This document shows, one piece after another, positions 1 to 35,226 of a DNA stretch of 35,226 nucleotides. Origin of the DNA: a virus; the IMG/VR virus record IMGVR_UViG_3300046777_003301, positions 1 to 35,226 of that record. One strand, 5' to 3'. Numbering within the stretch: position 1 is the stretch's first letter; each line of letters starts with the position of its first letter. A model generated the notes under the pieces. It worked only from the letters and a program-made list of their open reading frames with translations. It was not told the origin of the DNA and searched no databases. The position numbers and the translations under genes are program-made.

Positions 1-2080
1 CACCGCCACCACCACCTCCTGCGCCAGAGGCTGCGCCCTGCACAGCAGCAGCACCAAGGCCGGCAGCGCCAGCCAAGGCTGCGACTGCTGCGTGGGTGGC
101 TGCGCTCTTGAAAAATGCCGCACCTGCACCTGGAGTGAGTACGTTAGCTGCAATGCCGTAGGCTGTCATCTGCAGTGCCTTGATGGCACTCTCTTTGGCG
201 ATGCCAAGCAGCACACCCTTGAGTGCCTCGAGGGCTGCCTTGCCCATGTCTGCAAGGGCGACATTGCCCTCCTCGATACCCTTGACGAGCTCGTCAAAGA
301 CTGCCCCAAAGACATCGGCGAGAGGCATCACATACTGCAGCATCTCGTCGCCCATCTCTTTGATGGCTGCAGCCTGCTCTGCTGCGGCTGCCAGAGAAAT
401 CTTATTGTTGGTCTCGGTGAGGCCACGCTCGATGTCCAGCATCTGCTTTTTACGCTCGAGCGCCAGCTTGTCTCTTGCCTCTGCATCTTTGGCAAGCTTG
501 TCATCAAGGGCTGCCGAGTCTTTTTTGCTGTCCTGCAGATCCTTGTCGAGGTCTGCCAAGAGATCGGCACCTAACTTCTCGAGGTCTGTGCGATCCTTGA
601 TCTTTTTGGCATGATCCTCCTCCAGCTTGACAAGCAGCCCATAGTCTGTGAGCTGGCCTTTGGCGTTGCGAAGCCCTCGCTCTATCTCATCGTTTTTGGA
701 TGACATGGCAGAGGCAGTGCCCTTTGTGGCCCCTGCTAGTGCAGCCTCCGCATCCTTGAGAGTGCCAGCCTGTTTCTCTGCCGTGGTCTGCAGGCCAGTA
801 AGACGACGATATGCGTCTGCAAGACCTGCAAAAGTAAAGGTCTGCTGACTAAAAATACCAACAGCCTCCTGTAGACTCTTAGGTGGCTTGAGCGAGTTAT
901 AGAGCGCACCAAGCTCTTTCTGCGTCTCCTGCAGCTCATACCTCGCATCGTCGGCTGCCTCCTTGAGCTGCTCAAGACTCTTAGGCTCTCGAGGCTCTGA
1001 CAGTGCATCATTGATCTGCCTTTGGCTGTCAATGATCATAGTTGCAAGCTTGTCTGCCCCTACAGCCATGGTCTCGTTTCGAGCCTCATCAAGAGCCAAG
1101 ACCTCTTTGACATAGAGCTTGATCTGCTCTGCAGTCTGCCTTGGTGCCTTCTCGGCCTCATCTTGTTTCTTTGCGATCTCATCGAGGTTGGAGAGCAGCG
1201 TGTCAAAGCTGATGCTGGCAAGTCCCTCATACGACACCTTGAGGTCGACCACATACTGCTCTGTCTCGGCAAGCTGCGCCTGCTGCTCTTTGAGTTGTTC
1301 TTGAAACTTTTTCTCTGCATCTGCTGCTGCGGTAAAGGCGCCTAGGATGGCACCACCCACAAGACCTGCAGCCGCGCCCACAGGGCCAAAGACTGCGCCG
1401 ATGCTTGCGCCTTTTTCTGCAATGTCACCGATGAGCACACCATACTCTACAGTCTGCTCTGAGAGGCCAAGCAGGCTCTGCCCAGTCTTCTCGAAGATGT
1501 CTTTGACGTCTCCAAACTTGTCGACAGTGCTCTCAAGCACAAGCTGCCCGATGCCCTCTGCCGCTGCACCCCCTGCAGCCCCAAGGTCTTTGAGCTCCTC
1601 TTTGACCTCCCTGACCCCATCGACGATCTCGGTGACACTCTTGACCTTGCCAGCCGCCCTGTCTACCTCTCTTGCCACCTGTGCCGAGAGGCTAGTGAGC
1701 ACATCCTCTGCAAGCCCTGACGCCTCCGAGAGTGCTCCTGCGATGCTGTCTTTGAGCCCCTGAGTCTCGGCCTTGGCTTGTGCAGTATTGATGATGATGT
1801 CGATCTCTTGCTCACCAAGGCCTGCACTCTCTAGAGAGGCGCGCAGCTTGTCAGGGTCAAAGCCGCGCAGAAACTCTGCGGCGGCCTTGGCGCCTGTCAT
1901 CTTGGCTTGCCCTGCTGTAGCCTGCCCTGCCTGCGAGACTGCTCTTGTCGCAGCCTGCCCTGCACCCTGCCCGATGCTTGACACCGAGGCTGCGATGCTC
2001 TCGGCAGTGGCCTGCTGGAAGGCATTGAGTTGCTGCTCTGCATCCTGCGTATTGATGACTACTTCGACGATGACTGCCAT
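1..2080 (-). CDS. Tail tape measure protein, C-terminus cut by window edge
   Basis: The minus-strand frame opens at the ATG at 2080-2078 and stays open to the left edge, giving at least 693 codons. The product is long, Ala/Gln/Glu/Lys-rich and largely helical. It has coiled-coil stretches, a hydrophobic Gly/Ala-rich segment (about residues 215-245), and a second Ala/Gly-rich region ending in a glycine run at the edge. Such proteins set tail length and line the tail lumen. Length, composition and position after the tail tube and chaperone-like genes support the call; no single diagnostic motif was seen. The start lies 3 bases below the stop of the upstream gene. If the window ends are joined, the frame continues through a GCG codon into the ORF at 35224-34916, which would give about 796 residues. 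Confidence 0.75.
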   Translation of the reverse strand, partial: MAVIVEVVINTQDAEQQLNAFQQATAESIAASVSSIGQGAGQAATRAVSQAGQATAGQAKMTGAKAAAEFLRGFDPDKLRASLESAGLGEQEIDIIINTAQAKAETQGLKDSIAGALSEASGLAEDVLTSLSAQVAREVDRAAGKVKSVTEIVDGVREVKEELKDLGAAGGAAAEGIGQLVLESTVDKFGDVKDIFEKTGQSLLGLSEQTVEYGVLIGDIAEKGASIGAVFGPVGAAAGLVGGAILGAFTAAADAEKKFQEQLKEQQAQLAETEQYVVDLKVSYEGLASISFDTLLSNLDEIAKKQDEAEKAPRQTAEQIKLYVKEVLALDEARNETMAVGADKLATMIIDSQRQINDALSEPREPKSLEQLKEAADDARYELQETQKELGALYNSLKPPKSLQEAVGIFSQQTFTFAGLADAYRRLTGLQTTAEKQAGTLKDAEAALAGATKGTASAMSSKNDEIERGLRNAKGQLTDYGLLVKLEEDHAKKIKDRTDLEKLGADLLADLDKDLQDSKKDSAALDDKLAKDAEARDKLALERKKQMLDIERGLTETNNKISLAAAAEQAAAIKEMGDEMLQYVMPLADVFGAVFDELVKGIEEGNVALADMGKAALEALKGVLLGIAKESAIKALQMTAYGIAANVLTPGAGAAFFKSAATHAAVAALAGAAGLGAAAVQGAASGAGGGGGG

Positions 2081-2083
2081 GTG

Positions 2084-3211
2084 TTATCCTATGACGTCTT
2101 TGCGCAGGAGGTTGAAGGTGTAGCTGTAGAGCGGGTTGCCGATGTCTCGTCGCTCGGCAAAGTAGGTGACCTCATCGCCCTGCATGGCGTAGCTCTCACC
2201 ATTCCACAAGGGGAGGCCTGTCTGCTCATCGAGACCGTACACCACAAAGGCTCCGAGGCGTAGTGCCTCGTACCACAGAGCATGAGCCTCCGAGATCATC
2301 ACAAGCTCACCAAGCGCAGGCACTGTCACTGTGGATGGCACTGCATCCCACAGCTGCACTGTGCTGCTTGTCACTGCCCTGATGCGACTCACCCATCTGC
2401 CAGCGATCGAGACATAGCGCCCTACCTCTGCGAGGCCTTGGTTGTAGCTTGGATTCCCGATGCTGAAGACCTGCGAGGGGTTGGCCATCGTGAGGGTGTC
2501 TCTGTCTCCGTTGATAGGCGAGACGGCAGCCAAGAGGCCGATGTGCAGTGGAGGGCCGGCCATGTCGATGTCTTGGTCAAGGAGGCGCAGAGCCCTTGTC
2601 GTGCGATGCGGCACGAGGTCATAGCTGCGCACAAAGCCAGAGGCCATGTGGTGACTGATGTAGCTGCCGCTCTCCGTGTCTCCACCGTCATCCTCGCCAC
2701 GCTCAAAGCAGTACACCGAGCGGCCCTGAAAGAGCCCTGCCCATGTGGCTGTGCTGGCTGTGGTGGAGGTCGCTGCGCGAGTCAGGCTAGGGCCTGCCAT
2801 GAGCCCTGCGCTTGTCCAGATGCCGCTTGCCGACTGCACAAGAGAGGCTGCAGTGATCTGCGCTGGAGCGCCTGACGCCGTAAAATTGTATCCGACTTGC
2901 GTGATTTCAAGAGTGCAAAGGCAGCCATTGGCCGTGACTGCAGGTGTGATGTCCACATCGGTATCAAAGCCCGTGGTCGCTGTGAGCACGCCACTCGCCA
3001 CCGCTGCGGCGTTGAGCCAAGTCTTGGCAAGCAGGGCAAGGCTTGTCAGTAGGCTAGGGTACCGGGACGATCCCGACAGTGTCAGGTATGGTATGATGCT
3101 GCTGTTGAGCGTAACCGTGTTACCAAGACCATCGGCAAGACTGACCTCAAGACCCACATTGGTTGCGCTTGCCAGTGTCGTCACTGTACCAAGCGCTCTG
3201 TACTCCATCAT
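2084..3211 (-). CDS. Probable tail protein of unknown function
   Basis: This 375-residue protein is rich in Thr, Ser, Ala and Gly with alternating hydrophobic residues, a composition typical of beta-rich virion proteins. It begins ATG ATG just after the stop of the upstream gene, with an AGAGGTGA ribosome site. No family was recognised. It lies between the chaperone-like pair and the tape measure gene, where the chaperone genes usually abut the tape measure gene directly, so its position is slightly unusual. The C-terminal third has several aromatic and charged residues that read like a folded domain. A tail-associated structural role is inferred from neighbours only. Confidence 0.8.
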   Translation of the reverse strand: MMEYRALGTVTTLASATNVGLEVSLADGLGNTVTLNSSIIPYLTLSGSSRYPSLLTSLALLAKTWLNAAAVASGVLTATTGFDTDVDITPAVTANGCLCTLEITQVGYNFTASGAPAQITAASLVQSASGIWTSAGLMAGPSLTRAATSTTASTATWAGLFQGRSVYCFERGEDDGGDTESGSYISHHMASGFVRSYDLVPHRTTRALRLLDQDIDMAGPPLHIGLLAAVSPINGDRDTLTMANPSQVFSIGNPSYNQGLAEVGRYVSIAGRWVSRIRAVTSSTVQLWDAVPSTVTVPALGELVMISEAHALWYEALRLGAFVVYGLDEQTGLPLWNGESYAMQGDEVTYFAERRDIGNPLYSYTFNLLRKDVIG

Positions 3212-3214
3212 CTA

Positions 3215-3652
3215 TCACCTCTTTGTGTGGGCAGTCTTGGCCAGCTTGCTGTGGAGCTCGCTGCGCTCTGCAAGCAGGCGATCCCTTGCCTGCAGCACTG
3301 CTCGATAAAACTCCACTAGCCTTGTCGGCAGATGCCCTACTGCGCGAGATGATAGCACAGACAGCCCGCCCATGTCCTCTATCATGATGCACCGATACAC
3401 CTGCTCTTGCAGATGCGCATCAAAGTGCTCTCCAGGACAGCCGACGATGTAGTCCGCCTCGTGCTTGCCCTCGTGGTAGTCGATGCGCACAGAGAGATCC
3501 TTGCGCCTCCGGCAAGGTGCATGGTCAGGCTGTAGGTGAGACCGCAGACCGATGGAGCCTACTGCATCACCCACTGCCACTGTGATGCGCTGCCCAAGGC
3601 GCAGCTGTATGGAGATGCGCTGCGTGAGGGTCAGCTCTTGCCCGCTGCCCAT
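3215..3652 (-). CDS. Small protein in tail-assembly chaperone position
   Basis: This 145-residue protein starts at an ATG inside the last codons of the upstream gene (22-base overlap, -1 frame). It has a basic, Cys/His-containing middle part (CRRRKD, YHEGKHEADY, CPGEHFDAH) and a helical, charged C-terminus. The overlapping pair before the tape measure recalls the lambda G/T chaperone arrangement, where the second frame is reached by -1 frameshifting. Here no canonical slippery heptamer was found in the overlap, and the gene has its own ATG, so translational coupling is more likely. Function is inferred from position only. Confidence 0.65.
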   Translation of the reverse strand: MGSGQELTLTQRISIQLRLGQRITVAVGDAVGSIGLRSHLQPDHAPCRRRKDLSVRIDYHEGKHEADYIVGCPGEHFDAHLQEQVYRCIMIEDMGGLSVLSSRAVGHLPTRLVEFYRAVLQARDRLLAERSELHSKLAKTAHTKR

Positions 3653-4161
3653 CGCTCATCCGCTGTAGGCCACGCCTCACCAGACTGCACCCTTGCTACT
3701 GCCAGAGCAGCCTCTGCCACAAAGGTCATCGGTCGAGAGGGGCGCACTCCGAGGCGAGAGTACAAGAGCAGCATGGAGGGTGCTGCCACCTCGTAGGGCA
3801 CACCATCAAAGCTCATGCTTGCGCTCTCAAAGGGCACTGGCCCCTGCTGCGTGACGATCTCGTCATGACCACACACACCCCATCGTATCATCTCAGTCTG
3901 TGCTGTGATGACACGCTGCAGTCCCTCTCCATACTTGACAGAGGCTGTGCGGTCGGAGCCCTCTCGCTGCACATGCTCGATGCAGGTAGCAAGAGCCTGC
4001 TGCGCTGCTAGTAGCTCTATCTGCAGGCTCTGCCACTTGGCCCATGGTATGTCTTTGATCTTGAGCTTGACCGAGCCTGCGCCCGGGTCTTTGGGGTCGA
4101 TGACTACCTCGACCCAAGTCGTCTTGGTGTCGAGACTCAGGTAGTCGATTGTGATTGGCAT
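3631..4161 (-). CDS. Tail assembly chaperone-like protein
   Basis: This 176-residue protein follows the tail tube gene and precedes an overlapping second frame, the usual place for the first tail-assembly chaperone, which binds the tape measure protein during tail building. It is soluble, with an N-terminal beta-like stretch (EVVIDPKDPGAGSVKLKI) and helical segments after it. Its ATG is preceded by GAGGAGAG, and a promoter-like sequence lies directly upstream. Assignment rests on size and gene order; no family motif was recognised. A general tail protein remains possible. Confidence 0.6.
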   Translation of the reverse strand: MPITIDYLSLDTKTTWVEVVIDPKDPGAGSVKLKIKDIPWAKWQSLQIELLAAQQALATCIEHVQREGSDRTASVKYGEGLQRVITAQTEMIRWGVCGHDEIVTQQGPVPFESASMSFDGVPYEVAAPSMLLLYSRLGVRPSRPMTFVAEAALAVARVQSGEAWPTADERWAAGKS

Positions 4162-4188
4162 GATGCTCTCCTCTATCGGACAGCCCTA

Positions 4189-4217
4189 TCTATAGAGCAG
4201 CCCAGATAGAGGGTCAA
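4189..4217 (-). promoter_or_regulatory. Sigma70-type promoter ahead of tail chaperone genes
   Basis: On the minus strand TTGACC (4217-4212) is followed by a 17-base spacer and TATAGA (4194-4189). It lies in the only gap of note (65 bases) between the tail tube and chaperone-like genes. The -10 is the same TATAGA seen in the early promoter at 24855. It could allow separate expression of the distal tail genes. Confidence 0.5.
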
Positions 4218-4226
4218 GGGGGGGCG

Positions 4227-5429
4227 TTAGATGGAGAAGAAGGCCACTGCGCACTGCAGGAGGTAGGGCGCTGTTAGAGCCTCCTCCTCGACACGGTACG
4301 AGAGCCCCATGCCCTCGATGCCGTCGATGTCTGTCAGTGTCGGGTCTGCATCAAGCACAAGGCGTGGATAGTAGATGGCCATCTTGTATGTGTCTGCGTC
4401 TCCGGGACCACCCGCACAAAAACTCATCAAGAGCGCCTTGGGCGTCTTGTTTGTGCGGTCTGCCACGTACTGGTCATCTGCCACAGCCAAGGTCAAGCCC
4501 ACTGGGTCGACGCCAAAGAGGCCGCGCTTGTAGTGTGTGATGGCGCTACCCGGGATCGCCCCGTTGTCAAGGCAGGCACGTGTCGCACGCACTGCGATAG
4601 GTGCAGATGCAAGGTTGAGAGTCGCCGTGTTGAGGTCGATCTGCACGCCAGCCACAGGTGTGTCGATGTCTTGCAAAAACGCCTCGGCCGCGTACCCGAG
4701 CTGCTGCCCAGAGATCTCTGCAGGGTCGGCTGTATTGCTTGGTGTGCTCTGATCCCAGTCGCCGCCGGTGAAGCTGAAGGCTGCGGAGAGGCGAGAGGCT
4801 AGATCAAGGCTGATGCCAAGAGAGGCCACAGCGCAGCCCTTGCCGATATAGGGCACCTGATCAGGCTCTTGGTCCCTGTCCATCTCGAGCGTGAATGTGT
4901 CGACAAGGGCGCCCGGAGACTGCACATAGCACGCCGTGGCATTGGCTACAGCAGTCACTGTGCGGCCACTTAAGGCAGGAAGCTTGATGGCAAGTGTCGC
5001 CACAGTGCCGCCAGCCACGCTCTTGACAGGGCGCACAAACATCGAGCCGTCAGAGAGGGTGATGAGTATCAGGGGGTCAAAGACGCCCGAGGAGACAGTG
5101 ATGGTTGACTGGGTACCAGACACAAACACTAAGGCTGCGTTGTTTGTCTTGCTGCCAAGTGCTGCTGTCCATACGTCATCAAGCTGACTGTGGATCTCGT
5201 CGTGGATGGGCACGGTGAAGGCAGCCTCAAAGCTCTTTTGCCCGAGGTGTGATGCGTGCTGCGCCTTGCGAGAGGTCAGCTGGCGATTGTCTGCAAGTGC
5301 CTCTCGGCTCGCTGTCATCGACACAGCCTCGATAGCAGAGATCTGGGTGAAGCCAGCAGGGGTGTCGTATATCGTCGGCTCCTTGCCGATGGCTAGTCTC
5401 TGGATGCGTGTCAGTGCGCCTGTGCTCAT
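4227..5429 (-). CDS. Major tail (tube) protein
   Basis: This 400-residue protein is Ala/Thr/Asp-rich with alternating hydrophobic residues. It starts with a short helical N-terminus followed by statements typical of tail tube subunits: an early PAGFTQIS stretch, a central PYIGKGCAVASL segment, and a second half (residues about 230-400) resembling a repeated tube domain. It follows the connector, terminator-like and neck-like genes and precedes the chaperone pair, matching siphophage order. It probably forms the stacked rings of the tail tube. The family assignment (two-domain tube protein) is by resemblance and position. Confidence 0.65.
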   Translation of the reverse strand: MSTGALTRIQRLAIGKEPTIYDTPAGFTQISAIEAVSMTASREALADNRQLTSRKAQHASHLGQKSFEAAFTVPIHDEIHSQLDDVWTAALGSKTNNAALVFVSGTQSTITVSSGVFDPLILITLSDGSMFVRPVKSVAGGTVATLAIKLPALSGRTVTAVANATACYVQSPGALVDTFTLEMDRDQEPDQVPYIGKGCAVASLGISLDLASRLSAAFSFTGGDWDQSTPSNTADPAEISGQQLGYAAEAFLQDIDTPVAGVQIDLNTATLNLASAPIAVRATRACLDNGAIPGSAITHYKRGLFGVDPVGLTLAVADDQYVADRTNKTPKALLMSFCAGGPGDADTYKMAIYYPRLVLDADPTLTDIDGIEGMGLSYRVEEEALTAPYLLQCAVAFFSI

Positions 5430-5438
5430 GATGGTCTC

Positions 5439-5804
5439 CTACTGCCCCATGTCCTCGGCCCTGATGGCACGAGACAAGGGCACTTGTATAGTCTGGTAGA
5501 GGTCTGGCATGTACTGTGGTGCAATGCCTGCCCACTGATACCGTGCCTGCGTTATAGAGGCATAGGGCGCATAGTACACGATCTTGCCCGCTGTGACATC
5601 AAGAGCCCGAGTCAGCATCACACTTGTGTCGTACATGTCGACTGGCTGCTTGGTCACGCCCATGGGGTAAGGTCTGCCTGTGCCATCCACCTTGCCAAAG
5701 CGGCTCTGTGTGACCTGCAGATCTGCCACAGCCTGTGTCGTAGCAAGCAGCCCAGCCTCATCGACATAGAGTCTCATCGGTGTAACGCGGTAAGAGGCCC
5801 TCAT
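5439..5804 (-). CDS. Putative neck or tail-completion protein
   Basis: This 121-residue protein is translated from the ATG at 5804, which overlaps the upstream stop as ATGA and follows an AGAGG site; a longer reading from 5825 is open but less likely. It contains VYYAPYASITQARYQWAG, which recalls the Tyr/Ala motif of HK97 gp10 and Mu gpG-type neck proteins. Those act at the head-tail joint or in tail completion. Gene order between connector and tube agrees. The motif match is weak. Confidence 0.55.
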   Translation of the reverse strand: MRASYRVTPMRLYVDEAGLLATTQAVADLQVTQSRFGKVDGTGRPYPMGVTKQPVDMYDTSVMLTRALDVTAGKIVYYAPYASITQARYQWAGIAPQYMPDLYQTIQVPLSRAIRAEDMGQ

Positions 5805-6268
5805 GGCTTGACTACCTCTGCCCACTCAAGATCAAAGCGGTACTGCCTCTCGACTCCAGCGGGGGCATCAGCTGCGATGAAGACCAAGCGCTTGACGTTG
5901 TCCACTGAGAGCAGCGGGTTGCCATACTGTATGGTCTGCCTGATGACTCCCTCGTCTGTCCATGGCAAGAGGTCTATGCCCACACCGAGTGGGTCCACCT
6001 GCCGCGGCTCGTTGAGGTTGTACCCGATGCGCAAGAGGAGCTCCGCACGACACCAAGAGATGCGCTGGCTGCTCATGCTCCGAGGTGTGCTGCTCGCTCC
6101 GAGGCGCAGTAAAAAGGCACGCTCCCTCATTGGACCGGGTATGTCTCTGATGTCCTGAGACCCACGCCATCGCACAAACTTGAGCGCAGGCTTGACAGGG
6201 CACACCACAGTCTCAAGGGCTGTGGCAATGGCATCAAGGATAGTCTCGATGGTAGTCGGGGGTGTCAT
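5801..6268 (-). CDS. Putative tail terminator protein
   Basis: This 155-residue protein starts at an ATG overlapping the connector gene stop (ATGA) and ends by overlapping the neck-like gene. It opens with TTIETILDAIATALE, as in proteins that cap the tail and evaluate a short amphipathic helix first, and ends in an alternating hydrophobic beta stretch (RQYRFDLEW). Size, end pattern and location between connector and tube protein suit a tail terminator that caps the tail tube and joins it to the head. No decisive motif was seen. Confidence 0.5.
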   Translation of the reverse strand: MTPPTTIETILDAIATALETVVCPVKPALKFVRWRGSQDIRDIPGPMRERAFLLRLGASSTPRSMSSQRISWCRAELLLRIGYNLNEPRQVDPLGVGIDLLPWTDEGVIRQTIQYGNPLLSVDNVKRLVFIAADAPAGVERQYRFDLEWAEVVKP

Positions 6269-6732
6269 AGGCCGTCGGTCTGGGATCGCTTGGCGACACG
6301 GAATGTGCCAAGGCTAGGGGCCTGCCGTGACGACTCAAAGCTGACTGTGGAGACGGCCTGCACTGCAGGGGGGATCGTCGCCACCCACGACACCTTGCCG
6401 TCCCTTAGATCTGCGAGTGTCTGCATGGCAGCATCAAAGGCCAGCCTCCACTGCTCCGGCACCTCGCGCCTAATGGTCGCATAGAGCCGATACACAGCAA
6501 GGGTGATGCAGGTCTGCTTGGCTTGGTCTGGTGTCGTCGGCCAAAGAGCTCCCGCCGTGGTCAGGGTGCCAGGCGTGCCGATGGCGTAGCTGTCGATGGC
6601 TGCTGTCGCCCATGCAATGGCAGATGATACAGCCAAGACGTCGACCGACACGTTGAGTAGGTCAGTGAGCCAGACGAGAGCCTGAGGCCCTCCGATAGCA
6701 TCCTGTATGTCACCCTTTGTGCAGTAGCCCAT
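6265..6732 (-). CDS. Head-tail connector, Mu gp36-like (DUF1320 type)
   Basis: The likely start is the ATG at 6732, overlapping the upstream stop as TGATG and preceded by GAGGAG, giving 155 residues. The N-terminus MGYCTKGDIQDAIGG and the central AIAWATAAIDSYAIG segment match the gp36/DUF1320 family pattern (YxTxxDL...Lx...A...IDSY). These proteins occur after the capsid gene in Mu-like head modules and act in head completion. The helical segment around RLYATIRREVPEQW is also typical. A longer reading from 6783 is open but lacks support. Confidence 0.75.
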   Translation of the reverse strand: MGYCTKGDIQDAIGGPQALVWLTDLLNVSVDVLAVSSAIAWATAAIDSYAIGTPGTLTTAGALWPTTPDQAKQTCITLAVYRLYATIRREVPEQWRLAFDAAMQTLADLRDGKVSWVATIPPAVQAVSTVSFESSRQAPSLGTFRVAKRSQTDGL

Positions 6733-7025
6733 CAGCTCTCCTCGGTGACCTGCATTGCACCCGTGGCGCTTGCCCATGCACAAGAGATGAGCAGAGTGTT
6801 GATAGGGGAGGGCATCTCCCAGTAGCTGCCTGCACCCATCTTGATGGTGTAGTCAGTGCTTGTGGCTCCCGACCCGTACTTGACATAAGCCTCTGCGGTC
6901 GAGTCATTGTACAAAAACAGCCCCATCCGAAAGCTGTTGGCAGCTGCCAATGTGACCGCCGTGGCACTTGCTGCGACTCTGGTCACTGTGGCTAGGGTCG
7001 ATCTGGCTGGTACTGGTAGTGTCAT
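6732..7025 (-). CDS. Small beta-rich virion-associated protein
   Basis: This 97-residue protein contains VAASATAVTLAAANSFR, LFLYNDSTAEAYVKYGSGA and YTIKMGAGSYWEMP. This pattern is familiar from small beta-sandwich proteins encoded near head and tail genes of many phages, whose function is not established. It precedes the gp36-like connector with a TGATG overlap. It may decorate the neck or capsid. Recognition is by resemblance to common uncharacterised phage proteins. Confidence 0.7.
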   Translation of the reverse strand: MTLPVPARSTLATVTRVAASATAVTLAAANSFRMGLFLYNDSTAEAYVKYGSGATSTDYTIKMGAGSYWEMPSPINTLLISCAWASATGAMQVTEES

Positions 7026-7043
7026 GGTGTCCTCACGATACGC

Positions 7044-7071
7044 TCTATAGGATGCCTGAGTCCCTACACAA
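7044..7071 (-). promoter_or_regulatory. Weak promoter-like sequence in the gap after the capsid gene
   Basis: The minus strand shows TTGTGT (7071-7066), 16 bases, then TATAGA (7049-7044). The 213-base gap (7026-7238) has no gene. It also holds the motif CTAYAGAGCGTAT twice on the minus strand (about 7050-7038 and 7139-7127) and part of it inverted at 7204-7213. The -35 match is poor, so the promoter call is tentative. Confidence 0.3.
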
Positions 7072-7207
7072 ACTCCACCATGGAGTCACATGCTTCTCAG
7101 GCAGCCTACACAGCGCACCCTATGCAATACGCTCTGTAGCGTGCCTCACGACATCCTTGCCCACACCATGCAAGCAAGGCCCCATTGCCACTGTGAGACA
7201 CACTACA

Positions 7208-7232
7208 GAGCGCACCCCAAAGGAGTGCGCTC
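7208..7232 (-). terminator. Strong hairpin just after the major capsid gene
   Basis: On the minus strand GAGCGCACTCC and GGGGTGCGCTC pair as an 11-base stem (one G-U pair) with a TTT loop, starting 7 bases past the capsid stop codon. No U-tract follows. It may be a partial terminator or a 3' stabilising hairpin that keeps capsid mRNA abundant. Confidence 0.55.
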
Positions 7233-7238
7233 ATCTTA

Positions 7239-8162
7239 TCAGGTCAGGACGTCGTGTAGCAAGAAGGCTGCTGGCTCTGCAGCGATCTTGATGTCGTAGG
7301 CAAAGGACACCTTGACATCGACTCCACCAGAGCCACCACCACGCATGAGGTTGGGCTGGGTGAAGACCTCACGATCGCGCCATGCGAAGGTGTAGCCAAA
7401 GGATGCAGAGCGTGGGCTCGGTGCATCCGGGCGGCGGAAGAGCAGCATGGCATCGCCCCAGATGCGAGCATAGGTCGGGGTCTGCCCCTTACTTGCTGTC
7501 ATCTTGCGGCTCTCACCAACAAAGAGATCCTTGAGCCCAAAGAACTGTGCGATCTGCTGACGTGATGCGACAGCGCCAGAGCTCACAAAGTGGAATGCCT
7601 CGAGGATGTCAGGGTGAGACTGGAGGACGCGGTATGCATCGAGACCGATGGCAGCGTACACCGGGTCGTTGCCGAAGGTGCCGTCGATGGCTGCAAGGAT
7701 GTTTTGTACCGGGGTCGAGTTGGCAGCATCCCACTTGGTCGCAGGGCTGTCCTTCTGGGCCGAGGAGAAATTCGCTGGGTCGAACGCAAGCAGAGCCGAG
7801 CGGATCTCGTGGCCGAGCATGACGTTATCTGTTGCGCGATTGGTCGCATCGATGAGGGGTGCGAGGGGCACATCGGCTGCCTCGATCTCGTCGTTGGAGA
7901 CAAACGAGAAATTGCTATGGAATTCCGTAGCATAGCTCGCGGTCTCGTAGTTGACCTCGACCTCTTGCACGTTGCTGCGGTGGTCGGCCAAGTCGTTGAC
8001 ATAGGTGAAGAAATCAGCTTGGCCATACTTGAAAAAACGGCCTGCTGGCTTGGGTACCTTGATGATCGGGAAGATCTGCGCGCCGATGTACTGGGCGTTA
8101 CGGTACTGGATAGACACATCTTGCAGTGTCTGTGGGCTAAAAAGTTGGTTGAGCTCTGCCAT
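7239..8162 (-). CDS. Major capsid protein
   Basis: This 307-residue protein has the features of an HK97-fold coat protein: an N-terminal arm (FSPQTLQDVSIQYRNAQYIG), a segment with alternating charged and aromatic residues (FFKYGQADFFTYVNDLA), and a C-terminal SFGYTFAWRDREVFTQ stretch typical of coat proteins of this group. It is preceded by a decoration protein and a protease/scaffold gene and followed by head-completion genes, the standard order. It should form the icosahedral shell. A strong hairpin follows the gene, often seen after highly expressed capsid genes. No separate scaffold gene is present; the protease gene appears to supply it. Confidence 0.88.
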   Translation of the reverse strand: MAELNQLFSPQTLQDVSIQYRNAQYIGAQIFPIIKVPKPAGRFFKYGQADFFTYVNDLADHRSNVQEVEVNYETASYATEFHSNFSFVSNDEIEAADVPLAPLIDATNRATDNVMLGHEIRSALLAFDPANFSSAQKDSPATKWDAANSTPVQNILAAIDGTFGNDPVYAAIGLDAYRVLQSHPDILEAFHFVSSGAVASRQQIAQFFGLKDLFVGESRKMTASKGQTPTYARIWGDAMLLFRRPDAPSPRSASFGYTFAWRDREVFTQPNLMRGGGSGGVDVKVSFAYDIKIAAEPAAFLLHDVLT

Positions 8163-8189
8163 GATAAATGTCTCCTATGCTCGCACTGC

Positions 8190-8588
8190 TTACGGCAGTG
8201 TGCTGGTGAGGTCGAGCTGCACGACCTTGATGTCTCCTGCTGCCGCTGCTGCCTCGCGTGCCACGCCTACGATACGGTCACCTGATGCTGCTGTGTCGAC
8301 CGTGCCGGAGGTGGCTGCGATGGAGAGCTGATCGCCCACGCTGTATGGGCCATTGGCGATGACAAAAGACTCGCCAGAGATGCGCACGCGGACGACCTCG
8401 CCTGCGGCTGCGCTGTTTTGGGCAATGCCCTCTGGTGCATCAGAGGTAGCAGCAGGCTCGATGACGCGTGGGTCAAGGCCGTCTGCTGTGTCAGTGGTGC
8501 GCACCACGACTGCGTACTGAGTGATGGCGCCGCCTGCGATGTACGCACGCTCTACGCCGAGTGTGTTTGGGCTGAGATTGAGAGCCAT
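8190..8588 (-). CDS. Capsid decoration (cement) protein, DUF2190-like
   Basis: This 132-residue Ala/Gly/Val-rich protein has the pattern of small beta-barrel capsid proteins: GEVVRVRISGESFVIANG, then YSVGDQLSIAATSGTV, then DRIVGVAREAAAAAGDIKVV. This order (SG..., GD..., G.A...A.AGD) matches the DUF2190 family found upstream of coat genes, thought to bind and stabilise the shell. It sits between the protease/scaffold gene and the coat gene, with a GGAGG ribosome site before its ATG. Confidence 0.78.
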   Translation of the reverse strand: MALNLSPNTLGVERAYIAGGAITQYAVVVRTTDTADGLDPRVIEPAATSDAPEGIAQNSAAAGEVVRVRISGESFVIANGPYSVGDQLSIAATSGTVDTAASGDRIVGVAREAAAAAGDIKVVQLDLTSTLP

Positions 8589-8600
8589 AGAGTGCCTCCG

Positions 8601-9881
8601 TTACTTGGCTTTGAGCAGGGCCTTGAGGGCCTCGCCGTAGTTGACATTGTGCTGTGCCATGTACGACTGGATCTCCGCAGCTGGCACAGTCGTCGGGTCG
8701 ACGTATCGCTTGCCACTAGAGGCAGGAGCTGCTGGAGCCTTCGGGGTAGAAGCAAAGGTCGAGAGCGGCTGCACCGCCCCAAAGACTGCCTCGAAAACAT
8801 CAATGCCCTTGTCAAAGATCTTCTTGGCCGCATCGAGACCTTTGGGGTCTTTGTCGGTCGACTGGAAGCGGAAGCGGCCCTCGGCCTCGTACTTAGCAAA
8901 GACAGCCTGTGCGGCCGCTTGCTTGCGCTCTGACTCGGCCTTCTCGAGCCCGACCACGCGAGACTGCAGGGCAGTGTACGCCTTGCGCTGTGCCTCTGCT
9001 GTAGCGACGAGAGCCTCGGTTGATGCAGTTGCCTGCAGCCCAAAGGCCTTCTTGACCTTGTCGAGAGAGGCTGCGAGCGATGGCATCATCTCTGCTGCCG
9101 TCGGCTCAATGAGGTCTTTGCTCTCTGCCACTGCTGGCATGAGCTCGCCCTCGGCCTGCATCTCCATCGCAGGCATCTCAAGCTCGACCTCGAGTTTCTC
9201 TTCCTCTTCCATCGGCTCTTCTTTGTAGCCTTCCTCGGCGCCCTTGATCATGTCGCGCACAAGGCCAAGCAGCATCTGGGCGGCAAGCCCCATGCTCTTA
9301 TCCTCTGCGACACCATTGGCGACGAGCATAGCCGAGACCTCTGCCAGCCGCTCTGGGCTGACTAGCGCCATCATGTGACTATACATCTTTGCACCTCGTG
9401 TGCCCTTACCAAGGGCGTCAAACAGGCTCACCGGAGCCATGTCGAAAAATGGGGTCAGCACCAGTGCAGCCCCGACCATCATTGCACCTACATCCTGACC
9501 TGCAGACCCTCGCTTGGTGTCCGCCATTCTCTTCGCCGCCCACACGATCTCGGGGCTGATGTACTTGAGAGAGCCTGCCTCTAGCTGACTCTTAGCCTCT
9601 GCCGTCCATCTGGCCTTACCAAACAGCCCGTGCCCGTGCGTGCCCATGGGCTGCACAGACAGAGACATGCAGTCCACCCAGCCTGCAGCGTAGGTGTCGC
9701 CTGCGTGGGTGTACTTGATGGGGATGTCTAGGCCGCGATCCATGGCGTTGTCACGCATCTCGAGCAGCTGCCGCTTGGTCACGGCAAAGCTCCCTCCGTG
9801 ATCCTCGCGATAGAATCGGCCAGTGCGTGCTAGTTGTATCAGCCCATCTGGGCTTGTCATGGCATAGCTCTGCTTAATCAT
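8601..9881 (-). CDS. Mu-like prohead protease fused to a scaffold domain
   Basis: The first 115 residues match Mu gpI-type proteases: IPIKYTHAG with His59, AAGWVDCMS, GKARWTAEAK, and LKYISPEI with Ser109. His59 and Ser109 are the likely catalytic pair. The rest is charged and helical, with a Glu/Met-rich run (about 200-260) and a coiled-coil stretch (about 290-345), as in scaffolding tails. The protein would nucleate shell assembly and then clear the scaffold by proteolysis. In Mu a separate scaffold is made from an internal start of the same gene; that is possible here but no start was singled out. It overlaps the portal gene by 4 bases. Confidence 0.82.
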   Translation of the reverse strand: MIKQSYAMTSPDGLIQLARTGRFYREDHGGSFAVTKRQLLEMRDNAMDRGLDIPIKYTHAGDTYAAGWVDCMSLSVQPMGTHGHGLFGKARWTAEAKSQLEAGSLKYISPEIVWAAKRMADTKRGSAGQDVGAMMVGAALVLTPFFDMAPVSLFDALGKGTRGAKMYSHMMALVSPERLAEVSAMLVANGVAEDKSMGLAAQMLLGLVRDMIKGAEEGYKEEPMEEEEKLEVELEMPAMEMQAEGELMPAVAESKDLIEPTAAEMMPSLAASLDKVKKAFGLQATASTEALVATAEAQRKAYTALQSRVVGLEKAESERKQAAAQAVFAKYEAEGRFRFQSTDKDPKGLDAAKKIFDKGIDVFEAVFGAVQPLSTFASTPKAPAAPASSGKRYVDPTTVPAAEIQSYMAQHNVNYGEALKALLKAK

Positions 9882-11251
9882 GGTATCACCACCTTGGGAG
9901 CCTCTTGCTTGAGTGGTATCTCGTACATGCTCGCAAGAGCCTCGATGTCTATAGGCACGCCCTTGTCTAGCAAGGCCACCAGAGCAGGCGTGACGCGTGC
10001 GAGTATCTCGCCTCGGTCTTTGGCTGCTGCTAGGCCGCTCTCACTCGCAAAGACCACCTTGGGTGTCGGAGCTGAAGGGCCAAAGGCAAGGCGCACAGAG
10101 TAGGCTAGCAGGCTCTCGAGAGCCTCGCCAACCATGCGCTCATCGCCTGCTGTCAGCGTGTCCTGTACCTGCATCCCAACGGCTGCACTGGCGTACGATG
10201 ACGTGTCGCCCGATGCTGTCGAGACCTGACCCACAATGGCAAACTGAATCTGGCGCTCAGTCATTTTGTCCAAGAGCTCGAAGACACGCTCTCCACCTGC
10301 GACGGCTGACAAGACCTCGACGTCAAAGCCCGGTGGCAAGATCTGCCTGCTGTCACCTGCGAACTCCGAGAGCATCTGCTGGAAAGACGCGACGGCTTCG
10401 GGGCTGAAAGCGCCCGAGATGTCGTTGCTCATCTTGCCGATGATGCCAGGCAGCGACCAGACCTCCGCATACGTCAAGAGGTCTTTCATCGCACCGAGGC
10501 GCAGTGCGTACGACAAGAGCGAGGCTCTGCCTGCACCGCACTGCGACAGTCTGGGAGTCAAGCGTGTGTTGCGCACCTCGACATACAGAGCAGGGTCATA
10601 GTCGGTGAGCGGAGTGCCCGGGTACACTGGGCTGTCAAGGGTCGATAGGTGCGTCGTCTGTGTCTGCACATCGTAGGCGTATCGCCGCTCGTCGAGAGAC
10701 TCGAGGTACATAGGCCGTGCCACAGACTCGCCGGGCTTGGTGCCCCAGTGTACCCACAAGACCTCGAGGCCATACCATGCTGCCATAGCACAGGCCTCGA
10801 CGATGCTGCTGATGTTACCTGTGTAGCGATAGCTGCCATCCACCTGAGGCTCTGCCATGCGGAGCTCATCAAGGATACCTTGGCAGTACTCTGCCACGGC
10901 CTTAGCACGCGCCTCATCTGGGTCGCTCTTGGCTGGCTCGACCTTGACTTGCTTGCGAGACAGTGCCGACAGACGTGTCGTCAAGAGGCCCTGCACCAGA
11001 CCGTCCTTGCCGACGATCTCCTGCATCAAGGCCATCTGATCTTGCAGGATGCCTTGGTCTGCCTGACGCGTGATGTTGATTAGCTTGGTCGGGGTCAGGC
11101 CTGCTGTCGCGTACTCAGGCCACCTGATGATGTCCTTGGGTGCAGGCCGCCCAAGCTGAGAGTAGACTGGCGCTGCGTACACCTTGGGCGCTGGCAGAGA
11201 CAGAGTCTCGACCTTGCTACCGCCACCAAAGAGTCTTGCCCAGATGCTCAT
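9878..11251 (-). CDS. Portal protein, Mu gp29-like (DUF935 type)
   Basis: This 457-residue protein has the order of features of Mu gp29-type portals. An N-terminal ATAGLTPTKLINITRQADQG segment is followed by MQEIVGKDGLVQGLLTTRLSAL. Then come the WYGLEVLWVHWG stretch, VEVRNTRLTP, and a helical C-terminus with AIVGQVSTASGDTSSYASA. Twelve subunits would form the ring at the capsid vertex through which DNA is packaged and the tail attached. It follows the large terminase with an ATGA overlap, the normal order. Its base composition is GC-rich like the downstream head genes, unlike the 5' half of the terminase gene before it. Confidence 0.85.
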   Translation of the reverse strand: MSIWARLFGGGSKVETLSLPAPKVYAAPVYSQLGRPAPKDIIRWPEYATAGLTPTKLINITRQADQGILQDQMALMQEIVGKDGLVQGLLTTRLSALSRKQVKVEPAKSDPDEARAKAVAEYCQGILDELRMAEPQVDGSYRYTGNISSIVEACAMAAWYGLEVLWVHWGTKPGESVARPMYLESLDERRYAYDVQTQTTHLSTLDSPVYPGTPLTDYDPALYVEVRNTRLTPRLSQCGAGRASLLSYALRLGAMKDLLTYAEVWSLPGIIGKMSNDISGAFSPEAVASFQQMLSEFAGDSRQILPPGFDVEVLSAVAGGERVFELLDKMTERQIQFAIVGQVSTASGDTSSYASAAVGMQVQDTLTAGDERMVGEALESLLAYSVRLAFGPSAPTPKVVFASESGLAAAKDRGEILARVTPALVALLDKGVPIDIEALASMYEIPLKQEAPKVVIP

Positions 11252-12513
11252 TTCACGTATCCTGACAGCCTGCCCTTAGACCTAGCTACCGGTGTGCTTA
11301 TATAAGCACTTCTCGGCGAGCTTATAGAAGTGCCTCTATATAGCACCTGTTGCGAGTGTCTTGCAAGCCCTATCCACGCATAAGACATCGCATCGACCTG
11401 ATCGTCGTGCACAGAGTCCGGAAATGACAGCACTTCGCTCTCAAAATCCCTTGGCACTCCGACGCAGTGATAGACCAGCCCCTGCTCGTATCTGGTCTGT
11501 AAAGGCAGGAATCTCGAGACCTTGTCGCCCTCGGGCTTGATGGGCACCACAGGCAGAGTGGTTGTGCGGTGCAGCTCTTGGATGACTGCCGCCTGATACT
11601 GCACCTGCTCGATGGCTACCACATGCGGCCTGTGCTGCTCTGCCATCCTGCGCACAAAGGACAGCACTTGGTCAAAGGGGAGGCGAGCTCGCTGCGCATC
11701 AACCACGTACACCCTGCCATCCACAGTGCGACGCAAGACCACGATGGCAGTGTAGTCGGCGTGGGTCTTGGTAGAGATCGCTAGGTCGACGCCCATGGAG
11801 ACTGTGCCGCCCAAAGCAGAGACATCGACGGGCGCCTGCTTGACCCACTCAGGTCGCAACAGCGCACCTTCTGCGGAGACAAACTCTGCCCCAAACTCTC
11901 TTCGAAAATTGATTGTTGGCATATCCATTCTGGCAGTATCAATCTCGCTTTGGGCAAGGTAGGGGTTTGTCCAAGACGGAAGCTGCCAAGACTTATATTC
12001 AGGCTCAGAGAGGTCTTGTCCTTTGAGATAAAGCTTATGAAACCAATCCTGCTCGCGCCTTGGTGAGCACAAGAAAATAGCTCTGCCCATTCTATCCGAA
12101 AGAGAGGGCCTGAGCACCTTGTGCCAAACTTCATCTCCATCAAGATAGGCTGCCTCGTCAAAAATTATCATATCAAGGCCATCGCCTCGGAGGTTATTGC
12201 CTTTCTCAGCACTCTTGAATAACAGCTCCCCCCTATTTGCCTTGAGTGTTTTTTCAGCCTCCTTTACCTCAACAAGCCCTTGAGCAATAAGAGGCTGCAA
12301 AAGAGTTTTACAGGCCTTCCAGGCAAGACGAGAGACATCGTGAGTGGGGGCTACCCACATTGTTTTTTTTTGAGTTATTAGCTCCTCTATGGCAACTGCT
12401 ACTCCCATCCTTGTCTTGCCCCATCGCCTTCCACAGGCCAAAACTCTATACCTTGTCTGATCATAAAAAATTTCTTTTTGTTTTGGGTGTAGGGAGGGAG
12501 CGATTATTTTCAT
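11248..12513 (-). CDS. terL: Terminase large subunit, compositionally chimeric
   Basis: This 421-residue packaging motor has a Walker A GRRWGKT (28-34), an early WVAPTHDVSR adenine-region motif, a Walker B MIIFDE (115-120) and a coupling-type LCSPRRE. The RNase H-like nuclease domain shows MGVDLAIS (Asp243), VVAIEQVQYQ (Glu302) and HDDQVDAMSYAW (Asp370, Asp371, Asp374). It pumps DNA into the prohead and cuts it. The gene overlaps the kinase gene upstream and the portal downstream by 4 bases each. The first ~205-215 codons are AT-rich, matching the upstream block, and the rest is GC-rich like the portal; the switch lies between the ATPase and nuclease domains. The frame is intact, so the protein is probably functional. 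Confidence 0.93.
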   Translation of the reverse strand: MKIIAPSLHPKQKEIFYDQTRYRVLACGRRWGKTRMGVAVAIEELITQKKTMWVAPTHDVSRLAWKACKTLLQPLIAQGLVEVKEAEKTLKANRGELLFKSAEKGNNLRGDGLDMIIFDEAAYLDGDEVWHKVLRPSLSDRMGRAIFLCSPRREQDWFHKLYLKGQDLSEPEYKSWQLPSWTNPYLAQSEIDTARMDMPTINFRREFGAEFVSAEGALLRPEWVKQAPVDVSALGGTVSMGVDLAISTKTHADYTAIVVLRRTVDGRVYVVDAQRARLPFDQVLSFVRRMAEQHRPHVVAIEQVQYQAAVIQELHRTTTLPVVPIKPEGDKVSRFLPLQTRYEQGLVYHCVGVPRDFESEVLSFPDSVHDDQVDAMSYAWIGLARHSQQVLYRGTSISSPRSAYISTPVARSKGRLSGYVK

Positions 12514-13040
12514 TGAGCCTCATAGACTTCTTTTAGAAAGAGCAATAAATCCTGTTGTGTAACTTTCTGCAGAAAATGAGTTTTTGATATATTTTCAATT
12601 TTTGTTTTTCTTGATTTTATAAATGAATCAGGTTGTTTGGTTCCTCTTTTATCTCTTTGCTTTTGACATATTTCACTATCTACATCTATACAGAACCAAG
12701 AGGCTATAGTGTTTTGTAAAGACTCTATAAAGCATAAGTATTTACAGTTGAAAAGTCTGTCACCTTCAAAAATAATCAAATAATTTTCTAAAAAATTATC
12801 AAGGAAAAACTTTTCTGCATCAGGTTGAACCGCCATAGAAAGTCGGTCTGTTCCGTCAAAAACAGAAGTGTTGTCATATAGTCCTAAAATTATTGTTTTT
12901 CTTAATTCGTTTTTATGGAATCTTAAAAGACCTGATTTATATGTAAACCATTCTCCTTTTTGATTATTAGAAAGAATAGTTTTTATAGAATATGTTTTAC
13001 CGCTTCCCGGCTCTCCTGTAATTCCAATAATTTTATTCAT
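12510..13040 (-). CDS. P-loop kinase, candidate 5-hydroxymethyluracil DNA kinase
   Basis: This 176-residue protein has a Walker A GEPGSGKT (9-16). A conserved-looking FDGTDRLSMAVQP follows (61-73), then a Walker B-like LIIFEGDRLF (88-97) and a basic lid region near KQRDKRGTK. This resembles small P-loop kinases encoded beside DNA-modification and terminase genes in phages. In known thymidine hypermodification pathways such a kinase phosphorylates 5-hydroxymethyluracil in DNA, activating it for attack by an amino acid. The neighbours (transferase, flavoprotein, dioxygenase) fit that role. Its start shares a base with the flavoprotein stop (TAATG), and its end overlaps terL by 4 bases. Activity on DNA rather than a nucleotide is inferred. 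Confidence 0.75.
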   Translation of the reverse strand: MNKIIGITGEPGSGKTYSIKTILSNNQKGEWFTYKSGLLRFHKNELRKTIILGLYDNTSVFDGTDRLSMAVQPDAEKFFLDNFLENYLIIFEGDRLFNCKYLCFIESLQNTIASWFCIDVDSEICQKQRDKRGTKQPDSFIKSRKTKIENISKTHFLQKVTQQDLLLFLKEVYEAQ

Positions 13041-13939
13041 TATATTGCCTGTAAAATAGACTGAATTATTAAAGGTGATACTCTTATACCATTATGCCAA
13101 AATGGCATAACAGTTAGTTGACCTCTTGAGTCTATAAAGCAAAACTCATCCTCTTCTTTTTGTTTATTGCAAGGCCTCCACCCATGAATAAAGTCACCTG
13201 CTGGTTCAATTTCTAACTTATAGTCTGTAAGTCTTTTTATATTATTTTCCCATTTCTCATACTTATCTTGAACAGATAGCTCTTTTGCAATTTTTTGCAT
13301 AATTAAACTAGACCCCGCATACCAATAGGGGGTGCCAGGGCATGGATAAGCATATGCCATTACAAAGCGTCCTTCTCGGCAGTAGAAAGATGGACGTTTT
13401 TTTTCATTACAAAAAAGAGCTTTGACGTGACTAGTTATCTTGACAAGGCGTGTCCATCCCCAAACATAATGGGTAAGGCTTTCATTGTGCCCAAAACAAT
13501 TTATGACTTTGGTGTTTAGACTTATTTCACTGGTTTTTTTTTCAGAAAACATTTGTCTTGTTTTTTCAACCAATATTTGTGCATTGACATGTATTGAGTC
13601 TTGAGAACATTGCCTAAGAAAACCAATGTCAGCCTTTGGTGTAGCTGTAACTCCATGTGGTGCGTTTTTGGTTGAGTACCACCAAGAGCAAATTTCAACG
13701 CACTGCTGCAATATTTCTTTTCTAGTTCCTTTAGAATCACTAAGCCAATTTTTCCAAAGATTATATGCTATTTGAGAATTTCTATTTGAGTCTGGAAAAA
13801 CTGCTCCTGTAGATGCCCTCCATGCTGTTATTTTTTCATCAGAATCCCACCATGTGAAATCAATTCCTTTTTCTTCGAGCTCTAGTGCCAAAAAACTTCC
13901 AATGACTCCCATTCCATTTATATGTATTTTTGAGGACAT
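13040..13939 (-). CDS. DAAO-fold FAD-dependent protein, candidate DNA-modification lyase/oxidase
   Basis: Read from the ATG at 13939 it has 299 residues and begins with a dinucleotide-binding fold: HINGMGVIGSFLALELEEKG with the GxGxxG at residues 9-14, followed by a WWDSD that ends the second strand. The C-terminal GIRVSPLIIQSIL matches the closing FAD-binding strand-helix of D-amino-acid oxidase-like enzymes. Such flavoproteins occur in phage thymidine hypermodification clusters, where flavin-dependent lyases process an amino acid attached to thymine. A reading from 13972 is open but the later ATG suits the fold. It overlaps the transferase gene by 22 bases. The substrate is inferred from context. 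Confidence 0.75.
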   Translation of the reverse strand: MSSKIHINGMGVIGSFLALELEEKGIDFTWWDSDEKITAWRASTGAVFPDSNRNSQIAYNLWKNWLSDSKGTRKEILQQCVEICSWWYSTKNAPHGVTATPKADIGFLRQCSQDSIHVNAQILVEKTRQMFSEKKTSEISLNTKVINCFGHNESLTHYVWGWTRLVKITSHVKALFCNEKKRPSFYCREGRFVMAYAYPCPGTPYWYAGSSLIMQKIAKELSVQDKYEKWENNIKRLTDYKLEIEPAGDFIHGWRPCNKQKEEDEFCFIDSRGQLTVMPFWHNGIRVSPLIIQSILQAI

Positions 13940-14661
13940 TTGCTTTTCAAGCTTTCTGCCAAGGGGCCCCATCCATCAAGTTTGTGAAGAATCTCTTTGC
14001 TGTCTTTTCCTACATAATAACTTCCATTAAGATAAGATTTGTATTTACATAAGATTGTCTCTGCCTCTTGTATATTTATTAACCTGTCATAGCTAGGGGG
14101 AGAAAGTCTATGTCTAAATTTTTTTGCAATAATATTTGCAGTTTCTTCTGCATCTCTGTCAGGAAAAATTAATTTAGCGGCTAAGGCTGGCTCTTTGTAT
14201 ATACCTAGCTTGCAGTCAGAAAAATCTACTTTTATTGACAAGACGCGGTCTATCATATCTGCAACTTTGAATGCTATCCATGGGCCAAAATATGGCCACT
14301 TTTGAACCTTTTTAGATATTTCTCCAAAGGTCATTTTATCAACAAGCAAAGAGTTACATGCAGACTCTGGCGCTGAAAAATTATTTTTGAAAAAAGAAAA
14401 AGATTCATTAGCTGTTTTCCCGCGAAAGTGTCTCCTTTCAGCTCCTCTTGGTGCAGACTTTAAGATACTAGCAAAAGCATCATAAAAGCTTTGCGCTTCT
14501 GCAAGTGCAGAAGCAACACCTACATGGTAGAAGCACCAATAAGCTAGAAGCCATTTTTTCAATAAAGAGTCTTCAAGGTTTGCTCTTTTGAGCATTACAT
14601 AGACAGGGTCAAGATCTTCCGTCTCAATAAGAGATTCTCCAAACTCAATAATAGTTACCAT
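13918..14661 (-). CDS. Amino acid:DNA transferase-like protein (aGPT-PPlase superfamily)
   Basis: This 247-residue helical protein has YWCFYHVGVAS (41-51), GAERRHFRG (73-81), FGPWIAFKVADMIDR (125-139), and ETILCKYKSYLNGSYYVGKD (201-220). This set matches my memory of the alpha-glutamyl/putrescinyl thymine pyrophosphorylase superfamily, which has a DNA-glycosylase-like helical fold. Members joined to hypermodification loci attach free amino acids to phosphorylated hydroxymethyluracil in DNA. The GPWIAFKVADMIDR motif probably corresponds to the DNA-binding helix-hairpin-helix region. It overlaps the flavoprotein gene downstream and the dioxygenase gene upstream. The amino acid used cannot be told from sequence. 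Confidence 0.8.
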   Translation of the reverse strand: MVTIIEFGESLIETEDLDPVYVMLKRANLEDSLLKKWLLAYWCFYHVGVASALAEAQSFYDAFASILKSAPRGAERRHFRGKTANESFSFFKNNFSAPESACNSLLVDKMTFGEISKKVQKWPYFGPWIAFKVADMIDRVLSIKVDFSDCKLGIYKEPALAAKLIFPDRDAEETANIIAKKFRHRLSPPSYDRLINIQEAETILCKYKSYLNGSYYVGKDSKEILHKLDGWGPLAESLKSKCPQKYI

Positions 14662-15536
14662 TTAGGCTCCGAAATAGCTTTAGCTCTTTTTATTTCTTCG
14701 TCAAAAGGAAGACATTTTTTAATATTTTCTCTGGCATATAAAACAGCAGTTATTCTGTTACTATCAAATTTCATGTCGGTCATTGGTGTATTTCCATGTA
14801 CATCATGGACATTAAAAAACAGAACACTACCAGGAGCTGTTGATATAGCTATTTTATATTTTGGAATTATAAGATCAGAGCCTGAAAAATTATTATTACC
14901 AAACCTAGCAATGATTCCAATTCCTTTGTCAAAATCTCCTTTGTCTGTATGATAGGCTGTAGAAAAGTTTTTGTTTACTGTGACTGTAGTAAATACAGTG
15001 TTTGGTATTATGTATTCTATTGGAGCGCTATCACAATGTTCTTTTTGAGCTCTAAAGTTTTCCGGGAAAGCAGCCTGGAAAAGAGCAGATATCTTCTCAA
15101 ATGAACCAAGTAGGCTTTGGTAGTTTTTGAACATTTCAACAGTATTACTTGTCATTCTACAAAGAGGATTCCTTTTTCCACCGCCTCTATCAATATACCC
15201 AAGAATACCGGATTTGGGAGTTTTTTCTGAAACAGTAGTAGATGAAATATATCCACTCTTTGTAGTTCTACGAGAGGATTTGCTACCTGCAGCAGTGCCT
15301 CTATTGGAAGTAGGAACTGCAAATGGTTCTATATTTTTTGATATAAAAAAGTTTTCTTCTTCTGAGAAAAAAAAAGGATAGTATTTAGCTATTAATTTTC
15401 CATCGCAAAATATTTCCGTCTCCTCATAAGCTGATGTCTTTATGTCAAAATCATCTTTTTTTGGAATTCTGCCAAGCCAATCTTTAGGATTTATTTCGAT
15501 ACTTGATACTGTTATTTTATTTATTGTATGTTGCAT
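14655..15536 (-). CDS. TET/JBP-family 2-oxoglutarate/Fe(II) dioxygenase
   Basis: This 293-residue protein carries the TET/JBP core. It has SGILGYIDRGGGKRNPLCR (109-127), then PNTVFTTVTVNKNFSTAYHTDKGD with the iron ligands His196 and Asp198. Next is an SGSDLIIPKY beta segment, and SVLFFNVHDVHGNTP with the distal His247 (or His244). Arg261 is the likely 2-oxoglutarate-binding residue. The family oxidises the methyl group of thymine (JBP) or 5-methylcytosine (TET) in DNA. Here the adjacent kinase, transferase and flavoprotein, and the absence of a 5-methylcytosine methyltransferase, favour thymine as substrate. Its start overlaps the ParB-like gene by 20 bases. A segment of about 25 residues after position 75 is Ser/Thr/Lys-rich and may be a flexible linker. 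Confidence 0.85.
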   Translation of the reverse strand: MQHTINKITVSSIEINPKDWLGRIPKKDDFDIKTSAYEETEIFCDGKLIAKYYPFFFSEEENFFISKNIEPFAVPTSNRGTAAGSKSSRRTTKSGYISSTTVSEKTPKSGILGYIDRGGGKRNPLCRMTSNTVEMFKNYQSLLGSFEKISALFQAAFPENFRAQKEHCDSAPIEYIIPNTVFTTVTVNKNFSTAYHTDKGDFDKGIGIIARFGNNNFSGSDLIIPKYKIAISTAPGSVLFFNVHDVHGNTPMTDMKFDSNRITAVLYARENIKKCLPFDEEIKRAKAISEPKW

Positions 15537-16251
15537 TGCGCAGCCCTTTTAATACAACCTCTGTAATCGTAAGATCTTTTCCATAAATCTCTCTTATTTT
15601 TTCACAAAGTGTTTTGAATTCGTCAAACTCATTCAGTTTTAAGAAAAGACTTATCATCTTTATTGCACCAGGTACATCAGTAGGCGTTGTCTTTTCTTGT
15701 TCATCAGGTGTTGTTTCTTTGTCATAAGAATAGCTTTCCTCAGTGTCTTCTTTGTCATTTTTATATCCTTGCTCGCTAAAGCTAGAATTGGTTTCAGAAA
15801 GCAACTTTGCGCTTCCAATGATAGCTTGCTCTGTAAGTAGCTTCTCCTGCTTTGCAAGGTCAGAAAGCATTGCTTGTACAGATGCTTGGTCTGTAGAGAC
15901 CTCTTTAATAAGATCATAAAGCAATACTTTGTCGGTCTCTGCAAGGCTTCCAAGAGGGTCTAATGTTGCAAGAACAAGCTCCTCTTCTTTCGGAGTTAAT
16001 TCAACATATTTGACTGGGATAGACTTCTCTTTTTTCGAAATTGCCAAAGAAACACGAAGGTGTCCATCAACCAAATTTCCTGTGGTTTTGTTGACAATAA
16101 CATCTTGAACCCAACCAACCTGAGAAAGCATGCCTTCCAAGGCCTCTTTTTGTCTTTTTGGATGTTTCCTCCAGTTTTTGGAGTTAGCCTTTAGTGACAT
16201 CGGGTCAAGCTCGGCAGAGCCAATAATTCTGTTCTTAAATTGTACTGTCAT
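15517..16251 (-). CDS. ParB/Srx-like nuclease-domain protein
   Basis: The likely start is the ATG at 16251, 6 bases after a perfect AGGAGG, giving 244 residues; an earlier ATG at 16284 lacks such a site. The N-terminal domain shows ELDPMSLKANSKNWRKHP, GWVQDVIVNKTTGNLVDGHLR (Asp62, Gly63, His64, Arg66) and IPVKYVEL, the ParB/sulfiredoxin pattern. A long acidic Ser/Thr/Glu linker (about 160-200) leads to a helical C-terminal domain. ParB-like proteins often sit beside small terminase genes and within phage DNA-modification clusters; the role there is not settled. It overlaps both neighbours. Confidence 0.85.
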   Translation of the reverse strand: MTVQFKNRIIGSAELDPMSLKANSKNWRKHPKRQKEALEGMLSQVGWVQDVIVNKTTGNLVDGHLRVSLAISKKEKSIPVKYVELTPKEEELVLATLDPLGSLAETDKVLLYDLIKEVSTDQASVQAMLSDLAKQEKLLTEQAIIGSAKLLSETNSSFSEQGYKNDKEDTEESYSYDKETTPDEQEKTTPTDVPGAIKMISLFLKLNEFDEFKTLCEKIREIYGKDLTITEVVLKGLRNATYNK

Positions 16252-16615
16252 GTTTTGCCTCCTCTTTTTTTGTGTCTTGTTCATCTCCCCAAACCAGACG
16301 AATGGTTTGGTCAGTCTTGTTATTTTGAGAGACTTCCTCTCTCTTTCGCCATCGTTCTGGAAAACGTCGTTCCAAGAGCCAAGCCTTGCTCTGCCAAGAT
16401 AAATCTTTTTTTATTTCCAAAACTAATGTGGCTTCACTTGCTGCCACAGCCTCTTGGTATTGTGTTTTGAGCTCTTCGTCTTTTGACATCCAATCATACC
16501 AAGTAGGTCTTGGCAAGCCTGCCATGGCACATGCCGCTTCTGTTGGGACAGCGCCTCTTATCAGCGCAAGAATTTTTGAGATAATTTCAGGATTTTTTTT
16601 ACTTCTACCCCTCAT
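16235..16615 (-). CDS. terS: Terminase small subunit
   Basis: This 126-residue protein has an N-terminal helix-turn-helix (EIISKILALIRGAVPTEAAC, then AGLPRPTWYDWMSKD) followed by a helical EELKTQYQEAVAASEATLVLEI and a WLLERRFPERW segment. This is the usual pattern of small terminases that bind the packaging site and hand DNA to the large subunit. The ATG follows AAGGAG by 8 bases and overlaps the upstream gene by 11. It is AT-rich, unlike the genes before it, and is separated from terL by five modification-related genes (about 3.7 kb). Confidence 0.8.
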   Translation of the reverse strand: MRGRSKKNPEIISKILALIRGAVPTEAACAMAGLPRPTWYDWMSKDEELKTQYQEAVAASEATLVLEIKKDLSWQSKAWLLERRFPERWRKREEVSQNNKTDQTIRLVWGDEQDTKKEEAKHDSTI

Positions 16616-16775
16616 GATTTTTCTCCTTTATGCTCTCAAGCTCACGCAGCCGCTTGAAAAACTCGACCTGCCTCTCGCGGTCGACGGCCTCTTGTCTCGT
16701 CGGGTACGGCCCCCCAAGCACCTTGTCGCCTGCCTTGGTGAGCAGCACCCATCCTGCCTCTCGCTTGACTATCAT
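16605..16775 (-). CDS. Small conserved-looking phage protein
   Basis: Read from the ATG at 16775, which overlaps the upstream stop as ATGA, it has 56 residues: an N-terminal beta part (REAGWVLLTKAGDKVLGG) and a helical EAVDRERQVEFFKRLREL end. This layout is common in tiny phage proteins that match 'KxGDKWxVxSxDGxxLGxxxTxxEAxxRxxQIExFK'. Function is unknown. Its last 10 codons lie at the border where the AT-rich block begins. Confidence 0.6.
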   Translation of the reverse strand: MIVKREAGWVLLTKAGDKVLGGPYPTRQEAVDRERQVEFFKRLRELESIKEKNHEG

Positions 16776-16960
16776 GTGTCGTCGCCTCCGATGACCCACC
16801 ACTGCACGCCTGCGGAGCCCCCCACAGCGTGCATGTAGGCCTTGCGTCCACTGCCTCTATAGCATGCCTCGCAGAGCATGGCCTGTCTCGACGGGTCGTC
16901 TGGGTCTTTGACGTAGTACCTCTTGAGGTCTCTGGCCTGCTCGTGCGGACACTCTGTCAT
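16772..16960 (-). CDS. Small hypothetical protein with paired cysteines
   Basis: This 62-residue protein starts at an ATG overlapping the upstream stop (TGATG; a GTG one codon earlier is also open), after GGGGGAG. It has Cys4/His6 and a CEAC pair near residues 30-33, so it may bind a metal. No family was recognised. It belongs to the run of short accessory genes between the methyltransferase and small terminase. Confidence 0.5.
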   Translation of the reverse strand: MTECPHEQARDLKRYYVKDPDDPSRQAMLCEACYRGSGRKAYMHAVGGSAGVQWWVIGGDDT

Positions 16961-17322
16961 CACTCCCCCTCAAGCTCAGAGATGGCCTTGCGCAGGTAGA
17001 CGCAGAGATCGAGCGCCTCCTCGTACGCCTCGCGCAGACCGATCTCTTTGCTGTCTGGCGTGAGGTATCTGCCGTACCTCTCGAGCCCCTGCTGCTCTCT
17101 GGCCTCCATGTCTCGGATCACATCCTGCCAGATGCTCTGCGCTTTGGGGTCAATAAGCTCCCAGACTAGCTGTCCACCACGGACACGGAGCTCGGAGACA
17201 AAGTGCCTGTGCGGAGTGCAGCCCTCTGCAATGCACTGCGTCTCTTTGGCCCTCCGAGCAGCTGGTAGGCTGTCGGTCATATAGGCTGCTTTGCAATCGG
17301 TGATCTGGTACTTGTACATCAT
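16960..17322 (-). CDS. Small protein with MazG-like helical domain
   Basis: The likely start is the ATG at 17322, within the upstream stop (CGATGATG), giving 120 residues. The C-terminal half has REQQGLERYGRYLTPDS followed by LREAYEEALDLCVYLRKAI, a pattern seen in phage all-alpha NTP pyrophosphohydrolase-like proteins (MazG/dUTPase-2 superfamily), with the E..DL part as a possible metal site. The N-terminal half has Cys/His residues without a clear motif. It follows a second MazG-like gene, so the two may work together on nucleotide pools. Enzyme activity is inferred. Confidence 0.6.
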   Translation of the reverse strand: MMYKYQITDCKAAYMTDSLPAARRAKETQCIAEGCTPHRHFVSELRVRGGQLVWELIDPKAQSIWQDVIRDMEAREQQGLERYGRYLTPDSKEIGLREAYEEALDLCVYLRKAISELEGE

Positions 17323-17591
17323 CGAGTCTCCCCCTCTGGCCATGACCTCTGATACTCCCTTGCGCCTTCCAAAGCCAAGCGCAGCGCCATGGCTGCGACC
17401 TGTATGCACTCAGCATAGAGGGCTTGCCTGCCCTCATCCTGCAGCGCCCTTGCCACCTCGCCAACCTCTTCGACCAGCACGGCCATCGTCGGCTTGTCTG
17501 GGTAGCAGGCCCTCGCCGTGTCTACCTCGTCGAGCACTGACTGCACAAACTGCATGGATTCGAGGCGATATCTTGCTTGCTCTGGTGTCAT
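17319..17591 (-). CDS. MazG-like NTP pyrophosphohydrolase
   Basis: This 90-residue protein has KPTMAVLVEEVGEVARAL (33-50), containing the EExGE metal-binding motif of MazG-type all-alpha NTP pyrophosphohydrolases, then ECIQVAAMALRLALEG as the second conserved helix. These enzymes hydrolyse NTPs or dNTPs to monophosphates and pyrophosphate. In a phage with modified DNA such an enzyme could shape the dNTP pool, but the nucleotide is unknown. It overlaps both neighbours by 4 bases. Confidence 0.75.
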   Translation of the reverse strand: MTPEQARYRLESMQFVQSVLDEVDTARACYPDKPTMAVLVEEVGEVARALQDEGRQALYAECIQVAAMALRLALEGAREYQRSWPEGETR

Positions 17592-17944
17592 GACTTTCCC
17601 TCTTTGCTGTTATAGGTCGCAAAGAAGTCATTCATTGCGAGTCGCAGTTTAGACTTTGGCGCACTTGTGCTGCGCCATCCCATCGCTGTCTTGACCTGCG
17701 CCTCGGTAAAGCCTGCTGCAGTTAGCAGCCCATAGAGGCAGTCAAAGTCTCCATGACGCACAAGCCTATAGCCTGTAGAGCTGTAAGGCCCATGTCGATC
17801 TTCGCAGTGAGCGGAGCGATGCCCCTCGCACGATGAGCCATGCCGATGGAAATAAAAGCAGTGACTGCACCAAACAAGGTACTGTCTGCCGTCATCTGAC
17901 AAGAAGGCAGGAAGGCTTTGCATTGTCGTCTGTGTCTCGGTCAT
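17588..17944 (-). CDS. Small Cys/His-rich protein, probable zinc binder
   Basis: Read from the ATG at 17944 (ATGA overlap with the upstream stop) it has 118 residues. The segment YLVWCSHCFYFHRHGSSCEG followed by HRSAHCED gathers Cys and His residues in a pattern recognisable from small uncharacterised proteins of phages and actinobacteria. The C-terminal half (FTEAQVKTAMGWRS) is helical. It may bind zinc and contact nucleic acid, but no function is established. Confidence 0.55.
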   Translation of the reverse strand: MTETQTTMQSLPAFLSDDGRQYLVWCSHCFYFHRHGSSCEGHRSAHCEDRHGPYSSTGYRLVRHGDFDCLYGLLTAAGFTEAQVKTAMGWRSTSAPKSKLRLAMNDFFATYNSKEGKS

Positions 17945-18339
17945 AGTGTCACCCCATCCTTGTCTACTAGCCCAGCCTGTCGCAGCTCGGAGAGCACCCA
18001 TCTCTGACCGGGATCGCCTCCCCACAGCAGCCATGCTTGGTACCCCTTGCTTGGGTAGCCCTCCTCACCAGGTCGCCATCCACTGGCCTTCTTGTCGACC
18101 TCGTGACGGTCGAAGTACGCCTTCATGCGCTTGAGTGTGGCGTAGGACACGGGCCGCCCATTGGAAAGGTCACGTGCCCGAGCAAGCCCGACGGGCGTGC
18201 CAGCCCGATTGCTCGGAGGCTGGTCTTCTCGGAGACGCAGCCCAAGAGCCGCTGCCTCTCTGACCCCCTTGGGAGGCCGTACTGTGTCAGTCATCGCCAC
18301 GTACTGCAGCAGATCCATCAGTGCCTGTATCGCATCCAT
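17941..18339 (-). CDS. Hypothetical protein with RHEVDK/WGGDPG motif
   Basis: This 132-residue protein contains VGLARARDLSNGRPVSYATL, MKAYFDRHEVDKKASGW and AWLLWGGDPGQRWVLSELR. This combination recurs in phage proteins, sometimes fused to prohead proteases, with unknown role. It overlaps the Cys/His-rich gene below it by 4 bases and lies 13 bases below the methyltransferase gene. I can place it in a recurring family but cannot give a function. Confidence 0.55.
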   Translation of the reverse strand: MDAIQALMDLLQYVAMTDTVRPPKGVREAAALGLRLREDQPPSNRAGTPVGLARARDLSNGRPVSYATLKRMKAYFDRHEVDKKASGWRPGEEGYPSKGYQAWLLWGGDPGQRWVLSELRQAGLVDKDGVTL

Positions 18340-18352
18340 GTCTCACCTCCTA

Positions 18353-19462
18353 TCACAGCAGCAGCTTAAGCTGCACTGGCTTGTCTTTGGTTGTCTTTGT
18401 AGGCTGCTCTGTCTCAACCTTGTCCTCTATCGTCACAGGGTCGATGGGCATGTCAAGCCTGCGCTTGATGATCTCGATGTGCTCTGGCATGAGCTCGCAG
18501 CCGATGGCAGAGAAGCCCTCCGCACGGGCTGCTACCAGTGTGGTGCCAGAGCCTGCAAAGGGGTCGAGCACCACGCCCTTTGGCGGTGTCACCAGCCTGC
18601 ATAGGTAGCGCATCAAAGAGATCGGCTTGACGGTAGGATGTCGATTGTCACCGCGTTCGGATGGGCTTGTTTTGGCGCAATAGAAGAAGCGAGCGGCGGA
18701 GCCACTGTCGGAGAGGTAATCGCATGGTATCTGTTTGTAAGTTCCATACACCTGCTTTGGCCTGTCGCCACCATATCCGCCAATTCGTTTATGATTTGGT
18801 TTTTTTGCCCCACTCGTCGTCTGCGGAAACAGCTCAACCACCTCTGGCGACCCATCGTGAATGAGATTGGCGGGCCAACGGCCTGAAGGAGCGGGCGTTG
18901 ATAGCCTGTAAGCTGTCCTTTTTGTTTCCTTCCACCCGCTAGGGTTTACATGATCGCATTCGTCACTTTGTCGGTTGTATCGTTTTTCAGGAACGTCATG
19001 CCCTATCCTACAACCATCTACGTTGATTGCGCCCGTGCCATGGGCTAGCACGTTCTCTGCAATGGTTCCGATAAGAGGCTTCCTAGCGCACACAATAGGC
19101 TCAACCGCAGGTTTTAGCGCAGACCCCCACCCTTGCCATTGGCCTTCGAGGTTGTGCGACTTCGGGAAGCCTGAACCATACACCCACATGATGCAGTCTC
19201 TGACCTCGAAGCCTGCATCTTCGATGGCGCAAGTCATGCGATGGTAGGTGCGAGTGCCGCCAAAGGCGAGCAGATGCCCTCCTGGCTTCAGCACCCGAAG
19301 GCACTCTGCCCACACCTGCCCATCATAGGCGATGCCTGACGCATCCCACTTGCGCCCCATGAACCCGAGCTCGTAGGGTGGGTCTGTGACGATGCTGTCC
19401 ACCGAGGCATCTGACAGATCTCGGAGCTGCTCTCTGCAGTCACCCTGGAGTAGCCTGATCAT
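18353..19462 (-). CDS. DNA methyltransferase (beta class, N6-adenine or N4-cytosine)
   Basis: Read from the ATG at 19462 (ATGA overlap with the upstream stop) it has 369 residues. Catalytic motif IV TDPPYELGF lies at about 26-34 near the N-terminus and the AdoMet motif I DPFAGSGTT at 300-308 near the C-terminus; this order marks the beta class. Between them lies a variable target-recognition region. The enzyme methylates the exocyclic amino group of adenine or cytosine at a specific sequence. No restriction endonuclease is nearby, so it is an orphan that probably protects phage DNA. It is not a C5-cytosine methyltransferase, so it would not feed a TET-type oxidase with 5-methylcytosine. Confidence 0.88.
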   Translation of the reverse strand: MIRLLQGDCREQLRDLSDASVDSIVTDPPYELGFMGRKWDASGIAYDGQVWAECLRVLKPGGHLLAFGGTRTYHRMTCAIEDAGFEVRDCIMWVYGSGFPKSHNLEGQWQGWGSALKPAVEPIVCARKPLIGTIAENVLAHGTGAINVDGCRIGHDVPEKRYNRQSDECDHVNPSGWKETKRTAYRLSTPAPSGRWPANLIHDGSPEVVELFPQTTSGAKKPNHKRIGGYGGDRPKQVYGTYKQIPCDYLSDSGSAARFFYCAKTSPSERGDNRHPTVKPISLMRYLCRLVTPPKGVVLDPFAGSGTTLVAARAEGFSAIGCELMPEHIEIIKRRLDMPIDPVTIEDKVETEQPTKTTKDKPVQLKLLL

Positions 19463-19674
19463 GCTCCCCCCATCAGCGACCAAAGCACCAGCCCGATCAA
19501 GGTCAGCAGCCCACAGAGAGGGGCCGCCCATGCAGCAGCCCACAGAGGGGGCCTAGCAGCCTTTTTACGGGGTCTGATTTGTATAGGCAGAGCTTCCCAG
19601 CCCTCGCCATCCATCTTGCGCAGCAGGGGCACTTTCCAGTCTCTCAGCGACCACCTGTGTTTCTCGCGTGTCAC
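19459..19674 (-). CDS. Small membrane protein
   Basis: This 71-residue protein starts at GTG (19674), overlapping the primase stop as GTGA. It has a basic N-terminal half and one hydrophobic C-terminal segment (AAPLCGLLTLIGLVLWSLM), so it is a predicted tail-anchored membrane protein. No family was recognised. It belongs to the leftward operon between primase and methyltransferase genes. Confidence 0.55.
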   Translation of the reverse strand: MTREKHRWSLRDWKVPLLRKMDGEGWEALPIQIRPRKKAARPPLWAAAWAAPLCGLLTLIGLVLWSLMGGA

Positions 19675-22400
19675 TTGTCACCGTCCTTTGGGATAGGCAG
19701 CCCACGAGCCTCGTGCCAACGGATGTAGCGAGCACGGTCACGCCATCGGTCGTAGGGGCACTTGAGGGCCTTGGGATTGACCCCTGCCTCGTGCTCGATC
19801 GATGCCCTCTCCTCGATCTCGTATACATCGTCAGGAGACAGCTCGGAGGTCTGCCCTCCCCTCTCTGCCTGCCCTACCCCCCTTGGTTCTCCCCTAGGGG
19901 AGGTCTTGAGATTATTCAGTGATTTCGAGGCACTTAGCACCTCGTCACCTCCCTGCCCCCCCTTTACGGCCAAGAGTCTCGCTTTTTTCTTAGACTCTCC
20001 AGTCCCCTCTGCTTCCTCGCGCGCGGCCGTTTTTACTACTGCCTTTTTATTATTATTATAAAGAGAAGAGGGGGGGTAAGGGGAGGCATGGGCCTCAATG
20101 GGTAGTGATATCAACAGCTTCCCCTCGCCCTCCCCTTTTTCCCCCAATGGGGAGGGTAAGGGGAGCCCGTCACCCTTAAGGGAGGGCACGTACGCATAGA
20201 TGCGCTGTCCACCGATAGAAATGCGCTTACGGGTCAGCCCGAGGGTCTTCAAGACCTTGCCAAAGCGGAGGCCAGTGCGTGGGTCGAGCTTGGCTATATC
20301 GATGCCGAGAGCCTGTGCTACGTCGTCGGTGGTCACGTATCTGACACCAAGGTCGAGGCGCTCTCGGAGTAGCTCGACCCACGGGTCATCTTCAGTGCGC
20401 GACTCTTGGATGTCTTTGGCGATGGCAAGGGCCTCGTGGTCTTGGTCATCGAGCCACCAGGTCTCGCCCATCAGGTACGCCTGTCGAGCCTCTGCCCACA
20501 GCTGCTCGACGATAGTGGAGAGCCCTAGGATGTCAGCCTTGCCCGAGAGAGGAGCACAGCGCACAGGCCAAAAGCGACGATTGCCAGTGGAGTCTTTGAG
20601 GTACTGGGTGTCATTCGTGCTGCCTGCAAAGATGGACTGGCGTGGGATGCTCTCTGCCTTGCGCTCATAAGGCGCTCGGTAGTGATCGATCTGTCGTGAC
20701 AGATAGGCCTTGATGACCTCGACTTGAGTCTTGGAGAGGGCAGCGAGCTCAGGTACCTCGACAATCAACTTGCCATGGAGGGCTTGTGCGCTCTGGGCTG
20801 CATCGTCAAGGGACAGCTCGGAGTCGCTAAACCAATGTGGGTCGAGTGCTAGTGCACGGATGGCAGAGCTCTTGCCGATGCCCTGCTCGCCCTCCAGCAC
20901 GAGCATGCACTCTGCCTTGCACCCAGGCTGATAGATGCGTGCTACTGCGGAGACAAGCCACTTGCGAGAGACTGCTCGGGTGTAGGCAGTGTCATCGGCT
21001 CCGAGGTAGTCGATGAGCCACCTGTCAAGGAGCTGCTCCCCGTGCCACTCGATGGCCTCGAGACGCTCTCGCACAGGGTGCCAGTGACGAGTGTCTGCCA
21101 CGAGGTCGACGGCCTTGGCCACATCCTCTAGCGCCCATGATGTGCGATAGATATCCTGCAGCCAGACCCTGAGTCGGCTGTCATCGACATCGCGCCATGC
21201 CTGCCCACGCACAAAGGGCGCGCCAGACTGTAGCCCTTGGGCAGCAGGGAGCTCTCGCAGCGAGCAGACTGCACGAGAGAAGACATTGTAGACCATGCAG
21301 TTTTGAAGGGCAGGGTCGCCCTGTAGGATGCGATAGAGGTTGGAGCTGCTCTTGACGACCTTGCCCTTGTCATCCTTGGTCAACGAGTCGTAGAGCTCTT
21401 GCCTGATCTGCTGCGCCTCGACGGCCTCGAGCTCAGGCTCTGCCTGCTCCTGCTCTCTCTGGGCTGCTACCTCTGCAGTGTGGCGCACGTAGCTCACCAA
21501 GTCGCTCCGAGACACTGGCATCGACCTCGGCCGCTTGACACCTGCATCGAGACCGCTCTTGATGGTGCGCAGAGCCTCACGCTCTGTCAGCCCTGCTCTC
21601 TGGGCAGCCTGCCACAGCCTCGCCTCGCACTCTCCACGTGACAGGCCATGCGGCCAAGAGGCTCCGAGGATGGTGCCGACCAAGAAGGCGTTGGTGTTGA
21701 GAGTGTGGTTGCGCGTGCCCTCGGAGGCAGAGGCGACGATCTCGCAGCAGCTGGACAGCGTGCGGAGGGCATACGCCTGCAGGCGTGCATGCTCCCCACT
21801 GCCGCTTGTGCCACGGATGACGATCCCCCCTGTCGGTGCCTGCACCTGCGGCTTGGCAGGCTGCAGGATGGCACGGAGCCACTCGGGACACTCTGCGATC
21901 TCGACATCCTGCGAGACCTCGTACAGAGCGCCAGTGTAGTGGATGGATGGCGGTGCCACTACGTAGCCATGATCACCTCTGACGTCGATGCCTGGTGCAA
22001 GGCCCACCCTGTTTTTGACGGCTCCTGTGATGTGGTAGTAGTGATGCGTGCCCTTGCCTGTCTGCACCTGCAGAGTCTCTGGGAGAGCCCTGCCTGCGGC
22101 AAAAGCCAAGAGTGCACCCGGCTTGTCCTCGTCGATGACTGCCACCCCGTCGCCAGTCACGACAGCGACATTGGCCTCTGGGTAGGCAGACCACCAGAGG
22201 GCGATCTGCTGTGGGTCAGTGCTCGCCTGCTTGAGACCGTTGCGAGTGAGCTCATAGATAGGGTGCTTGCCAATGCTGCGACAGTCGCTCTTACCGCACG
22301 AGCACTGGGTCGATGATATGGGCCACGTCAGAGGTAGCACTCTGAGGCCCTTGGCAGCCCATGCAAGGGCCGCTTGTGCAATGTCAGTATATGATGTCAT
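19671..22400 (-). CDS. PrimPol / VirE-type helicase replication protein
   Basis: This 909-residue protein joins an N-terminal bifunctional primase-polymerase domain (about 8-180) to a VirE-like superfamily 3-type ATPase (about 420-700). The first shows ALAWAAKGLRVLPL, ALWWSAYPEANVAVVTG, VAVIDEDKPG and TGKGTHHYYH. The second shows a Walker A GEQGIGKS (about 502-509), LIVEVPEL, FAGSTNDTQYL and STGNRRFWPV. It would prime and unwind phage DNA at the origin. A CSCGKSDC zinc-like cluster lies near residue 35. The C-terminal ~190 residues are low-complexity and charged, encoded by a repeat- and G-rich stretch. It overlaps the exonuclease gene by 4 bases. Confidence 0.88.
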   Translation of the reverse strand: MTSYTDIAQAALAWAAKGLRVLPLTWPISSTQCSCGKSDCRSIGKHPIYELTRNGLKQASTDPQQIALWWSAYPEANVAVVTGDGVAVIDEDKPGALLAFAAGRALPETLQVQTGKGTHHYYHITGAVKNRVGLAPGIDVRGDHGYVVAPPSIHYTGALYEVSQDVEIAECPEWLRAILQPAKPQVQAPTGGIVIRGTSGSGEHARLQAYALRTLSSCCEIVASASEGTRNHTLNTNAFLVGTILGASWPHGLSRGECEARLWQAAQRAGLTEREALRTIKSGLDAGVKRPRSMPVSRSDLVSYVRHTAEVAAQREQEQAEPELEAVEAQQIRQELYDSLTKDDKGKVVKSSSNLYRILQGDPALQNCMVYNVFSRAVCSLRELPAAQGLQSGAPFVRGQAWRDVDDSRLRVWLQDIYRTSWALEDVAKAVDLVADTRHWHPVRERLEAIEWHGEQLLDRWLIDYLGADDTAYTRAVSRKWLVSAVARIYQPGCKAECMLVLEGEQGIGKSSAIRALALDPHWFSDSELSLDDAAQSAQALHGKLIVEVPELAALSKTQVEVIKAYLSRQIDHYRAPYERKAESIPRQSIFAGSTNDTQYLKDSTGNRRFWPVRCAPLSGKADILGLSTIVEQLWAEARQAYLMGETWWLDDQDHEALAIAKDIQESRTEDDPWVELLRERLDLGVRYVTTDDVAQALGIDIAKLDPRTGLRFGKVLKTLGLTRKRISIGGQRIYAYVPSLKGDGLPLPSPLGEKGEGEGKLLISLPIEAHASPYPPSSLYNNNKKAVVKTAAREEAEGTGESKKKARLLAVKGGQGGDEVLSASKSLNNLKTSPRGEPRGVGQAERGGQTSELSPDDVYEIEERASIEHEAGVNPKALKCPYDRWRDRARYIRWHEARGLPIPKDGDK
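19880..20175. other. Repeat-rich stretch, candidate replication origin
   Basis: Inside the 3' part of the primase gene lie several elements. There is a 14-base palindrome CTCCCCTAGGGGAG (19889-19902) and an A/T run with TTATTATTATTATA (20047-20060). An 11-base direct repeat GGTAAGGGGAG occurs at 20075-20085 and 20155-20165. Four closely spaced G runs lie on the minus strand (20145-20121). Phage origins often lie within replication genes. This is a candidate only. Confidence 0.35.
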
Positions 22401-23014
22401 GTCCTACGATATCCCCTTGTGATATGCGCCCACAGGGCCATCAGGGTACGTACATCACCCTCTGCCCTGTGCGCTGTATGTGATGGCAATGCAAGGGCCG
22501 TCACGAGCCCCTGCAGGCTGTAAGTTTTGAGTCCTGGCAGATGCTCTTTGGTCAGCTGCTGCGAGCACACCCACCCCATCGGAGATAGCTTGGGCGCAGT
22601 CTCTGGCAGATCTCTCCACCCTGCCTCGAGCATGCGACGGTCAAAGGCCGCATTGTGCGCGACGATGTAGGCTCCGCTGACAAGCTCTGCGATGCGAGGC
22701 GCGAGCTCGTCAAGCATCGGTGCGCCCTCGAGATCTGCCGATGTGATGCCAGAGATCTCGCTGGCCTTGTCGGAGAGCTTGACCCAGACAGGGTCGATCA
22801 GCGAGGTCAGCCACTGCTCTTGCTGCCCCTCGACACGACAAACGGAGATCTCGACGATGCGATCACTGTAGCCAAGCCCTGTGGTCTCGGTGTCGAGAAA
22901 GCAGATGGGGTGCTCGAGCAGCTGCTGCAGAGGCAGCTTGCTCTCGTACCTGACCCATGCTGTGTAACAGTAGCAGTCGTCAGGCTGTGTGGTGGGGTAC
23001 TTGGGTCTTGTCAT
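22397..23014 (-). CDS. DnaQ-like 3'-5' exonuclease
   Basis: This 205-residue protein has the three exonuclease motifs of the DEDDh group: FLDTETTGL with Asp41 and Glu43, VAHNAAFDRRMLE, and HRAEGDVRTL. These coordinate two metal ions for 3'-5' DNA hydrolysis, as in the proofreading subunit of DNA polymerase III. No DNA polymerase is evident nearby except the PrimPol domain, so it may support host or PrimPol synthesis, or recombination. It overlaps the primase and resolvase genes by 4 bases each. Confidence 0.88.
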   Translation of the reverse strand: MTRPKYPTTQPDDCYCYTAWVRYESKLPLQQLLEHPICFLDTETTGLGYSDRIVEISVCRVEGQQEQWLTSLIDPVWVKLSDKASEISGITSADLEGAPMLDELAPRIAELVSGAYIVAHNAAFDRRMLEAGWRDLPETAPKLSPMGWVCSQQLTKEHLPGLKTYSLQGLVTALALPSHTAHRAEGDVRTLMALWAHITRGYRRT

Positions 23015-23388
23015 GGTGTGTGCTCGATGATGATGGAGAGGATGTGATCCCCCATCCTAGCACCGAGACCTAGGCTCTTGGTAGGGGCCTGTTGATAGAC
23101 CCACGTCACCAGTGGGCTGCGGTCGTCGATGCCGAGCCAAGCAGCGATCTCGTCCCTAACAGCCTTGCAGGCCGACTGCAAGTTGTCGCTATCGAGCTGC
23201 CTCGGGCTGTACCTGCACAGAGTCACTGTGCAAGGGATCGGCACCGATGGAATGTGAGTGCTCAGCAGGCCGATGCGCACAGCCTGCCGCTGCCCACGCT
23301 TGCGCTTGGCTACGACGCGCCAGTGCTCTCGGCAGTTGGCCTCCGAGACGAGACGCATGGGCAGCATGACAGAGACTCGCTCGCTCAC
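23011..23388 (-). CDS. rusA: RusA-like Holliday junction resolvase
   Basis: Read from the GTG at 23388, which overlaps the upstream stop as GTGA, it has 125 residues. It shows NCREHWRVVAKRK, then VTLCRYSPRQLDSDNL with Asp66 and Asp68, KAVRDEIAAWLGIDD with Asp88 and Asp89, and a VTWVYQQ beta strand. These are the features of RusA-type endonucleases, which cut four-way junctions by a metal-dependent mechanism. In phages this resolves replication or recombination intermediates before packaging. A longer reading from 23469 is open but less supported. Confidence 0.85.
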   Translation of the reverse strand: MSERVSVMLPMRLVSEANCREHWRVVAKRKRGQRQAVRIGLLSTHIPSVPIPCTVTLCRYSPRQLDSDNLQSACKAVRDEIAAWLGIDDRSPLVTWVYQQAPTKSLGLGARMGDHILSIIIEHTP

Positions 23389-23546
23389 TTGTCTGCCTTT
23401 GGTGCAGCAGGCTTGACGAGCAGCACGTAGACTCGCAGGGGCTTGCCTGGCTCTCGCTGCACGCCCCACTTGATGCCTTTGGCGTTGCTTGTCTTTGGGG
23501 TCTTGTCAGCTGCGGTCGGATGTGCTAGTAGTGTATCCATAGTCAT
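23385..23546 (-). CDS. Small hypothetical protein, first gene of leftward operon
   Basis: Read from the ATG at 23546, 4 bases after AAGGAG, it has 53 residues. It is basic (SNAKGIKWGVQREPGKPLRV) with a Pro/Ala/Lys-rich end and overlaps the resolvase gene as GTGA. No family was recognised. It follows the leader hairpin and leftward promoter and so would be the first product of the leftward transcript. Confidence 0.6.
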   Translation of the reverse strand: MTMDTLLAHPTAADKTPKTSNAKGIKWGVQREPGKPLRVYVLLVKPAAPKADK

Positions 23547-23575
23547 TACTCTCCTTGGTGACTGTGTGTAAGTAA

Positions 23576-23610
23576 GGCCTTCGGAGTCGTCACCTCCGAG
23601 GGCCTTTTTT
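23576..23610 (+). terminator. Intrinsic terminator-like hairpin in the divergent region
   Basis: On the plus strand GGCCTTCGGAG and CTCCGAGGGCC form an 11-base stem (one G-U pair) with a 7-base loop, followed at once by six T residues. No rightward gene ends here, so it may block antisense read-through or act as a 5' leader hairpin for the leftward transcript. Confidence 0.6.
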
Positions 23611-23638
23611 CTGTACCCCACTCCGAAGATTTTGTCAA
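23610..23638 (-). promoter_or_regulatory. Leftward promoter for the replication/structural operon
   Basis: The minus strand has a perfect TTGACA (23638-23633), a 17-base spacer and a weaker TACAGA (23615-23610). It lies in the 179-base gap between divergent genes, upstream of the AAGGAG-led gene at 23546. Transcription would start inside the hairpin. The rightward promoter of this gap could not be identified with confidence. Confidence 0.5.
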
Positions 23639-23725
23639 AAATATTTTTACTATTGCACGCGCCCCTTGCCCGTGCTAGGGTCTCCGCACCGCTGCCCACT
23701 TGACGGCCGGTAAGGAGATCATCTC

Positions 23726-24343
23726 ATGGCACTCATCCTCAAGCACAACCGCACCAGCAACCAAACCGCCTGCCCCGAGGGCCTCTACGACGCAGTCTGC
23801 TGCGACGTCATCGACCTCGGCACCAACCCAACCAGCTACGGAGACAAGCATCAAGTGCAGATTTTGTGGGAGCTCACCACCGACGAGGGTGTCACCTATC
23901 ACCTCAGCAAGCGATACACAGCCAGCCTGCATGAGAAGGCCAAGCTTGCGCAGGACATCAAGGCATGGCGTGGTGGCGTCGAGCTGACAGCCGACGATCT
24001 CCGAGCCGGCTTTGACCTAGAGCAGCTCATCGGCAAGTCGTGTCAGCTCTTGGTCACCCACTTTGAACGCGAGGGCACAGCCTATGCGAGCGTCGACAAG
24101 ATACTCAAGCCCAAAAAGAAGCTCTCCCTCACAGGCCGCTATGATGCCGATGCGACCCGAGATCGCATCATGGAGCGCCTCGCTATGCAGGCAGCCAACG
24201 CCTCGGCAGCGATGGCCAAAGAGGCCTTCCGTGCGCCAGTGCCTGCACCTGCTGCAGGCAGAGCAGCCCCTTCTCTTGTCGCAGGCGTCAAAGCACAAGA
24301 CAAGGTTGCTACCGCCATCGAGCCTGACGAGCTCCCGTTCTAG
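23726..24343 (+). CDS. Single-stranded DNA-binding protein-like
   Basis: This 205-residue protein begins a likely early operon with AAGGAG 8 bases before its ATG. It has CPEGLYDAVCCDVIDLG, a VQILWEL strand, LSKRYTASLHEKAKLAQDIK and LIGKSCQLLV, a pattern common in phage proteins encoded with replication genes. The C-terminal third is Ala/Pro-rich and disordered, ending in EPDELPF. This acidic tip with a final Pro-Phe mirrors the SSB tail (DDDIPF in E. coli), which recruits replication and repair proteins. A single-stranded DNA-binding role fits the neighbours; the fold itself was inferred, not shown. Confidence 0.7.
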   Translation: MALILKHNRTSNQTACPEGLYDAVCCDVIDLGTNPTSYGDKHQVQILWELTTDEGVTYHLSKRYTASLHEKAKLAQDIKAWRGGVELTADDLRAGFDLEQLIGKSCQLLVTHFEREGTAYASVDKILKPKKKLSLTGRYDADATRDRIMERLAMQAANASAAMAKEAFRAPVPAPAAGRAAPSLVAGVKAQDKVATAIEPDELPF

Positions 24344-24346
24344 CCG

Positions 24347-24754
24347 ATGATTACCCCTCCCACCTCCCTACGACTGTCTGTCGCCGCACGTCGCCTCCGA
24401 GTCGCATACCACGTGCTGTACCGTGGTGTGCTCTCGGGGGCGATCCCTGCCCACAAAGAGCCGCCTGCCAAGGGGTGGTGGGTCAAGTGCGAAGATCTCG
24501 ATGCCATCGCCAGATGGGCAGAGACTGCAGTCAGGCCTCGCCCCCTGCGCCCCGAGAGCTACCTCATCGAGCAGATCGCCGCCATCAGCTACGTGCGAGG
24601 GCTCCTTGGGCTGTCGCTGCGTGCGATGGCACGGTCTCTTGGGCTGCGTCCTGAGACCCTGTCAGGCTATGCAGCAGGCAAGCGAGCAGCTCCCGAGGCC
24701 GTGCTTGCAGAGATCAAACGGCACGCAGCTCCCCGAAAAAACACTCCATCCTGA
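24347..24754 (+). CDS. DNA-binding regulator with two helix-turn-helix-like segments
   Basis: This 135-residue basic protein starts 4 bases after the SSB-like stop. The N-terminal part (LSVAARRLRVAYHVLYRGVL, then GWWVKCEDLDAIARW) resembles an excisionase/MerR-type winged helix, and the C-terminal part (SLRAMARSLGLRPETLSGYAA) reads as a lambda-repressor-type helix-turn-helix. It may regulate the neighbouring early promoters. Which target it binds cannot be told from sequence. Confidence 0.6.
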   Translation: MITPPTSLRLSVAARRLRVAYHVLYRGVLSGAIPAHKEPPAKGWWVKCEDLDAIARWAETAVRPRPLRPESYLIEQIAAISYVRGLLGLSLRAMARSLGLRPETLSGYAAGKRAAPEAVLAEIKRHAAPRKNTPS

Positions 24755-24801
24755 CAAGTCGCGCCTAAGTCACTGCAAACACAGGCTCTTCTCTGTCGAC
24801 T

Positions 24802-24896
24802 AAACTTTTTTCAAAAAAGTAAAAAAAATAGTTGACTAAAAAAACGAAAGGGCCTATAGATTACTCATGCAGCAACGAGACGGCTGCGAGGGAGAG
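24802..24896 (+). repeat. Duplicated promoter/leader unit, copy 1
   Basis: This AT-rich segment recurs at 26090-26185 with high similarity over roughly 90 bases. Both copies contain an A/T palindrome (here ACTTTTTTCAAAAAAGT), a promoter, and a leader with a conserved GCAGC...GCTGC hairpin (24870-24888 here). Confidence 0.8.
24832..24860 (+). promoter_or_regulatory. Strong early promoter, copy 1
   Basis: TTGACT (24832-24837), 17-base spacer, TATAGA (24855-24860). An A-rich stretch upstream could act as an UP element. It precedes the gene at 24905. The spacer ends in GAAAGGGCC, shared with copy 2. Confidence 0.8.
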
Positions 24897-24904
24897 TAGA
24901 CACC

Positions 24905-26041
24905 ATGGCAAACATCAACGGCAGCGCAAAGCAAATCACCTGGGCAGCAAGCATCATCGAGACCGCACTCAAGGCCCTGCCCTTTGCAGCCATGCAGGCC
25001 ACTGAGAGCCTCATCAGAATGACAAACCACCCTGCAGAGATGGTCGAGCAGTTGGTTGCTGCCTACGTAGCCAAGCTCGAGACTAAGCTGCAGCTGCTCG
25101 ACAGCGCACGCTACATCATCGACAGCCGCTCTGCACTGACTGCAGGCAGCGCCTATATGAGTGCAGAGATCGTCAAGATGCTCACCACTGGCAAGGCAGG
25201 CCAGATCTTGACCGCTCTCTACTGCACAGCAGATGAGGTCTTGGAGGTACGTGCTGCAGTCAAGGCAGCGTACAAGGCCAAGCAGGCAGCCAAGAGCCCA
25301 GTCGAGCTGATCGAGGATGCCATTGCTGATACTCGCAAGCGCCTCAATGTCGAGTACAACAATCTCAACTGCTCTGGCCCCGTGGTGGCTGGCCTAGTCA
25401 ACAAAATCCAAAAACTCGAGGCTGAGCTTGCTGCAGCCAAAGAGGAGGCCGATGCAGAGCTTGCTGCAGCCGAGGCAGAGGTAGAGGCAGCCGAGACCGC
25501 AGAGGCTGCAGAGGTAGCAGCCCAAGAGGATGCCATTGAGATCGTCTCCGAGCCTGTGACTACCCTCGAGCTGTACCGTCATGCAGTGCGCTGCACAGTC
25601 TGCCGCATGCGCACCAACAGCAAGAGCTCTGTCATCCGCCACTACACCGACTGCACAGTCGCAGAGCAGAGCACCGAGCTGCTCGAGACCCTCCGTGCAG
25701 CGCAGGCTGTCGCAGCTGCCAAGCGCAAGGCCACCCGACTTGCCAAGGCCGAGGCCGCCTTGGAGGCCGCACACCAGGCAGTCGAGCAGATGACCAGCCG
25801 CATCGGTGGCAGCCTCCTCGGCATCCACAAGGTCTACGGCAGCACTGGCATCCACACAGTGCGCAGCGCAGAGGGCACCTGCACCTGCCCCGGCCACAAG
25901 GCCCACGGACACTGCAAGCACGTCCCGATGGTGCGCGAGATCAAAGAGCAGATCGCACAGGCCCGCAAAGAGATCGCTCGCCTGTCGACATGGATCATCA
26001 CACAGGTCGAAAGGGCCACGCCAGCCAACAGTGAGTGGTAA
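24905..26041 (+). CDS. Coiled-coil protein with Cys/His finger and SWIM motif
   Basis: This 378-residue protein starts with GSAKQITWAASIIETALKAL, a lead seen in some phage proteins. Long Ala/Glu-rich coiled coils follow (about 160-215 and 262-297). Between them lies CTVCRMRTNSKSSVIRHYTDC (about 228-248), a possible CxxC...H...C zinc site. Near the end CTCPGHKAHGHCKH places Cys326, Cys328, Cys337 and His339 in a SWIM-type zinc motif, which usually binds nucleic acid or protein. It has its own strong promoter and a terminator-like hairpin after it, so it is probably made abundantly early in infection. Function is unknown. Confidence 0.7.
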   Translation: MANINGSAKQITWAASIIETALKALPFAAMQATESLIRMTNHPAEMVEQLVAAYVAKLETKLQLLDSARYIIDSRSALTAGSAYMSAEIVKMLTTGKAGQILTALYCTADEVLEVRAAVKAAYKAKQAAKSPVELIEDAIADTRKRLNVEYNNLNCSGPVVAGLVNKIQKLEAELAAAKEEADAELAAAEAEVEAAETAEAAEVAAQEDAIEIVSEPVTTLELYRHAVRCTVCRMRTNSKSSVIRHYTDCTVAEQSTELLETLRAAQAVAAAKRKATRLAKAEAALEAAHQAVEQMTSRIGGSLLGIHKVYGSTGIHTVRSAEGTCTCPGHKAHGHCKHVPMVREIKEQIAQARKEIARLSTWIITQVERATPANSEW

Positions 26042-26050
26042 GTGCAAGTC

Positions 26051-26081
26051 TCGCAGAGCCTTTGGTAGTAAGGCTCTGCGA
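26051..26081 (+). terminator. Terminator-like hairpin
   Basis: TCGCAGAGCCTT and AAGGCTCTGCGA form a perfect 12-base stem with a TGGTAGT loop, 9 bases after the stop of the SWIM-motif gene. The following CATTCTATAAATTATTTTC is AT-rich but not a clean U-tract. Confidence 0.6.
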
Positions 26082-26089
26082 CATTCTAT

Positions 26090-26185
26090 AAATTATTTTC
26101 AAAAAAATAAAAAAAATAGTTGACTAAAAAAAAGAAAGGGCCTATATATTTCTCATGCAGCGACGAAACGGCTGCAGAGAGAGAG
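26090..26185 (+). repeat. Duplicated promoter/leader unit, copy 2
   Basis: Second copy of the unit at 24802-24896. The leader hairpin here pairs TGCAGC with GCTGCA (26156-26176). The ATG in the leader (26155) lies at the expected transcription start, so it is probably not a start codon. Confidence 0.8.
26120..26148 (+). promoter_or_regulatory. Strong early promoter, copy 2
   Basis: TTGACT (26120-26125), 17-base spacer, TATATA (26143-26148), with the same A-rich upstream tract and GAAAGGGCC spacer end as copy 1. It drives the gene at 26191 and probably the small genes that follow. Confidence 0.8.
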
Positions 26186-26190
26186 CAAAG

Positions 26191-26484
26191 ATGAATGGAC
26201 AGATGAGACTCGCAGTAGCAAAGGCCGCCCAGATGAACAAGCTCACCAAGTCAGATAGCTACTATGTAGCGAGCTTTTCTTGCCGCTTGACTGGCAAAGA
26301 GTGGGTAGTTGCCACCAATACAGCTCCCTACAAGCTAGCCCAAGAGGTGTATGTAGAGGGCCTCCTGGCAGAGGTCTTCGGTCATACCGACACTGACGAG
26401 GTGATGTTTTTCATCTCCGAGCTGAACACAGACGGCACGGTAGACACAGACTTGGTGAACAAACACACACTCTTGGCAGCATAA
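26191..26484 (+). CDS. Small hypothetical early protein
   Basis: The start is placed at the ATG at 26191, since the in-frame ATG at 26155 coincides with the predicted transcription start and lies in a repeated leader. The 97-residue product has SYYVASFSCRLTGKEWVVAT, AQEVYVEGLLAEVFG and EVMFFISELNTDG, suggesting an alpha/beta fold. No family was recognised. It follows directly on promoter copy 2 and so may be an abundant early, possibly host-directed, protein. Confidence 0.6.
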   Translation: MNGQMRLAVAKAAQMNKLTKSDSYYVASFSCRLTGKEWVVATNTAPYKLAQEVYVEGLLAEVFGHTDTDEVMFFISELNTDGTVDTDLVNKHTLLAA

Positions 26485-26497
26485 AGCAACATCCCAC

Positions 26498-26522
26498 GGG
26501 GCAGGCTGTGACGGCCTGCCCC
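26498..26522 (+). terminator. GC-rich hairpin between early genes
   Basis: GGGGCAGGC and GCCTGCCCC form a perfect 9-base stem with a TGTGACG loop, 13 bases after the previous stop. No U-tract follows, so it could be an attenuator or RNA-processing structure. Similar GGCAGGC hairpins lie at 26932-26953 and 26981-27003. Confidence 0.4.
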
Positions 26523-26557
26523 ACTATCAACCAACACCAAACACCAAGGAGCACACC

Positions 26558-26770
26558 ATGAGCATGTATCAGTATTTGGAGAGAGAGCAGGAGAGAGAGC
26601 AGGAGGCAGGCTGGGAGAGCATCGACGAGAGCATTGACTACGCAGCAGAGATCGCTGCAGCCAAGGCAGAGCAGGCCGAGCACACGCTGTACATCCTGCA
26701 GCGCTGGATCTGCGGCGAGCTCAAAGAGATCGGCACCCCACTCCCCCGCAGCACATGGGGGGCGATATGA
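26558..26770 (+). CDS. Small acidic helical protein
   Basis: This 70-residue protein has an AAGGAG site 7 bases before its ATG. It is Glu/Gln-rich at the N-terminus (LEREQEREQEAG) and predicted largely helical, with AAEIAAAKAEQAEHTLYIL in the middle. No family was recognised. It overlaps the next gene as ATGA. Confidence 0.5.
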   Translation: MSMYQYLEREQEREQEAGWESIDESIDYAAEIAAAKAEQAEHTLYILQRWICGELKEIGTPLPRSTWGAI

Positions 26771-26958
26771 CAGACTTGCAGCTCACCATGTCGCTCGCCT
26801 CGCTAGGGGCGCATCTCGATGCCGAAGAATGGCAGAGCTACCTCTACATCGTCGAGACACTGCAGGCATCAGGCCTGCCTGCAGACGTGATCATCTCGAC
26901 GGCCGAGGCATACATCAAGACCCGTGACGACGCGGCAGGCTGTTGGCTGCCGCAGTAG
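26767..26958 (+). CDS. Small hypothetical protein
   Basis: Read from the ATG at 26767, overlapping the upstream stop, it has 63 residues and contains LASLGAHLDAEEWQSYLYIV and ADVIISTAEAYI, two probable helices. A GCGGCAG/CTGCCGC hairpin lies over its last codons. No family was recognised. Confidence 0.5.
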   Translation: MTDLQLTMSLASLGAHLDAEEWQSYLYIVETLQASGLPADVIISTAEAYIKTRDDAAGCWLPQ

Positions 26959-27045
26959 CCCCTAAAAACGACGACCGCGAGGCAGGCTATACCGATGCCT
27001 GCCCTGCACTACAAAAGCCCGTTAAAGGGCACAGGAGACGCTACC

Positions 27046-27264
27046 ATGACACAATGCGAGATCTGCCGAAGATGCGGCCTCAGCACCGAGGCCAACGAGG
27101 TACGAACCATTGATGCAGAGCACAGCGACGAGAAGATCATCGGTCAGCTCTGCACTAGCTGTGCAGAGATTGTAGATTATCAGGCTGCAGATAAGCCGGC
27201 CAAGGCAGCATCGACAGCCTTTGGCGGGGCAGTGCGCATCAAGGCGCACTTGACGGTAGAGTGA
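27046..27264 (+). CDS. Small zinc-ribbon-like protein
   Basis: The ATG at 27046 follows AGGAG by 8 bases and gives 72 residues. CEICRRCG near the N-terminus and LCTSCAE near residue 38 provide paired cysteines typical of a zinc ribbon. A GGCAGGC/GCCTGCC hairpin lies upstream (26981-27003). It may bind nucleic acid or a host protein; function is unknown. Confidence 0.6.
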   Translation: MTQCEICRRCGLSTEANEVRTIDAEHSDEKIIGQLCTSCAEIVDYQAADKPAKAASTAFGGAVRIKAHLTVE

Positions 27265-27449
27265 TGCCGGCCTCGCAGCTTGTGCGTGTCATACACGCAT
27301 GTGACCACCCAGAGTGGCACGACCTGACGCACTGGCCCATCAGAGGCCTACACATCACCCAGATCATGCAGCGCCTGCGTGAGCAGACATGCACGGCCTG
27401 CAGGCAAGGAGGAAAGAGTGCCAAGAGCCGAGACACTGATACTGCATGA
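27264..27449 (+). CDS. Small Cys/His protein, paralogue of the next gene
   Basis: This 61-residue protein starts at the ATG at 27264, sharing one base with the previous stop. The pattern HACDHPEWHDL near the start and CTACRQGG near the end repeats in the next gene as HECGHTEQHDL and CSACRGDR. Both ends could join in one zinc site. No function is known. Confidence 0.5.
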   Translation: MPASQLVRVIHACDHPEWHDLTHWPIRGLHITQIMQRLREQTCTACRQGGKSAKSRDTDTA

Positions 27450-27600
27450 GTGCGGGCATACAGAGCAGCATGACCTTGCCAGTCACCTCTTGGTAATTCT
27501 ATCTGGGGGTGGGCAGAAAAAACAAGCATTACAGGCACTTATGCTATACCATCAGGGCAGGCCATGCAGCGCCTGCAGAGGAGACCGAGATGACCAGTGA
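27418..27600 (+). CDS. Small Cys/His protein, paralogue of the previous gene
   Basis: The start is the GTG at 27418, 5 bases after AAGGAGG, giving 60 residues and a 32-base overlap with the gene before. It has HECGHTEQHDLASHL, then a helix with KKQALQALMLYHQG, then CSACRGDR. The shared H-x-C-x-H...HDL...C-x-A-C-R layout shows that the two are tandem copies of one small family. Confidence 0.5.
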   Translation: MPRAETLILHECGHTEQHDLASHLLVILSGGGQKKQALQALMLYHQGRPCSACRGDRDDQ

Positions 27601-27985
27601 CCACAAAGAGACCATGATCATGATAGATCACCTGCACGCTGGCGAGCAGTGGTGGAGCAGGCTGCAGAGCGTCAGCCGCAAGACCATCCCCAAGAGCCTC
27701 TGGCCCTTGCTCGATGGGGTGCAGGGCGTGTCCCTGCCATCCATGGAGGCAGACCGCGTCATCACTTGGTGCGCGATGCAGCTAGGGTGGGCAGAGTGCG
27801 AGGGCGATGTAGATCACCCCTATCCTCTCATAGTCGATGAGGGATCGTCGATGTGCATCTACTGTGAGGCAGTGGTGCCGCATCATGTCGAGGAGTCGCA
27901 GGACTGGATCGAGATACAGGCTCTGCATCAGGCAGAGTGCGAGTGGGCGCAGACCAAGGCACACACGGAGGTGCGCCGTGGGTAA
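27590..27985 (+). CDS. Hypothetical protein with C2H2-like site
   Basis: Read from the ATG at 27590 after GGAG it has 131 residues. The first two thirds hold helical, Trp-rich stretches (AGEQWWSRLQSVSRKTIPKS) and the last third CIYCEAVVPHH with HQAEC, a possible Cys2-His-Cys zinc site. No family was recognised. It overlaps the genes on both sides. Confidence 0.5.
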   Translation: MTSDHKETMIMIDHLHAGEQWWSRLQSVSRKTIPKSLWPLLDGVQGVSLPSMEADRVITWCAMQLGWAECEGDVDHPYPLIVDEGSSMCIYCEAVVPHHVEESQDWIEIQALHQAECEWAQTKAHTEVRRG

Positions 27986-28568
27986 GCGCAGCGCAGGCTC
28001 TTTGGTGCAGATCTCGGTCTGGCTATCCGAGGAGCAGTACAAGACCCTGTCTGCCATTGCTGCAGAGGAGGGCATCAGCAGACAGGCCATGCTCACGCGC
28101 ATCGTCAAGCACGAGCTTGGTGTCGATGACGCAGCCAAGGGCACCAAGAGCGCCACGCGCGATGCTTCGCTGATCGCAGACTACGTGCAGCGCATGTCGG
28201 CTGCAGGCTATGGGCTGCACATCGCAGCCGAGGAGCTTGGTGTCACCCGTGGTCAGATCACGCAGTGGCACCTTGCTAGCCTAGCAGGTCACGCAGTCAC
28301 GCTGACAGACGACATCAGAGATCGCGCATCCGAGCTGCTCGGTGCGCTGCAGCGCCTGCCCACACAGGCGCAGGTGCCTGCTCTGATAGAGCGTGTCGTG
28401 CAGAGGGTAGGGCCGCCTTCTGGAGGCTCGATGGCTAGGGTCGCTGACGTGCTCCGTGTCACGCCACAGCGCCTCTCCAAGTGGCGCTCCGACACTGATG
28501 CGCCCAAAACCTACAGGCTCGAGACCTTACTGCGCCTGCAGCAGCTGCAGCGAGAGGGGGTCATATGA
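27978..28568 (+). CDS. DNA-binding protein with ribbon-helix-helix and two HTH segments
   Basis: The start is the GTG at 27978, 6 bases after GGAGG, giving 196 residues. Residues about 8-48 (VQISVWLSEEQYKTLSAIAA, then ISRQAMLTRIVKHEL) read as a CopG-type ribbon-helix-helix. Two later segments, IAAEELGVTRGQITQWHLAS and VADVLRVTPQRLSKWRSDTD, read as helix-turn-helix motifs. It is a candidate regulator of early or middle genes. Confidence 0.6.
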   Translation: MGKRSAGSLVQISVWLSEEQYKTLSAIAAEEGISRQAMLTRIVKHELGVDDAAKGTKSATRDASLIADYVQRMSAAGYGLHIAAEELGVTRGQITQWHLASLAGHAVTLTDDIRDRASELLGALQRLPTQAQVPALIERVVQRVGPPSGGSMARVADVLRVTPQRLSKWRSDTDAPKTYRLETLLRLQQLQREGVI

Positions 28569-28822
28569 TGCACAAAGAGCAGCCCAAGAGGCCGTGCTCT
28601 TGGTGCGACCGCGTGTTTCGTCCGCTGTCACAGACTGGCCTCTACTGTACTCTGGGATGCAGAGAGGCCGCACGCCTCGACAGGATGGGCAAGCGCCCTC
28701 GTGCAGCTTGGGTCAGCGAGCAGCGCACGTGCATCAGGTGTGGCTCGGCCTTTGGGCCGCACCATCATGCAGCCCAGATCTGCAGGCAGTGCAAGCCTGC
28801 AAAGGGGGGAGCCGATGCCTAG
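28565..28822 (+). CDS. Zinc-motif protein 1 (two CxxC-C sites)
   Basis: This 85-residue protein starts ATGATG over the previous stop. It has CSWCDRVFRPLSQTGLYC followed by TLGC, and CIRCGSAFGPHHHAAQIC followed by RQC. Each pairs a CxxC with a second Cys pair about 15 residues on, like treble-clef zinc fingers. It is the first of three adjacent genes with this repeated motif. Confidence 0.65.
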   Translation: MMHKEQPKRPCSWCDRVFRPLSQTGLYCTLGCREAARLDRMGKRPRAAWVSEQRTCIRCGSAFGPHHHAAQICRQCKPAKGGADA

Positions 28823-29498
28823 GCTGCCGATCCCCGTGACACCTTTGCCAGATAGAGAGTGTCGTCGCTGTGGCAAGATCTACCAGCCACCAAACAAGCA
28901 GAGCAGGTACTGTGGGCCAGCCTGCTACACCCAAGACCTGTACGAGCGTGCCACATCCAAGAGGCATGCCAAGGCCAGCCACGCCCGATGGCGTGTCACA
29001 GAGCGCGAGTGCCTGCACTGTAAGCGCGCCTTTTTGCCACACTGGCACGCAGCCTATACCTGCTCGCCAGAGTGCAAGGCGCAGCGCAAGGCTGCGATGT
29101 GGCGAGCTCGCTACGACAGGTGCAGAGGCAAGTCACAGCAGCGCCAGTGCACGGTCTGTGACAAGGTCTTTGTGGCCGACCCTGTGCACTGCAGAGCGCT
29201 CACGTGCTCTATCGACTGCAGTGCAGAGCACTACCGACGATGGCGTGTGCAGTATCGACAGAGCCTCAAGGCCGACAGCGACCCAGAGACCATCAAAGCC
29301 ATCAATGCCAAGGGTAAGGCAGGGCACATCAGGCGCAAGCAGCTTGGCCTCGTGCAGCCTGCAGCGACTGAGTGCAAGATCTGCACAGGGCCGATCCCTG
29401 CAGAGAGGCAAGCCATCAGGTGCAAGACCTGCTCGATAGCGTGCGAGGGCACAGCACGCACCTACCGAGTGCGAGTCAAGGGGGGCGCATGTCGATAG
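28815..29498 (+). CDS. Zinc-motif protein 2 (four CxxC-CxxxC sites)
   Basis: Read from the ATG at 28815 (8-base overlap) it has 227 residues. Four motifs occur: CRRCGKIYQPPN...YCGPAC, CLHCKRAFLPHW...TCSPEC, CTVCDKVFVADP...TCSIDC and CKICTGPIP...TCSIAC. They are separated by Arg/Lys-rich helices (KRHAKASHARWR, RWRVQYRQSL). The fingers plus basic helices suggest nucleic-acid binding. Repeats within the protein indicate duplication. Function is unknown. Confidence 0.65.
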   Translation: MPRLPIPVTPLPDRECRRCGKIYQPPNKQSRYCGPACYTQDLYERATSKRHAKASHARWRVTERECLHCKRAFLPHWHAAYTCSPECKAQRKAAMWRARYDRCRGKSQQRQCTVCDKVFVADPVHCRALTCSIDCSAEHYRRWRVQYRQSLKADSDPETIKAINAKGKAGHIRRKQLGLVQPAATECKICTGPIPAERQAIRCKTCSIACEGTARTYRVRVKGGACR

Positions 29499-29983
29499 GC
29501 GAGGTGACAGAGTGCAGACACTGCAGCAAGCCCATGCTGCATCGCATGGCCTTTGGGCGGCCTGTGGTCTACTGCGGCACGACGTGCAAGCGCAGGCACG
29601 AGACGCAGAGCAGGCGCAAGCCTCCCTTGCCTCCGAGGCCGTGCGTGGTCTGTGGCGTGGAGTACCTGCCTCCGCAGCCCACAGCCAAGGTCTGCGGCTC
29701 TGAGTGCCGTAAAAAACACGCAGCCATCAGGCTGTCTGCTTGGGTCGCAGAGAGACCAGGCTACTACCAGACCACCAGTGCCAGAGCCTATGACCGCAGG
29801 AGGCAAGAGGCAGGGCACGAGCAGCCCAAGAGGATGCCTCGTGTCGAGTGGCTGACAGGGTCGTGCCGATGGTGTGGAGACGACATCAAGGTACACCCGA
29901 CGAGAGAGCCTAGGGTGTACTGTGACGTGCAGTGTAGGCGTGAGGATCAGGCCTACGCCAAGGAGATCAAGGGGCAGGGCTAG
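29489..29983 (+). CDS. Zinc-motif protein 3 (three CxxC-CxxxC sites)
   Basis: Read from the ATG at 29489 (10-base overlap) it has 164 residues. It carries CRHCSKPM...YCGTTC, CVVCGVEYLPP...VCGSEC and CRWCGDDI...YCDVQC, with basic segments between them. It is the last gene of the early rightward unit; its stop TAG is the first three bases of a 29-base direct repeat, and the convergent terminator follows about 100 bases later. Confidence 0.65.
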   Translation: MSIGEVTECRHCSKPMLHRMAFGRPVVYCGTTCKRRHETQSRRKPPLPPRPCVVCGVEYLPPQPTAKVCGSECRKKHAAIRLSAWVAERPGYYQTTSARAYDRRRQEAGHEQPKRMPRVEWLTGSCRWCGDDIKVHPTREPRVYCDVQCRREDQAYAKEIKGQG

Positions 29984-30009
29984 TACCTCGCCAGCCTGCG
30001 CATGTCCCA
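29981..30009. repeat. 29-base direct repeat, copy 1
   Basis: This segment is identical to 30136-30164 (begins TAGTACCTCGCCAGCC). Copy 1 starts at the stop codon of zinc-motif protein 3 and otherwise lies outside any gene. Confidence 0.9.
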
Positions 30010-30010
30010 C

Positions 30011-30038
30011 TTGACATAACGAGTAAATTGTCCATAAT
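30011..30038 (+). promoter_or_regulatory. Strong promoter between the direct repeats
   Basis: TTGACA (30011-30016), 16-base spacer, CATAAT (30033-30038). It points rightward at the terminator only about 85 bases away, with no ORF of note between, so it may drive a short RNA. Confidence 0.5.
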
Positions 30039-30044
30039 GTAATT

Positions 30045-30126
30045 GCACCTTTCGTGGGGTGTTTGTTACAAACAAGAAAAAAGGCCCAAGTTCTCTAGCT
30101 GGCCGGCGGGGGTACTTGGGCTTTTC
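30045..30126 (+). ncRNA. Candidate ~80-nt small RNA
   Basis: The promoter at 30011-30038 would start an RNA near 30045 that ends at the terminator U-tract near 30126. Its body contains the palindrome GTTTGTTACAAAC (30061-30073) and the terminator stem. No coding potential was seen. Existence of the transcript is an inference. Confidence 0.35.
30083..30125. terminator. Bidirectional intrinsic terminator between convergent units
   Basis: GCCCAAGT (30084-30091) pairs with ACTTGGGC (30114-30121), with a 22-base G/C-rich loop. TTTT follows on the plus strand and TTTTTT on the minus strand. It ends the rightward early genes and the leftward lysis genes. Confidence 0.85.
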
Positions 30127-30134
30127 GTTCATTA

Positions 30135-30977
30135 TTAGTACCTCGCCAGCCTGCGCATGTCCCAGTCTCTTGGGATAGCAAGCCCACCCTGTGCGTACCC
30201 CTCGCCCCCATCTGACAGCCCTAGGCTATGCTGTGCCCACACCCCAAGCTGCTGCCAGATAGCAGACCCCGGATCAGACACCCTGTCCTTGCTGCTTTGT
30301 CGATGCGCGAGGATGTGGGTGATCTGCCCTCCATGGTGCTTGACCTCTTCACACAGCCAGATGATGGCATCTCTGCACGACTGCACTGCAGCCTGCGACA
30401 GCGTGTCAGGCTGTGCCTGTCCACCTGCCCACCATGTGTGTCTCTGCCCTTCTACCCCCTCGTACGACCCGTCGATCTCGATGCCCACCGATCGCGAGTT
30501 GAAGCCATTGGCGTGGGGTAGATTGTAGGTCAGGTCGTTTAGGTGCAGCATGCGCCCGTGCTTGGTGATGCCTACGTGGATGGGCACAGTGTGCCATCGC
30601 TGCGGACGCTCTCCAAGAGTGCATGCAGTCTGGTGCAGCACGATGGCTGTGATCTGTGTCCACGGGCGCACCTTGACCAAGTGTGCCTTGGGCAGCTCGT
30701 GGTCTCTGCAATCGATGTAGGATACAGGCGGCTCTGGTCGCTCATTGGCCTTGTTGAAGAGAGCCAAGATTGCATTGATCTCTGTATCCACCAACATGCT
30801 GTAGTCTGTGTCCAGAGCCTCAGGGCGCAGCCTGCGTAAGAGCTCATGGGCTGCGGAGAGAGTCTCATCACCCATGGCCCCATCGGCACCCCATCTTGGC
30901 AGCTGCACGCCAAGACCTAGCAGCGCCTGCTGCAGCTCTATCACGTGCGGCCCTCTGTCCCCCTTGCGCATGATCAT
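30135..30977 (-). CDS. Endolysin: N-acetylmuramoyl-L-alanine amidase with peptidoglycan-binding domain
   Basis: This 280-residue protein has an N-terminal peptidoglycan-binding domain (about 1-72; KGDRGPHVIELQQALLGLGV, GAMGDETL). A type 2 amidase domain follows (about 95-245), with ITAIVLHQTA (His115), HVGITKHGRMLHL, SVGIEIDGSY, HILAHRQSSKDRVSDPG (His225, Asp235). His115, His225 and Asp235 are the likely zinc ligands; the His-Asp spacing of 10 matches this family. It cleaves the amide bond between muramic acid and the peptide stem at lysis. No signal peptide is seen, so release needs a holin. It overlaps the gene before it as ATGA. Confidence 0.9.
   Translation of the reverse strand: MIMRKGDRGPHVIELQQALLGLGVQLPRWGADGAMGDETLSAAHELLRRLRPEALDTDYSMLVDTEINAILALFNKANERPEPPVSYIDCRDHELPKAHLVKVRPWTQITAIVLHQTACTLGERPQRWHTVPIHVGITKHGRMLHLNDLTYNLPHANGFNSRSVGIEIDGSYEGVEGQRHTWWAGGQAQPDTLSQAAVQSCRDAIIWLCEEVKHHGGQITHILAHRQSSKDRVSDPGSAIWQQLGVWAQHSLGLSDGGEGYAQGGLAIPRDWDMRRLARY
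30136..30164. repeat. 29-base direct repeat, copy 2
   Basis: This copy lies in the last codons of the endolysin gene (encoding WDMRRLARY). Copy 1 at 29981-30009 thus looks like a displaced copy of the gene end. Confidence 0.9.
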
Positions 30978-31375
30978 ATCTCACCTCTCCTGCGTGACTC
31001 CATCTTAGCCTCTATCACAGACAGAGAGACCTCGTCGCCCTCTACCGCTGCGGCCGTCAGGGTGCATGCTCTTGCTATCGTCTCGTACAGCAGATCCCAC
31101 TCACCGAGGCGACGGAAGACTGTGCCGCCGTCTCTGACCTCTGCTGTCGGTATGTAAGGTCGCAGTGCACGCAGTGGCTCGCAGATGCCAAGCAGGAGCT
31201 CGACCTCGGATATGCCAAGCTGTCGGCAGTGCTTGATGATGTACGAGGCAGCATCGACCAGCACAGAGACATCCTGTGGGTCTTTGTCGAGTATCCACTG
31301 CTGCACGTCTGGCTTGTCTGGTAAGATCACCTTGAGCAGGTCGTCAAAGGTGTATATGTAGTCATGGTCTATCAT
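30974..31375 (-). CDS. Hypothetical protein in lysis cassette
   Basis: This 133-residue soluble protein is mostly helical (FDDLLKVILPDKPDVQQWIL, VSVLVDAASYIIKHCRQLG) and overlaps the spanin gene by 14 bases and the endolysin by 4. No family was recognised. Its position suggests a lysis or packaging-linked role, but no motif supports one. Confidence 0.6.
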   Translation of the reverse strand: MIDHDYIYTFDDLLKVILPDKPDVQQWILDKDPQDVSVLVDAASYIIKHCRQLGISEVELLLGICEPLRALRPYIPTAEVRDGGTVFRRLGEWDLLYETIARACTLTAAAVEGDEVSLSVIEAKMESRRRGEI

Positions 31376-31748
31376 CGGTCACCTCGGCCGCTGTGTACCC
31401 TAGCAAGAGGCCCATGACAAGACCTGCCGCCATCCACGCTCTATCTCTCCATGGGCGCTCTCTATGCGCTGCGGAGATGACGATCTCCCCCTCTTGTCTA
31501 CCGAGCCTGTAGGCTGCGGAGACCTGTCCCTGCAGCCAGTCTCTCTGCGCCTTGAGCATGCGCAGCTGACCCTCTGTGAGCAGCGCGCCATCGTACGGAG
31601 CAGGCTCTCCAGAGGCCATCACCACAGGCTTTGATGTGGGCTGCAGCACAGAGGGTAGGCTAGTAGGCAGTGAGCGCACAGGAGGCATCACAAGGGGAGT
31701 ACACGACGCCAGCATGACAGCGACAAAAACAGACCTAAAAAAGCTCAT
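31362..31748 (-). CDS. Probable u-spanin (unimolecular spanin)
   Basis: Read from the ATG at 31748 it has 128 residues. It begins with a lipoprotein signal (FFRSVFVAVMLASC) whose lipobox is LASC with Cys16, followed by a Pro/Ser-rich stretch, a helical middle (MLKAQRDWLQGQVSAAYRLG) and a C-terminal membrane segment (WMAAGLVMGLLLGYTAAEV). An outer-membrane lipid anchor plus an inner-membrane helix in one chain is the layout of u-spanins such as T1 gp11, which fuse the two membranes at lysis. It lies beside the endolysin. Spanins imply a Gram-negative host. Confidence 0.75.
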   Translation of the reverse strand: MSFFRSVFVAVMLASCTPLVMPPVRSLPTSLPSVLQPTSKPVVMASGEPAPYDGALLTEGQLRMLKAQRDWLQGQVSAAYRLGRQEGEIVISAAHRERPWRDRAWMAAGLVMGLLLGYTAAEVTDDRP

Positions 31749-32010
31749 CGACCGCTCCCTTGATGTCGCCCTTGGGTTTGGCCTCATCTGCCTGTTTTAC
31801 AGCATCCTCGTGCGCGAGAGCAGCATGCTCATCATGGAGAGCCTCTTGTCTCTCGATGATGCGAGGAGGGGCGATGGCAGGCTGCACTCCAGGTGAGTGC
31901 AGTGTCGTGCGAGTCTTGGGCTGCTCTCTGCGCCGCAGCTTGCTGAGGCCGCCGAGCGCACCACCTAGCACGATGCCGATGGCTAGTGCGACGATCTCCC
32001 AGAGGCTCAC
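31735..32010 (-). CDS. Small membrane protein of lysis cassette
   Basis: This 91-residue protein starts at GTG (32010) overlapping the previous stop as GTGA. It has one N-terminal membrane segment (IVALAIGIVLGGALGGL), then a basic region and a Glu/Ala/Lys-rich helix. A single-pass holin-like or accessory lysis protein is possible. It overlaps the spanin gene by 14 bases. Confidence 0.6.
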   Translation of the reverse strand: MSLWEIVALAIGIVLGGALGGLSKLRRREQPKTRTTLHSPGVQPAIAPPRIIERQEALHDEHAALAHEDAVKQADEAKPKGDIKGAVDELF

Positions 32011-32432
32011 TCGTCCTCTCCCTTGGTCAGAGGAGCAGGCTTGCTCTCCTCTTTGATGCGCTTGACAGCCTCGAGCTTAGGTGCGCTGATGTCTGCCGAG
32101 AAGGTGGTCTCCTCGCCAGCATCAGGCCGAGCACTGCTGCCTCGCAGCTTGCTCGCCACAAGACGTCTCACAGCATGGTAGATAGGCGCAGAGAAGCTGC
32201 CGGCAAGTACGCCATACAGCACGCCCATGATGCGACTGGTGCCCTCAGGATGCAGCTCTGGTATGATGTAGCCACCGATAGCACCGAGCACTAGAGGCGA
32301 CAGGCGAGACAAGAGCAGGCTGCGCTTGAGTGGCTTGATGCCCTCTCGCAGACCAAGCACTATCGCTGCGATGGCTGCGGCAAAAACGACGTACGGCAAG
32401 AGCGCCCCTGTAATACCCATCCCCTCTAGCAT
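32007..32432 (-). CDS. Multi-pass membrane protein, candidate holin
   Basis: Read from the ATG at 32432 after GAGG it has 141 residues. Hydrophobic segments include ALLPYVVFAAAIAAIVLGL, LSPLVLGAIGGYII and MGVLYGVLAGSFSAPIY, so three membrane passes are likely, followed by a charged C-terminal tail rich in Glu and Lys. Size, topology and neighbours fit a class I holin, which forms lethal pores that release endolysin. The tail is longer than in many holins. Confidence 0.6.
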   Translation of the reverse strand: MLEGMGITGALLPYVVFAAAIAAIVLGLREGIKPLKRSLLLSRLSPLVLGAIGGYIIPELHPEGTSRIMGVLYGVLAGSFSAPIYHAVRRLVASKLRGSSARPDAGEETTFSADISAPKLEAVKRIKEESKPAPLTKGEDE

Positions 32433-32439
32433 CCGTGCC

Positions 32440-32805
32440 TCACTTGGCAGGCTGTGAGCCTGCTGCGACTGCCTGTGATGATGGCGCCAAGATCTGCTTG
32501 GCGCCCACTGTTTTTGCGATCTCGATGACCTGTGTGCTGATGAGGTCGAGCCTGTCATCGACGCGGTCGATACGGTCTGTCATGCGCTGCTCAAGCGCCC
32601 TTGCCTCAGGCTGCGTGTAGTAGCCTGACATGTACGAGGCAGCCCCTATGATGGCCGATGTGGCACATGTGATCGCATACCACACCAGCTTGTGTGTCGG
32701 GCTGTCAGGGCCACTTGGGCTGCCACTAGCACTAGGTGCAGCATCGTCAGGCAGAGGTGGCAGAGGGAGTAGGCTAGGTGCTGGCATGTCATGGCTCCAG
32801 GACAT
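32440..32805 (-). CDS. Single-pass membrane protein with coiled coil
   Basis: This 121-residue protein starts at the ATG at 32805 after AGGAG. It has a Pro/Ser-rich N-terminus, one membrane segment (LVWYAITCATSAIIGAASYM), and a helical ALEQRMTDRIDRVDDRLDLI that reads as a coiled coil. This resembles holin-accessory proteins, with the order reversed from XhlA. Role is inferred from the lysis neighbours. Confidence 0.55.
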   Translation of the reverse strand: MSWSHDMPAPSLLPLPPLPDDAAPSASGSPSGPDSPTHKLVWYAITCATSAIIGAASYMSGYYTQPEARALEQRMTDRIDRVDDRLDLISTQVIEIAKTVGAKQILAPSSQAVAAGSQPAK

Positions 32806-33211
32806 CGATGGCTCCTGCGACGTGTGTCGTCACAAGACCCGCTGTATCAGTCAGAGCCACAGTATACCTGCCTCTACCGATGATGGTAGTCAGCTGCGCC
32901 ACATCTGCTGCGACGTGCGAGAAATTGAGTCTGTAAAAACCAAGGCTTGCGCCGCTCTGCGACTCGACCTCTATCTCATCCTCGCCGGCACTGGGGATCG
33001 GCACACCACTACTCCGTGTGACTACATGGCTACCTACCGTGATGACTGCATCGACACTATAGCCTGTGATGTCCACAGGATCGAGGTTGCTATCGAGTAC
33101 GCGAAACCGAAAGTGCACGTCGTCTCCGACGTATAGAGGCTGTATGCCCCTTGGTGTGAGGTAGTCCTCTGTGAGCGGCAAGCGCTTGCCGTTGTTGACC
33201 AGATCAGCCAT
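32789..33211 (-). CDS. Small beta-rich structural protein
   Basis: This 140-residue protein has GDDVHFRFRVLDSNLDPVDI, SVDAVITVGSHVVTR and GRYTVALTDTAG, a run of beta strands like an immunoglobulin-like domain of tail or baseplate proteins. It follows the 20-residue-repeat protein and overlaps it by 8 bases. It probably attaches to the fibre or tail tip. Confidence 0.6.
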   Translation of the reverse strand: MADLVNNGKRLPLTEDYLTPRGIQPLYVGDDVHFRFRVLDSNLDPVDITGYSVDAVITVGSHVVTRSSGVPIPSAGEDEIEVESQSGASLGFYRLNFSHVAADVAQLTTIIGRGRYTVALTDTAGLVTTHVAGAIDVLEP

Positions 33212-34916
33212 GACCTATGCTCCATGCCCCTGCCTGCCCAGTGGCGACAGAGACCTGTGTATTGTCTAGAGATACCTCAAAGCGGCCCATCGTACCAAGC
33301 TGCACCTCCCACGCACCATAGAGACCGAGAGGGTCTGGAGCGATGACAAGGTCTCCTGTGATCATGCCATTGCCCGTCAGAGCCCCTGACATGGTGAGTG
33401 CCAGGTAGAGATCGCCTGTGATGCTACCTGCCCCTGTGACTGCGCCAGCCAGCGGTAGAGAGATCTCCAGACCTGCATCGATAAAGCCCTCACCCTCTGC
33501 CACGCCAGCGAGGTTGATGACAGTCTCGATCTGCGCAGGGTCAAGCGTGCCTGCACCTGTGACGTCACCCGCCAGAGGTAGCCCCACGCCGAGGAGTGCG
33601 GCTGCGTCTCCGCTGCCGTCAAGCGAGCCTGTCATCTGGTGCACAAGCACTAGGTCTGCAGCTGCGTGCCCGTCTCCGACCACCGAGCCAAACATCTGCT
33701 GGTCTATGGCAAGCAGAGCTGCCGCATCGCCTGTGCCAGTGACTGTGTCTGTCACCATGTGGTGCACAAGCACTAGGTCAGCGGTCGCGTCTCCGTCGCC
33801 TGTCAAGGCGCCAGAGAGCTGGTTGACTATCAGCACTGTGGCAGGCTGCAGATCGCCTTGGCCGACCACATCGCCGAGCAAGTAGATCTCATTGATGAGC
33901 GTACCAAAGAGGCCGCCTGCGCCGTTGATGGTGCCAGCCATGAGCTTGCTGACGATGAGTGTGCCATCGGTCTCTGATGCGCCAGTGACTGCACCAGACA
34001 GGTACTTGGCCACAGTGATCGTGCCGTCGAGCTCACCTACGCCATCGACCGAGCCCTCTATCCACTGCCCTACTTGGATGGTGCCGACGAGCAGGCTGTC
34101 GCCAGTAGCCGAGCCTGCCATATCATGCACCATGGTCAGGTGACCAGCTGCATTGCCAGAGCCGTCGAGGTCGCCGTCAAAGCCCACAAACTGCTCGAGG
34201 TTGGCACTGACTACACCCGACCCATCAAGCACGCCATCAAGGGCAAATGCCTGCGTCAGAGTGCCTGTCACAGTGCCGGTGCCAGTGACCGCTCCGAGGT
34301 AGCTGTATGGGGTGTCGAGCTGCGCAGGGTCGAGAGTGCCGACGCCTGTCACTGCGCCAGACATGCCGAGCAGCTGCGTGAGGCTTGCGCTCGCATTGCC
34401 TGCGCCGTCGATCTGCCCGACGAGAGCCTGCATCTGCGTCAGGCTAGCATCGACCTCGCTATCGCCCTGCACGCTGCCAAAAATAAAGGTCGCGACAAAG
34501 AGATCTGCGGTCGCTGTACCCGCTCCGTCGATGGGGTCGGCCGACAAAAACTTGGTGACCGTCATGCCACCCGTCAGCTCGCCGTCTCCGTCAAGGGCGC
34601 CAGCCAAGACCACGATGCCGGTGTTGACATCGAGGTTGGCTGTCGTGTCACCCTCGCCAGTGAGTGCGCCGGCCAGTGGGAGCGGCACCTCGAGATATGA
34701 TGGTGTCAGATCGCCAGTGCCTGTGACGCTTCCGGCAAGTGCTTGTATTTGGCTAAGGTTAGCTGTGGCTTGCCCTTGCCCCGTGACCACACCTGAGAGC
34801 GCTGCCACTGCTGCGCCAAAGAGCCCCTGCTCGGTGATGGTCTGAGACGTCTGTGAGGCTACTGCGCTCGCAGACGTAAAGATCCCAGCGATAGGATGCG
34901 AGAGGAGCCCTGCCAT
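33204..34916 (-). CDS. Tail fibre-like protein of ~24 twenty-residue repeats
   Basis: About residues 30-525 of this 570-residue protein consist of some 24 near-exact 20-residue repeats. The consensus is [LM]-x-G-x-[VL]-[TD]-G-x-G, then about six variable residues with a conserved Leu, for example LVGQIDGAGNASASLTQLLG. Such regular Gly- and Leu-spaced repeats suggest a beta-solenoid or a similar rod. The C-terminal 45 residues (GAWEVQLGTMGRFEVSL) are a different beta domain. Position between tail and lysis genes fits a fibre or receptor-binding shaft. No lysine is present in most repeats, and charge is mainly Asp/Glu. Confidence 0.7.
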   Translation of the reverse strand: MAGLLSHPIAGIFTSASAVASQTSQTITEQGLFGAAVAALSGVVTGQGQATANLSQIQALAGSVTGTGDLTPSYLEVPLPLAGALTGEGDTTANLDVNTGIVVLAGALDGDGELTGGMTVTKFLSADPIDGAGTATADLFVATFIFGSVQGDSEVDASLTQMQALVGQIDGAGNASASLTQLLGMSGAVTGVGTLDPAQLDTPYSYLGAVTGTGTVTGTLTQAFALDGVLDGSGVVSANLEQFVGFDGDLDGSGNAAGHLTMVHDMAGSATGDSLLVGTIQVGQWIEGSVDGVGELDGTITVAKYLSGAVTGASETDGTLIVSKLMAGTINGAGGLFGTLINEIYLLGDVVGQGDLQPATVLIVNQLSGALTGDGDATADLVLVHHMVTDTVTGTGDAAALLAIDQQMFGSVVGDGHAAADLVLVHQMTGSLDGSGDAAALLGVGLPLAGDVTGAGTLDPAQIETVINLAGVAEGEGFIDAGLEISLPLAGAVTGAGSITGDLYLALTMSGALTGNGMITGDLVIAPDPLGLYGAWEVQLGTMGRFEVSLDNTQVSVATGQAGAWSIGHG

Positions 34917-35226
34917 CAGAGCGCCAAGACCTTAGCCTGCAGACTGACTATAGGCATAGTTGTCGCCGGCCCGATGAGCTGGCTCGGAGTGGCAGCAGGC
35001 ACTGCCTGCACACCGAGAGTCAGGCATGCTGCCCCATCAAACTGCGGCAGGCCACTAAAAAGTGAGTACGGAGCTGTGGTCTGGGCATTCGATGGCTGCG
35101 ACGTACGCCACGCGCCGAGGTACTTGCAAAGCACGATCGACAAGCCAGGGGTGAAGCTGGCACCAGCCGAAGCAGACAGCTGCACCGAGTTCACAGCCCG
35201 CACTCCACTGTCCCCCGCGAGCATCG
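34916..35226 (-). CDS. Partial tail protein at the right edge
   Basis: The frame is open from the right edge to its stop at 34916. An ATG lies at 35224, only two bases from the edge, so the true start may be outside the window. The 102 visible residues are Ala/Ser/Leu/Gly-rich with beta character (VQLSASAGASFTPGLSIVL). The stop overlaps the fibre gene ATG (TGATG). If the window closes on itself this is the C-terminus of the tape measure protein. Confidence 0.6.
   Translation of the reverse strand, partial: MLAGDSGVRAVNSVQLSASAGASFTPGLSIVLCKYLGAWRTSQPSNAQTTAPYSLFSGLPQFDGAACLTLGVQAVPAATPSQLIGPATTMPIVSLQAKVLAL

Follow-up and report, generated by a model that had tools for sequence, protein, structure and literature searches.

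A probable thymine hypermodification cassette, with a TET/JBP-type dioxygenase as its candidate first enzyme, in the terminase operon of a virus

Dioxygenases of the TET family, studied phage members included, act on 5-methylcytosine, as Burke and colleagues reportedly found in 2021 for the phage enzymes examined experimentally. For instance, in the 5-methylcytosine system of the Methylophilales phage Melnitz, the TET gene adjoins that of an HhaI-type C5-methylase. Routes initiated by TET/JBP enzymes are also said to have been predicted by Iyer and colleagues in 2013. For thymidine hypermodification in M6/PaMx11-type Pseudomonas phages the known complement is a ThyA-type hydroxymethylase, a kinase helical domain and usually the phage's own DNA polymerase A, with a D-amino-acid-oxidase (DAAO)-fold flavoprotein encoded next to an amino acid:DNA transferase (ADDT). 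Likewise, cassettes of ParB, TET, ADDT and kinase genes lie ahead of the terminase in a number of actinobacterial phages (Tonitrus, Wooper, Microbacterium MO526/Kozie and Mycobacterium Reprobate). A publication (PMC11955845) already describes those of Rhodococcus phage Tonitrus as a system for thymidine hypermodification.

The window analysed here is the whole of IMG/VR record IMGVR_UViG_3300046777_003301, a linear and possibly incomplete record, 35,226 bases long, of an uncultured phage. A preliminary description had placed four adjacent, overlapping genes at 12510-15536, and all four reading frames were found there, on the minus strand, within a single overlapping unit of the order TerS-ParB-TET-ADDT-FAD-kinase-TerL. 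Neighbouring cassette genes have 1-22 bases in common, and the block likewise overlaps ParB on its upstream side and TerL on its downstream side, the start of TerL sharing 4 bases with the kinase gene. The features are as follows.

14655-15536, minus strand: TET/JBP-type Fe(II)/2-oxoglutarate dioxygenase (PF12851 and catalytic residues)
13918-14661, minus strand: amino acid:DNA transferase (ADDT / aGPT-Pplase2; PF18724 and phmmer)
13040-13939 (longest ORF from 13972), minus strand: DAAO-fold flavoprotein (AlphaFold2 model and Foldseek)
12510-13040, minus strand: P-loop kinase of a Ploopntkinase3-like group (Walker A; remote match to PF18751 members)
15517-16284, minus strand: ParB-like protein, upstream operon member (PHROG ParB-like matches, E 1e-13)
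16235-16615, minus strand: terminase small subunit, flanking (PF20901 above cut-off; phrog_4102, E 1.8e-19)
11248-12513, minus strand: terminase large subunit, flanking (PF17289, E 3.6e-16; PF03237, E 4.9e-9)
12200-16600 (approximate ends), no strand: low-GC island around the cassette (200-base GC profile)
18353-19543: N6/N4 methylase, of a type other than C5-methylases

The ParB-like gene, unmentioned in the preliminary description, is part of the same unit, and such a gene is present in 15 of 23 dereplicated loci holding both TET and ADDT. The gene order of the cassette is seen again in unrelated phages, so the arrangement is not a product of chance.

For each of the four proteins, the family first suggested held up. 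The 293-residue TET/JBP protein matches PF12851 with a Pfam E value of 4.4e-26, its score of 91.5 bits exceeding the cut-off of 34.9, and possesses His196, Asp198, H247-G-N-T-P and Arg261, which comprise the HxD...H iron triad and the 2-oxoglutarate-binding arginine; H196, D198, H247, G248, T250 and R261 are invariant across seven aligned phage TETs, an alignment too divergent to serve for a scan. Searching viral contigs by TET alone returned no close relatives. Base-pocket residues were considered as substrate markers and rejected, as they did not separate thymine from 5-methylcytosine contexts; two positions, +3 after the Asp of HxD and +8 after the 2-oxoglutarate-binding Arg, exhibit two correlated patterns of variation.

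The ADDT matches PF18724 (Pfam E 1.4e-16, 61.4 bits against a cut-off of 26.2) and is probably a glycinyltransferase, judging by its similarity to a solved phage enzyme of that name (PDB 8z2m, phmmer E 1.5e-45) and to 25qc (8.3e-44). In trees it groups with ADDTs of ThyA-type loci, sharing their side of a long branch, and in a quick tree the TET-type ADDT group containing it fell within the ThyA-type clade. A nested origin of TET-type ADDTs was nevertheless set aside: a test of whether every TET row could belong to a single clade gave no rejection (p 0.196), and hence closeness to the ThyA-type proteins is claimed here and the direction of any swap is not.

The flavoprotein is recognisable mainly by structure. 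Its open reading frame spans 13040-13972, with a start at 13939 more likely, and the AlphaFold2 model of its product (pLDDT 88.6, pTM 0.89) has the D-amino-acid-oxidase fold, with Foldseek E values of 3e-14 to human DAAO and 1.2e-8 to the N-alpha-GlyT FAD lyase 8z79, and Z scores of about 20-21 to DAAO-fold structures including glycine oxidase and MnmC. G9, G11 and G14 of the N-terminal dinucleotide-binding motif are invariant. By sequence, the match to Pfam DAO is weak (11.2 bits, below the cut-off of 27.9), the PDB gave no match, and comparison with the N-alpha-glycinylthymidine FAD lyase (gp47/NGTO), whether with the protein alone or with its own subfamily, gave none of significance. The proposed role of the protein is to trim the amino acid once it has been attached.

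The kinase carries the Walker A motif GEPGSGKT and is confidently modelled (pLDDT 94.2). It is 27% identical, with E values of 1e-12 and 3e-13, to proteins exceeding the cut-off of Pfam Ploopntkinase3 (PF18751); direct comparison with PF18751 in Pfam produced no match, and the models of characterised 5-hydroxymethyl-dU (5-hmdU) kinases PF18748, PF18747 and PF18723 produced none at E<=1. The structural model bears a weak likeness to O-phosphoseryl-tRNA kinase and nucleotide kinases (TM about 0.5). L013 and L015, the nearest cassettes with a TET, encode instead a kinase exceeding the cut-off of the Pfam 5-hmdU DNA kinase PF18748. The window's kinase is proposed to be a 5-hmdU DNA kinase.

Since the preliminary description had seen no thymidylate-synthase-like enzyme, it had suggested that the dioxygenase may make hydroxymethyluracil from thymine in DNA. 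No member of the thymidylate-synthase family (PF00303) was detected within the 35,226-base record, itself possibly incomplete, and the wider comparison lends the suggestion good, though indirect, support. Among 90 dereplicated ADDTs, 47 are found beside a ThyA-type hydroxymethylase, 23 beside TET and none beside both (Fisher p 6e-10, with related rows not independent). The PF00303 model, which detects the enzyme of phage Ab18, found ThyA in 0/42 TET-linked records, the complete cultured phages MO526 and Terij included, and conversely TET was found in 0/48 ThyA-type or undetermined ADDT records. DNA polymerase A, not detected in the window record, is encoded in 30/32 ThyA-type records versus 4/21 of the TET type, a scarcity expected if TET phages need no modified dNTP. 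The mutual exclusion of TET and ThyA, the lack of any meaningful C5-methylase, the sharing of downstream enzymes with 5-hmdU loci and the presence of the Pfam 5-hmdU DNA kinase in the nearest cassettes together favour the oxidation of thymine in DNA, and the window's TET is accordingly proposed to convert this base to 5-hydroxymethyluracil.

The precedent of the studied TETs, and the pairing of TET with a C5-methylase in Melnitz, suggest a different substrate: the enzyme might turn 5-methylcytosine into 5-hydroxymethylcytosine, upon which the kinase and ADDT would build a cytosine hypermodification. This appears unlikely. The C5-cytosine methylase model PF00145, which scores E 2e-56 in a 5-methylcytosine-type phage, found none within the record and one short partial match only across the 42 TET-linked records, and the N6/N4 methylase of the window is of another type. 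Furthermore, both the ADDT and flavoprotein families are common to 5-hmdU loci, with a flavoprotein of the window's type adjoining ADDT in five ThyA-type loci, and the kinases of the nearest cassettes belong with 5-hmdU. It is more doubtful still that 5-hydroxymethyl-dU continues to be produced at the nucleotide level, by an enzyme encoded beyond the record or belonging to another family, with TET acting differently at a later step. The linear record may indeed be truncated, and four ADDT loci (L101, L029, L057 and L093) have neither TET nor ThyA; against this, ThyA is missing from complete TET-bearing genomes too, and the two never co-occur, though a later TET step would permit them to. It is very improbable that the cassette arrived by recent transfer, or arose as an assembly artefact, and is inactive in this phage: its low-GC island has sharp edges (GC 0.34 in the cassette versus 0.58 in the remaining record), and no close TerL relative was found in phages, viral contigs or genomes for an empty-site comparison, but the reading frames are intact, the catalytic residues kept and the overlaps continuous through ParB, TerS and TerL.

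The block is quite probably a thymine hypermodification cassette that works on phage DNA once this has been replicated, its enzymes most likely decorating thymine with an amino-acid-derived group and TET taking the first step on finished DNA. The methyl group of some thymines would be oxidised by the TET/JBP enzyme to give 5-hydroxymethyluracil, the hydroxymethyl group would be phosphorylated by the P-loop kinase, and the phosphate would then be displaced, via ADDT, by an N-linked amino acid, most likely glycine. The DAAO-fold flavoprotein would oxidise the attached glycine and release it as glyoxylate, leaving 5-aminomethyl-dU; MnmC carries out the same glyoxylate-releasing reaction on the cmnm5U base of tRNA. 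ParB may help bring the enzymes to DNA, and the modified product would shield the phage genome from nucleases. It is likely, on these comparisons, that TET feeds the kinase, glycine transferase and flavin lyase in this manner with neither a nucleotide hydroxymethylase nor a dedicated DNA polymerase. If so, TET and ThyA would be interchangeable front ends of one downstream pathway, amines could be placed on natural DNA after its synthesis, and hypermodified thymine in phages relying on the host polymerase would be explained. The idea is directly testable, since the cassette is also present in laboratory phages of Gordonia, Microbacterium and Mycobacterium smegmatis.

Compared with the M6/PaMx11-type phages, the window has an ADDT homologous to the solved glycinyltransferase and the same adjacency of ADDT and flavoprotein, with TET in place of the first step. 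Melnitz has a TET with the same catalytic residues, whereas the C5-methylase beside it has no counterpart in the window. The FAD domain of MnmC shares the fold of the window's flavoprotein and its predicted reaction, on a 5-carboxymethylaminomethyl-uracil base, but works on tRNA and is 12-13% identical to it. Wooper, a Gordonia phage, and Tonitrus, a phage of Rhodococcus, have the same five-gene set, including a flavoprotein of the window's type annotated merely as hypothetical; they differ in that the kinase precedes the flavoprotein, and in their low sequence identity. The gene set is therefore not new in kind, while the comparative evidence for a route started by TET is fresh.

All four reading frames that the preliminary description had placed in the cassette are present on the minus strand, where the gene order is TerS, ParB-like, TET, amino acid:DNA transferase (ADDT), flavoprotein, kinase and TerL, with successive overlaps from TerS through TerL of 50, 20, 7, 22, 1 and 4 bases. 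The family assigned to each also held. The TET/JBP-type protein passes the Pfam cut-off (E 4.4e-26), and an alignment of seven phage TETs shows no variation at its iron- and 2-oxoglutarate-binding residues; the ADDT matches PF18724 (E 1.4e-16) and, compared alone, the solved phage 'Glycinyltransferase' 8z2m (E 1.5e-45). The flavoprotein is weakly matched by sequence but adopts the DAAO fold in a confident model (pLDDT 88.6), for which Foldseek retrieved human DAAO (E 3e-14) and 8z79, titled N-alpha-glycinylthymidine FAD-dependent lyase gp47/NGTO (E 1.2e-8), and structural alignment gave Z scores of ~20 against glycine oxidase and MnmC. The P-loop kinase has a Walker A motif and 27% identity to Ploopntkinase3 proteins from Microbacterium phages; comparison with models of characterised 5-hmdU kinases gave no passing match.

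The block forms a low-GC island (34% against 58%), whereas cassettes in other phages agree in GC with the surrounding DNA, and the window copy therefore looks recently acquired. The 35,226-base IMG/VR record, of the linear class, otherwise encodes phage head, portal, protease, terminase, tail, prim-pol/VapE helicase, N6/N4 methylase and lysis proteins. One modification gene lies apart from the cassette, beyond the island:

18353-19543, N6/N4-type DNA methylase (PF01555, E 8e-34)

A terminase search for near relatives found none close, the best sharing ~25-39% identity over part or the whole of the protein. Open minus-strand frames at the ends (1-2080 and 34916-35226) stay in phase when these are joined, a weak hint of circular permutation; a segment of the genome may be absent from the record. 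Two AT-rich 87-base copies (24801-24887 and 26089-26175; 91% identical), which contain promoter-like sequence (TTGACT...TATAGAT/TATATAT) as well as a start codon, precede two plus-strand genes, and an exact 29-base direct repeat (29981-30009 and 30136-30164) lies close to the end of the endolysin gene.

Scans of viral contigs detected ADDT at 80 loci and the kinase at 50. Among 23 dereplicated TET+ADDT loci, window included, all have their genes on one strand and all have a kinase, a count that partly reflects selection by the kinase scan; ParB is found in 15 and a flavoprotein in nine. Cultured examples include Microbacterium phage MO526 (TET-ADDT-DAAO-kinase-TerL), Mycobacterium phage Reprobate (ParB-TET-ADDT-FAD-kinase-TerL), and Gordonia phage Wooper and Rhodococcus phage Tonitrus (ParB-TET-ADDT-kinase), in which an additional 'hypothetical' protein belongs, by profile comparison (E 1.5e-59), to the same type as the window flavoprotein. 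In Reprobate, a Ploopntkinase3 kinase (3327-3866; E 2.8e-73) is labelled 'terminase small subunit', and a TET/JBP-type protein in the cassette position (807-1670), with a weak Pfam match, is labelled 'queuine tRNA-ribosyltransferase'; PHROG 800 and 6059 bear these labels too. Microbacterium phage Terij (1-3804) has ParB-TET-kinase-TerL without ADDT, which suggests a simpler system that may end at phosphorylated hydroxymethyl-thymine.

Thymine had been proposed as the base oxidised in DNA, and four lines of sequence comparison favour it. Across 90 dereplicated rows, a ThyA-type hydroxymethylase (PF00303) adjoins ADDT in 47, TET in 23 and both in none (Fisher p 6e-10, which overstates independence as rows are related). 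Likewise, ThyA was found in 0/42 whole TET-linked records (positive control, phage Ab18) and TET in 0/48 whole records of other ADDT loci. C5-cytosine methylase was absent save for one short partial match; the 5mC-type control, Methylophilales phage Melnitz, scored strongly. The downstream enzymes appear to be those of the 5-hydroxymethyl-dU route: the window ADDT groups with ThyA-type ADDTs (a long branch separates most TET-type ADDTs), the flavoprotein family also adjoins ADDT in five ThyA-type loci, and the kinase encoded by the two nearest cassettes, L013 and L015, belongs to the Pfam 5-hmdU DNA kinase family. DNA polymerase A, the only polymerase type compared, occurs in 30/32 ThyA-type phages against 4/21 TET types, as expected if the host copies ordinary thymine that is changed afterwards, although shared lineage could also produce this contrast. 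On the tree, a single clade for all TET rows was not rejected (p 0.196), so that TET replacing ThyA and the reverse are both compatible with it, and TET pocket residues were uninformative on the substrate base.

Four further loci combine ADDT and the same kinase with radical SAM proteins:

L101, 3975-8516, also with a PLP enzyme (Pfam PALP)
L029, 250-6651, with look-alike ORFs, judged by eye
L057, 1113-5120, with look-alike ORFs, likewise judged by eye
L093, 2703-8606

Searches of these four whole records found no TET and no ThyA; the first step may have a front end of a third type, or its gene may have been lost through fragmentation.

JBP enzymes oxidise thymine to hydroxymethyluracil. Mouse Tet reportedly carries out the same oxidation (Pfaffeneder 2014, as cited in PMC11550810), and in phages M6, ViI and phiW-14, 5hmdU enters DNA and is phosphorylated by 5hmdU DNA kinase before substitution (PMC6449724). 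Given these precedents, the most economical reading of the window cassette, each reaction of which we infer, is that TET would act first, followed by the kinase, ADDT and flavoprotein. N-alpha-glycinylthymine is the same base as that of cmnm5U in tRNA, which the FAD domain of MnmC converts to nm5U, and the predicted end product is thus 5-aminomethyl-dU.

The cassette is of a kind predicted before, as PMC4111573 describes a bioinformatic survey that associated phage JBP-like genes with enzymes acting on 5-hydroxymethyluracil. To this are added evidence on the exclusivity of TET and ThyA, the identity of the flavoprotein and the downstream enzymes that the two types have in common.
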